DNA of 64,000 bases from Dastarcus helophoroides (lineage: Eukaryota; Arthropoda; Insecta; Coleoptera; Bothrideridae): positions 32,952,431 to 33,016,430 of the forward strand of contig CM053326.1 of NCBI GenBank assembly GCA_028583605.1, written 5' to 3'. The translations under genes and the position numbers were made by a program. The notes beneath the pieces are model-generated. The model made no database searches. It was not told the DNA's origin and worked only from the letters and a program-made list of their open reading frames with translations. This document shows, in pieces, positions 1 to 64,000 of this stretch. Each line of letters starts with the position of its first letter. The first letter of the stretch is position 1.

Positions 1-560
1 TCAGAATTAGAATAGCAAAAAAAAAGGCAAGAGGAGCTTTCAACAACATGAAACGGCTACTATGCAGCCTGGACTTAAGTGTAATCTTAAGAGTGAAAAT
101 ACTGAACTGTTATATTTTCTCGATTCTCTTGTATGGGGTGGAGACATGGACCTTAATTAAGCGATCCATAAATAAGCTATAGGCATTCGAGATGTGGGCG
201 TATCGATATATCTTGAGGGTTTCATGGAACGATAAGGTCATCAACAATCAGGTGCTTCGAAGAATGGGCAAGGAAAAGGAAATAATTGATACAGTAAAGA
301 CGAGGAAGTTGCAGTATCTAGCTCATATTAGACGTGGAGATAAATACCAGCTACTACAATTGATCATAGTAGGGGAAGATCCAGGGTAAACGGAGCATCG
401 GTAGAAGGCAGATATGCATGGCTAAGAAACCTCAGAGAGTGGTTCGGATCCAGCTCCAATCAGTTATTCCGGAATGCAACGTCGAAAATCCGTATCGCAA
501 TCAGGATCGCCAACCTTCGTCGCGGAGATAGCAAGTAAAGAAGAAGAAGAAGAAAATGTT
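1..560 (+). pseudogene. 3' end of an RTE-like non-LTR retrotransposon
   Basis: The reading frame shows the C-terminal region of a LINE reverse transcriptase: LLYGVETW near the start, then EMWAYRYILRVSW, VLRRMGKEKEI, and KLQYLAHI. A frameshift near 385 moves the frame, after which WLRNLREWFGSSSNQLF and SKIRIAIRIANL continue to a stop near 535. A (GAA)n tail at about 538-556 ends the element, as RTE-type elements often end in short simple repeats. An in-frame stop also occurs near 180 before the EMWAYRY segment. The copy is cut by the window edge, 5' incomplete and inactive. Assignment to RTE rather than another apurinic-endonuclease LINE clade rests on remembered C-terminal motifs. Confidence 0.75.
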
Positions 561-1055
561 GTGCCCGAGAATAGAATTTTGAGAGAAACTTCACAATTTT
601 AACTTACGTGAAGATAAAGTCGAAATTTCGAAAAGTAAGCCAAAACTTCAAAAAAGCTTTCAAAAGTAACTCAAATTAGAATTTCGTAACATTTTATGTT
701 TTAAACTTTTGCATTAAATCCTAAACATCCAAAAGAAAATCTGATATATTTCTAAAAAATGTTTCTTTCATAATTGCAAACTTGAAGTGAAATTTTCGAC
801 ATTTGAGGTCCAATTTTAAATTTAAAATCGCAATTTTAATTTTAAAATCAAACACTAGAAATACAAATTAAAAAAGCATCATCTTAACAAAACATGATCT
901 TTTAAGAAAATTTTTGTTCAACAAAATTTAGAGTTCATATCGAAATTTCGATTTAAAAAGCTTAAATATTATATATTTTAAGTTTTAAGTCAAAATTTTA
1001 ATATAGTTTTGAGTTTAAAATCGAGTCATATACCGGAAACACATCATCATCACAC
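561..1055. other. Low-complexity AT-rich filler
   Basis: Degenerate AAATTT/CGAAATTTCG-rich sequence of mixed strand polarity between two retroelements. No gene or RNA is visible. Confidence 0.6.
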
Positions 1056-2352
1056 GTCCTAAATTCTAAACACTTTGTCGAATTGTTGTCCCAATTAACC
1101 CTAGACCCCAACGACATACTGGTGAGTTTTGACGTCACTTCACTATTCACTAATGTTCCAGTTTTCGACTCCATGACGATAATTCGTCAATTACTTTCAG
1201 GCAATGAGAATTCAGATTCTCTTGTTGATTTAACCGAAATGTGCCTCACATCAACTTATTTTTCTTTCAATGGCAGCTTCTATAAACCAGTCTCCGGCAC
1301 CCTAATGGGTTCCCCCTTATCCCCAGTCGCAGCAAATATGTTCATGGAATCTTTTGAAAACACTGCATTGGAAACTGCGGATTTAAAACCCAAGATTTGG
1401 CTTCGTTATGTAGATGACACATTTATTGTATGGCCACATGGCAACGATTCACTAAATTTATTTTTGGAACACCTAAACAGTTTACATTCTTCCATTAGCT
1501 TCACTAAGGAAATCGAAAGAACGGTTCTCTTCCTTTTCTTGACGTACTGGTCACCCGTTTACCAAACGGTAGGGTTTCTCATTCCGTTTATCGAATACCC
1601 ACCCAAACTAATCGTTATTTGCATGCAGAGTCCCATCATCACCCTTCCCAAAAACGTTCTGTCATAAATTCACTGGTTTCACGAGCTGTAGCAATTTCAC
1701 AACCGATAAATCTTTCAGACGAGTTGAACAAAATTCGTCTCAACCTCCGCAACAATGTTTACAAATCGCACGACATTGAAACTGTCATTAAACGACATTG
1801 TCACCCTACCTCTCGTCCTTGACACAATTCAATAATCTCTTCTAAAGCCTTTCTTCCTTATGTTCACGGAGTAACAGATCAAATCGGAAAATTATTGAGA
1901 AAACACAACATTAAACCCATTTTTTCATCATCCTCAAAGATCCAATAGCTCCTCCCATCTCCCAAAGATAAAATTTCATCCTTTTGTTCTAATGGTGTGT
2001 ACAGGGTTCCTTGTTCTTGTGGTTCAGTGTACATCGGAGAAACGGGGCGATCATTTAAGACGCGAATATCCGAGTACCAAAGATGTCTTAGGTCTGGTTT
2101 ATTTTCGCAGTCAGCCATTGCGGAACATCAACATGAGGCCGGACATAAGATTCTCTTTGATAATATTTCAATTATATCCAATATTTCCAATTACTATAAT
2201 AGTAAGATCGGCGAAGCCATTGAAATCCAAAAATTCCCCAAAAACGACGGTTACATGTTTTCTTCCATCTGGAAACCAATCATCGGAAATCTTCGGGAGT
2301 GATCGCGCAGACGAATGGTATATAAATGTTTCCCTTTCTTTCTTTCCTCTCT

Positions 2353-2490
2353 GAAGAGTTTCGCCTCTGGTATGGTGGACATACTGAGTTACCGTGCTCT
2401 TCTGTCTAAACTTTCTTATCCTTTGTACCAATTTTCATTTCAGAAGAGTTTCGCCTCTGGTATGGTGGACATACTGAGTTACCGTGCTCT
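2353..2490 (+). repeat. Two identical 48-bp direct repeats, period 90
   Basis: Positions 2353-2400 and 2443-2490 are identical, starting GAAGAGTTTCGCCTCTGG and ending ACCGTGCTCT, in the 3' non-coding part of the Penelope-like copy. The inverted copy at 36499-36635 carries the same two-fold arrangement, so the duplication predates both insertions. Confidence 0.9.
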
Positions 2491-2581
2491 GATGTTTTAA
2501 AATTGGCCTTTTCATTCTTTCACTTTTGCATATTTCCTTATATTTCCCCTTCTTTTATTTATTGTTTTTTTTTCTTTTTTC

Positions 2582-2616
2582 CTGAAGAAGCCCCCTACGA
2601 TGGTGGGCGAAACGTC
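2582..2616 (+). ncRNA. Hammerhead-ribozyme-like motif of the Penelope-like element
   Basis: CTGAAGA at 2582-2588 matches the hammerhead core CUGANGA. It is followed by a possible stem II (GCCC at 2590-2593 with GGGC at 2605-2608), then GAAAC at 2609-2613 and GTC at 2614-2616. Penelope-like elements are known to carry minimal hammerheads with a very short stem III. Stem I was not verified by folding. The copy at 36377-36410 has CTGAAAA, a changed core base, so that one should be dead. Confidence 0.4.
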
Positions 2617-2660
2617 GAACACTTTTAGTAGTTCTTTGACACGATCCAATCCCGGAAGAA

Positions 2661-3627
2661 GTATACCCTGTATTAAAATCGAAACCTTTATGATGAAGTT
2701 AAAAATAGTTTAAAGTTGAACTGTTTATATCAAAGGTTTGAAAACCTTTAAAATTACAGTAAATATCTTCTCAGAATTGGAATTTTAAATCAACTGAAGC
2801 CAAAACTTGAAATTAAAATATGAAGATTATTATCGGGCGTTAAATCTCCAAATTAAAGTCAAAATTACAAATTTTAAATATCTCAAAATTTCAAGTTTTA
2901 TCTCAAAATTTCAGGGACCAAAGATCTTATTTCAAGCTTAAAGTCCAAGTTTTAAAATGAGATTCCAAATTTCTAATTTAAATTCAAAGATGAAATGTAA
3001 GGGATAAATTCAAATTTCGACTTTGATTCAACTGAATATTTCAGACTTAAAAAAATTTTTTGTAATTACTTGAAATTTTTAGCGAAATGTCTATAATTTT
3101 AAATTTTGACTTTCAAATCCAAATTTTGAAAAGAAATTTGGGTTTCAAGTCAAAGTTTGAAAAATAAACTGAATTTCAAGTTTGGATTCAAAATTTTGAG
3201 TTTTAATACAAAATTTTAAGATAAAAATATTTAGAAAAATTTCAAAATCTTAGATAGAAAAAAAATTTTGAGATTAACAATTAAAATTTCTTAAAAAAAA
3301 TGTTTTGCTTTACATTCTAGGTGAAATGCATTTTGGAAAATCCTGTTTTTTTATTTGTAAAAAACCGTTTGGAGTTTCTTCCCAAAATTTCGAGGTCAAA
3401 CATCTTATTTCCAGTTTTAAATCCAAATTTTGATATTAGGCTCCAAATTTCAGGTTTAAAGTCAAACATGAAATGTACAGATTAAATCAAAATTTCGATT
3501 TCGACTAAACTGAACAGTTGAGATTTTTAGAAAAATGTCCTCAATTCAATACAGTAGTTGAAATTTTGACTTCAAAATCCAAATTTCGAAATAAAATTTG
3601 AATTTTGCGACAAAGTTTGGAAAATAT
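2661..3627. other. Low-complexity AT-rich filler
   Basis: Loose repeats of TTCAAAATTT and AAATTTTGA themes, with no gene visible. It contains two related stretches (about 2880-3100 and 3400-3560, sharing the themes 'aaatttcagg', 'aaacatctt', 'gaaatgta' and 'actgaa'), suggesting an old internal duplication. Confidence 0.55.
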
Positions 3628-3977
3628 TGTAACGAAATGTAATTATGGAATTTAGAATCTAAGGAAATTTTCTAGAAAGATCTGTTAAGGGAAAGCGGCC
3701 GCGATAATGAAGCAAACGGCAGATAAGCGTTCCAGAAATTTCGGCAAACGATAAGTCTTATCTGCTGGAATCTTCTAGAATCCGAGGCGGAATCTATATA
3801 TAGGTGCTCCGGTTGACTTTCCATCAGTCAGTCAGTTAGTGTAGTTAGTTAGTGAGTTAGTAGTTAGAAGTCAATGAATAAGTGAGTTTAGTATTCAGTT
3901 GTAGTGTTCCGAGTTTAGTTTGAAAATAAAGTGATACAATTCACAAGTGTAATCATTCGAACCGATAACGCGCAACA
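3628..3977 (+). mobile_element. Solo LTR (350 bp) with ATAT target duplication
   Basis: The block starts TGTAACGAAATG and ends CGCAACA, the TG...CA ends expected of an LTR, and ATAT flanks it on both sides (3624-3627 and 3978-3981). Inside are a TATA-like stretch (about 3797-3803), an AATAAA signal near 3925, and a conserved GCGGCCGC. A second copy of the same family and orientation lies at 16759-17107. No gag or pol remains, so this is a solo LTR from LTR-LTR recombination or a non-autonomous element. The 4-bp duplication would fit Ty3/Gypsy or Bel/Pao, but the family is not identified. Confidence 0.88.
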
Positions 3978-5449
3978 ATATATTGAAACTTTTCAAGTTT
4001 GGGTGCAAACTTTTAATTTTAAAGACAAAGAAGGAAAAAATGTATGAAATGAACATTTTGCTTCAGATTCGCGGTGGAAATATTTTTGGAATACCAAAAA
4101 ATGAGGTTCACTACATCCGAAAGGTTTGATATTTAGGAAAAAGTTAGCACACCTTTAATAGCTTTTTAGCTCGCACTTTACAGAGATTTGTTCATTATAA
4201 GAGAAAATTTGCAATCAGTGGATACGTTATAAGCGGAAATCACTGTAACAAAGTTAACCTCTTTCCTATAAATATATTTCCTGTGTAATTATAATTTCAT
4301 TTAAAGTGTTAAAGATGTCAAAGTTTTTATGAAAGTAAGATTTTCCGCTGGTGAAAAATAAAATTGTTCAAAATCAATTAAAACCAGTAACCAGTCTACT
4401 GCGAACTTCCACTTTACAATTATTACCATAAAATTATAAAGTTTTAAACTACATTCTAACCCAAATATAGTTGTTTACGATTCCCAGAAATTAATTCTAC
4501 TGATTATATTCCCCTAAGTGTTATAGGTTCATGTACGCCATTTAGTTTGTGTTTAACGCCCGAATGATTTCAGCATTCCGTTAAGGTCCAGTTCGTGTGT
4601 TTCTGCGCAATTTCGAAAATACCCTTATTAAATTGAACTAATATCGAACACGAAGGTTTTTCCACCTGACACAGGGCAAATTTGAAGGTGGTAAATTGAA
4701 AGCATTCAATTAATGAAAAAGTGTGCTCCTTATCAATTTCAAAGATTAAATCTATCTAATCTTGGGAGATGAAGGAAAGAGATAAAAAGTTCGATCCGTT
4801 TTCCGAGAGAACTCACTTAAGTACATCTAAAAATTAGATTGATATGAATGCGGGAAAGCAGATGTTGTGAAAGCGGATACTTTGTAACAGAATATCACTC
4901 TATTTAAGATAAAACAAAATGCGGTATGTTATTTCAAAACCGCCATTTCTCTTAGGGTGGTTCCGACTCTTAGCAATTACATTTAAGAGCAGACATTTTA
5001 TTTAAAAAAATTATAAATGAGGTATCCTGAAAAATATTTTATTTTTCTTCATAACGTGTTAAAATAATCCCAGTTGCAGATACAATTCTAACGTAAGCTT
5101 TCTTAAGAAATTTTTAATGCATCAAAATTTTTCATATTTGATATATTCTGCACTACAGTACATCATACCTCTGGTTATTTTGACAAGCACCACTATATTT
5201 TGAAATTATTCTGCTGAAACCTAATAAGAACTACCGTTTCTAGCCTCACCAGGGGGCGCTACTGGCGAATGAGGTAGCTTTTAAACGTTTGCTGACCGCC
5301 GAAAGGTCCAAGAATGTCACATTTCACAATAGGTAGGGCCTTCAAATTTACAGACTTTGACTTTTAAATTCACGTCTCCTCTGCCGTTCTGTCGATTGTC
5401 ACCACACATACGCACGTCCACAAAGAAGCTACTCTAAGCATCGTTTATA
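3978..5449. other. Intergenic sequence without a recognisable gene
   Basis: Moderately complex AT-rich DNA. No coding region is supported. A more GC-rich patch at 5220-5430 (CCAGGGGGCGCTACTGG and neighbouring sequence) looks like part of a dispersed repeat, but no ends were found. Confidence 0.5.
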
Positions 5450-6000
5450 AAAAAGTCGAAAAGGAAATGTAATTTTAATGTTAATTGTGAAATTTTGATT
5501 TTAATCTTGCATTTTGCAGTTTAAATACGAAATAAGATTTGAAACACGAAACTGACTTTTTTTAATCCTGAAGTTTAGTTGCAACTTCGAAGAAAAGATA
5601 GTTGGAATGTTGAGATTTTAACCATAAGAACAAAATTTCACAAAAAATTTAAAACTCAAAATTTCAAGATTTAAATCAAAATGTTTAGGTAATCCGAATT
5701 TTTTGAAGATAAAACTTTTTTTATCACTCTAATTGTCGAAGTCTACAAATTTTAACTATTTTCTCCAAAATCCAACTCCAAACATTAAATTTAAAAACTC
5801 CCGTGTCGAAATTTCCAGTTTTCTCTTGAAATTTCTAAACATCTAAAAATGTCTAAAATCGATGTTTTTGTTTACATTTAAAGTTGCGAAAAAACTGGAC
5901 TAATTTTCGATCTTAAAAATGCCAAGTTCTCTTAGACAGTCTAAATAGTTTTCGATATTTCTGAATTTTTTTCAAAATTAGACATATGAGTTAACACAAC
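5450..6000. other. Low-complexity AT-rich filler
   Basis: AAATTTCGA / TTTTCTCGAAATTT themes on both strands. No gene is visible. Confidence 0.55.
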
Positions 6001-6039
6001 ATTTTACGAATATTACTAATTTTAACTCTTTCGATACAA

Positions 6040-6179
6040 TGATCGCACTTATATAGATCGCAATAGTCGGCCTCAATAACAGCACAGGCATCATGCGCCC
6101 AACGTTTTCAATCAAATCATTGCACCCATCTTTCTCCTGCGATGGATGTCAGAAATGTTTCAGAGCAAATAAAACATTG
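6040..6179 (-). pseudogene. Displaced C-terminal zinc finger of the pogo-type transposase
   Basis: Reading leftward across the host TA that was duplicated, the frame gives DEDVQCFICSETF, then GERWVQ, stop, FD, stop, KRWAHDACA and YKCDHC. The Cys/His spacing matches the C-terminal PHD-like finger found in many pogo/jerky-type insect transposases. Both in-frame TGA codons sit exactly where zinc-binding cysteines are expected (TGC or TGT changed to TGA). The rest of the gene is at 8456-10095. Confidence 0.75.
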
Positions 6180-6181
6180 TA

Positions 6182-6795
6182 CCGGGTGACCAACTAAGAA
6201 AGGACGCCGGCTATATCTCACCAACGAATCACTTCACAGCTTTGGGGAAAAATTTTAATAAGAAAAGTGGCCCCGAAAAATCGCTGGAAAATATTTTTGA
6301 AGTTATAAAATGACCGCTAGGTGGCGTGATAGGTAAGACTGCTTAGAAAATTAGGATTTTCTCGAAATTCTGCTAAATGAAGGTACATTGCAAATACATG
6401 CATTGTAATCCTAGAATAATTTCAATTTGTTTTGCTTTACACTTTTTGTTCTGTCTTTGAAAATAAAGTGGTGGCAAGACGTCGAACAAATTTTTTTTAA
6501 ATACCATTTACTTCAGTTAGCCTTAAGGAAATTTAACAAATTTAGTCTCTATAGAAAGAGTGCTATTTAGTCTATCAACGGCATTTTCACGGGTTTTTAT
6601 TTGAAAATTATTGTCGCTGCTACAAGCGCGTTATATAAAATGGTAACAAATTTCGCCGTTTCTCTAAAAATATTTAAATAGAATGATATGTCAATTTAAA
6701 TATCTTTAAATAGAGAATTAAAAGCCCTAAATATGAGTAAAAATCGCAACTCGATATCTTTTGTCTAACCGAAGATATTGACAAACAAAGTTTAA
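6182..6795 (+). repeat. Left long terminal inverted repeat
   Basis: Inverted match to 7845-8452. Shared landmarks include GGACGCCGGCTATATCTCA at the outer end, CGTTATATAAAATGGTAACAA in the middle (quoted only as a landmark, near 6630-6652), and AACTCGATATCTTTTGTCT at the inner end. Confidence 0.85.
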
Positions 6796-7097
6796 GTTAT
6801 GAATAATCACATGGTTTGTCTACAAAACTGGTAAAGTGGCCCTTGAAAAAAGTTAACTGCCAAAATGAAATAAAAAAGTGCAAGTTTTTAAGGTTGCAAA
6901 TGTGTTTACTACCTGCCCTTCTAACTGAATTATTTCCTCTTTTACATTTCTTTATAAAATAATAAATTGGTTTCAGGGGATAAGATTTGTATTTCAATTT
7001 TTAAAATTAAAAAGATTTAAATAAATGAAGAAGCATTTGACATGCTAACTAACCATTTATTTCGAATGCATGAAAATGCAAGTGATGCTGCTAAATC

Positions 7098-7585
7098 TAC
7101 GCGTGCAGTATCCTGAAAAACGTAATCATAGTGGAAGAATTTTCCTTCGACTGATACATCGCATACGCACCAGAGGAAATGTGCATGTTACTGTGTTCAG
7201 AAGATAACGTAGAGGTTGCATCGAGCAAAATATTATAAATGTTTTAGAATATGTGAAATTTAATCCTCATTTAAGTGCTAAAAAATAGCTAATGGCTTGG
7301 GGATATGCTCAACCAGGCTCACGTGGCAGGTAGATAGGAAGTGGAAGTCCATCCAGGTCCCCAGATTTGACTTGCCTTGATTTTTATTTGTCAGGCGAAT
7401 AGAAGACCTTGTTTTTGCCAACAAGCCTAAAAAGGAAACAACATGATCTAAAGAATAAAAAACACTATTTAGAGTGGTAGAATGGTCAATGGTAAAAGTT
7501 AAAATTGCAGTGTTGTTCATTCGTCAGAGAATTCACTGCATGAAAATGATGGACTGCAGTCAGTTTGAATATCTAGGGCTCCAGC
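7098..7585 (+). pseudogene. Internally deleted Tc1/mariner-type transposase relic
   Basis: The N-terminal helix-turn-helix region survives as YPEKRNHSGRIFLRLIHR, then INVLEYVKFNPHLS, matching the conserved YPNR...TF..L..RLRETG and VLDHVEDNPHTSTR blocks of insect IS630-type transposases. The sequence then jumps to the C-terminal region, SPDLTCLDFYLSG, followed in shifted frames by FANKPKK and MDCSQFEYL. The catalytic middle is absent and several stops occur. The element is therefore a non-autonomous deletion derivative. Confidence 0.75.
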
Positions 7586-7844
7586 CAATAGACGATATTA
7601 ATTTAACATTTTTAATGTAATGCAGTGTCTTTTTTTTACTTTTTTGAATATTAAATTGTTTCTTCGGTTAATTTTTTTTACATTATTCACTGTTATTACT
7701 ATTACATCATTGTGAGTATAATATATAGTATATAATTAATAACTGTTTTTATATTATAAGTAAGAGAAATTCTAAACCTCCTCTGATTTCTTCTTCTAAA
7801 TGGTAAACAACGTCATCAAGCTTTTACGTTACTGAAATTTTATT

Positions 7845-8452
7845 TGCCAACATCTCCGGTTAGACAAAAGATATCGAGTTGCGGTTTTCACTGATATCTA
7901 GGGCATTTTAATTCTCTATTTTAAGATATCAAAATTGACGTGTCATCCTACTTAATTTTTTTTAGAAAAACGGCAAAGTTTGTTACCATTTTATATAACG
8001 CGCTGTAGCAACGACAATAATTTTAAAATAAAAACATATGAAAGTGCTTTCAATAGACTAAATAACACTCTTTCTATAGAGACTAAATTTGTTAAATTTT
8101 GTTAAGGCTAACTAAAGTAAATGGTATTTAAAAAAAATTGTTTTCGATATCTCCCCACCACCTTATTTTTAGAAATAGAAGAAAGAGTGTAGAACAAAAA
8201 TATATCGAAACTACTCTAGGATTACAATGCATGAATTTTCGATATACTTTCAACTAAGGCGAAATTTCGAGAAAATCCTAATTTTCTATTTAGCTCCACG
8301 TCTTACGCCAGCTAGCGATCATTTTAGAACCACAAAAATATTTTCCAGCGATTTTTACAGGGCCACTTTTCTTATTCAAATTTTTTTCTCAAAACTGTGG
8401 GATGGTTCGTTGCTGAGATATAGCCGGCGTCCTTTCTTAGTTGGCCACCCAG
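7845..8452 (-). repeat. Right long terminal inverted repeat
   Basis: Inverted partner of 6182-6795. Its outer boundary is next to TA at 8453-8454. Confidence 0.85.
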
Positions 8453-8455
8453 TAC

Positions 8456-10095
8456 ATCCTCGTCATTTTCTTCTTCCGATCCTCCGTCGCCTTGATACTT
8501 CTTTTTTCTTTTGCGCTGCTTATCACACGTGAAACTTGCCTTCTTCTTTTTTTTTCAATATATTCTTACTTTTTATCTTTAGAGTCTTCTGTTCCTCCTG
8601 TTCCTTTTTTTTCTTTTGTTCATCCACCACTTGGTCTTTATAAGGAGTGCTGGTTAAAATAACTGTTCATACAGATTTTCTTGCTTTGCTGTGTTTCGTT
8701 TTTGTGTCATTTTTGGAAATGGATAAATATCATTGGGTAAAACCTTAAGCTCTATTGAAACATTTAAACTTGAAGGGGCCTCAATATTATCAAGATGTGT
8801 GACATCATCAAGAACTGAGTAAGTGGATGGGTTTTCTTTTTGCTTGTCATTTTCCAAATAAATCAAATCTGATTCTATCTGTTTAAACTGATTTGGGTGT
8901 TCTGACTGGGTGACTGTTCAGGAGGCGTGGATGAACGTATTTCATCATTATGGTGATTACTATCTTCAATTTGGAACAAATTTTCTGTAATAGCAGATTG
9001 AATTTGTTTTGTAACTTTAGCAGCTGCAAAGTTAAAGTCACAAAATACCTCTGGGTTATAAGGAACAATAGCAGCCTTTCTAAAACCATTAATAGCATTC
9101 ATTGGTGCACATGCTTTTATATATGATATGATAAAAATCTTTGAGATTTGAAAAGCAATGACCACTCTTCTAGGGTTGTTAGTCAACCAATTTTCAAGAG
9201 CCTGGTCATGATAGTGGTTAAGTGGATACATAAAACTGAGATCAAGGGGCAGTAATTTGTGGGTAGTATGAGGGAGGAGACATAAAATGGTTACATAATT
9301 AGAGCGAGCCTTTTCAATAACATTTAAATTCTTTGTATGTGGAAGGTGGCCATCAATTAATAAAAGGACTGGGTCTTCCAATGTTGGTTTTGCATAATGT
9401 AAAAAATAATCAAACCAATCCGTAAAAACTTCAACATTCATCCTTTTTCTGGAGATATTTAACATTGGTGGAAAAAAGGTGCCGCCGGCTGACATAGAAA
9501 TTACAGCAGTACTGGAAATACCTCGTTCAGCGGAGACGACTTTTCCAACCTGTCTTTGTCCTCTTTTTGCAAGAACTTTGTAGTTTTTACTTGGAACAGT
9601 ACTCACATATGTCTCATCTACATTAAAAATTCTATGCGGGGAAAAATGTGTTTTATCTAATATGTCCTTAAGCAGCTCAAAAACTTTTTCAGTATTTAAG
9701 GTCGAGCTTTCATTAGACCAGCTATTGAAAGCTCGAGCTCGAGCTGTTGATGTTGCCTCAGGTGATCGTAACGCGAGTTCAGGGTGCCGATTCCCAAAAC
9801 CAGTAAACCAGTCTTTATCAGCAAGTTTTGTCTCTTTGAAGAATGGATGATCAATCCCATTTTTTTCTGGGAGCTGATTTGCCGATCTTACGTCTTTAGT
9901 GGTAAGGCCATACATTCTGACCTCCGTGTCAACAATGTACTTTACAAACTCTTTTTCTTGATCTTCGGTAAATACCTTAGTTTTGCTACCAAGTTTTTTA
10001 AATTGATTGATTGCTAATTTGTTTTGCCCCTGACAACGTCTTTTTAAACTCATTAGCGGAACCCGAAATTTCTCGCCGCCAAATAATAGCGGCAT
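8456..10095 (-). pseudogene. pogo/jerky-type DDE_1 transposase, main part
   Basis: An uninterrupted frame of 406 codons runs from 10095 to 8875. Near its N terminus FRVPLMSLKRR resembles the end of a psq-type helix-turn-helix; the first helices are missing, so the true start is upstream or lost. A CENP-B-like binding region follows (DKDWFTGFGNRHPELALRS, residues 93-111). The DDE_1 catalytic core is intact by motif: D160 in FNVDET, D248 in LLIDGH, D285 in LPLDLSF. A stop after SLNR at 8875 is bypassed in another frame, where IESDLIYLENDK through LPNDIYPFPKMTQKRN (8866 to about 8680) continues the usual tail. A basic then acidic stretch (KRKKKYQGDGGSEEENDED) reaches the Tc1-like insertion at 8455. 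The core looks young, but the frameshift, the insertion and two stops beyond it make it nonfunctional. Confidence 0.88.
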
Positions 10096-10205
10096 CTTCG
10101 GTGATTATAGTAAGTACTATAATCATAGATGTCTTCGTCAGTATTAAAATATATGGGTAGGGATCATTTTACCTGTAGGGATCATTTTGGGCCACTTTCC
10201 CCTAC

Positions 10206-11006
10206 AACTTTTTTCTTGAAATTTCGATTAGAACTTGCAATATTAAGAAAAATATTAAATTTGAAATTTTCTGAGCTTCTCAATATTCAAATGTAAAGTT
10301 GAAATTTCGAAAAAAACGAAAATTGTCGAGAACCGAAATAAATATTCAAAACTTTTCAAAATATTCATCTATTTCTAGAAATATTAACTTTTTGTTCACA
10401 ATATTAAGGTTTAATTTTGAAACTTATTTCGATTACTTTCACTATATTTAGACGACGAACTTCCTGTTGAATAACATGAAGAATAAAATGTTATTTTACT
10501 TAAAAGAAACCAGAAATATTAGGGGAATTAAATAGTCAATGATCAATGAAAAAACCAGCGGCAAAAGTAATTCGAAATATTGATGTAATGCCCTCCTAGT
10601 TGTTACTTTCAATTTCCCAACTGTTGAATCAGTTGGGAGCAAATAAATTACCTCCATTTATATACCGTTGGTTCTCCATAAAAACTCTAATAATTAAGAT
10701 CTCGTACAAATTTCAACAGAGAACAGAAACTACACAACGAACAATGAATGTAAATAATTGCAGAATCCTGCAACAAGACGAGAGTTCGCAAATTAATGAA
10801 CCAATTAGAATCGAGCAACCTTAACTTAAATTAATGTTGCAAACGATGTCTTCGCTGGCCGTTTTTAGAATTCGTTATATTTTCAACCTTTCTTTTATCA
10901 ATTTAATAAATGTTGATCTTTAAAGACCACTCTCAAATTGGAACAGAATAGTGCATGACTGGAACAAATTAGGAATAAGTAAAAGCAATTTCAAATAATT
11001 TTAATA
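10206..11006. other. Intergenic AT-rich sequence
   Basis: Low-complexity at first (10206-10400), then ordinary AT-rich DNA. A 74-codon frame at 10600-10824 has no recognisable motif and is not called a gene. Confidence 0.5.
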
Positions 11007-14000
11007 TCTAATCTATATTAATAAAATTGAAGCATCTAAAGTGTATATCTGTCTGTCGACTGATAATTTGTCCGGGCTAATCTCGGAATTTGCTAAATCG
11101 AATTTGATGAAACTTTTACCAGAACGTAAAGTATTTTGAGAAGTACCTTTTGAGTTATTTTTATTTTGGATAAGACCTAGTCTGTTACTTCTAATAACTC
11201 AACTGTGTTAAAAATTTTACTTGAGGTTATGACACAGTACATATAAAGGAAAAACCAATGTGCAATGTTTATGGCTGATAAAATATTGCACCCCACCTAC
11301 AAATTCTAGCTAGAACAAGGATAAGCAACCTTTTTTCACAGCGGGCCAGCAACAAGGTTAAAAATTTTGCGCGTGGGGCATATAAGGAAAATATGAACGC
11401 TAGATTAGATAATTAACACTAATTATTAAGTTTCTATTAACAAAACAAAAATAACAAAAGTACTACAAAAAATTACCTAATTAAAATACATAATAGAAAT
11501 AAAAAAGAAGGAAATTCTTATGGAAAAAAATCTTAAACAAACTCTAATGAGAATTTTGAAGTTGCTTCTTTGCCAAATTTGCCACAGCAACTCGCACAGA
11601 ATTTTCCAGGCGTACGTGATTTAGTCTGGACCCTTTTAACTATCTCCATTACGCAAACATAAGTTCTTCCAAAATCATAGGCGTAACTAGAATAGGACAG
11701 GGCAACCGCCCCACTCCGCCCTATTCTGGTTCATGCAGCAAATTGAAAATTTATATGTATTTAATTGGGGGACTTTCCAATTCCTCAGATTTCATCCTTT
11801 CCTTAAAATATTTTTTCGAAATTTCTATCTTTTTCTCAAATTCTTTTCACAAAATTTGTCTTTTTCTTTTGAAATTTCGCATTTATTCATAAAATTAGAC
11901 TTTTTTTTTATCAAAAAACTGTCAAAATTTTGCATTTAAAAGTTTGTCGCTTTTTTTCTGAAATTTCGCCATTTCTCGAAATTTGACTTTTCTGAAAATT
12001 TCGACTTTTTTTAATTCTGAACATTTCCTCTTGTTTATTAGGATTTGCCTTTTTCGCAAAATTTGGTGGATCTTCTGATAAAAAAGTATATTTTTTGGAA
12101 TTTTTGTGAAAGGGCAAAAATTACGCTAAATATTTCTTTGTAAATTTCAACTTTTTTAATCCAAATTTCTGGAAGTTTCAACTTGTTTGTCAAAATTTCA
12201 ATGTATATCACAATATTTGACATTCTCTGATGCCCTTTTGAGGTAAGGTAGGGCGCCTGTCTTCCTCTGACTTGAGAAGTCAAGAGAAAATAAATATTCG
12301 AATTTTTTCATAAAATTTCCTTTTTATAAATTTTGATAAAATCTGATTCTTTATGGGAAATTTCAAAATTTCAATAAAATGAAACATTTTTTCTTAAAAT
12401 TTAGATCTTTTTCTTGAAAGTTCTCTCGTCTTCTTCTCGGGGTTTTGACTATTTTTTTTTAATTTCACTTTTTTTATAAATTTGACTTTTTTGCAAAATT
12501 TTTGGTCCATTTCAAAGTTTTCTCGAAATTTTGCTTTTCTTCCAAAGTCCGATATTTTTCTAAACATTTAGCTAAAAATGTCGATCTTTTAGATTCTGAT
12601 TTTTTTAGAAATTTTCACTGGTTTCTAAAAGTTTGCTCTTTGCAGGAAATCTTGATTTTGGTCCAAATATTCGATATCTAATATTTCTATACATTTTTTC
12701 TTTTTCGTGGGAAAATTCGTCTTTTTTTAAATGTTCAATTTTTCTAAAACAGTCTTTACCTTAAAGTCGCCTGTACCTCAAAAATTATTTTTTTTCGAAA
12801 TTTCGATTTTATTTTCAAAATCCTACTTTTTGGACATTTTTAAAAATGATTTATATATTTCCAAATTTTGCCATTCTTCTGAATCTTTTCAACAAATTAC
12901 GACTTTTAACTCAAGTGATTTTATGGTTTTGATAATGCTCACTTTTTTCTCTAAATTAGATCGAAATTTTAATAAAAATGTTCGAAAAATGTTTTTGGAG
13001 ATTTCGAGAAATAGATTGCTTGTAAATTTAAAATCATTACTCAACTATAAATTTTGAGGACAATGTATTTGAAAAGTGCATTTTCTTTCTCAAAATTCGA
13101 TTTTTTCTGAAAATTGCGTATTTTCACAAAAACAGACTTTTAAAAATTTTGACTTTTTCGAATTATAAACATTTCTCGAGTTTTTTAGAAAGTTTATGTT
13201 CTTATTTTTAATATGATTTATTAAAAATTCTCACTTTTCCAATTTCTCTCTTAAAAATGGACATTCTTTTGAAAATTTGAAATATTTTTTGAACATTCGA
13301 TATTTTTCTAAAAATTGCAATGTAATTTTCAAATACAATAATTTATTTTGTTTTATTTTTTTTGTTGTTTTGTTGTTATTTTTATTTTTTCTATTTTTTT
13401 TTAATTTGATTCCCGGTAATTTCACCTTGTCCGAAATTCGTCTGATTTTCCAAATTTTGACTTTTATCTCAAAATTCGATATTATCTGTTTCTGGATATT
13501 TTCATTTAAAATTGAATTTTTTCTGAGGATTTAGTCTTTTTCACAAAATTCGTTTATTTCTTAAAATTGGATCAATATTTTAATAGAAATCTAAAAATCT
13601 GAGAACAATAATTTTAGGAAATTTTGAGAAAAAGATTTCTTGAAAACTTTCAAGAACATGGCAAAATTGAAATAAAATAAAAATTCTGAGAGAATATTTT
13701 TAAAAGTCACAATTTTGTTTTACCTTAATTCGACTTATTCAGAAAATTAGCGCCTTTTTAACAAACATTGACTTTTGGAAATTTCGTCTTTTTTTGCATT
13801 TCTACTTTTTCGAAATTTCGACATTTCTTAAAGTTCTTCGAAAGGTTTTTTCTTAAGATTGGGGTTTTTTCGAAATTTTGACTTTAATCTGAAAATGCGC
13901 TCTCCCCAGTTCTGTAGTTTTTAGTGAAAATACACATTACTCAACCAGAAGGTTTTCTTTTTTGTTCATGAATTTTTCAGAATGATTGTTGCCTCTCCCT

Positions 14001-14632
14001 TAAAGAAAATCCTGCCTACGCTCATGCCCAAAATATTTCATTGATTTACATTGCACTCCCTGACTAATAATGTAGGTTATTTTATTAGAATTTTTAAATC
14101 TCCTTGTGAAATTTGATCCCCAAATAGGTGTTGTTTTGTAAATCTATTAATTCCATTTGTGCTCATTTGGAACTGTTTCTGTGTCCTATATTAAATGACT
14201 AAGAAAAAATACGGAAACTACGAGCCATTTCTTCAAATCGAAATATTTTAAATCTCGATTCAAATTGGTTTATTAAGTTTAGAATTTCCTGGCCATATTT
14301 ACTTCTATCTGAAGGAGTTTGTTTTCTCAAGCATGGAAAATGTTTCGTGTTTTTTTGACAACATGTGGTTCTTTCAAATGGTAAGTTTTTTTTTCGTCAA
14401 ATTGTTTGACAGTTTTTTTTCCAACATTTTTATGTAAAGTAGCAGAGCTTAGGCGAGCTGCACAAAAATGTTAGGCGGGTCGCATGCGACCCGCGGGCCG
14501 CTTCTTGCTCATCCCTGGACTGCAATAAAGAGTGAAGGTATTATTCGATTAAAATCAGATGAGAAATTATTTTATTTTGAAATATAAGTTATTGGACCTT
14601 GCGCAGACAAAGTCGCGAGGGCAGCTGCTTAT
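11007..14632 (+). mobile_element. Helitron-type element split by a hAT insertion
   Basis: The left part begins TCTAATCTATATTAATAAAA, followed by a CTGTCTGTC stretch, the look of many insect Helitron 5' ends (5'-TC). The right part ends with GACAAAGTCGCGAGGGCAGC followed by TGCTTA, matching the common Helitron 3' signature (AAGTCGCGGGCAACAGCTAGTA) with a degraded CTRR end. The hAT element at 11316-14517 lies between them. Removing it leaves a non-coding Helitron remnant of about 420 bp. Ends are judged by eye. Confidence 0.6.
11316..14517. mobile_element. hAT-like element packed with low-complexity repeat
   Basis: The left end CAAGGATAAGCAACC and the right end, read on the minus strand, CAGGGATGAGCAAGAAG, are inverted and related. 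Inside both is a GC-rich subterminal part (GCGGGCC at left, GCGGCCCGCGGGTCGCATGC at right), typical of hAT termini. The expected 8-bp duplication is weak (AGCTAGAA against GACTGCAA). The interior, about 11730-13900, is T-rich CTTTTTCTCAAAATTTCGAC-type repeat with no transposase. A further set of ends (AGGCGTAACTAGAAT near 11678; GAGCGTAGGCAGGAT on the minus strand near 14018) suggests another element nested inside. Confidence 0.65.
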
Positions 14633-15475
14633 TAAATATGTTTGGGAATTAGTGAGTGAAGCAGCAATAATTATAATTAAAAATAACAGAATTCCCACAA
14701 ATGGATGTAAACTTTAATGATCGAATGCACTTTATTCAATATGTTGATGTAATGAATGTAATTTTACACGTAATTTTAGAATTTTACAATAAATTTAATA
14801 TCTGATTTTATTTGCAAACATGAAAGCCAATGGCTGAAATAGATTTGATTCAGGTATGTGTTTAACAAAATTATTATTAAATTGAAGGAAAATATTATTT
14901 AGAAATCTAATATCTTTCAATGGGTCTTTCAAACTCACCCTTCTATTTCAAATATATTTAAAGAAAATTTTGTTAATTCAAAAACGCTGCCTTCAGAGTA
15001 AACTTGCAACAAAATTTTTAATAATAATAAAAAACACAACTTTAAAAAATTGGAATTTTATAAGAGAAGGTCGTAATTTCATATACAAAAATTCGAAATT
15101 CCTATAGAGAGTGACTAAAATTCGATGCACATATTTTAAGAGCGTATTTTTGAAATAATTTTTTTTCTTTATATAAGCTTGTGTTCTAAAATGTAGCCCT
15201 TCCGAGCTACAGCTCGTAAGTTGCGCAAGAAAAATCGATGATGTCAAATTGTGACTGCAGTTATTGATCAAATCATCTCAAAATTTGCAAGCTTCCGTTT
15301 CTTAGGCTCTCTATTTATTTTTTGAATCAAAAATACTGTAAACTTAACTTTATGGGGGATCAAAGGGGCCAAAATTTTGCCTTTCTACTGGAAAACTCTA
15401 AATTCAAATAAGATAATCTAGTTGGCCGGGAAAAAATCTAACATTTTGATCTCATATATTTTTTTTTGATCCAAC
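14633..15475. other. Intergenic AT-rich sequence
   Basis: No gene or structured repeat is recognised. A 92-codon minus-strand frame at 14993-15271 has no motif and biased composition. Confidence 0.5.
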
Positions 15476-15650
15476 TAACCGTTTTGGGGGAACGAACTGG
15501 TCCTTGGTTATCTTCAAAAATTTAAATACAAATCTTGGCTCCTGAAACCAAGAAAGATTAAAATATACAAAAAAGGTTGCTCTAACGCGTTTCGAAGCCA
15601 AGTTATCATCTTCAGAGAGATATCTCTGAAGGGTACAAGATTAGTATTTT
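15476..15650 (+). repeat. Dispersed repeat family R (GGTCCTTGGTTA), copy 1
   Basis: Landmarks in order: GAACTGGTCCTTGGTTATC, AAATACAAATCTTGG, CTGAAACCAAGAAAGATT, GGTTGCTCTAACGCGTTTCG, then ATCATCTTCAGAGAGATATC. Further copies in the same orientation occur at 29530-29658, 35327-35405 and 59037-59190, with a short piece at 34027-34050. Read on the minus strand, CTGAAGATGATAACTTGG followed by CTTCGAAACGCG resembles 3' ends of Penelope-like elements. Confidence 0.75.
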
Positions 15651-16758
15651 CACTAACCGTTTACTAGAAAATCGTGTTCTAAAGGAGAATATTATCAAAA
15701 TAATCATCATCTAAATCTAACCAAGTTTAGGGGGCATTTTAGATTTTTTAGTAAACTGCATTAATTATTCTATACCAAAAATAAAAAATGTCCCCGTTTC
15801 CTGTCTGATACAACCCTCCATTCTTTTGCAACTGTTAATGGGGAAAAAAGTCTTATTTTTGATCCCAAAAATATGCTCACAAAATATGTGCTTCGAATTT
15901 TGAATCACCTCTATTATAAAGTTAAAATTTTAGACCTTTGGGGTTGGAGACTTTACTTTACTTCTACTTTTTTGTCAACATTCCAAATATAAACTTTCGA
16001 TTTTCACTTTTTTCCAAGATTTCCTATTTTAAATTAGACATTTTGGCCTATTGTTAACTATTTTGACCATTTTTTAAAATTATAAATCAATCTCGAAATT
16101 CCGAGTTTAAATACAAAAGCTTTGGAATTTTTTAATAAATGTTGAGGGGTTTTTTTTAGATTTTCAATTTTATTTTTTAATATTTTCTACGAATTTCATC
16201 TTTAAGTTTAAAATTTCAAGTTTTTTTTCTTGAAATTATTTTACTTCACGTTCAAATAACCTAAAGTTTTTTTTTAATTTTGATTAGACATCCAAAGACA
16301 ATTATTTTGTAATCTAGGATCTTTCAAAATTTCCGTCTGTATCAGAATTCCCTCTTATCTATTTTCTTTTCTATATATTTTTAATTTGGGCTTGTCATTT
16401 CGACTTTATCCAGAGATTTTGACTTGTTTTCTTTGTGATTCTATTAAAAAATTTCAACTTTAAATTGGGATTTGTATTTTTCTAAAATATCCATTTATAT
16501 ATTTTTCATTTAGATTTCTGTCTGCGAATGCTAGGTTTTTTCTCGAAATTGCAAGATTTTTTTATAAACGATGTTTAAAATGAACTCGGCGCTAACGCTA
16601 ACTTTCTTATTATTAAAGACACAACTTCTGTTAAATTAGCAAAGTAATATATTTTTAATGCTGCTTATTATTGTAACACAAAAAAATTTAATGTCGCCTT
16701 CTTGAATTTTACTACAAAGTTACAATTTTTTAAAAGAAACACTCTGCATATTTTATAT
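15651..16758. other. Intergenic, T-rich low-complexity filler
   Basis: From about 15900 the sequence is T-rich repeat (TTTCAAAATTT, TTTTTCTCGAAATT). No gene is visible. Confidence 0.5.
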
Positions 16759-17107
16759 TGTAACGAAATGTAAATTATAGAATTTAGTACGTAAGAAAGG
16801 TTTCTAGAAAGATCTGATAAGGGAAAGCGGCCGCGATAACGAAGCAAACGGCAGATAATCGTTCCAAAAATTTTGGCAAATGGTAAGCCTTATCTGCTGT
16901 ATTTTTCTAGAACCCGAAAGCGAAAACTATATAAGGCGATGACCTTTTCCTCGAGTAAGTTAGAAGGAGTCAGTGTAGTTAATTAGTGAGTTAGTAGTTG
17001 GCAGTCAATAAACAGTGTTAGTGAATTGGAGTTGTAGTGTTCAGTTTACAAATAAAGTGGTTATAATTCACGGCGTAATAATCATTTCGAATCGATAGTC
17101 CGTAACA
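16759..17107 (+). mobile_element. Solo LTR (349 bp), second copy, ATAT target duplication
   Basis: Same family as 3628-3977: starts TGTAACGAAATG, ends CCGTAACA, with the shared GGGAAAGCGGCCGCGATAA core, a TATA-like ACTATATAAG near 16929, and AATAAAG near 17051. ATAT flanks both sides (16755-16758 and 17108-17111). No internal retrotransposon sequence is present. Confidence 0.88.
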
Positions 17108-18605
17108 ATATTTTTATGAAAGATAATGGAATTTAGAATAAAAATAGTTATTATAAATTGTTTGCCAAGATGAATAATAACGGAGCCTATCAGCACGTAA
17201 ACGTATATTATAATAATTCTAAAATTATTGAGAATTTAGCCAAGTAGATCATAAAGACAAATATCAACAGTGTAATATACTCTGATTATGCTGAATATAA
17301 ACCGAAGGAGATATATCAGGAGAGTTCTGGACCGGAAGTGACGTAAAGCTTTGTTAATTTGTCATGCTAAACAAAAATAAATGTACAATTTAGAAAAAAG
17401 TGTAAATGTTGAGTTCAATATTTCGCTTCTTTAGTCGTAAAAAAACAAAAGTTAAAAAAATGCGGATTCCAGTCAAAATCTTTGAAGAAAATTTGGAAGT
17501 TTTTGGTGAAAATTCTAATTTCGAGTTTAAAGTCGAAATTTAGCGGTTTCTCTTAAAAATTAAATGTAAAAAAAGTTTAAATTTTAAGTCAACATTTCAA
17601 GAAAGAACCGCAAATTTGTACTCGAAATGACCAAATTAAAATTAAAATGTCGATGCTCCAAAACTTTCTAATCAAAATGTAGTGCTAATTAAAAAAATGT
17701 CTTAAAATAAAGATGAAAAAAAAAGACAATGGGTTTGAAATTAAAAAAGAAAGTGCAAAGAATCTTATAAGAAAAATTTCTCTAAATTTCACGTTTATAT
17801 TAAGAATGTTGTCAAATTTCAAGATCAACTAAGAATTTCCTAATATAATCTTGAGTTTTGACACGAAATTTCGGAAAAGGTCCAAAATTTTGAGTGAAGT
17901 TAAAATGTGAGAGCTTAACGTCATGTCGTCATATCCAGTTATACATAAATCTGAAATTCTTGGAAAAAATCAAACTTTCTTTTAAAAAAATGTTTATATA
18001 TTTAGTTTGTTAGGAAAATTTTAGGAAAAAAAATAAAATTTTTAGATTTACAATAGCAACTTTTAGAATAAAAATCAAAAAATTTAAATAACCAAATTTT
18101 CATAAGGACGAAAGCTGAATTTGAAATTATAAGAAACAACAAGAAAAAATGAAAAACTAAAGATATACAGGTTTTTTATAGAAATATGTCGAGTTTACTT
18201 CAAATTTTAAAGACAAAATGTTGTATTGAAAGTCAAAATTTTAATAAGGAAGCCTTACTTTCTGTAGAAATTCTTAATTTTTGGTTTAAAATAATTTAAA
18301 TTCGGAATATTTAGATTTAATTGTTCACGGTTTGGGAAGAATGCAACTTTTGTAAAATAAATTAAATTTAAATTTCAATTTTAAACACAATAACACTCGA
18401 AACTTTCATATTAAATAAGGACATTTTGTGAGTAAAATTTAAATTTTCTAGAAAGAATCCATATTTGAACTTTAAACACAAGTTTTTCAAGTTTAGCAGT
18501 TTAAAAATCGTTGTTGGATTTGAAACTTTAAGGAAAAGTTCAAATTTTGAAGAGACTTGGGTTTTACAAGAAAATTTGGAAAAAAAAAAGATTATGAGAC
18601 TAAAT
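17108..18605. other. A-rich low-complexity filler
   Basis: A short ordinary stretch, then from about 17440 A-rich repeat (AAAATTTCAAG, GAAATTTAG themes). No gene is visible. Confidence 0.5.
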
Positions 18606-18804
18606 GTGCGTTTAGATTGGACACTTTATTTCGTACATTTCTTTCTGATATAAGTGTCAACTATCTTGAAAGAAGCTAGCTCCTCCCAGCTGTATAGATA
18701 GGTCTCGGATAGCTTCTCTCAGGATAATTGACACTACGTCAGAGAGAAAATATATTTTATGTCAGAGAGAAATGTACAAAATAAAGTGTCTAGTATAAAC
18801 GCAC
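18606..18804. mobile_element. Palindromic MITE, copy 1
   Basis: The ends GTGCGTTTA (18606-18614) and TAAACGCAC (18796-18804) are inverted repeats, extended inward by GGACACTTTATTTCGTACAT against its inverted partner TGTACAAAATAAAGTGTC. A second inverted pair lies inside (GAAAGAAGCTA..., TAGCTTCTCTCAGGATA). No coding capacity. A second copy lies at 32041-32239. No clear target duplication was found. Confidence 0.8.
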
Positions 18805-19435
18805 CGTAAATTTTCAAATTTTAAAAATAAAATAACTTCGAGAAGAAGAACTGATTTTTATACAAATCATTTAGATATCAAGTTTGAAGTAAAAGTTTTG
18901 CTGCAATATTTGAAATTTTTATTTCGTAATTATGTAAAAAAAGTTCTTCTAAAAATCACTGATAATTTATTCGTAAAATTAAATTTAACTGTTTAAAATA
19001 TAAACTTAGAAAATACAAAATTCATAAAAGAATAACAAATCGAACGAAAAATAAATGTTCAAAAAGCAAAATGTTGGCATTAAAAAACCAAAAACAAATT
19101 ATAGAGAATGTTTACACTTTGAGCTTTAACTTAAGTGTAAGTATTGGTAAAGAGGTGAAAATGTACCAATTTAACCTTGAAATTGTGAGAAAAAAATTTT
19201 AAAACAACTCGAAATTTATTAGAAAAAAAATATTTCAGGAGTTTTCTCTCGAAATTTCGACATCGATTTCAATATGTTTACTGTAGATTTGAATTTTGCT
19301 CTAAATGTTGGATTACAAAATCGAAAAACTTTCCAGAAAGAGTTAAAATTTCAAAATTAAAGTTAATTTTGGAAATGTTCGTTTTTTTTCGAAATTCTTG
19401 CTATAGATTTGCAATATTGCACATCACAACCGTTG
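18805..19435. other. A-rich low-complexity filler
   Basis: AAATTT-rich repeat of mixed polarity. No gene is visible. Confidence 0.5.
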
Positions 19436-19565
19436 GTTGTGACATGCCAAAAAACACCACTTTTGGCATAAAAAACTCGGGCAACTCTCTAGCAAATCAG
19501 TTGTAATATAGCTTTCTGGATAAAGGAGAGCTTTCTCTAGACGATGATACCATTTGTTATATAGG
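19436..19565 (+). repeat. Block shared with 24700-24825, upstream of both LINE copies
   Basis: Landmarks TGCCAAAAAACACCACTTTT, TTGTAATATAGCTTTCTGGA and GACGATGATACCATTTG recur at 24700-24825. Both copies sit 5' of a truncated copy of the same LINE family. The nature of the block is unknown. Confidence 0.65.
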
Positions 19566-19614
19566 ATACCTCTATCAGAAGTGCTCTCTTTTTGATGTTT
19601 TGCCAGAAAATTTG

Positions 19615-21775
19615 TGGGAAGTTCCGTTCCTGCTATCATGAACGGAGTACAAATTGACTTCTCAAATGAGACAAAATATCTAGGATTAATGCTAGAACAG
19701 AAACTTATTTGAAACACACACCTGACAAAGGTAGTCGAACGTTCAGCAGTGGTAAACTGGACTTTCCGTAGACTCTTTGGAAAAACCTGGAGACTGAACC
19801 CCAAAATGATTTACTGGTCTTACCTGACGGTTATCAGACCAATGGTTACGTACGCCTTCTTAGTATTGTAGCCAAAAGCTTAAGAAAAGACAGCACAAAA
19901 TATACTTGCAAAAGTACAACGTTTAACATATCTTGGAATTACAGGAGCAATAAAAACCTGTCCAACTGCAGCTCTGAAAGTCATGCTAAATTTGCCCTCT
20001 TTACATCTGCAGGTACAGGAGGCAATTCTGAGGGCTTTAAAACTGGTTCAGGCAGTAGATCTGAAAGAAGGAAACTTTGTCGGACCCATAAGTATTCTCA
20101 AAGAATTTGTGTCATCGGCAACGATAAAACCGGTTGATATAATTCAAACCAGGTTGATGTTCGAACACTCGTTTGAAGTGGTCATAAATAATCACCAAAT
20201 GAGTGGGATTGACCAAAAAAAAATCTAAACTACTGCCAAGGATCACTTACCTGGTACACGAGTGGGTCAAAAACAGCAGAAAAAGTTGGGGTCGGCGTAT
20301 ATGGCCCAAGATAAAGGCTAACAAAAGCCTTAGGTCAAACGGCCACAATCTTCCAGACAGAAGTACATGCCATAGAACTATGCACTCGGGAACGTCTATC
20401 AAAAGACTTACGAGGAGCAAGAATCCATATCTGTTCAGACAGTCAAGCGTCACTTAAAGCTCTGAGTAGCTTTACTGTTAAATCCGTGGGACTGTCTACA
20501 AGTACTAAAATAGTTGGCTGTCCGCAACAAGGTAACCTTGATGTGGGTACCAGCACACATAGGTAGTAAAGGAAATGAGATACCCGATCGCCTAGCCAGT
20601 GAAGGTGCAGTATCCCCATTTCTTGGACTCGAACCTTACTTTGGTATAGCAAAATGCCATATAAGAAATAAAGTCCACAAATAGAAAGAGAAACAAAAAG
20701 AATCCCATTGGAAATTAATTTCAGGGCAAAACCATGCAAAAAAGTTCATCACATATTCTCACACCAAGACGAAAGAGCTTCTCGACCTCAGCAAACCGGA
20801 GTTAAGGTTAATAACAGGCCTTCTCAGAGGACACTGCGCGCTAAAATGCCATCTCAAAAAGATAGGCAAAGCGGAGTCAGAGACTTGCCGCTTCTGCAAC
20901 GAAGCCAAAGAAATTGCAGAACACTTACAATGCACATGCGAAGCGTTGTTTTACAGGAGACTGTTTCACCTGGAACAGATACAAGTTACATCTGCAGAGA
21001 TAAGTAAAATTTCTCCTAGGAAAAATTCTAGGATTTTACAAAAGCTTGGCAATATAGGAACAATATATACAGATAAGGAAATTTTTTTATTGTCCATGTA
21101 AAACGCTAAGAATTGTCTCTTTCATAGTTTTTTACGGCCGTTGAACGTATTCCCCTACTTTGACGCAGCATGCTTGTCTCTTCCAGTTTAGATGTTAGAA
21201 AAAAACTCGTCTAGAGTTTTACAACAGACTGGAATATTGTTTAACACAGTCCGGCGGCCTATTTAAACTCCTTATATTTTAATATTTAAAGAGTTATTAT
21301 GTTATATTCTTCATTAGAGTTATTATCTATTTTGTTAGGGAAATCTCGTTTATTTATTTTGGTTATTAAAGAATATTAGTTTTATTTTGCCTCAGACGTT
21401 GATTAAATCAACGGAATAAAGGAACAAGCGGCATGTGGTACGCAAATTTTAATAAAATTGTTGCCTGCTAGTAGTAATCCTGTAACAAAACACGTTAGAA
21501 GCTATGATGTACTACTGAAATCTCCACCAGCACTGATCGCTGCGCTCTGCGTTGAATTGTTTACACCGGTGTAGGAGAATACAAGGCGCCGCCCATCTAT
21601 CGCACTATTAGCTCTCAATGTTAAATCTCTTATTAACATTCTCCCTATGGACAATGTTTGACTTTTCTAATGTGTATATCGGGATTTATCACAATAGATC
21701 TTTAAGGTCGCAGTGATGATAGGAATGTATATATCCTGTCCTACTTATATCACATTTAATCTAATCTAAATACCA
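19615..21775 (+). pseudogene. RNase H-bearing LINE, 5'-truncated copy 1
   Basis: The copy starts inside the C-terminal part of the reverse transcriptase (MNGVQIDFSNETKYLGLML near 19637), followed by NPKMIYWSYLTVIRP and VQRLTYLGITGAIKTCPT. An RNase H domain follows in broken frames: DGSKTAEKVGVGVYGP, AIELCTRERL, the catalytic-type SDSQASLKAL, and MWVPAHIGSKGNE. A C-terminal zinc-knuckle-like CRFCNEAKEIAEHLQC ends near 20935. The 3' end is the conserved ATCTTTAAGGTCGCAGTGAT region followed by a short (ATCTA)n-like tail at about 21760-21775. The RNase H domain and the YLG and RP motifs point to the I/LOA/R1 group. Several stops and frameshifts make it dead. A ~570-bp insertion lies in its 3' untranslated region. 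Confidence 0.85.
21089..21655. mobile_element. Insertion in the LINE 3' untranslated region
   Basis: Copy 2 of the LINE (27440-27606) runs directly from ACAATATATA to the ATCTTTAAGGTCGC end, whereas copy 1 has about 600 extra bases between these landmarks. The extra segment is roughly bounded by ATTGTCCATG (21089) and TATGGACAATG (ends about 21655), an inverted pair. No coding capacity is recognised. Exact ends and target duplication are not resolved. Confidence 0.5.
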
Positions 21776-24699
21776 TTTGTTACATTTTACTTTTTTGCTA
21801 AAATTTCCACGTCAAATTCAATATTTAGTTTTTTTCTATATTATTTGACCCGACTTCTTCCTCTCGACTTTTATCCCAGAATATCGACTTGTTCTTGAAG
21901 TTTAGAGTTTAAACCCAAAATTTTGGGAAACTCTTAGAGAAATTAAAAATTTGGAACTTCGAGGAAGAAGTTTAAAATTCCAAAAGAAACTCGACATGTA
22001 ACGAACAATTGGGTCGCACTAACTGGCACCTATAAATTCGTGACTTACGAACTAATAATAAATACAAAGTGATAAAAATTTGACCCATCTCTCAAAAAGG
22101 TTAGTCATCAGTGGTCTATGTTGTGTTCCGTAAAACGTCGATGTTTTTTTCTTAGCATCGACTGGAGATATTTTACACAATGCCAACATCAATGCTTTAA
22201 TGTTGATTGTTAATATCTTAACGTTGATATTGGTACCCATCAATGAACCATCCTTAGTAACCTATTTTCATGATAAAGTAATGTGTTTATAAAAAATTTA
22301 TAATAATTATTTATTGTACTCGACAAAGTCAAATTATACACTTCAATTTCTTCTTTGTACTAACTTTTATTTTATGACACCATTGAGTAGTGTCAGTGAC
22401 CATTTTTAACAACTCAACTCTTTAAGTGAGTTGGTTGAAATCAGCTTCAAGTATAAAACACATTTCAGTCGAAAAACCTTACAGATATCATCGACATTAA
22501 TATTGAATTTAAAAATACTAATTTATTTAAATCGAGGGCTTGTCCTAAAATACCTACACGAACTGCACATAATGCGATAACGCTCATTATACAGGTAATG
22601 CAACAGCTCGTCCTAATATCCTTCTGAATCACTTAGCTTCTCTAATCGTAATACACTAGGTATTAATGTCATGAGCTGCACATTAGGATGTCCTTAGAAT
22701 TGATTATCTGGTCAAAGCGGCATACCCAAAGTCCACCTCTGTCATTACAAGTTCAGGTCAACCCATCATGTGCATATATAATCTCTCATACACCATCATC
22801 CTTGTGTATGCTTTAATCTTGAGATAAACTCGTGCGACCGCATTACAGATTCTAATTGACAAGTACTAAATTAACGTAGGTAAATAAACAAATGCGTAAC
22901 AATTTACAGAATTGCGAATCTGTTTAGTTATAATGGAACATTTCCCGACAAAGATTGAAAGAGAATTATAATGCCGCTTAATTCAAAGCATTCAAAACAT
23001 TATGCTTTATTAAGGGGAATAATAACCGAGGACGCTGATATTTGGTAAGTCGGTTACTGTAATAAATAAAGCCGGAGAACGCTCGGAATTCCTAACATAG
23101 CCTTTTGTCATAAACTAAATTTCTCACAAGGAAGGCTCCAGCAGTCAGGAAATAAATCCTTCCGCGCGTTTTGGCGAATGCGCCAGACTAGAAATCGTTT
23201 GAGGAATTTATAACGTGCCCGTTTTCCTCAAGTATTTAATAGTATTGATTCAAACGCTCCTTATTTACTTGGATAATATAGTATCATATAATCCTAAGTC
23301 AACTTTAATCGGACGAACTGATTTAGATTCTTTTTATCACGACGAAAATTTATTTAACATTTCGGCAACTTTCTCCTAGCTCTCGGCTAAATTGTTCACG
23401 AAATTAAAACGTGTCAACAATTTCTGGAAAATAATTTTAAATATGCAGAAGAAAAAACTGAAAATTTGAAGAAAAAAAATTCACAAGACAGCATTTTTTT
23501 CAAAATTCCGGGTCCAATCTTGTTTACTGTCTTTCCTTAAATGTCGACTCGAAAGTTAGAGAATAGTTGATTCTATAAATTTCTATTTTTTCACAAAATT
23601 TCAAGCTTTTTCTGAGAATCTCGGTATTTCTCAAAACTTGTGGCTTAAGCTTTTTTATTTTTATTTTTTTTTAAATACGTCTTCAAAATCGAAGTTTTCA
23701 CTTTTTTAAGGAAATTTCCACATTTGCTTTGTAGTTTAGATTTTGATATCTGTTGATTTGATTCTTAAAATTTTGAGTTTTTTAACGAATTTCTATTTTT
23801 CCTTAAATCTTAAACTTGAAATATCAGAAAACATTTATTTTAATAATTTTAAGTTTTTTCTACCAACTTTACAAAATTTTCATTTTTGGAATGAAATTTT
23901 CGACTTCCTTAGTAAAATTTTTTATCTAAAACACCGACGCTTGAAATGCTCTATGCCTCGTCATGGTTAGAGAATAATTGGTTGCATGGCATACGTGATT
24001 AAAATTAATGATATAATGGCCGAAACACCCAGTATAACAAAGTTATACTAAAAATGTTTATTTTAATAGCAATTCTAGAACACATTTATTAGCTAATCAA
24101 TCTAAAGGTTGATACTGTCGTGTTACTTAAATTAAGTGATATTAACTCTAGACTTTTGCTTAGCAAATAAACTAAAAAGCATGAAAGCATGTGTCTGCCG
24201 GTTCACTCACTTATTTTATTAAAATTAATTACGTAACTTTTAATGAAATAAATCCAACTAGTTGCTGTTACCCCGCTACTAAACTAGTACATTTAGAATC
24301 CATTATAAAGTTAGCTTCCCAGTTGAAATTTTAAAGGTCTAAACTTAATTATTAATGGTAACTGCATCATTAGAGTTCATTACCATAAATATTAAAATTT
24401 AATATTTATACGGGGCGGATTAGTCCTTAAAAGGTTATATTTATGTTAGGGTCGACAATTACGACCCTAATAAAAGCGATATAAAAGTTGTAATTATAAA
24501 TAAAACTAGATTTTAAAAACTTGGGAAACGTTTCTAACTAAATGTTCACTTGGTCTTTATTCATTTATACTTGCTGCTACCCGCACTACGTAAAAGAAGA
24601 GAAAGGATTTTTGGGTTACCTTTTTGAAAATTCCGAATTTTTTTTAAAATTTGACTTTTATTGTTACACTTATTTTAAAAATTGTTCTGTTACCGGAAA
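21776..24699. other. Intergenic AT-rich sequence
   Basis: Largely non-repetitive AT-rich DNA at 22000-23390 and 23950-24540, with T-rich low-complexity filler at 21780-21990 and 23400-23930. No splice-supported exon, RNA gene or transposon end was recognised. Short related GTTGAT/CATCAA motifs repeat at 22140-22245 without clear periodicity. Confidence 0.5.
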
Positions 24700-24825
24700 A
24701 TGTCAAAAAACACGACTTTTTGCCATAAAATTGACTACAGCTAGAGTAATTTTGCACCAAATCAATTGTAATATAGCTTTTTGGATAAACAAGAGCCTTC
24801 TGTAGACAATGATACCATTTGCTCC
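24700..24825 (+). repeat. Block shared with 19436-19565
   Basis: Landmarks TGTCAAAAAACACGACTTTT, TTGTAATATAGCTTTTTGGA and GACAATGATACCATTTG. It lies about 370 bp upstream of LINE copy 2. Confidence 0.65.
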
Positions 24826-25194
24826 ATTTTTAAATAGCGATTAACTTGAAAACTCTTTATAGAGAAACGACTGTCAGTTTGTGTGTACGTATTTTACCAC
24901 GCTAAATGTCGCAAACCAATTTTTGCGACATTTTAAAATATACCTTTTTTTTAAATGTCAACCATTTTCCATTCAACTACCCAAATTTCAACTTGTTCTC
25001 AATATTTGAATTAAATTTTGCAAATTCGAAATTTTGAACTTTTCTCAATATCTCAATATGTTTATGTATCTGATTATGTTGAAATATATTCCAGAAAATT
25101 CTGTCAAAAGACCACTCAAATGGTATTGGGGCTGCTTCAGAAATCTGATCGCAGCTACACTGAAAGCAGCTTTTTTTTTGCTTCTGCAAACCCA

Positions 25195-27606
25195 CTTCCC
25201 CGACTACATTGAAAGCGAAAATATCCAAAATCAGTCAGAGGAGCGCATACATTGCCTCGCTGGCCGAACAAAAAACCTATCAAAAAGAATTTTCACTAAA
25301 ATAAAAATACAATGGGCGGTAAATTCTTTTAAGCCCTACAAATCACCAGGCGAAGAAGGAATCTTCCGAGCCCTGCTGCAAGAGAGTCTAACGGAGCTTA
25401 TGACTCCACTAACTCAACTATTTACAGCTAGTTATTGCCTGAGGATATTCCTCAAACCTGGAGGGAAGTAAATGTGGTTTTCATCCCAAAGGCTGAAAGT
25501 CGATCAAACGCCCAGCCCAAATCTTATAGACCTATTAGCCTAACTCCATTTTTCTTTAAAACAATGGAGAAAAGCCTTACATAACCTCATAAAGAGGATC
25601 GAAAAGGCACTTACAGCAAAAGGAATTTCTCTTTGTGCATTCTTGGATATAGAGGGCGCCTTCGACAACGCCCCATACGAATCCATAAAAAGAGCTGCAC
25701 AAAACAATGGCTTTGAAACAACAACAACCGAGTGGATACAATCCATGCTTAAAGGAAGAAGAATCAAAGCAAACTTCGGAGGGGACTCAGCAACGGTGAC
25801 TGCGGTAAAGAGCTATCCTCAAGGAGCAGTAATATCGCCCCTACTATGGTCTATTTTTTTGAACGATGTCCTTCTAAAGTTACACAATTCAGGCTTTAAA
25901 ACGCAGGCAAATGCTGATGACATTGTCGTCACTGTAAGGGGAAAGCATGACTGAGTTATATCAAACCTGATTCAAACCGCCCCAAATATCATCACTAATT
26001 GGGGCTGGAAGGAAGGCCTAAGAGTCAACCCAAACACAGCAGCTAATATTCCATTCACTAAAAGAAGGAAGTTCTCATTTATAGCTACCATCATGAACGG
26101 AGTACAAATTGGCTTCTCAAGTGAGACAAAATACCTAGGTTTAATGCTTGACCCGAAACTTAGTTGGAACACACACCTGACAAAGGTAGTCGAACGTGCA
26201 ACAGTGGCAAACTGGACTTGTCCTAGACACCTTGGAAAAGCCTGGGAACTGAACCCCAAAATGATCTACTGGTCTTACCTGACGGTTATCAGACCGCTGG
26301 TTACCTACGCCTCGTTAGTGTGATGGCCAAAAGCAAAAGAAAAAACATCAAAAGATAAACTTGCAAAAGTACAACGTTTAGCATGTCTTCAAATTACAGG
26401 AGCAATGAAAACTTGTCCAACTGCAGCTCTGGAAGTCACGCTGAATTTCCCCCTTTTACATCTATAGGTAAAGAGGTTAAGAAGGAGGCAATTCTGGGGG
26501 TCTTAAAACCGGGTCAGGAAGTAGATCTGAAGTAAGGAGACTCTAGCGGACACATGAGTATTCCCAAAGAATTTGTGTCATCGGCAACGATAAAACCGGT
26601 TGATACAATAGAAACCAGGCTGGAGTTCGAACACTCATTTGAAGTGATCTTAAATGATCACCAAAAAAGTGGGATTGACCAAAAACCTAAAATACTGCCA
26701 AGGATCACTTCTCTGGTAGGCGAATGGGTTAAAAACAGCAGAAGGAGTTGCGGGCGGCGTATGTGGCCCAAGATAAAGGTTAACAAAAGCCTTAAGTCAA
26801 ACTCCCACAGTCTTCCAGGCAGAAGTACATGCCATAGAACTATGCACTCGAGAATGTCTATCGGAGGACTTGCCAGGAGCAAAGATCTAAATCTGTTCAG
26901 AGTGTCAAGCGGCGCTTAAAGCTCTGAGTAGCTTTACTGTCAAATCCATACTAGTGTGGAACTGTCTAAAAATACTAAAACAGTTAGCTGTCCGCAACAA
27001 AGGAACCTTGATGTGGGTGCCAGCATACATAGGTATTAAAGGAAATGAGATTGCCGATCCCCTAGGCATAGAAGTTGCAGCATCCCCATTTCTTGGACCC
27101 GAACCTTACTTTGATATAGTAAAATTCCATATAAGAAATGAAGTCCACAAATGGGAGGAGAAACAAAAAGAATCCCACTGGAAATTAATTTCAGGACAAA
27201 ACCATGCGAAAAAGTTCATCACATATTCGCACACCAAGACGAAAGAACTTCTCTACCTCAGCAAACCGGAGTTAAGGTTAATAACAGATTTTCCCACAGG
27301 ACACTGCGCACTAAAATGCCATCTCAAAAAGATAGGCTAAGCGGAGTGAGAGACTTGCCGCTTCTGCAAAGAAGCCAAGGAAACTTACAGGAGACTACTT
27401 TACCTAGAACAGGTACAAGTTATACCTGCAGAGATAAGTAAAATTTCTCCTATAAAAAGCCTAGGTTGGGAATTCAGGAACAATATATATATATATATAT
27501 CGCCGTTTATCAAACCAGATCTTTAAGGTCGCAGTGATGAGAGGAATGTACATATTCTGTCCGACCCATATCATATCTAATCTAATCTAATCTAATCTAA
27601 TCTAAT
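25195..27606 (+). pseudogene. RNase H-bearing LINE, 5'-truncated copy 2 (longer)
   Basis: The copy begins before the reverse transcriptase palm: FKPYKSPGEEGIF (about 25330), VNVVFIPKAESRS, KSYRPISLTPFF. A deletion near 25575-25585 removes the usual 'HP..NQ.AY..GKST' segment and joins TMEKSL to LHNLIKRIEKAL. AFLDIEGAFDN, SYPQGAVISPLLWSIF, and ANADDIVVTV (25912-25941) follow. The catalytic box reads NADD where the family has YADD. The region then matches copy 1: MNGVQIGFSSETKYLGLML, NPKMIYWSYLTVIRP, a broken RNase H domain, MWVPAYIGIKGNEIAD, and a final AT-rich end. The 3' tail is (ATCTA)n with at least five units at about 27573-27606. Multiple stops and frameshifts are present. Confidence 0.88.
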
Positions 27607-29929
27607 GTTGAAATATTGTTTTTTAATCTCTACCCTTATCAAAATATCCAACTTTTTTTAATTTTTACCTTTATTCAAATTTTTGACTGTTTTTCGATTG
27701 TATCAACATTTAATTTTCAAAATTTCAACTTTCTCCGAAGGTTTCGAATTTTATGTAGTAAATTAAACTATGTTTTTTTCGAACAATTTAATTTCTTTTA
27801 AAACTTTTGACATTTTATCGACAAAATTTAGGAATTTTTCTCGAAGTTGGACTTTTTCCAGAATTTGAACTATCTGCTTTTTTTCAAAATTTCGACTTAT
27901 TGTGAATAATTCGATTTTTTTAAATTCTTATGCAAATGTTAACCTTTTCTCGAGCTTCCGAATGTTTGTAACTTCGACTTGTAAATTTTTAAAATTTTGA
28001 ACGAATTGTCTAAACTGATTTTGAGAGCTAACTAAATTTGGATTTAAGGGTGCCATTTCAAGAAATATTTTTCAACTTTAAACTGAAACTTTTTAAAACA
28101 AGTCGACTTTTAGAAAATCTAAATTGGAATTCTAAGAAAAATGTGTGGCTTTAATTTATACATTACGATGCGGAGGATCATTGATTTAGACATTTTCAAG
28201 TCCATGTCGCAATTTTCAGAAAACTTATCATTTCAATATTATCTCAAAATTTTGACTTTGAACTGAAAATTTTTAGAAAATTTTTATAGAAATTCAAAAG
28301 ATTTTTTGGCCTTTTAAACTCTGCATTTCGCCTTTAGTTTAGAAATCTTTTAAAAAGTAAAACTCAAATTTTAGGAAAATTAGAAAATCAAAGTTAAAAC
28401 AAAATTCAAATTTATAAAAAATATTGAACTGAAAAAAAAAGTAAAGATGAAAAGCGTAATCATAAAATTTTTGGCAAATATTAATTTATATTTTATTCAA
28501 CATTTTGAGAAAAATTTCATTCCAAAATAAAAAAATTTCGAGGAAAAAAACCATTCAAAATTAATAGAATATATCAAAATGTTGAGCTTAAAAAGAAATT
28601 TCAAATTTTGTTTTGAGCGCAGAATTAAAATAATAAGAAAAATATTGAAAGTGCAAACCCAGCATTGTGAATAAAATAGCTGCAATTCGAGAAAATATTT
28701 GAAATATTTTTAACCCCAGAGATAAATGTCAACGTTAAAATTTTAGATTTAAACTTGAAACTTTAGGGGGTGAAATAAAAATAACTGCCATTTCGAGATT
28801 TTAATGAAAAAATGTGAAAATTGAACTGGGAGGAGATTTATAGAACTCAAGGGGGGAGTAAAATTTTGCTAATGTGGGCACCTAAACCTGCAACCAACCT
28901 AAATAAACCAATATTTTTTGGTTAACTCCGGATTTGGCCTTGTTAAAAACAAATGTATTTTTGATTTGCTTTTTCTAATCTTTCAACTTTGAACTCGAAA
29001 AAGATACTCAAATTCCAAAACTTTCCAAATTTTGCACTTTCCTCGATTCTTTTTTGACCCAAATTTTTTTGCACATAATTATTTCTACCTTTTTCGTTCG
29101 AAATGCTAATTTTTTCTTAAAATTCTGAGTTTCAATTTCGCTTTTTCACTTTTTTCTGAATTTTGGTTTTAAAATTAAAATTAGGAATTTTTTTAGGAAT
29201 ATTAATTTATATTTTAAAATTTCGACTTTATTTGACAGCATATTTTTTTAAATTACAACTAGATTATTTTCTTATAAATCAGTTTTAGTAAATTAATATT
29301 TTCTGTCGAAATATTGAACCTCGATTTAGCTCAAAATTTTTAACTATTCTTTTGAAATATCAACTTTAAATTCGAATACAGATTTTTTGTGAATTTAATT
29401 TTTTCTTCAAATTTTGGCGCAAAGCTTTTGGTTTAATCTCTTTTATAAATTTTAACTTTGAGCTCAAAATTACAAAATAAAATTCAATATTCCATAAAAA
29501 AATAGTCAAAAAAAGTATTTGTTTTTTTTTTTTGTGGAACGGATTGGTCCTTGGTTATCTTAGAAAATTGAAATACAAATCCCCCTGAAAGCAAGTAAGA
29601 TTGAAAAACACAACAAAGGTTGCTCTAAAGATTAAAAATACACAACAAAGGTTGCTCTGACCAGTTCTGTTGTTTTGTCAAATTTTCAAAAAATATAATT
29701 CGTAAAATGTTTAAAAAGTTTAAATCTGAGTTCGAAATACTAACATTTTGTAGTTAATCTCTAAAAAATGTTTGACAAACTTAAAAGAAAAACATAAAAT
29801 TTGACGAAACAATTTTTAACAGTCGAAATGTTTAGTGTGAACTTAAATATTATATATATTTCCTCAAAGTTAAAATTGCAGTCTGACTTTACCCTAAGTC
29901 AAAATAGCGTTTTAAAATGTAAGAGAGTG
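27607..29929. other. Low-complexity filler containing a copy of repeat R
   Basis: T-rich polarity at 27607-28000 and 28960-29470, A-rich at 28000-28800. Within it, 29530-29658 is a copy of repeat family R with an internal duplication of ACACAACAAAGGTTGCTCT. No gene is visible; frames such as 28497-28685 only mirror base composition. Confidence 0.55.
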
Positions 29930-30920
29930 TGTAAAATTCCGTTTGGTAACAAATTCCATAGCTAGTTTTACACAAAAGAGAGTTTCCATAAAAAGAATTT
30001 CTTATTCTGTCAAGCTAGACCCCACAGAAATTTGCTGCCTCCGACTGCCTTCTATACCTTAAAAATCTTACCCTTGAAGGGATCAATCCTATTAATTCCT
30101 GCGAGCATCCCCCATGAAAGTACTTATAAAAACGAGAAAGTCACCAACCATCCACCTGTGCCCTAGCGTTTCGAGATAATCTGTCAAACTCTCGTCATCA
30201 ATTAGGCGAATCGTTCTTCTTTGAATTGAATCCAAGAGATCTAAAGTGTGGTGTGTTTTAGGGCTGAACTCCAAACATGAGAACAGTATTCTAGTGTTGG
30301 CCTAACTTGAGCTTGGTATAATGTTAATAGCTGATGAGATGTAAAGTACTTTTTAGCTCTAAAAAAAAAGCCTAGCTTCTGAGAGGCGGATTTGGCAATG
30401 GCGCGCACATGGTCGTCCCAAGAGAATTTAGTGCTCGCATTCACTCCTTGGATAGATAGATTAGCTCCCATCGGAAGGATTTTACCGTCCATTAGCATTA
30501 TCCCTTGATGTTTTCTTAGAGAAAACCGCGGCCTGAGTTTTTGAAGCAAAAGAACTAAAGTGTGTTTTGGGGTTAAACTCCAAACATGAGAACAGTATTT
30601 TAGTGTTGTAGTTGAGTAGTTGATAAGATGTGAAGAACTTTTTAGCTCTAAAAAAAAAGCCTGGCTTCTGAGAGGCGGCCTTTTCAATGGGGTACTCAAG
30701 GAGAGTTAGTGTTCACTCCTTTGATTGATTAAATCCCATGGGGAGAATTTTACCACCCATACGTATGTTTGTTACATTATCCCTTGACGTTTTCTTAGAG
30801 AAAACCTCCGCCTGAGTTTTTGAGGCATTGAAGTTGACTAGATTTTTCTCACCCCATTCCAGTTGTAGCTTTGGGGGAGCTAATTTGGTCAAGCCCATGT
30901 GTAAATTATAAATTTCCAAA
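29930..30920 (-). pseudogene. Jockey/CR1-group LINE fragment with an internal duplication
   Basis: Reading leftward from 30920: WGEKNLVNFNASKTQAEVFS, a reverse-transcriptase thumb-proximal block, then RMGGKILPMG, and FSWDDHVRAIAKSASQKLG, YLTSHQ-like KYFTSHQLLTLYQAQVRP, TLEYCSHVWSSALKH, and LLDSIQRRTIRLIDD (about 30240). Near 29930-30000 a shifted frame resembles the C terminus of the tails at 44088 and 45097. The CSHVWS and ILPMG blocks each occur twice because a segment of about 290-310 bp is duplicated in tandem (30240-30530 against 30550-30830). The element is nonfunctional. The clade assignment is from recalled motifs. Confidence 0.8.
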
Positions 30921-32040
30921 TTATAGTCAACATTTCGACATTAAAGAAATATCTCTCGACAAAAAATAAGAAATAAAAACAAATTTAAGATTTTAGGGTA
31001 AAAAGGCAAATATTACAAGTTAAACCACAAAAATTCGAAAAGAAAATAATTTTTGGAAAAAATTCAACTTTTTCAAATGCAGAGTAATTTAAAAATGTAA
31101 TGTAGTACAAGTTCAAAATTAAAAAATAATTTAAAAATTAAATTAATTGAATGCCATGGTTTCTAATTTCGTAAAAATTTCGTAATCTACAAAAAAATTT
31201 CGAATTTAAACTCGAATTTTATCAAAATTTCCCACGTCAAAGTTTTCAGTTTCAGGCGAAAATTAAGAAATAAAACTTCGAGTTTAAAGCCGAACTTTTC
31301 GAGGAAAAAATGAAAATTGAGAATTTTCGATCAGCATCATCTTAAGAACTCTATTTTTTATTTTTTAAAATCTCGAGATTTAAGTAGCACTTTTAATATT
31401 GAAGTCTAATTGTTAATAGAAATCTTAAATTTCTAAAAGAAATTTAAAGACAGAGGAAATTTAAACATAAAATCAGTTAGGTATTTTCAGGAAGAAATCA
31501 AAATATCGAAAAAAATTTTATAGATCAGAAATGTTTAGAAAAAAGTCTATGTTTCGATTATAAAGTAATAATTTAGAAAAAAAAAGTACTTTTTGTTTGG
31601 CAACCCGTGCCAACCGAGGATTCTCATTGATTATCGTAAACGAAAAGGCTCATCGTATTAACAATTACACAGAACATACATACTAGCAAAAATTTAAAAC
31701 GTAAATTAACTGAAGAAAATTTATAAGGATAAGGTTTATATTATTCAAAACCAAGGTGTTAAACATTCACATACACAAATTACATTATTTAAAATATTTC
31801 ACAGAAAGAATTCCAATCCAAAAATAATGACAGTAATACTTCTTTCAATTTCGTGAGGCACTGGTTGCATACCATTGAACATCAAAGTTTGCCAAATAAA
31901 TACAATATGAATTTAAATGATTTATATCTTTAATTGAAGTGCATTTTGCACGTAACCAAATGCACAAACTACACAAAATAGTTTATATGAAATGCTGAAA
32001 AGATTTTAACCTAATTACATATTTTTGATCAAATTTTATG
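30921..32040. other. A-rich low-complexity filler, then intergenic
   Basis: A-rich AAATTTCGA-type repeat to about 31590, followed by ordinary AT-rich DNA without a gene. Confidence 0.5.
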
Positions 32041-32239
32041 GTGCATTTATATTAGACACTTTATTTCGTACATTTTTTTCTGACAAAAATATATTTTCTC
32101 TCGGACATAAGTGTCAACTATCCTGAGAGAAGCTATCTCCTCCCAGCTGTGTAGATAAATCTTGGATAGCTTCTCTCAGGATAGTTAACACTTACGTCAG
32201 AGAGATATGTACCGAATAAAGTGTCTCATTTAAACGCAC
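32041..32239. mobile_element. Palindromic MITE, copy 2
   Basis: Same family as 18606-18804: GTGCATTTATATTAGACAC at the left, and TAAACGCAC at 32231-32239. The internal inverted pair (CTATCCTGAGAGAAGCTA and TAGCTTCTCTCAGGATAG) is better preserved here than in copy 1. The inverted similarity may continue outward (ATCAAATTTTA on both sides), so the boundaries may be a little wider. Confidence 0.8.
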
Positions 32240-32990
32240 TCTTAAAATTTGATGCTTTAAATGTAACACGAAATTTACGTATTTTAAATAGATACCTATT
32301 TCCCCCAACCGAAACAAGATTCCCTTGGATTAAAATCTTTGCATAAAAGTTTTATCAACGTATTTTTGTTGAGCTAACTAAATTACATCGAGAATAATGT
32401 GCGTTTAACCGTAGTTTACAAGTCATGTATGAACTGTGATAGTCGTAATTTTTCTGACAGTTAAATTACTGTTCGATATGCACCAGATTTATCAATTTTC
32501 AGTTTCGCATTTCGGTCAAAGCATTTATGAACTGTTAGAATTAATCTTGGCAACATTAACTGACTTCGGCCAAGTTACATATTTAAACGCAACACCCGCT
32601 AAAATAATTATCATTCCATTTATGCACCATAATTCATTTATACAACCAACCAATCCGTTATGCTTAACTTGACGAAACTTACCGCAAATATAAATTTAAT
32701 TCAGTCTAATTATAAACTTTGTAATATAATACGACACACCCTCATTTGCTTTGTGTGGGTTTCCTTTACTAACGAAATTATGATTTTAGTTGAGAAGAAG
32801 TGGGTATCACTAACTTTGTTATCATACTTTTATTCTATAGATGTGAAACATAATTATATCAGTAACTGGATTATTTTAATGTAATTATAACGTTATGAAA
32901 CGGAAATCTAAAAAGGGGCAGGTTTTAAAGTTGTAAAAACAATTTCTTTCTCTTAGATGGTAAGAGATTATTTTTAATAAAGAAAATGAA
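32240..32990. other. Intergenic AT-rich sequence
   Basis: Two overlapping frames at 32436-32884 lack motifs and are not called genes. Confidence 0.45.
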
Positions 32991-33026
32991 AATTTTGTCA
33001 CCCGCTAATTAGCGGGTGACAAAATT
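32991..33026. repeat. Perfect 36-bp palindrome
   Basis: The two 18-base halves, AATTTTGTCACCCGCTAA and its exact reverse complement, meet with no spacer. The symmetry stops abruptly at 32990 and 33027. Possible explanations are a mobile-element end pair left after deletion or a protein-binding site; nothing nearby decides. Confidence 0.95.
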
Positions 33027-34866
33027 ACTAAGACCGTACGTAATTATTATGACTAGAAATGACAATGCGTATCTACGGGGTCTTTTTTTAGTTGAGAGAT
33101 TATACGTAAAACCACTTATTATAAAGACAAACTAATTTTGTAGATGGGACTAATAGGGGTTAAAATTTTAATTAATTTTAAAAATATTTTCAACTTGCTC
33201 TCACTTTTGGTTATACGGGAAGTAGACACCAACTTTCCTGTTTTAAATGGCAACCCCCAAATTTTATTTTTTGTTTGGATTGCCCAGAAAAAATAAAGCG
33301 AGTTTACGAGTACATGTTTATTGCTCTTAGGATGTGCAGTTGCAATTACTACTTTTCATTGCCGAGCAGGAGTGCAGCATCATCATGGAATCATATGATA
33401 ATTTCATGGTGATAAGTCGGGACCCTAAGGTTGCATTCTTCTTGCATACGACATTGTTGGCAATGGCCATAGTTTCTCTATGGACCAATAGGTGGTAGTA
33501 CTAAAGAGTCACTCGCTTGACGCTTGTGAATGTTTTAGTACCTACTTGTCGGAACATTTATTAGCATTCGAGTTGGATATACCAAACTGACGAGATCTAA
33601 CAAGATCGAAACCGGTATTTGGTTTCCAAACTTCGAATCTAATAATAAATGTTCAAACCTATTGGTCTGTGCATTATAGAATCCTTGTCTTCTGGGAACT
33701 CTCCTAGAGAGCAACCGCTTCGCTAGGTGGCAGTGTTTCAACTGTTGGTAGTTTAGCTACCTATGATTCACTATACCCGCCTGGAGGGCTGCATGAATTT
33801 GTAGTCTAGGTTGCATTCTTCTTGCATACCACTAAAAGATGTTTTAATCATATTTTAATGTATAAGAACTGATCATTTGCGAGTATGAAGACAATTCTGC
33901 AACCTGGCATTTTATTTTTATGGCCCAGTGCCGGGTCGTGGCTCACTATTTAGGAATCACTGATATATTAGCTATATGCATTCTTATCTAATAGAAAGCT
34001 GTACCCACAAGATTAGAAAGATTTTTTTTGGTCGAACGGACTGGTCCTTTATTATATAATATTGTTTCCAAACACAAAACATTCGAATAGTTATCAATTA
34101 TATAGTTATAATATTAATATTACTATTACAATCTGAAAGGTTACTTATTTTAGATTTCCTAAGAATTGCAGATGTATTTATGCTAGTAATCCATGCAAAA
34201 ACTGCGACAGACGTTGCTTTTGGTCTCCACAATATTTAACAATAAAGATTTTTCTGATTTTTCATTATCATCCAGTGTTAATTTACAAAACTCTTCAAGG
34301 CGACATGCCCAAATAATCCAAAAATTGACGAAACTTTTTACTACATATTTGGTGTCTGGAGCTTCATTCAAAAATTGATTATCTTGTACGCTTGTTGTAA
34401 TACTTGCTTATATCCTAGTTGTTTTTGATTTGGAAACTAGCTTTTATCATAAAGAGATTCCATAGCTTAGAATTTCCTTCGACGTAAACCAAAATTATAT
34501 TTTTAGTAAAGTTATCCGCATACCATCATATTGTTGTCGTGATTTTTGGGGCAATAAATCTGAATTGATGTATTTGTTCTTTCCTCAACATCTGGTGGAA
34601 TAATAAAATTGCATTAATTTCCAATCATTTCTTCAAAATCCATGTTTATTAGCTATAAAATTTAAAATATTTTTGGACAGGTTCAATTGTAGTCACTAAT
34701 AAACAGTAAACAACTTACAATTGTTTTACTTAGCTACACTATTCAGTACCTGACTTGATTGTCACAGGTAATTGTCAAATATGTAATTCAATACGCAAAC
34801 GATAAATCGAAAATTTAACCCTGCAGACACCTTTTTTTTTAATTTAACAGTTTTACAAAAAATATT
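33027..34866. other. Intergenic sequence with a spaced direct repeat
   Basis: AGGTTGCATTCTTCTTGCAT occurs at about 33430 and again at about 33808, so roughly 380 bp are bracketed by direct repeats. The bracketed segment has no recognised gene. At 34027-34050 there is a short piece of repeat R. A 62-codon minus-strand frame at 34183-34371 (NEAPDTKYVVKSFVNFW near its start) is not recognised. Confidence 0.5.
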
Positions 34867-34988
34867 GTATGATACACTTGTTAAAAGTGATTTTATTTTG
34901 TTCGTGGGGTTGCTCCACTCGCTACGCTCGTTCCGCAATACTCCCCACTCACAAAATAAAATGTCACTTTTAACACTTGTATCATAAA
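34867..34988. repeat. 122-bp fold-back element
   Basis: The left arm, GTATGATACACTTGTTAAAA then TTTTATTTTGTTCGTGGGG, is mirrored by the right arm read on the opposite strand, TTATGATACAAGTGTTAAAA then TTTTATTTTGTGAGTGGGG. The centre is GC-rich (CTCGCTACGCTCG near 34918-34930). It looks like a small MITE or fold-back element. No target duplication was assigned. Confidence 0.85.
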
Positions 34989-36376
34989 TAACTATTATTT
35001 TCGCAACATTCACTGTTTCCTCTGAAGTTTGCAGGTTACGAAATTTCGAATGTTTTTCCGACATTACAACTTTTTTCTCAAAAGTCAACTGTTCCTGTGA
35101 TATCTACATATTTGACGACAATTTCGTCTCCGTTTTTATAATTTAGACTTTTCAACTTTTTTCTCGAAATTTCATCTACGTTTCCGAATTTAGACTTTTC
35201 TATAGAAATTTCCGACACTTCGACCAATTTTCCAAAATTAAAATCTTTTTAAAATTTTAGGTTTTCTCAATTTTGAAATTTCACGCTATCCACAAAAGTT
35301 CGATTCTTCCTTATTATTTTTTTGTTGTTGGAGCGGACTGGTCCTTGGTTACCTTCAAAAATTGAAATGCAAATCTTGTCGCCTGAAATCAAGAAAGATT
35401 AATATTTCAATGTCCTATTTTTACTGAAATTTCGAGAAATGAAATTTTGAGTCAATATTCATCATTTGTTAAACGCTAGATAAATGAAGATTTTGTTAAA
35501 TATGTCGAAATTTCGAAATTAAAGTGAAAAAGAGGAAAAAACTTCAATATTAGGAGAACTTAAAAAAACTGAAAATTTAAACATGGAAAAGAAGTCAAAA
35601 TTTTGAAAAAAAAACTTTTTGAGGAAACAAAAATTTTAAAAAATCCCAATTTTAAGAATTAAATCGAAATCTTTGGAGAGTCGAAATTTTGAGAAAAATA
35701 AAAATATTTTTATAACAAAGTCAAAATTTTCAGAAAAAGTTGCAATCTTGTAAAAAAGTTCAAAACAGGGAAAAGTCGAATTTAAAAGAAAATGATAATT
35801 TTGAGGAAAAAAAACGAAGCTAAGAGAAAAAAATGAAGATTTTGAGGAAATGCCATGGAAATTTTAAAAAAAGCGTGTTTTGTTAGAAAATATAAATCTA
35901 AGAAAATAGGTCACATTTTCGAGAGATAAAATAGACATGTTGAGAAAAACGTCGAACTTTTAGAAAAGAATCTAAATTTCAAAATGAAAGTTAGAATTTT
36001 AAGATAAAGTCAACATTTTCAGGAAAAAGTTCCAAATTTTGAAGAAATTAAAATTTCCAAGTCTCAGTTTTGAGAAAAAAAATCAAGATCAAAATTTTAT
36101 GACAAAGTCAAAATTTGAGAAAGAATATTGCATTTTTACAAAAAATCTACATTTTAAATGAAAATCTAAGTTGTTGAAGAATAGAAGTTTAGAAACAAAA
36201 AAACGAAAATGTGCAATAAAGTCGTTCTGTAAAAAGAATCAATATTTTGAAAAAAATCCAATATTGGAGAAGACGACGAAAATTTTGCAAAAAGTCTTGA
36301 TAAAAACTCGAAATTGTGGGAAAAGCTAAAAATTTGGAGAAAAAGTCGAAAACGAATCTAAAGAACTAATAAAAGT
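34989..36376. other. Low-complexity filler containing a copy of repeat R
   Basis: T-rich to about 35310, then repeat family R at 35327-35405, then A-rich repeat (AAAGTCGAAATTTTGAG themes) to 36370. No gene is visible. Confidence 0.55.
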
Positions 36377-37995
36377 GCGTTTCGCCCACCATCGTAGGGG
36401 GCTTTTTCAGGAACAAAGAAAAGAAATAATAAATAAAAAGGGAAATTTAGGGAATATGCAAAAATTAAAGAATGAAAAGGCCAATTTCAAAACATGAGAT
36501 CACTGTAACTCAGTATGTCCACCATACCAGAGGCGAAACCCTTCTGAATTGAAAATTGGTACAAAGGATAAAAAAGTTTGGACAGAAAAGGCACAGTAAG
36601 TCAGTATGTCCACCATACCAGAGGCGAAACTCTTCTGAGAGGAAAGAAAGAAAGGGAAACTTTATATACCATTCAGTCTGCGCGATCACTCCCGAAGATT
36701 TCCGATGATTGGTTTCCAGGTGGAGCAAAGCATGTAACCATCGTCTCTGTTGATGTTTTTGGGGAATTTTTGGATTTCAATGGTCCTCGCGTATCTTCCT
36801 ATTATAGTAATTGAGAATATTGGATATAATTGAAATATTATCAAAGAGAATCTTGTGTCCGGTCTCATGTTGATAGTTCCGCAATGGCTGACTGCGAAAA
36901 TAAACCAGACCTAAGACATCTTTGGTGCTCGGATATTCGCGTCTTCAATGATCGCCCCGTTTCTTCGATGTACACTGAACCACAAGAACAAGCAACCCTG
37001 TACACACCATTAGAACAAAAGGATGAAATTTTACCTTTGGGAGATGGGAGGAGCTATTGGATCTTTGAGACTGATGATTAAAATGGGTTTAATGTTGTGT
37101 TTTCTCAATAATTTTTCGATTTGATCTGTTACTCCATGAACATAAGGAAGAAAGGCTTTAGAAGAAATTATTGAATTTTCTGAAGGACGAGAGGTAGGGT
37201 GAAGATGTCGTTTAATGAGAGTTTTAATGTCGTGCGATTTATAACAATTGTTGCGGAGGTTGAAACGAATTTTGTTCAACTCGTCGGAAAGATTTATCGG
37301 TTGTGAAATTGCTACAGCTCGTGAAACCAGTGAATTAATGACAGAACGTTTTTGGGAAGGGTGATGATGGGACTCTGCATCCAAATAGCAATTAGTATGG
37401 GTGGGTTTTCGATAAACGGAATGAGAAACGCGACCGTTTCGTAAACGGGTGACCAGTACGTCAAGAAAAGGAAGAGAACCGTTGTTTTCGATTTCCATAG
37501 TGAAGCTAATGGAAGAATGTAAACTGTTTAGGTGTTCCAAAAATAAATTTAGCGAATCCTTGCCATATGGCCACACAATAAATGTGTCATCTACATAACG
37601 AAGCCAAACCTTGGGTTTTAAAACCGAAGTTTACAACGCAGTGTTTTCAAAAGATTCCATGAAAATATTTGCTACGACTGGGGATAAGGGGAAACCTATT
37701 GGGGTGCTTGAGACTTGTTTATAAAAGCTGCCATTGAAAGAAAAATAAGTCGATGTGAGGCACATTTCAGTTAAATCAACAAAAGAATCTGCATTCTCAT
37801 TGCCTGAAAGTAATTGACGAATTATCGTCATGAAGTCGGAAACTCGAACATTAGTGAATAGTGAAGTGACGTCAAAACTTACCAGTATGTCGTTGGGGTC
37901 TAGGGTTAATTCGGACAACAATTCGACAAAGTGTTTAGAATTTACGAAGTATCTATGGTAATTTTTGTATGATTCTAGTTTTGTAAATTTGACTT
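36377..37995 (-). pseudogene. Penelope-like retroelement, second copy, inverted
   Basis: Reading leftward from about 37990: KLESYKNYHRYFVNSKHFVE, SFDVTSLFTNVRV, a palm segment GFPLSPVVANIFME, then after a frameshift near 37630 LRYVDDTFIVWPYG. The next 180 codons are open: FLDVLVTRLRNGRVSHSVYR, SQKRSVINSLVSRAVAIS, LSDELNKIRFNLRNN. The GIY-YIG domain follows in another frame (CSCGSVYIEETGRS; YIGET is changed to YIEET) and breaks up near 36870. The 3' end carries the two 48-bp repeats (36499-36545 and 36590-36635) and the degraded hammerhead-like motif (36377-36410). This copy keeps more of the RT-endonuclease linker than the one at 1056-2660. Confidence 0.9.
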
Positions 37996-38168
37996 TTCTC
38001 AGTGGCGTATTATTTTAATCATTCTACTGACACTTCAAATATTTTGACGCTATCAGAAAACTTTCGCAATTTTTAAAGACTTCAAATTTTTTCGATCTAT
38101 ACATAGATGCACTTGCAATATCTACCTAAATTGATCAATAGTTAGTTATTTTTTATATTTTATTGTAG

Positions 38169-41100
38169 GCATCAAGGGACAAAAAGTTCTTGATTGATCA
38201 GCATGTCAAAACAATACGCCACATTCTGAAAATAAGATGAAGGGATCAAGTAGTTCGCATCGAGAAACTATCGAGGAATCTTTGGTGCCGAGAACGAAAC
38301 AATCTTGTCAGGAACAGTTTAATCAAGATTTGTGCCAAGCACTAATTGAAGCAGACATTCCTCCACATAAATTAAAAAACGAAGGATTTCGAAAATTTTT
38401 GGCGCAATATTGTGCATTCCGCATTCCCGATGAAAGCACACTGAAGAAGAGGTATGTTAAAATTTTTTATTGTGAAACAGTTTATTTAAAAGGTGTTTTT
38501 AGTTTTTCGATTACTGTTCAAAAAACGCCAAGAAGTCATAAAAACGAAAATTCAAAATTTTACCTTTTTTCAGAAATATCAAGAACAGCAAGAAATATTT
38601 TCGATTACTCAACGGAATATTACTGTTTGCCAAATTGTGTAACTTTTCCATAATTTAATTGATGCTGTATCTTTTACCGTTTTTGAGTTACCTGTAATGA
38701 GAAGTGAATTTGTTACCAGCTGTATACGTAGTGGCCAGACACATGAGTTGTCTCATCAACACGGTGTTTACTCCGATGATTTTCTGGATTTAAGAAATGA
38801 TTATCTCAAAATAACAGTTTTCAACATACCCTTTTCTTAATGTGCTTTTATCAGGAAGATTGAAAGTGCAAGATTGCTTCAAAAATTCTTCAAATCCATG
38901 ATTTTTTAATTAGTGCAAGCGAATATCAGCTCTAACTAGCGCTTGACAGAGGTCTTAGTTAAAGCGTCTCTGCGCAGTTTGTTGGTTTGAATGTATTAAA
39001 GATTCCCTTAGTTTGTTGATGTGAATAGGTGATTTTCCATCAGATTTTGAGATTTCCTAATATGGTCTGATGTTTTAATGTGTTGATCGGTCAAGAATTT
39101 TCTGTCACCTGATATCTACAATAAAAAATTGAAGTAATAATAAAATAAATTATGACACGATTGAAATGTATAAATTTTTTTTGGTAATATCGGAGGTACT
39201 TTTTGACGAGTTGGAAAGGTTGACAATTTCTATATGAGTACAAAAGGAGAAACTTTATTAACTAACGTTTTGCATAAAAAGTTTCTCCCAGCACTTTTAA
39301 AAGAAAAATGCACCATGCAACCATCGCATCGCGTCGATTTAATTCACACCAGTGTATCTTTCTGACTGCTGAAATAATAATGTACACCGTGGGCCTAAAA
39401 AAAATGTCCACATTTATTGGGTTGAATTATTTTGTTATTCGTAACTTGTTTCTTACCAAATTCTCACCAACAATACAATAATGTATAAGCTTTTAGGGAC
39501 TCAGAGCAAAAGTCTTTTAATCAATTTTTATACAGAGAGCCTCGCTGATATTTGTCACTTTGTGTGTTTCGCAAAACAACTACAAATTTGCATTAACCCA
39601 GTTTAATTATGTATTAAGAAGACTAACATCTTCTGAGTGTATCTTTTTTTATTTTTTGAAATACTCTGATTCTAATCAATTTTATGGCCATTTTAGTGAA
39701 ATCGTGCACAATAACAACATTTTAGTAAAAATTTCGTGAACCCTTTTAAAACAATCAAATGCGTTTTCTTGAATGCGCTATGCATGTGTATTATTAACTG
39801 AAGGAAGTTCCATTTTGAGGAAGAAATAAATAGTCAAGTTAATAATACATCATCAAATCTGCAAAACACTTTGGTTTATATAACATAAACTGCTCAGATT
39901 AAATTTACATCACTCACATGAAAGTAATTATGAAAAGAAAGATTTCATATCTATGGTTATAAAGTGGGTATTTGTTTGGCCCATCGGTTGTTGCATATCT
40001 TTCATTCGTTAATATTACATCAGTTACACTTTAAAAAATTTTAGTTTTATCCACTGTTTCAAGACTTAAATCTTCATGTTTCAGCAAAATCAAAGTTCAT
40101 GCAACAAATCTCTCCGGGGGTCAAGTTTTAGCAATCCATGAAGAATCTCAGTTCACAGAATTTTCATCCTCCGTTTTTATGAATGAGGAGCTCTTGGAAA
40201 TGGATAGCGAGAATATAGAAGAAGTGAATGACAGCACGTCTGGAGTTTCAGAAACCAGGACAGACTTTCTAAATCATCGCAGGTTGCTGTCATACCATTT
40301 CAAAAGATTCCTGCTTTTATTTACAATGAAAGACCTAAATCTTCATGTTTCAGCAAAATCCAAGTTCCTGACACGAATTGCTCCGAAGGTCAAGTTTTGA
40401 TTACTCATAACAAATCTCAATCCTTAGAATTCGCATCCTCCGTTTTTATAAAACAGGAGCCTTTAGAAATAGACAGCGGTTATATGGAACAAAAGGAAGA
40501 CAGTACGTCTGGTGTTTTAGAACTCAGGACAGATTTTCGAAATTATCATAGGTTGCTATTATGTCATTTCAAAAAATGTATGCTTCCATTTACAATTAGA
40601 AACCTAAATCTTCATGTTTTAGCAAAACCAAAGTTCCTACCACGACTTCCTCCGGAGGTCAGGTTTCGGCCACTCATAAAAAATCTCAATCGTTAGAATT
40701 TGCATCCTCCGTTTTTATAAAAGAAGAGCCTTTAGAAACAGATAGCGGGCATATGATAAAAAATGAATACAGTACTTCTGGATGTTCAGAGCCCAGGACA
40801 GATTTTCGAAATCATCATAGGTTGTCATTACATTACTTCAATCACTTCAAAAGATTTCTAGTTTCATCCAGAGTTAAAGACCGACATCTTCATGTTTCAG
40901 CAAAACCAAAGATTCTACCACGAATTTTTCCGGAAGTCAAGTTTTAACAGCACAAGAAACATCTCAATCCTCAGATCTGTCATCATCCCGTTTTTATAAA
41001 AGAGGAACCTCTAGAAGCAGACAGCTGGCATATGCAAGAAAAGTACTGTCTGAATTTTTAAAGCCAAGGGTAGATTTTAGAAATCATTATAAGTTGGTGT

Positions 41101-43925
41101 TACGTAACCTCTGATGTTTGATTTCATTTATAGTTAAAGATTTAAATCTCCATATTTCAGTAAAACCAAAGTTTCCTACCACGAATTCCTCTGGAAATAA
41201 AGTTTTGGCAACTTATGAAGTATCTCAATCTGCAGAATTCTCATCTTCGGTTTTTATAAAAGAGGAAGCTTTAGAAAAAGACAGCCAATATGTAGAGTTA
41301 AAGAAAGACAGTATGTCTGGATTCTCAGCACCTCGAAGTTATCACAGGTTACTGTTACGTGACTTCAAAAGATGTCTGGTTTCATCCAGAGTTAAAGACC
41401 TAAATTTTCATGTTTCAGCAACACCAAAGAGTATATTACGAATTCCTCCAAGGGTCAAATTTTACCAACCAATCAAGGGTCTGAAGATTTAGAATTTTCA
41501 TCCTCCGTTTTCATAAAAGAAGAACCTTTAGAAATAAACAGCGGGCATATGGATAAAAAGGAAGACAATACGTCTGGATTTTCAGAGCGCAAGACAGATT
41601 TTCAAAATCATTACAGGTTGCTGTTACATCATTTCAACTGGTTTCATCCAGAGTTAAAAACTTAGATATTCATATTTCAGCAAAACGAGAGTCCCTATCA
41701 CGAATTCTTTCGGAGAACAAACTTTGTCAACCCATGAAGTATCTCAATCCTCAGAATTTGCATCTTCCGTTTTTATAAAAGAGGAGCCTTTAGAAATAAA
41801 CAGCGAGAATATGGAAGAAAAGGAAGACAGTACGTGTAGATTTTCAGAGCTCAGGCCAGATTTTCGAAACCATTACAGGTTGTTGTCACATCACTTTAAA
41901 AGATTTTTGTTTAATCCAGAGGTTAAAAACATCATATTTATATTTCAGCAAACCCAAAGTTCCTACCACAAATTCCTTCGGAGATCAAGATTTGTCAACC
42001 CATGAAGAATATCAATCCTCAGAATTTGCATCCTCCGTTTTTATAAAAGAGGAGCCTTTAGAAACAAACAACGAGTATATAGAAGAAAAGGAAGGGAATA
42101 CGTTTGGATTTTCAGAGCTCAGGCCAGATTTTTCAAACCATTACAGGTTCCTGTCACGTCACTTTAAAAAATGTTTGGTTTAATCCAGGGTTAAAAACAC
42201 ACATATTCATATTACAGCAAGGCGAAAGTCCCTACCACAAATTTCTTCAAAAATCAAGTTTTGTCAACCCATGAACTATCTCAATCCTCAGAATTCGCAT
42301 CCTCCGTTTTTATGAAAGAGGAGCCTTTAGAAACAAACAACGAACATATGGAAGAAGAGGAAGAGGGTACTTTTGGATTTTCAGAGCTCAGGCCATATTT
42401 TCGAAACAATTACAGGTTGCTGTCACATCACTTCAAAAGATTTCTGGTTTCATCTAGAATTAAAGACCTAAATCTGCATGTTTCAAAGTTAAAAACCCAC
42501 ATATTTATATTTCAGCAAGGCGAAAGTTCTTACCACAAACTTCTTCAGAGATCAAGCTTTGTCAACCCATGAAGTATCTCAATCCTCAGAATTTCCGTCC
42601 CCCGTTGTTATAAAAGAGGAGCCTTTAGAAAAAAACAGCGAATATATGGAAAAAAAGGAAGACAGTACTTTTGGATTTTCAGAACTCAGGCCAGATTTTC
42701 GAAACAACTACAGGTTGCTATCACATTATTTCAAAAGACTTCTGGTTTAATCCAAAGTTAAAGAGCCACATATTCATATTTCAGCAAACCCAAAGTCCCT
42801 ACCACAAATTCTTTCGGAGATCAAGCTTTGTCAACCCATGAAGTACCTCAATCCTCAGAATTCGCATTCTCCGTTTGTACGAAAGAAAAGCCATTAGAAA
42901 CAAACAGCAAGCATATAGAAGAAAAGGAAGACAGTACATTTGGATTTTCAGAGCTTAGACCATATTTTCGAAACAATTACAGGTTGCTGTCAAATCACTT
43001 CAAAAGATTTCTAATTTCGTTTAGAATTATAGACCTAAATCTGCATGTTTCAGCAAAATCAAAGTTCCTGTCATGAATTTCTCCGAATGTCGAGATTTGG
43101 CTACCAATGAGAAACCTCAATTCTCACAATTGTCATCCTCCGAGGACAAAAATGAGGAGATTTTAAAAAAAGGGAAACCTTTAGAAGCAGACAACGAACA
43201 TTTGAAACAAGTGGAAGACAGTGCGTCTGGATTTTCAGAGACCAGAACAGATTTTCGAAATCATCACTGGTTACTGTTACATTAGTTGAGTCTAAATCTC
43301 ATCCGCTCATAATTTTTCTCACCATTTGGCAACCATTATTATTTAATTTGCAATTCATCTTGTCTTTGATTCTAATACAGTTTACATTTTAATGATTGGT
43401 GTACCTAAAATCCAGTTGTTCGCAAATGATGCGTGAAATTGTTAGTCACTGATAACACATCATTTGCTCTTCAAAATACTAAAGTTCATTTAGATTTTAC
43501 TTCCAGCCTAACTTTTCGTGTTTCAGCAAAGCCAAAATTCCTACCGAGATATCCCCCGAGGGTCAAGTTTCGGCAACCAAGGAAGAACCTCGCTCAGAAT
43601 TCGCTCCCTCCGTGGTTAAAAACAAGGAAGTTTTCACAAAAGAGGAGCCTTTAAAAGCAGACAGCGAGCATATGGAAGAAACGGAAGACAGTACGTCTGG
43701 ATTTTCAGAACCCAGAACAGATTTTCGAAAGCATCACTCGTACACTGATGTTGTCCAGCTGTTGCATCAGTTGATGGCCAGGCAGAAAACCCCAAGGGAG
43801 GATGACTATGGAAACAAAGAGTTTTTGCTCTCGTTTCTGCCTATGATGAATGAGCTATCCAAGGAGGAAAATTTAAGAGTCAGGGCTAGAATTTTAGAGG
43901 CTTTTAGGGAGTGATGTTAAATAAA
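38169..43925 (+). CDS. BED/CGBP1-like and BESS-motif gene with a 13-copy tandem exon module
   Basis: Gene model from splice sites: first visible coding exon 38237-38451 (similarity begins at 38169 after an acceptor TATTGTAG), twelve tandem internal exons between 40085 and 43269, and the terminal exon 43527-43914 with AATAAA at 43920-43925. The first exon ends AAG AAG AG and every internal exon starts with C and ends with two bases of a codon (usually AG), so all junctions are phase 2 and rebuild a Ser codon (AGC). Proteins with BESS motifs are mostly nuclear transcription cofactors in insects, and CGBP1/BED-like domains bind DNA; a chromatin or transcription role is inferred. Exons 5' of 38169, including the first zinc-binding cysteines, are expected but not found. 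The protein could range from about 200 residues (no internal exon) to over 900. Confidence 0.78.
38237..38451 (+). CDS. First visible coding exon: BED/CGBP1-like domain C-terminal part
   Basis: The frame gives FNQDLCQALIEADIPPHKL, then GFRKFLAQYCAFRIPDESTL, ending KK plus two bases of a codon. 'F..DLC.A...ADIP..KL.N..FR.FL..Y....IP.ESTL' is a recognisable CGBP1-like block of insect BED/hAT-derived proteins. The donor is AAGAG|GTATGT. Just upstream, 38169-38230 encodes in another frame KKFLIDQHVKTIRHILK, which matches the 'QH..T.KH' end of a BED-type finger. So either the exon starts at 38169 and a 1-nt frame slip lies near 38228, or translation starts at the ATG at 38237. A short upstream frame opens at 38204 (ATGTCAAAACAA). 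Confidence 0.75.
38452..40084 (+). other. Intron before the tandem exon array
   Basis: It begins GTATGT and ends with CTTCATGTTTCAG. The last 40 bases already resemble the short introns of the array. No additional exon was recognised inside. Confidence 0.6.
40085..40282 (+). CDS. Tandem exon 1 (198 nt)
   Basis: Acceptor CATGTTTCAG|C, donor CGCAG|GTTGCT. Open in phase 2. It starts KIKVHATNLSGGQV; the core reads FMNEELLE, so the SUMO-type lysine is replaced by Asn. Confidence 0.75.
40354..40551 (+). CDS. Tandem exon 2 (198 nt)
   Basis: Acceptor CATGTTTCAG|C, donor ATAG|GTTGCT. Open. The core FIKQEPLE keeps the psi-K-x-E pattern. Confidence 0.78.
40623..40820 (+). CDS. Tandem exon 3 (198 nt)
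   Basis: Acceptor CATGTTTTAG|C, donor ATAG|GTTGTC. Open. Core FIKEEPLE; ends EPRTDFRNHH. Confidence 0.78.
40901..41092 (+). CDS. Tandem exon 4 (192 nt), middle frame-shifted but restored
   Basis: One base is gained near 40989 and a net seven are lost near 41046-41060, so the length is still a multiple of three and no stop appears. The central 20-odd residues are read in another frame (FYKRGTSRSRQLAYARK, basic instead of acidic) and the IKEEPLE core is lost. The end returns to frame as RVDFRNHY. The donor is weakened to TAA|GTTGGT. Confidence 0.6.
41161..41347 (+). pseudogene. Tandem exon 5 (187 nt), out of frame
   Basis: An extra T near 41173 and a 12-nt deletion near 41332-41340 give 187 nt, not a multiple of three. 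In the phase used by the other exons an in-frame stop (TAA) appears at about 41198-41200. The FIKEEALE core survives only in another frame. Inclusion would truncate the protein, so it should be skipped or is a dying exon. Confidence 0.7.
41419..41616 (+). CDS. Tandem exon 6 (198 nt)
   Basis: Acceptor CATGTTTCAG|C, donor TACAG|GTTGCT. Open. Core FIKEEPLE; ends ERKTDFQNHY. Confidence 0.78.
41681..41878 (+). CDS. Tandem exon 7 (198 nt)
   Basis: Acceptor CATATTTCAG|C, donor TACAG|GTTGTT. Open. First member of a second subfamily (LSTHEVSQSSEFASS); core FIKEEPLE. Confidence 0.78.
41949..42146 (+). CDS. Tandem exon 8 (198 nt)
   Basis: Acceptor TATATTTCAG|C, donor TACAG|GTTCCT. Open. Core FIKEEPLE; ends ELRPDFSNHY. 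Confidence 0.78.
42218..42415 (+). CDS. Tandem exon 9 (198 nt)
   Basis: Acceptor CATATTACAG|C, donor TACAG|GTTGCT. Open. Core FMKEEPLE; ends ELRPYFRNNY. Confidence 0.78.
42516..42713 (+). CDS. Tandem exon 10 (198 nt)
   Basis: Acceptor TATATTTCAG|C, donor TACAG|GTTGCT. Open. Core VIKEEPLE. The preceding 100-nt intron has two acceptor-like 3' parts in tandem, the first spoiled (CATGTTTCAA), marking a recombination joint between two intron types. Confidence 0.78.
42785..42982 (+). CDS. Tandem exon 11 (198 nt)
   Basis: Acceptor CATATTTCAG|C, donor TACAG|GTTGCT. Open. The core is changed to CTKEKPLE. Confidence 0.77.
43054..43269 (+). CDS. Tandem exon 12 (216 nt), divergent
   Basis: Acceptor CATGTTTCAG|C, donor ACTG|GTTACT. 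Open, with 18 extra bases and the core changed to ILKKGKPLE. Ends ETRTDFRNHH. A longer intron (257 nt) separates it from the terminal exon. Confidence 0.72.
43527..43914 (+). CDS. Terminal exon: module copy 13 fused to a BESS motif
   Basis: Acceptor CGTGTTTCAG|C. The first two thirds are a divergent copy of the module (KAKIPTEISPEGQVSATKEE; core FTKEEPLK; SGFSEPRTDFRKHH). Where the internal exons have a donor, this one continues into SYTDVVQLLHQLMARQK and then DDYGNKEFLLSFLPMMNELS and RVRARILEAFRE, which fits a BESS motif (FLLSLLP...L....R...R..I...) of MADF/BESS proteins. Stop TGA at 43912-43914; AATAAA at 43920-43925. Confidence 0.85.
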
Positions 43926-44087
43926 GTTTCTTATTAATTTTTATAATAGGTGTTTTCAATTATTATAAATGCTCCCTCATTTATAGAGGGTGTCTCAATC
44001 ATTATGTCATTAATTTAAAAAAAACATAGAAAAATATGATATGAATATCCGATTATTTTTTTAATGTACATTGCAGTACATCTACAG
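43926..44087. other. 3' flank of the exon-array gene
   Basis: AT-rich sequence. ATAGAGGGTGTCTCAATCAT near 43993 resembles a dispersed-repeat end, but no partner was found. Confidence 0.4.
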
Positions 44088-44275
44088 TGAGGACTTCTGT
44101 CGAAAACTCCTTTTTCTATAGAACTTCCAAGTTATGGAATTCCTTGTTTAAGAAGGCGGTTCATCGACATCTATCCTTGTTTCCGCATCCTACTCGCTGT
44201 GCTCTGAAGGCATAATGGGGTTGCCTTTTGCGAATGGATTAAATTTTTTTTATTGACACTGAAAAAATAATTAAA
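44088..44275 (+). pseudogene. LINE C-terminal tail, copy 1
   Basis: The frame reads VRTSVENSFFYRTSKLWNSL, then FKKAVHRHLSLFPHPT and LKA, stop. This is the C-terminal 'LWN.LP...F....NL..FK..VHR.L' end typical of Jockey/CR1-group insect LINEs, probably the family at 29930-30920. About 42 nt present in the copy at 45097 are deleted here. Confidence 0.72.
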
Positions 44276-45096
44276 TCATATTTTAAACCCCTTTAAGTGT
44301 CATTTTGGCGACTTGACGTCTTACACAGAACCAATATCAACTCTGTGTTGGTGTGGGTACAACGTTGCCAGATTTAAATATTTTCGGGAACATAAATATG
44401 GCAGAAAGCGGTAAAAATTCTCATTTAACTTCTAAATATTGTTTTTTTTTTTCGAAAGTGCAACTTTTTCTCAAGTCCAAGTTTAGACTTACAATTTTTA
44501 CTGTTTTTTTTTCTAGAATTTAGACTTTGGCTCAAAATTTTCTTTTAAGTTTATCTCGAGATTTTTACTAAGAGCTCTAAAATTTTAATTTTAAATTTAA
44601 AATGTTGAAAAAAATTTTATAAATTTCGAAATTTCTTCTCAAAATTTTAATTAGTTTCTCAAACTTTCCATTGAGAACTTAAAATTTAGTACTATTTCCT
44701 CAAATTTTAAATTTAGAGTTTTTCTCCTCGTAATTTTGACTTGAGTCTTAACATTTTTTTGCAAATTTTTAAGCCTACGCTTTTTCTAATTTAAAAAATA
44801 AATAATTTTTTCAAAATTCTTCTGGAAACTTCAAATTTTTAGAATTTGAACTTTTTGAAAAATTTGCCCCTTTCAGAAATTTTTTGGTTCTTCTGAAGAA
44901 TTTAATTTTCCAAATTACAAATTTTTTAATTTTCAACAAATTCTACAAAAAGAGGACGCAACTAAATTTCGATTTTAAAGCTGCCTAAATTCAAAACAAT
45001 CAAAAAAAATCGCATTTTCGGGGCTAACGTCGAAATTTTAAGAAAAAAATCAAATATAGTGTAAACAAAACCAGATAAAAATTGGAGGTCCAGCTT
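44276..45096. other. Low-complexity filler
   Basis: A short ordinary stretch to about 44400, then T-rich repeat to 44950 and A-rich after. No gene is visible. Confidence 0.5.
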
Positions 45097-45310
45097 GACA
45101 CAGTGAGGACTTCTGTCTACGGAGACTTTTTTCTATAGAACTTCCAAGTTATGGAACTTGTTACCGAAGAGAATTTTCCCCAAAAATTACAACCTATCCT
45201 TGTTTAAGAGGGCGGTTCATCGCCATCTATCCTTGTTTCCGCATCCTACTAGCAGTGCTTTGAAAGCATAATGGGGTTACCCTTTGCGAGTGGATTAAAC
45301 TTAATAATAG
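45097..45310 (+). pseudogene. LINE C-terminal tail, copy 2
   Basis: RTSVYGDFFYRTSKLWNLLP then RIFPKNYNLSLFKRAVHRHL and SLFPHPTSSALKA, stop; the 3' end is TGGATTAAACTTAATAATAG. Same orientation as copy 1 and about 1 kb from it, so the pair could be independent insertions or a 1-kb segmental duplication. Confidence 0.75.
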
Positions 45311-46167
45311 ACGTTTTCTAACATGTTACCGTTTCAAGTTTACTCTTAAAATGTCGACCTCAATTTCAAAATCTTGACTTTAAATTGGAAAATAAATGTT
45401 GTGTTTCTCTGGAAATTTTTACTGAAAATCTAAATTTCTAGGAAAAATTCAAAATAACAAGATTTTATCGAAAATTTTGAAAAAAAGTCAAATCCTTGAA
45501 GTTTGGGAAGTTTGAAGTCGGGATCGTAAAAAAATCATTATAACTTGGAATGTCGACAAGAAAATTGGCATATTGAAATTAAAGTGAAATCTGAAGGAAT
45601 ACATTCAGGAAAATTCGAAATTTTTATTAATAACTTCAAAAAAATAGAGGTATTATCTTATAAAAGGAAAAATTCAAAAATTAAGAAAAAGAACAAATTT
45701 GGAGTCTTCTGAAGAAAAAGTTGGAATTTTGAGAAAAATTCAAATATGCAAAGAAAATGGTTAGGAAACTCTGCTTCAATGAAAAAGACTCCATTGTTTT
45801 AGTCCAAATTTACAATAGAACATAAAATGTTATCTTAAACTCGAAATTGTTGACAAGGAAAAAAAATATTTCGAGAGAAAAGTCAAAATTTCAAAAAAGA
45901 ATCGAAAATTAAAAACAATATTCAAATTATATACCTTAAAATTTAATTTGGCTTGAAATTTTGAAAATAAAATTAGCATTTTCCTAGAAAATGTGGAAAT
46001 TGTAAGTTTCTAATCCAACTTTCAAAAAAAAATGTTACTTAAAGTAAACTCGTAATTTTCAGTTGAAAGTTGCATGAATTTGTGTAAAATTTGAAAAAAT
46101 AAATCGAAATTTCTAAAGAAAAATCCCAAACTTTAGGATAAAGTAAACAACATTCAAATTTAACGAA
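45311..46167. other. A-rich low-complexity filler
   Basis: Repeats of GAAAATTCAAA / GAGAAAAAGTCAAA themes. No gene is visible. Confidence 0.5.
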
Positions 46168-46272
46168 CCGAAATAAACCGTTATTTTTTCCGGTTCTGTT
46201 CCGGTTTTCGTTCTGACAAAAATAACTGTTTTTTTTCTTCGGTTTACGGTTCAGTTCCGGTTCGAAGCCCTG
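46168..46272. mobile_element. Single end of a hAT-like element
   Basis: On the minus strand the block begins CAGGGCTTCGAACCGGAACT and repeats AACCG-type motifs, the appearance of a hAT terminus. A matching opposite end was not found, so this is a fragment or a decayed element. Confidence 0.5.
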
Positions 46273-47100
46273 GTCAAAACCTCGAGAAAAAGACGAAATT
46301 ATGAGAAAATGATGGAAGATTTGTGAAAAAGGTCTGAATTTTGAGAAAAAGCGTTTAATCTTTGTGAAAATTTAAAATTTCGCAGAAAAAGCCAATTTTC
46401 ATAGAAATTTAGGAAAAAAGGCAAATTTTAAAGAAAAAATCGTAATTTGAAGAAAACAATCGAAATATCTTGGGCGAATACTTATTTTCTCTCGATTGTT
46501 CGAGTCAGAGGGAGGCGTTCTACCTTGCCTCAATGTGGTGTCAGAAAATGTCCAATATACACGTCAAAATTTTGACAAACAAGTTGAAATTTCCAGAAAT
46601 TTAGATTAAAAAATGAGTTTAAATTAATAAATAAAATATTTTCTTAATTTTTGTCCTTTTATAGAAATTCTAAATTTTCAAATAATATACTCTTTTATCA
46701 GAAGATCGAGCAGGCTTGGAGAAAAAGGCCAATTTTAATAAACAAGCTGAAATTTGCAGTATTCAAAAAAGTTGAATTTTCATAAAAAATCAGTTTTCGA
46801 GACATGGGGAAATTTCAGAAAAAAACGTTTGATAAAAGAAGTAGAAATTTATGAATAACTGCGAAATTTCAGAAGAAAAAGACAAATATTGTAAAAAAAA
46901 TACCAAATTTGAGAAAAAAGTCTAAATTTCGAAAAACCGTTTTCAAGGAAGTGATGAATTTTAAAGAAGAAAAGAAAATTTTTGGAAAAAGTTCCCTAGT
47001 TAAAATACATATAAATTTTCGATTTACTGCTGGGGGCAAGTGCCCCACCCTGCCCTATTCTAGCTACGCCTATGCTAAGGTTAGTGTAAAGAATATAGTG
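46273..47100 (+). repeat. Inverted relative of the interior of the 11316-14517 element
   Basis: GAGTCAGAGGGAGGCGTTCT (46502), TTTGACAAACAAGTTGAAAT (46570) and GCCCTATTCTAGCTACGCC (about 47051) correspond on the opposite strand to 12230-12290, 12165-12200 and 11680-11735. So about 620 bp of a common repeat family appear in opposite orientations 34 kb apart. Confidence 0.65.
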
Positions 47101-49430
47101 GCGGCTCGTAGTAATTTTTTTATGGAAAATTTCGACTCTTAATAATTTCGACTGGTTTTTATTTAAATGTCAACTATTTTTCAAAATTTCGACTTTTTTT
47201 GCAATGTTTTGATTATTTTTAATTTATTTCGCTATTTCTTAATTTTCGAAATTCTTTCAAAATTTCGATTTTTTTGAAAATTTTGAAATTTTATGAGATG
47301 TTTGAAATGTTTTCAAAATTTTAATTTTTTTGACCTACAATTTTAACTTTAAAAAAAAATGTTCCTCTTTCATTCAAAATTTTAACTACCAAAAATTTAA
47401 ACTTTTTCCAAAATTTTAGCTTCTCAATATTTCGACTTTTGAAAACCTCGATAATTTTCACTTGTTTTCAATATTCCGGATTCGAAAATTTTTTGATTTT
47501 TATTGAAAAGTTGAGTGCAAATTTTCCAACTACTCAAAATTTAAACTTATTTAAAATTTTAAATTATTTCGTAAATTCGATAAAAATTTTGATATTTTTT
47601 TTAAATCCGACTATAAAATTCGACCTTTTCTTTTTGAAAATGTCTTCTTTTCCAAAATGTTGACTTCTTTTGGATATTTGAAAGATTTTGAACATGTTTG
47701 CCTTGTCAACAAAATTCGACTTTCTTTACTGAAAATTTTAACCTTTTCTTAAATCTGCACTTTTATGAAATTTTTTACTTTTTATTTTATTTCCCACTTT
47801 GTTGAAAATTGCGGCCTTTTTCAAATGTTCGAGTTTTTCAAAAATTTAGTCATTTTCCAAATTTTAAAGTTTTTGGAAAACCTAAAAATTTTTACAATTT
47901 TTTTAATTTCAACTATTTTCAAATGTTTGACATTTTTTGCAAACTGTCGATCCTTTATTTGAAAATTGTGATTTGTTTTAAGTCAGACATTTCTTAAAAC
48001 TTTTTATTGAAATTTTCGGACTAATATTTCGTAAAATTTCGACTCCATTTCAAAACTTCGACCTTTTTTCAAAATTTCGACTCTTTGAAAACTTGACTTT
48101 TTTTTGAAAGTTTGAAATTTTTTTAAAATTTTATTTATATATTTTTTGAAACATTTCCAATTAAATCTTCGACTTAAAAGTAAAGACTCTTTTTAAACTT
48201 GAACTATTGAAAATTTCGACTTTTTTCAAAATTTTACCCCTTCAAAATTACAACTTTTTTGATAATTACGAATTTTTCGATAATTTCGAGATTTTCTCCA
48301 ATATTCAAAAAATTCAGCTTCTTTGAAAATTTAATTAAAATCCTAATAAACTTAAAAAATTCAACATTTCTAGAAAAATTGGAAATTCCGATTCAGAATT
48401 TTCTTTGGTCCAACAGTTGCAAAAAAGATTGGAATTTACAAGGTTCATTTTTTCTTGAGATTTCAATATTTTTCCCAAAGTTTTCTTATTTTTATGCAGA
48501 TTTAAAGTTTATTTTCCCTAAACTTATACTTAATAATTTTCAGATTCTTATCAAAATTACAAAATAAAATGAACTTTAAAATATTAAAATTTCGTTAGCA
48601 AACTTTTTTCCAAAACAAATTAGAGAGAAATTAAAATTTCTACAAGAAAAAATATGTTAAAGACAAAATCTCCAGGAAAAGTCGAAATTTTAAAAAAATT
48701 CTTTGTATAAAATGTTTAGAGAAAAACACAAATTACATGGGGAAAAAAAGCAACATTTCTGAGAGAATAAATCGAAATTTGAAAAAAAAATTGAAATATC
48801 TTTTCAAAAAAGTCGAAATTTTTTGTTTTTCCCAAAATCTTGAAATTTTTTATAGAGCTTTCCGGGTTTTTTTCAAACATTTTTTGTTAAAACTACAAAA
48901 TAAAATGAACTTTAAATTGTCATAGTGTCGTGAAAATACTTGACATTTTTAAAGCAAATTAGAAGAACACAAAGAAAAATCTGGAGAAGTTGGAATTACT
49001 AGAAGAAATTTTAAGAACAACACTTTCAGGAAAAATGGAAATTTCGAGAAAATTTAGGAAAAAATGGAAACTCAGCCTGAAAACATCAAAATTTCCTAAA
49101 AAAAATCCAAAAAAATACAGAGAGGATGAGTTGGATTTAGATTTTTCTTGAAATTGTAATTATTTTCTCAAAATGTTGACATTTTCAAAGAAGTTTTTTT
49201 TAACATTTTAATTCCTGCTCGACATATTGATTTCTTCCACAAAACCTTTACAAAAATTAGTTTTTGAAAATGTGATTTTGATCAAAATTAAAAATAAAAT
49301 AGGATTTTAAATTTCGTAACTTCGTGAAAGAAACCTGAAATTTCTATAAAAAGAATTAAAGAAAATTTAAAATTTCTACAAACAATTGTGTTATGAAAAG
49401 TGTTTAGAAAATTTTGAGAAAAAAACTCGT
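47101..49430. other. Low-complexity filler with strand switches
   Basis: T-rich to about 48560 (TTTTTCAAAATTTCGAC), A-rich at 48570-49110, mixed after. The many short frames reflect composition; none is a gene. Confidence 0.55.
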
Positions 49431-49990
49431 AAGCGAACTTGGGGGTGCTGCAGTTCCACAGTATCTATATCATCAACCCACAGCTACGGAAGATAAAAAT
49501 ACGAAAGTTGAACAGGAGGTTTCTTTTATGGTGTAGGTGACAATAAAAAAGGCTTTTTGAAAATTCGTCCTTTAAAGGGGTAAAATGTAATTTTAAAGTC
49601 AGAGTTAAAAATGAGTATTGCAAGCTCAAATTTTGTGTAAAGCATTTTTAAAAGAAATAATTGAATACGTATTTGGCTTGATTTTAACAATGCAACCCCA
49701 TACGAAGGCAAAAGGAAGAAAAGACTGAAAAAAAAACGCTTTATGGTATAACCCATCATTTTGTGTACAAAATAGATAAAATAAATAAGCACGTACCTGG
49801 CCCATTTTAATAAACCAACACCTATGGAAGAAGAGGAGTATCGAAGTCTGTAGAATTAGAAAAAACATTGTATATTCGGAAATATTAAAATAAATTACCT
49901 TTAATAAAAATACACAGAATAATTTTTATGACATTTTAATTGTAGTCTAGGCATTCTTCGCCTGAGCGATTGTGGGGCGAGTAGCTAGTA
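49431..49990 (+). mobile_element. Possible Helitron 3' end
   Basis: AGGCATTCTTCGCCT can form a hairpin near 49951-49965, and GGGGCGAGTAGCTAGTA ends at 49990. A CTAG-type end after a short hairpin fits Helitron 3' termini. The 5' boundary is not established. Confidence 0.4.
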
Positions 49991-52900
49991 TCTAATAATA
50001 TTTGTTCCACTTTCGTGGAATTTTTAATATTTATTGGTATATTTATTGTTAATATATTTTATAAATTATGAAATTTAAATTATTATGCTCCATAGGTATA
50101 AATGCTGGCCACACGCACTTCAAAGATGTAAGCCTTGACAATACAGTAAGTAAATATCATAATACCACAGCATCCAAGCTTTATAGGGGTTGGAATAAAT
50201 TTGGGGTCAAGTCCTTTACCTTATGACCCAAACATATAAGGGACCACCCATCGCTAGCATAAATAATAAATTTAGATTCGGAGCTAAATAGAAACTGTCT
50301 ATAATCATCCAATACCCAATGGAGATGACTCATGGCGAGCAATATCATTCTAACTTCGCGCCATCAAGTGGTGGTATACACCTGATATCTTTTCCCTTCC
50401 TTTTAAGAAAGCTCATACTCTATAAAATGATGAGGATGCATCATAATGGAGAATTTGATTCCTGATTTTGTCGAAGCACTTATCTAAATTCGTCTACCAT
50501 TGGTTTCGTCGTATTCAGAGGTGGATATCCTCATTTTAAATCATCACATGTACACAAAAACAAAAGTCTTTGACACATATGAACAATTTGTTCGGAAATG
50601 TTAAATTGTTCACTAATCGCTATCAATGTTTTGGGAATCACTCAAGCTAATATGTCCCAGTAGATTTAAACGGATACTGGAGACAGCATATTAAAGAAGA
50701 AGCAATATGAGGCACTCTCCAATATATTTGACGAGTTTTACGAAGAGTAACCATAAATTAAAATTATGCAGACTTCTACGACCAAGGTCAGAGTTTCCTG
50801 GATTGGGCCGTATCAGGAAATGCTGATGTTCGACCATTCTCACCATCGTAGCGTCTCAAAACGTAAACCAAAATGAAAACAGAACAATAAGTAACGATCG
50901 ACATACTGAGCTACAGGCCCTCTACTATTTTGAGTTTTTCCGGAAGTAGTCTCATCCTGTTCAGCGCAACAGAGAACACTTTTAAAATAGTCCCAAAGCT
51001 CTTCATAAGGTAGGAAAGCGCAAACTGTACAAATTGATCGTACTTCTGCATTCAATAACTAATAGTAGCTGTAATTTTAGTTCACTACATTAAGATGTTT
51101 ATAACTTATTCTAATTGATACATTTTAATCTTATGCAATAAAGGAGCTTAAAAAAGGTAATCCAAATAGTAAGTTAGAAATTTACAATCACATTTCGATA
51201 GTCTCGTCCAAATAAATGCACAAAATGTAGCTTAGTTTTAAAAAATAATTCAAAAACTTCAGAATCCTCAACATATTTTTTTTGTTCCTGTTCAAGTTGT
51301 TAATCTTGTTCCCAATATTATCCTTAATATTTAACATTTTCCTTTGTTCTGTAAATAGTGGAAGCAAGAAACCACCCCCCAAAAAAAAATTACCTTAATG
51401 TCATCTACAGATAATACGTCAGTAGGACGAAACAAACGACGAACTTTTCCTGCGAGTCATAAACCGGCGGTGCGTTTCGCCTCTGTTTACGTATATTTCG
51501 GAAATTTAGCGCGAAATAGTGGGCGTGTCCGAAGCAGATGAGGACTGCGAGGTGAACCAGGACGTTCAAGAATTGCAACTAAGTGTAGAGAGTTTGCCGG
51601 CCGCGAATATTACCAGGTCTGGCGCACGCCCTTTGTACACCCCACTGATAAACTCCAAATAATCAACCCTGACGGTATGATGAATCTGTTTGGTATTCTT
51701 TCCCATGACCCTGCTACCTCAACCTTTTCAAGATAAACCGATACGATTTGCATATTGTAATCTTTCGGTCAGATATTCTGGACGTATTTTAATAACAAAA
51801 AAAAAGTCCATTACGTGGGCAGCGTCCAAGAGAGATTTATGTTAGTGCTTTTATCAAAGAAACCCGTTAAAAAATCGATGTTAATATATTAGTTGCATTT
51901 CCGCACTTTTCTGTGCTCTATGCTCTAGTTTTTTAAGTAGAGCCACCAAATCTATTGCAAATTAAGGCAAATACCACTCACTATCACGAAATTTCAAAAT
52001 CTATTAAACTTACAAAGCTGAAATTTCCGTATACAACGTAGGCATTCGTTAAGAAATTCAACCCCTCAGGGGGTTAAAATGTGTATTAAATGTTACACGT
52101 AATGAATCAAGTCTCAGGATTCGGTGTTAAATTATAATAAGTTCTAGAAAATATTTGAAATGTCTAAAAACAATTCCAAATAAGTATTTAGTGTTTCCTG
52201 AAAATTTAAATTTTTTTATTTTATTTTTGATTTCAAGTTTTACCCGAAAAGTTTATGTTTGAAGTCAAAATTTTAAGTCAAAATTAAACATTTCAAATGT
52301 TAGTATCAGATATTGAAACTAAGGCAGAAGCTCTAGAAAACACATGAAGTTTTTTCTAAAAATTTCAAATTCAAATTTGAAATATAACATTTCAAAAGAT
52401 TCTTTTCTTTTATAGCGATTTTATCGAAATATTTCATCCTAATATTTCGACTTTTTTACATATACAATTTGAAGTCGAAATTTAAATAAAAAATTAAAAA
52501 GTTGAAACAAAAATTCCAAATTAAAAAAAAATAAAACTTCACAAGAAATTATCCACGTCTTCTTTGTGTAGGATGCTTAATTCCATTCATATTGATCAAC
52601 ATTTTCTGCGCCAGTTGCATCTTTGACAAAAAATAAAAAGAAAAAAAGATGAAAAAATTATAGAGAGTATACTATAAATAATTTTCATTTTCTGACGACT
52701 CGTAGAGGGTGAACTGCCTGAAATAGGAAATTTTATTGCTGTTTATATTTATCGTTAACTTTTGGGATAGTTTGGAAGGCTTTTTCGGTGACTATTAAAG
52801 TCACAAACAACGATTAACAAATTAAGATCCAACGCAACCGTTGAACAGAGCAATATTTAAAAGATTGCCAATCCATTTCGAAAAAGGTAACTGAAAATCT

Positions 52901-53263
52901 GGATTTGAGAACAAATTAACTGGCGAAGAAAATGCCAATCAATATGAACGATATTCACAAGAAATACACTATTTATTTACAAAATAAAATATTGAATATT
53001 TTATTGAAATTTTTACTTTTTGAGCAATTATTTTAAAATTATCATTTTTTAAATTATTTTTAAAAAAAGTTGATACCAAAATGGTACCTGAAAATTTTAG
53101 TTTAAAATTGAAATCCTAAGTAAAAGCTGAAAATTTAAAATTAAAAATTCAGGTAATGAGAATAAGGCAAAAATTTCAGAAGTAAACGAAATTAACAAAA
53201 TAATTCTTAATTTTTCTCGAAATTTCAGGTTTTTTCTCGGAATAACATTTGAAATCAATAATA
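49991..53263. other. Intergenic sequence
   Basis: No gene is supported. 50050-51060 is of more ordinary complexity and could hold a decayed element; fragments on the minus strand are full of stops. 51400-51720 is notably GC-rich for this window (GCGCGAAATAGTGGGCGTG, GTTTGCCGGCCGCGAATATT) and might be an exon or promoter of an adjacent gene. 52130-52530 and 53000-53260 are low-complexity filler. Confidence 0.45.
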
Positions 53264-53271
53264 TTATAGAC

Positions 53272-56200
53272 CAGAGGTTGGCAAACTGCGGCTCGCGAGC
53301 CGCATGCGGCTCTTTTAAAAGAAAATTGAGGCTTTTTAAATTCCCCTAAAAAAATTAAAAAATAAAAACTTAAGTGCACAGACACCCAGACACTCATTAA
53401 ACAAGTGACCTACAGAAGTCGAAATTTCCAAAAATACTTTTCTAGGAATTTTTACGTTTTACTTAAATTTTGATAAAAAGTTATGATTTCGAGAAGTATT
53501 TTTCGAAATTTTTGATTGATTTGTATTAACATTTTAAAAAAACATGTGAAATTTGAAATTTCTAGAAAAAAGACCAACTTGGGGAGTGGACATTTCTAAA
53601 AAATATTTTTCTCGTGATTTTTACTTTTTTATTTGTAAATTTTCTAAAACCTTGAGATTTCGTGAAAAAAAGGTGAGTTACTTTTTGAGAGGAAAAAAAT
53701 TCTAAATTTACAGAAACGGCAAATATCAGAGTTCGCAATAAAAGTTGAAATTTCCAGAAAAAGCCGAATTCTGAGAAAAAATAGATTTCGACAAAAAATT
53801 GAGACAAAGAGACTTCGAAAAAATTGAGAAAAAGGAACAAATTTCGAAAAAATTAAGAAAATGGAATTTATCAAAAGTTCTAAATAAAAGGTATAATTTT
53901 ACAAAAAAAAACGCAGAATTTCGACAATAGATTTAAACCTAGGACAAATTAAAAACCTGAAATTTTTAGACAATTTTGAATTTTTGAAATATAGTAAAAT
54001 TTCAAAAAGAGAAATTGTAAAAATTAACTGGAAGCTGAGAAAAAACTGTCGATCTCTAAAAGATGTCGAGGTTTTTCAGTGAAGAAGAAAAAAGTTTAAT
54101 TTTAGGAAAAATGTCATGGAAAAAGTTTAGAACAACTCGAAATTTCGATAAAAAATTGCAATTTCCCAGAGAAAGCTAAATTTTGAAAATAAATTTGCAA
54201 TTTCGAGAACAGAACGAATTAAATAAAACTTCAAATTTTCAGATAAATTCGAAGTTTTGAAAAAATTGGTAAAATAATTTCGAAAGAAAATTCCAAAAAA
54301 TTTCGAGAAGAGTTGAACTTTAAAAAAAGATCAAAATTTCCCAGAAAAAACCAAATTTTGAGAAAAAGGAAGAGATTTCGAAACCGGGAAAATAAAAAGA
54401 TTTAAAAAAAAATGAAGTTATCTAATTCGGAAAAAGGGAGAAATTTCGAAAATAACGAATTTATCGAAAGTTCTTAAAAAAGGCAAAATTTAAAAAAAAA
54501 CACCGAATTTTGGCAATAGATTGAAACTCGAAACAAATTTAAAAACCTGAAATAAACTGAAAGCTTAGAAAAAATTGTTGAAATTTAAAAAGTTAAAGTT
54601 TTTCAGAGAAGAAGAAAAAAGTCAAATTTTAGGAAAAATTTCAAGGAAAATGTCAAAATTTTAAGAAAAGCTCGAAATTTCGACAAAAAGTTTACAATTT
54701 TCCAGAGAAAGTTAAATTTTGAGAATAAATTTGAAATTTCGAGAACAAGACGATTTAAAAAAATCCAAATTTTCAGATAAATTCGAACTTTGAGAACATT
54801 TGTAAAATAATTACAAAGGAAAGTTTTAAGGAAATTTCGAGAAAAGTTTTTAACTTTAAAAAAACGTCAGAATTTCCCAGAAAAAGCCGAATTTTTAGAA
54901 AAAAAGGAACAGATATTTAAAAAAAAATGGGAAAAGTGATTTTAAAAAAATGAATTTGTTTAAAGTTCTCAAATAAGGGCAAAATTTTAGAAAAATAAAA
55001 GTCGAATTTCCACAACAGATTGGAAACCCAAAACAAATTTAAAAAACTTTTCAGGTAAAAGAAAAATTGTAAAAATAAACTGAAAGCTTAAAAAAGTGTC
55101 GGCCTTTAAAAAAGTCGAAAAGTTTCAGAGAAGTAGAAAAAAGTCAAATTTTGGGAAAAATTTCAAGGAAAAGTCAACATTTTAGAAAATTTCCAAAATT
55201 CGATAAAAATTTGCAATTTTCCAGAGCAAATTAAATTTTTGAGTATAAATTTGAAATTTCGAAAACAAGACGAATTAAAAAACCTCCAAATTTCGAGATA
55301 AATCGAATTTTGAGAAAATTGGGAAAATAATTTCGAAAGGAAAGTGAATGTTGATAAAACTTCCAATTTCGAGAAGTGTTAAACTTTAAAAAAATGTCAC
55401 AATTTTCCGGAGAAAGTCAAATTTTAAAATTTGACTTTCTTAAGAAAAAAATCAAATTTTGAGATTTGAAAATTTTGTTCGAAATAAGGGCTGATATTTC
55501 CGGAAAAATCTGAATTTTGAAAAAAAGAGATTTTGAAAAATATGAATTTAGTGAACAGATTCTCAAAAAAGAAAAATTTAAAAAAAAAGGTCGAAATTTG
55601 ACAATAAATTGAATCCCAGAACAAATTTAAAAACCCAAAATGTTTAGAAAAATTTGAATTTTGTGAAATTTTGTAAAATCTCGAAAAGAGTAATTGTAAA
55701 ATACTCAAACCTCAGAAAAAATTGTCGAACTTTAAAAAGTCGAAGTTTCTCAGAGAAGAAGAAAATAATTTGCCATTTTAAAGAGAATGTTAAATTTTGA
55801 GAATAAATTTGAAATTTCGAGAACCAGACGAATAGGAAAAACTTCAAGTTTTAAGAAAAATTCGAATTTTAAGAAAATTGGTAAAATAATTTCTAAATTA
55901 AAAGGTATGAGGATAAAACTTCCAGTTTCGAGAAAAGTGTTGAACTCTAAAAAAATATCAAAATTTCCCAGAGAAAGTCAAATTTTAAGAACGAAATCAA
56001 ATTCTTAGATAAAGTCACACATTATGAAAATGGGTGAATTTGGTCCATAATATCGCACCTTGCAGAAACATAATAAAATGTCAAATTTTCAGTGTTAAAA
56101 CTTGGAATTTCGAGAAACACCTAATTTTGCGGAACAGGTCGAAATTTCCAGAAAATAAATAAAAGTTTAAATATTCATTAAAAGTCAATATTTGGGAGTA

Positions 56201-56818
56201 ATGGTGAAATTTGGAAAAGCAACGTAATTTAAAAAGAATACAAATTTCGAGAAAAAAGTCGCAATTTAGAACAAAGTTAAAAAAAGATAATTTTGGAAAA
56301 AAGTCAAATTTAAGAATAGATCCAAATTTCGAAAAAAGAAAATTTGAGAAAAAGATCGAAGTTTTCAAAAACTATTTTATTTAACATCTCCAAATTTTTA
56401 CTTTTTTTATTACGAAATCGACAAAAAATGAATTTGAATTAAAAAAAGTAAACATTTTCACAGATTGTCAAGTTTTGAGTAGAGAGGAAAATTTAAGGAA
56501 AAAAGTCTAAATACATAGTTAAAAAAAAGACGAATACAGAGAAAGAGTTAAAAAAGTCGAATTTACGAGAAAAAGGCAAATTTTGAAATAAAGCTCCAAA
56601 TTATGAGAAATAAAAGGTTCTTTGGGCTGAATATGTTTTTTTTTTGACTACATGAGTCAGAGGAGCCTCTCTCTGCCCCATTTTTTTTCTGATTTATCTG
56701 ATTTAATTTTGAAATAAAATGTAAAATCAAAAATAAAAACTTGTGACTCTTTAAAATTGACGAAACCAATTTTTTCATTGCAGATGGCTCTTTTGGCTTA
56801 AAAGTTTGCCGACCCCTG
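53272..56818. mobile_element. hAT element, 3547 bp, perfect 8-bp target duplication, no transposase
   Basis: The left end CAGAGGTTGGCAAACTGCGG and the right end on the minus strand, CAGGGGTCGGCAAACTTTTA, are the inverted termini of a well-known hAT type, each followed by a GGCTCTTTT-like subterminal motif. TTATAGAC flanks both sides (53264-53271 and 56819-56826), the 8-bp duplication diagnostic of hAT. The interior, about 53400-56600, is A-rich low-complexity repeat with no transposase motif, so the element is non-autonomous. Confidence 0.93.
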
Positions 56819-56826
56819 TTATAGAC

Positions 56827-58164
56827 GATTCTTTTTTAATTACTGAATTTTTATGGAAAACTGGATTTTTATCCCAATATTTTGAACTATTTTTATAACT
56901 TCGACTTTAAGTCGGAAAGAGATTAAAAAGTTGAAAGGAATGCTACAAATTTTAAGAAAAAACAATAAAAGTTTAGAAAAAACTCTAGCTTCATTAAGGA
57001 ATTGAAAGTTTTATTTATTTACTTAAATTTTTATTTTTGATCATAATTATCAAATTTAAATTATTAACATCTATCGTATTTATCAATTTTTTTTAATTTC
57101 AGATTTCTAAGAATTGTCGATTTGATTGTTTTACGTCTTTTTAAAATAACTGTTTTAACCCTAAATTCTAAATTTTGATATTTTCCGATACACTGGAATT
57201 TTTATCCAAAATTTCAAGCTCTTAAAATTTCGACTTTTTTCTCGAAATTTCGATTATTTTTAATAAACTTCCATTTTTTTGTATAAGCTGTGTGGTTTTA
57301 TCAACTTTGACTTTTTACTCAAAATGCCTTGTTTACACGTTCAGTTTTGATTTTCATCCTAAAATTCAACGTCAATCGTGGAGACTGACTTTTTTTCGAA
57401 ACTTCGACCTTGATTGTCGTCTTTCTCGAAATTCCGATTATTGTAATAAATTTCTAGTTTTTCTCTTCAAATATTTTATTATTTCAAATTAATATTTTCA
57501 ATTATTATTATTTTGCTAAAATTTAGGTTGTAAACTCAAACACTCAGTGATAACAGTTTATTCTTGAAATTTCGAATTGTTTACATTTTCGACATTTGGA
57601 AATTTGAAAATTTTAACTTTTTTAAATTTCAATTCCTTTTTTTATTTTGATTTTTACTCGAAATTTTAAATTTTATCTCGAAATTTTAAATTTTTTCCCA
57701 ACATTTCGATTTTTTATGAAAAATTTGTTTTTTTTAAATCCAGCCTTTTTAAAAATTGCGACATTTCATAATAATCAACTTTTTTTAAAATATCTCGAAA
57801 TTCTAATTTATTTAAATCGTCAATTTTTTTAATGACTGTTTTGAAAGTTTCGACCTTTTTTTTGAAAACCTTATTCTTTTTAAAAAATTGTTCTTTCTAT
57901 TTTTTAAATATTTTAACTTTTTTTAATTTCGGCTTTATCGCAATTTAACGTTCTTAGTAATAAAATTGTATTTTCTTTTAATTTCGATTTCTTTCTTAAT
58001 TCAACTTTTCTTTAAAAATGTATCTTTTATTGAAAATTTGAATATTTTTTGAAAAACTACACTTTTTCTAAAAATGTGGATTAATTCTCAAAAACCTAAT
58101 AATATATTAGACACTTCAATAACTTTTCTTTATGACATTCGATTACTCTATTAGATTTAATTTT
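56827..58164. other. T-rich low-complexity filler
   Basis: TTTTTCTCGAAATTTCGA themes. No gene is visible. Its polarity is opposite to that of the adjoining hAT interior. Confidence 0.5.
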
Positions 58165-59030
58165 ATTTTCCAATATATCTACAAACTTTGTGAATTCTTC
58201 AAAGCTTATTCCTACTTGCTATGTTCTTCATCCATTCATCTTAACTGAGCAAATTCCCTTTCTTCCTTGGAAAATCTTTTCTTAGAAGGGTCTTTTTTAG
58301 GAGTCGCTTTTGTCACTCTTTTGACTACTTCATCTGATAAATTGATGATGCTGCCTTCTGCTATTGGTTCGCATTTTTCACTAAGGAAAAAAATCAAATT
58401 TCAGTCAGTTTGGAACATTGCAATATTTTCAGTTTTAGCAAAAATGTATTGACATTTTTCTAACTAAATCATTAAACCATGGGAAATATCTTCATGGTGA
58501 AAAATGCGAACCAATAGCAGAAGGCAACATCATCAATTTATCAGATGAAGTTTGCTATGTTCTTGATCCATACATTTTAACTGAGCAAATTCCCTTTGTT
58601 CCTCCAAGGAAAATCCTTTCTTAGAAGGGTCCTTTTAGGAGTCGCTTTTGTCACTCTATTGACTACTTCATCTGATAAATCGATACTATTGGTTCGCATT
58701 TTTCACTAAGGAAAAAACATCAAATTTCAGTCAGTTTGGAACATTGCAATATTTTCAGTTTTAGCAAAAATATATCGAAATTTTTGTAGCTAAATCATTA
58801 AACCATGGGAAATATCCTCATGGTGAAAAATGCGAACCAATAGCAGAAGGCAGCATCATCAATTTATCAGATGAAGTAGTCAATAGAGTGACAAAAGCGA
58901 CTCCTAAAAGGACTTTTCTCAGAAAGGAGAAATTCCCAAAGTTTGTAGATATATTGGAAAAGAAAATTAAATCTAATAGAGTAATCGAATGTCAAAAAGA
59001 AAAGTTATTGAAGTGTCTAAGACATCACTT
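58165..59030. repeat. Two tandem fold-back units with a coding-like arm
   Basis: Unit 1 (about 58165-58550) and unit 2 (about 58551-59030) start with near-identical text (TTGCTATGTTCTT at 58217 and 58551). In each, a left arm (CTTCATCTGATAAAT ... GGTTCGCATTTTTCAC) and a right arm (GTGAAAAATGCGAACC ... ATTTATCAGATGAAG) are inverted, separated by a loop TAAGGAAA...TCATG. The rightmost arm reads as protein: KCEPIAEGSIINLSDEVVNR, TKATPKRTFLRKEKFPKFVD, KLLKCLRHHLW. The parent gene is not recognised. Confidence 0.75.
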
Positions 59031-59036
59031 GTGGAA

Positions 59037-59190
59037 TTTGGTCCTTGGTTATCTTCAAAAATTGAAATACAAATCTTGTCCCCTGAAACCAAGAAAGATT
59101 AAAAAACACAACACCGGTTGCTCTAACGCGTTTCGGCAGCCAAATACTGATACAGTATCTCTCTGAAGATGATAGCTTGGCGGTCGAAAA
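59037..59190 (+). repeat. Dispersed repeat family R, copy near 59.1 kb
   Basis: GGTCCTTGGTTATCTTCAAA, CTGAAACCAAGAAAGATT, CACAACACCGGTTGCTCTAA and CGCGTTTCGGCAGCC in order, ending CTCTGAAGATGATAGCTTGG. Same orientation as the other copies. Confidence 0.78.
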
Positions 59191-59689
59191 TGTATAATAA
59201 TATCTAAAAACATAATGTTTTTAAAAATTCCTAATTTTTGAAAATTTTAATTTAAATCTTTGAAAATATCGACCTTATTGAAAATTTGGACCACTTGATT
59301 GACCCTTTTCTTAAAATTTCTCTTTTCTCAAAATTTTAACTAAACTCTTTTACCTTTTTTTGTAAATATCGACTTTTTTAAAATGTTTGGTTTTTGTTGT
59401 TGACTTTCTCTTAAAAAATTTCAAAAATACCTTATTCGCAATTATTTTTCGATATTATGACTTTTTAAAAATTTAGACTTGAGAATTAATACTTTTTTTA
59501 ATTTTTATCTTTTTTCGAAATTCTTTGCAAATAACGACTTTTTAAAAATTTTCGGCTTTTTCTCGAAATTCGACTTTTTTGAAAGTTTCGACTTTTTTGA
59601 AAAATTCGAATTTTGTTGAAAATCTGAACTTTTTTGAAAAACTCAACTTTTACCAAAACGTCGAATTTTTCTCAAAAAAATTACATTAA
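59191..59689. other. T-rich low-complexity filler
   Basis: TTTTTTGAAAATTTCGACTT themes. No gene is visible. Confidence 0.5.
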
Positions 59690-59988
59690 GGGGCCGTTCA
59701 TAAATTACGTAAGAGGTTTTGAGGGCTATTTTGACCCCCTCTCCCCCTATTGTAAGATATCATAAGATTTCAACTACTCCCCCCTGCCCCTTAATAAGAA
59801 ATTTTCGTAAGAAATGTATGCATCAATAAAATACAACTCCCTTAGTTTTAAAAATACCTTAATCTTATTATTATAAATATCATTAACTCACTTGAATAAC
59901 ATTAACCTTATCAACCTATCACAGTTTTAACCAGAATTAGTTTAGTAAAACCTAAGGTGTTGAAAAAACTAGATAATAAATCAAAACT

Positions 59989-62087
59989 CTAATTATTATT
60001 TATCCACGGACTGACTAACCATTCAGATATTGATTCAATTACCGGAATGATAGATTCCTTTTGTTTCTCTTGAATCTCTTCAATTTTTTCAATATCAATA
60101 TCTTCATTGTCGTACCATTCTATATCATGGGTATTATTATTGTATGATGTAAGACACAGGTTCTGTCCAGCACGATGACGCAATAATTTAATAGGATGAA
60201 AATTCTCAGTACGAGCACACTGGTACTTGTGAACTGATTGACGATGGATTTTCACATTTTTATTTGATGCAAAGTACAATCCACATGTTGGACATGTACG
60301 TGCAATCAATTGCGTTTGAACCGTAGAACAATAAAAGTCGTATGGTGTTAAAATAAAATCTGGGCGGCTAGGAATTTCAATGTTTAGAGATAATTGCACA
60401 AATAAAGGACAAAAATTAGCATTTGCTTGGTCTTTAGGAAGTGGTATATCTAAAGTTTGCGCTTGTCGAAGAGGATAAGGTGGTGGAATAAATCCATCTG
60501 GTAATATCATTCGCAAATTACTTCGTAATTTTCCACAGCATCTAAATTCTGTGCATTTGCTAATTTGCAGTAAATACTGAGATTCTCTTACATGTCTACA
60601 GTACCAATCAGGAGTCCATTCCACTAAACTTCTATCAATATTATCACTACCAGGATCTACGTATTCAGCAACAACTAGCTTATCATCAATAATTAACTTA
60701 CTCCATATTTGCACTAAACTATCACCAGCCATTTTGAAATTTTTGAGTTCAAGTTCATTATCAATTGTACGTCGCTGATCATCAAGATGATTACCAAAAG
60801 AATCATACGGTAAGACAAGTCCAGATAATTGATGACTCAATGGAGCCATTCTACGCTCTACTCGATTGAAGCAACTTCTTCCGGGAGCGTTAGTGATAAT
60901 AAATATAGCATCAAGATCAAATTTACGAAAGTGGGAAACAGCATGAGAGATGACTTGAGGAAAGCGTGGATTTTCATCAGGTCCTCCGTCAACAGTCATG
61001 ATTATAACTGGTTTTATATTATTATAATCTGTTTTGGCCAGGGATTGAAATTCTGCTAGCTCCATAAGATGTTCTAGATCGATGCTATGAGTGCGTGCAG
61101 ATGATGATGAATGTTTTCCTGATCTGATTGCAACGTACGTAGGTCCACTGTATGTCACTGCTTCAGGTTTGCCCTTAATTTCAATTCCAGCATATACTGA
61201 AGGTATTAATTTATTTTTTTCTGCCACCACCCAGTCGTGATCTGGTAGTCGTACTCGATATTCCATATGCATCAGAAATGGTGCTTGTTTTTCTACAGCA
61301 GTTTTACCAATTGGAATGCGCGCTTTGTCGTCCTGTGACAAGAAGAAAACCTGAGCAGGCCCAAGCATGGAGGCGAGAGTCAGTGCAAAATTTATCATCG
61401 GGATGGCTTTTGTGTTCATCATTTGTTGCTCTCGCCAGTTTTACCCGAACTGTTACTACGTGTTTTTTTCCTTGAATTGTAGTAGAACATCTAGGTAAAA
61501 GACGAAGATACGTAGCACTTCGTAATAGATTGACCAAGTCATCTAGAGTTCTACAGCTTCTTACCATTTCAGTTCGGAGTTTCTTATCTGCACCAACTCC
61601 AAAGCTCGCAATTTCTGCTAAAACTTTCGACAGCTCAGGTTGAGCTTCCTCCAAACGAGGGCGACCCACTGTCTCGTGCACATTTAATTGTTGTTTTACA
61701 ACTGGATTCTTAATAACATCTTTTATCAATGCCTGTCTTTTTTTTCTGAAACTTTTTTGATATTTAGCGTTTCGTTTTTCATTAGCAAGTTGTTTTTTAG
61801 CTTCACCAAGGTTTTTTTTTTTGCGATTTATTGATTTCTTGATTGACCTTGAGTCCTCCAAGACCAGAATCCCGACGTAAAATACTTGTGTTTAATTCAC
61901 TCTCCACCAATGAAATATTTTTTTCAATTGCATCTTGTGCTGGAGTAGGATGACATGTTAATTGTGATTTATCAGAAATCGCCTCTTTTGGAATCAGTCT
62001 ATGCGCTATATCGACTTCTCTAGTGCATAATGCGACAGAAGAATCTATTGAGTTTTTGTCCATCAAAGCAAGCGGTCCAACAGACAT
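59989..62087 (-). pseudogene. Broken DDE-type transposase with C-terminal C2H2 finger
   Basis: Three overlapping frames join into one protein of about 700 residues. The first (62087-61803, from MSVGPLALMDKN) meets the second (61861-61304) at an A11 tract (61812-61822 on the plus strand as T11), where a one-base change joins KSQKKK to NLGEAKKQ. The second holds a Lys-rich part, then ATYLRLLPRCST and VTVRVKLARA, and passes to the third (61422-59989) by a frameshift near 61385 after KFCT. The third starts LASMLGPAQVFFLSQDDKAR and carries the likely catalytic residues D31 or D32 (SQDDKAR), D145 (TVDGGPDENP) and E189 (FNRVERRMAPLS), D-to-E spacing 43. A zinc finger CPTCGLYFASNKNVKIHRQ(x)3H follows near residue 370-390. 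I recognise the family (cnidarian and insect genomes) but not a settled superfamily name. Confidence 0.82.
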
Positions 62088-62271
62088 ATATTGGTGTAAG
62101 AAGTGATTTTAATTATATCTTAGCATACACAGCAAAATATGCGTAACTTATAAGTTTATTTAAATACAATTTTACATATTACAATTATTTAAAAATAATA
62201 TTAAAATATTGATAATAATATTTTGAACAAAAAAATTTATAAATAAAGTGCCAACTAACCTGTTAAAAAAA

Positions 62272-62659
62272 ACGAGCATGTTGGTTTCTTTTCTTAGCAG
62301 CAAGCTGTTTGAAATCATTTATTTTTTGAGATACAAATTTTCCGAAAGCATTGATATCATTTTTGAAAACTTGTTGTCCAGAATAAATTAGACTCTTGTT
62401 GACAAACCTTTGGTGTTTTATCTGGGAAATCTTCTACCCACGCTTTAAATAACAGTGGATGTAAGTATCCAGACATGTTAGATAAAACAAATATTCTAAA
62501 AGGAAATGAGGTATATTTTTGAGATTTCAAGTAACAGGGAAATCCCTGATCAACGAGAACAACAACGAAATAGTAGAAAGTCCAGAAGTACTGACAACAT
62601 ATTATTCTTGTAAGATTCAATACTGAGTAATAGAGATAAAGCACAGATGGCGCTATCAA
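62272..62659 (-). pseudogene. Upstream small ORF of the same transposon
   Basis: The frame reads SFPFRIFVLSNMSGYLHPLL, FKAWVEDFPDKTPKVCQQ, then after a frameshift near 62398 SLIYSGQQVFKNDINAFGKF and VSQKINDFKQLAAKKRNQ to a stop. Conservation of sense across the frameshift suggests a real second gene or an N-terminal exon of the transposase. A donor-like AACAG|GTTAGT follows at about 62258, so splicing to 62087 is possible, though no clear acceptor was found. Not recognised. Confidence 0.5.
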
Positions 62660-62814
62660 ATAATGCCATTTCTTAGCGCGAAAGTGGTAAAACTTCTAAT
62701 TCGAAATTTTACGTAATATCTAATTCTCTACCCTCCCTATAGTAAGAAACTATAATATTTAATCAACACCCCCCCCCCCTTAAATATCTTACATAATTTA
62801 TGAACGGCCCCTAA

Positions 62815-63904
62815 GTAGTTGTATCTTCTTTTTTCGAAAATTTCGACCTAAAAATCTTGACGTTTTCATAAAATTTAACTTTTTTCTAACTTTGCACCTA
62901 TGCCTATGTTGAAAATTTAGACTTTTTTGAAAATATGTTTTTTTCTAAAATTCGACTTTTTATTTATTCTGGTTATTTTTAAAAATATCATTTCAAATTA
63001 TTACATATGACTATTTTTAAACTATTTACTTAAAATTTCCGAATAATTTATTGGAAATTAGACTTTTCCTATAAATTTCGATTTTTTGAATAATTGAAAT
63101 TTTTTTCAAAATTTGAAATTTATTTAAAAAATTCATCCAAGTTTAAAATGTCAACTTTTTCAAAAGAGAAATTATAAGAATACTTCTTTCTTTTTCGAAA
63201 TGTTTAAAAACTTCTATTTATTGAAATGTTGACGTTTTGAAAATTTAAATACCAAACTGACATTTTTTTTTTAAAATTTTCCTCAAAATTTTCACAGAGA
63301 ATGTGTACTTTTGATTAAAAATTTCGACCTTTTAAAAAATTTTGAGCTTTTCTCGAAATAAATTTTTAATAATTTAGGCTTTTTCTTGAAATTTTTACTT
63401 ATAAGTTTCAACATTTCCAAAAATTAATTTTTTTTTAATTTAAATTTAATTTTAGAGTTTATTGACTGTTTTAAAAATGTTTACCTTTTTCCAAATATCA
63501 CTTTTTCTGGAAATTTCAAGTTTTTTAAAAATGTTGATCCCAAAATTTCGGTTTTTTTGGATATTTGGACTTTTCTTGTTTCTAAATGACACCTTTAAAA
63601 TTTCCACTTTCAACTTTTAACAAACGACTTTTTCTCGAAATTGTGTGAAATTAATATGTAGCGATTAAGAATTTTTGGTGAACAAAAAATAGCATATGCA
63701 CTCTTTGCTAAAACCAAAGACCAAGTAACTTTAAGATGCAACATTTTCAAAAAAATAGGCTAATAGTTGACGTTAGCACAAAATTTTACCTTACACTCTA
63801 CGATATACAAGGCTCAAAAATCTTCAATTATGTGAAATTGTGGTATTCTTAGGGGATTATCGTTTGAGGGAACAACTAATTAGTGAAGGGCGAAGCTTAA
63901 AGCA
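62815..63904. other. T-rich low-complexity filler, then intergenic
   Basis: TTTTTCTCGAAATTTCGAC-type repeat to about 63660, then ordinary AT-rich DNA. No gene is visible. Confidence 0.5.
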
Positions 63905-63953
63905 GTGAGAGAGAGAGAGAGAGAGAGAGGGGAGGAGGAGAGAGAGGGAGAGA
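63905..63953 (+). repeat. GA microsatellite
   Basis: (GA)n of about 12 units followed by imperfect GGAGGAGGA and GAGAGGGAGAGA. The last 47 bases of the window after it show nothing. Confidence 0.9.
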
Positions 63954-64000
63954 TTAAAAAATATCTGAAAAAAGTTTGATTTTGCACAAGAACATCCTTT

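Follow-up and report, generated by a model that had tools for sequence, protein, structure and literature searches.

In BEAF, the BESS domain alone mediates BEAF-BEAF contacts. The middle region of the protein is essential, and the last 40 of its 120 residues are dispensable; a flexible spacer is one explanation that the authors give for this region (PMC5021357). CGGBP genes are repeated, independent hAT domestications with a zf-BED and a Hermes domain (PMC8097297). Host-transposase fusion genes join the DNA-binding part of a transposase to a regulatory domain of the host (Cosby et al. 2021, as cited in PMC12062965). In a potato RdRp gene, an intron was gained by tandem duplication across an intron-exon boundary, with splicing documented by RNA-seq (PMC4974935). 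The SUMO synergy-control motif, a psi-K-x-E core with proline (or glycine) on its flanks, restrains synergy at promoters that have multiple sites (PMC3554661). These statements follow the accessible parts of the cited articles.

Here we describe a beetle locus that touches on all of these systems. The window, the whole stretch of DNA analysed, comprises 64,000 nucleotides from Dastarcus helophoroides. It contains a tandem exon duplication in a hAT-BESS fusion gene, and the birth of the duplicated exons can probably be traced to the terminal exon. A single gene carries the homologous exons one after another, and every exon has splice sites: the array is real, and its splicing is predicted. We found no description of a BESS-linker exon array in the open-licence literature, which is no proof of absence.

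Layout of the locus

The array occupies 40085-43914 and holds 13 homologous copies of one module. Twelve are internal exons (e1-e12) and the last is terminal (e13). The features are as follows, in positions of the window:

38169..38237, + strand: half of a BED zinc finger (ASRDKKFLIDQHVKTIRHILKIR), preceded by the acceptor TTGTAG and not in the frame of exon 0
38237..38451, + strand: exon 0, with ATG and hAT (Hermes-type) DNA-binding domain, identified by genome matches to hAT copies
38806..39129, - strand: decayed inverted copy of the BED half and exon 0, located in intron 0 (328 aligned columns, 68% identical)
40002..40084, + strand: end of intron 0; its part 40008-40084 is similar to the array introns, beginning at their GT
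40085..40282, + strand: e1, 198 nt
40354..40551, + strand: e2, 198 nt
40623..40820, + strand: e3, 198 nt
40901..41092, + strand: e4, 192 nt, two internal frameshifts, donor AA|GTTGGT
41161..41347, + strand: e5, 187 nt, one net frameshift
41419..41616, + strand: e6, 198 nt
41681..41878, + strand: e7, 198 nt
41949..42146, + strand: e8, 198 nt
42218..42415, + strand: e9, 198 nt
42516..42713, + strand: e10, 198 nt
42785..42982, + strand: e11, 198 nt
43054..43269, + strand: e12, 216 nt, retains an 18-nt segment common to e13 and the paralogues
43527..43914, + strand: e13, terminal exon, linker (module) continuous with BESS, stop TGA
43920..43925, + strand: AATAAA polyadenylation-type signal, 5 nt past the stop, aligned in the paralogue L057 too

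The original prediction had named thirteen tandem copies, nine exons of 198 nt and others of 192, 216 and 187 nt, and we recover all of them. The acceptors sit at the start positions listed for e1-e13. They are spaced by 269, 269, 278, 260, 258, 262, 268, 269, 298, 269, 269 and 473 bp (one chance pattern match at 40132 is omitted); the period predicted beforehand was mostly 258-298 bp. The array unit measures about 269 bp, a 198-nt exon plus a 71-nt intron. Array introns are 64-100 nt long, and the last one (intron 12) is 257 nt. Pairwise identity is 66-88% among the exons and 61-90% among introns 1-11. Since these introns are about as similar as the exons, the duplication unit is exon plus intron.

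We find no second array in the genome (a 538.9-Mb assembly of 50 contigs) at the sensitivity of our two queries. The module query has 12 matches at E<=1e-3, all in this array; it missed e4 and both diverged paralogue linkers. The linker-BESS query from a paralogue finds, at E<=1, the array copies e6, e7, e8, e12 and e13, the terminal exons of two paralogues and a gene of the MADF-BESS type, and nothing else. A reverse-transcriptase element lies directly upstream of the gene.

The BESS domain of e13 scores 20.9 bits against a Pfam cut-off of 21 (PF02944). A query with the BESS part has three other matches in the genome: C13:2824526 (L057, 71% identity), where BESS scores 25.4 bits, C13:13658503 (L058, 63%) and the MADF-BESS gene (L060, 47%; MADF 27.0 bits, BESS 27.9 bits). 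The first two carry the same exon as e13: acceptor, acidic linker and BESS, undivided. Upstream of them, 1.6 kb and 1.1 kb were read and contain no second module copy. A THAP exon, the last of two, precedes L058 by about 0.55 kb (THAP E 1.8e-16, reading joined by hand). Its donor, TT|GTAAGT, is in phase 2 like that of exon 0 and leads onto the same phase-2 acceptor. For L057, no partner DNA-binding exon was found in the 1.6 kb read upstream. L058 is frameshifted near its end. In the BESS part, dN/dS is 0.15 between e13 and L057 (165 nt), 0.24 between e13 and L058 (120 nt) and 0.12 between L057 and L058 (120 nt).

We propose, as a point new here, that the e13-type terminal exon, linker and BESS in one, probably represents the ancestral form and has served more than one kind of DNA-binding exon as its downstream partner. 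The BESS terminal exon would then stand behind hAT here and behind THAP in the paralogue, joined through an intron of the same phase.

A structure prediction of e13 alone, made with no alignment, reaches a mean pLDDT of 60.9, too poor for a fold search. Its linker has no secondary structure, and helices are predicted at 73-86, 94-102, 105-108 and 113-128. Solved structures gave no match at E<=10. A protein database held no relative at E<=0.01, either for a 200-aa form (67 candidates) or for an 866-aa form that leaves out e4 and e5 (the 7979 candidates with most shared words were scored); in both searches, distant relatives would escape the word filter. This database contains insects, because a control search with the neighbouring reverse transcriptase matched 722 proteins, many of them named from insects.

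Origin of exon 0 and of the array

Judged by its relatives in the genome, exon 0 stems from a hAT transposon: it is the element's DNA-binding domain, severed from the BED finger, an identification that is new here. The gene had been described as BED-like. Exon 0 is not the BED domain; it corresponds to the domain that follows BED in hAT transposases, and a BED half lies just 5' of it in another frame. The label Hermes-type follows the available part of PMC8097297; the homology that we find is to the hAT copies of this genome.

A query with the 71 aa of exon 0 has 50 matches in its own genome: itself, the inverted copy in intron 0 and 48 others. The domain continues into a hAT-type transposase reading (..DETTD..) in all 28 loci that were read, by eye, among these 48. 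In L030, L032, L033, L041, L049, L050, L053 and L054 this continuation needs a frame slip or has stops. The copy L048 holds BED half, domain and DUF659 (E 8.2e-11, above the cut-off) in one 280-aa frame. Two other copies were scanned with Pfam: DUF659 falls below the cut-off in L026 (E 0.0027), and L024 has no match. We take DUF659 to be a hAT transposase family.

The inverted copy has two in-frame stops and retains the donor GTATGTT as in exon 0. Its BED half matches the one upstream of exon 0 at 65% over 20 aa, and the alignment with the inverted copy places an indel between BED half and exon 0 domain. Two queries did not find the other BED half (CxxC) in the window. Without a connected BED finger, DNA binding by exon 0 is doubtful.

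Among 20 hAT-copy loci, none has a GT at the exact place of the exon 0 donor, and L048 has GTAAGT six bases downstream. Four of them (L033, L043, L044 and L045) contain tandem repeats with a period of at least 60. No significant match to the module (best E 0.66) or to BESS (best E 0.39) occurs in the 20 loci.

A profile of the unit matches 40008-40084 in intron 0 (nhmmer E 3.6e-5; it scores 57.0, and shuffled sequence 27.4 at most). The 80 nt that precede e13 match too (32.8 against 24.9), and three controls from farther upstream are not similar (z -0.3 to -1.2). The intron-end match, together with the lack of similarity farther upstream, suggests that the array introns were copied from the end of the parental intron. 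Hence the 71-nt introns are probably copies of this end, and their donor is an intronic GT placed beside the linker end. Around the likely duplication ends, 40002-40009 (TCATTCGT) and 43734-43741 in the terminal exon (TCACTCGT) are alike in 7 of 8 bases; these ends were picked by eye, and random placements reach at least 7/8 in 95 of 141570 cases.

BESS coding sequence was rejected as the main source of the intron 5' ends. The whole BESS coding is at chance (100 of 300), and the intron-end match is far stronger. A 53-nt piece of it reached the shuffled maximum (1 of 300, z 2.9). Taken intron by intron, the similarity has p values of 0.008 for intron 12, 0.016 for intron 6, 0.042 for intron 11 and 0.13-0.998 for the other nine. 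BESS coding could conceivably have supplied the 5' end of intron 12. The start of intron 0 gives a weaker signal against the introns (6 of 300, z 2.1).

The first internal copy, and thus the oldest, was probably e12. No other internal copy retains the 18-nt segment of e13 and the paralogues, and its donor (TG|GTTACT) is intermediate between TC|GT, found at the same place in e13, and the AG|GT of ten copies. The exon tree is mostly unresolved: e7-e11, e9/e10 and e2/e3 group, and no branch is starred.

We propose, as a further point new here, that the internal exons were probably born when sequence on both sides of the last acceptor was duplicated in tandem, and that their donors formed at the duplication junctions; the route closely resembles that of the potato gene (PMC4974935). 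The undivided terminal exon would be the starting form. For an intron gain by boundary-spanning duplication, the ancestral intron-less state is represented, within this genome, by L057 and L058, which are undivided. The tandemly duplicated segment would have begun some 77 nt ahead of the last acceptor and ended with the linker. The coding end, joined to an intronic GT, would form a new donor, and each duplication would yield a complete, frame-neutral internal exon. The copy e12 would have come first, and a derivative without the 18 nt would then have been amplified into e1-e11.

If this is true, the locus is a readable record of a multi-exon array that grew from a single terminal exon. A duplication that spans an acceptor would deliver acceptor, exon and intron together, with the donor arising at the junction.

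Reading frames, splicing and possible roles

Every internal copy has its own acceptor (AG) and donor (GT); separate sites for each copy were part of the original prediction. All sites follow the GT-AG rule, and ten of the 12 internal exons end in AG. On the intron side, a purine at +3 is found in 0/12 donors and a G at +5 in e4 only. Complementarity to U1 ranges from 4 to 7 of 9 positions. It reaches at least 6/9 in 9 of the 12 donors, against 6.1% of the 2772 GTs in the window, a comparison in which the copies are not independent. The donor of exon 0, GAG|GTATGT, is in phase 2 and matches U1 at 7/9. A serine codon (AG|C) had been expected at all junctions. It fails at e4/e5, after e4, whose donor is AA|GT, and after e12, where TG|C encodes Cys.

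Exon 0 (71 codons), e13 (129 codons) and ten internal modules are open. The picture of a putative nuclear factor of the BESS type whose acidic linker is encoded by a tandem exon array is supported, with 10 of the 12 internal exons open and frame-neutral. The claim of frame neutrality fails for e5, which breaks the frame, and for e4, whose middle is partly out of frame. Frame-breaking changes had been named beforehand as evidence against the prediction: they occur in e5 and in part in e4, and are absent from the other ten internal copies. In e4, changes of +1 and -7 place the middle outside the module frame. An extra base near the start of e5 and a 12-nt loss mean that its inclusion leads to a stop within 14 codons. 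Exon 0 joined to all thirteen copies meets a stop at codon 347 and has 19 stops in total; leaving out e5 gives 930 aa. Thus full inclusion cannot yield a complete protein. None of the 12 introns between modules has a length divisible by three, so the array is sensible only if it is spliced.

The nine 198-nt copies differ from the consensus by 13-41 substitutions each, and have no stop (joint P 3.5e-4 for random placement, with copies treated as independent, which they are not). They contain 0 indels where 11.4 are predicted at the intron rate (P about 1e-5, again assuming an independence that does not hold). This rate rests on 5 length changes, counted by hand from the lengths of introns 1-11. 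In e4 and e5 together, we count 4 length changes in 379 nt, against 2.4 predicted at the intron rate (events counted by hand from lengths and alignment). As read from these alignments, the nine copies are under constraint, and none is visible on the two neighbours e4 and e5. The median dN/dS among the nine exons is 0.53 (range 0.24-1.00, 36 pairs), which points to modules that are weakly constrained.

The least variable 8-aa windows of the module are VFIKEEPL and FIKEEPLE. A psi-K-x-E motif occurs in 7 of the 11 open modules (all except e1, e11, e12 and e13), against a shuffled mean of 1.54, with single shuffles up to 7. Both paralogues carry this core too. The synergy-control type, [VI]KxEP, is found in 6/11 (e2, e3, e6, e7, e8 and e10) and lacking in five. 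A core of SUMO-type consensus in 7 of the 11 open copies is new here.

Our preferred reading, to which we give slightly better than even chances, is that the modules are serially spliced cassettes that would build a variable-length spacer rich in SUMO consensus sites, in a BEAF-like hAT-BESS factor. Copies would be joined in series, and damaged ones (e5, perhaps e4) and those with weak donors would be skipped. The spacer that separates the BESS contact domain from the DNA-binding/dimer domain would vary in steps of 66 residues, and each step would usually add an acidic stretch with a SUMO-type psi-K-x-E site. Spacer length would set the distance between DNA sites bridged by BESS-linked subunits, and module number would set how many SUMO groups the factor can carry. 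Combinatorial inclusion of the cassettes is possible. Against the cassette reading stand the donors, which are weak beyond +2, the damage in e4 and e5, the severed BED finger, the weak constraint on the modules, the four open modules that lack psi-K-x-E and the absence of relatives in the protein database; the splicing is predicted from the DNA. Part of the BEAF middle region is dispensable, so spacer length may matter little.

Alternatively, the array may be a decaying by-product. The functional protein would then consist of exon 0 and e13, and the internal copies would be mostly skipped or would act as splicing decoys. Both exons share phase 2 and give, when joined, an open frame of 200 aa that matches the layout of the paralogues. 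The internal donors are poor at +3 to +5, e4 and e5 have gathered more length changes than predicted, and a module dN/dS of about 0.5 is in line with decay. However, nine copies are without indel or stop. Moreover, the share of donors with at least 6/9 U1 matches (9/12 against 6.1% of window GTs, for copies that are not independent) and the AG on the exon side of 10/12 are expected if the donors are used. We regard this as an unlikely account, albeit a serious one and the main rival.

A stronger version of the cassette reading is doubtful. The array may be a splice-counted molecular ruler, built in place from the last exon, in which the number of linker exons sets the reach of the factor and its SUMO acceptor sites, giving graded chromatin-bridging factors. 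If the cassette reading holds, the locus also offers a natural series for the question raised by BEAF, the role of the linker between DNA binding and BESS, because linker length here may vary by splicing.

It is improbable that the gene in its entirety is a hAT-BESS fusion turned pseudogene, a reading that overlaps with decay of the array; the probabilities given here are not meant to sum to one. The BED half is out of frame, a reverse-transcriptase element sits directly upstream, intron 0 harbours a decayed inverted exon copy, e4 and e5 have lesions, and one of two paralogues is frameshifted near its end. Yet exon 0, ten modules and e13 have stayed open, a polyadenylation-type signal is in place, and the BESS part has low dN/dS against both paralogues (0.15 and 0.24).

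Lower still is the probability of Dscam-type mutually exclusive splicing, one of the two options originally suggested, in which each transcript would have a single module after exon 0 and before e13. Ten intact internal modules are in phase 2 on both sides, and one-of-many splicing would stay in frame. However, introns of 64-100 nt pose no obvious bar to splicing from module to module, and docking/selector pairing does not exceed shuffled controls in a coarse, weak test (12 shuffles each, 10-nt steps). Pairing with introns 1-11 gives intron 0 a best mean duplex of -13.8 (shuffles: mean -15.1, best -17.2) and intron 12 one of -11.9 (shuffles: mean -11.9, best -16.0). All sites are GT-AG, and the comparison with Dscam is not supported.

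An assembly artefact of a tandem repeat, which could explain the extra base in e5 as a base error, is hardly credible, since the copies differ by 12-34% and are not stuttered reads, and the array sits on a 50.6 Mb contig.

Comparison with described systems

Like Drosophila BEAF-32A/B, the predicted factor has a BED-type DNA-binding N-terminus, a middle linker and a C-terminal BESS contact domain. There, two N-termini are set against one common middle region and BESS exon (PMC5021357). Unlike here, BEAF-32A/B has a single middle region of 120 aa and an intact BED finger, and the accessible part of the source mentions no exon array (PMC5021357). In the present gene, the hAT domain lacks a connected BED, and the linker holds a 12-fold array of exons.

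As in the CGGBP family, an N-terminal DNA-binding segment of a hAT element is kept in an intron-containing gene (PMC8097297). A connected zf-BED with Cys and His, as in CGGBP genes, is missing: the second half is out of frame and the first half was not found in the window with two queries. In contrast to CGGBP, the hAT segment here has lost its link to BED and is joined to a BESS exon, and the part of PMC8097297 available to us describes no array. The host-transposase fusions of Cosby et al. 2021 differ as well: here the host is an insect, the partner is BESS and the linker is arrayed.

As in the potato RdRp gene, the proposed duplication covers both an intron's 3' end and the 5' part of the exon that follows; acceptor, branch site and tract are inherited, and a new intron appears (PMC4974935). 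The potato intron arose in a single event and took its donor from the upstream exon, as far as the accessible text goes (PMC4974935). Here there are twelve copies, splicing is predicted, and the donor GT apparently comes from the intronic end of the segment. With Dscam1 the gene shares tandem exon copies within one gene; unlike Dscam1, it shows no one-of-many signal and its copies derive from part of a terminal exon (PMC9013439, in the part available). Finally, and unlike the known SUMO synergy-control motif, the candidate motif is repeated once per exon here.

An inverted exon 0 copy in intron 0

The intron between exon 0, which encodes the hAT-type DNA-binding domain, and the first array exon holds a second version of exon 0 together with the half BED zinc finger that adjoins it:

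38806-39129 (-): decayed inverted copy of exon 0 and its BED half

The inverted copy lies about 0.35 kb from the + copy. In the pre-mRNA, the two might pair with each other as a long, imperfect hairpin.

Transposon-type frames and other features of the window

37031-38014 (-): reverse transcriptase piece, directly upstream of the gene; RVT_1 match below cut-off (Pfam)
1002-2354 (+): reverse transcriptase piece
25544-25951 (+): retroelement fragment, reverse transcriptase; RVT_1 (Pfam)
8878-10104 (-): open frame of 409 aa; DDE_1 endonuclease match (Pfam)
58216-58877: 326-bp tandem duplication, two copies, 90% matches
59989-61891 (-): two long overlapping open frames; C2H2 match below cut-off in one (Pfam)

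A protein database search returned 722 relatives for the piece upstream of the gene. We take this piece and the one at 1002-2354 to be Penelope-like, and presume GIY-YIG-like readings at 36865-37053 (-) and 1949-2302 (+); a Pfam scan of the latter gave no match. The 409-aa frame is probably a transposase.

The linker-BESS terminal exon at other loci

On contig C13 of the same genome, a MADF-BESS gene lies on the opposite strand about 7 kb from a linker-BESS paralogue, L057 (C13:2822700-2832400 for the pair). No upstream exon of L057 was found within 1.6 kb. At L058/L062 (C13:13658480-13660000), the terminal exon that comes after the THAP exons is of the same linker-BESS kind as e13, the array's terminal exon. 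Here the last exon of the array gene has its counterpart behind a different DNA-binding domain, THAP.
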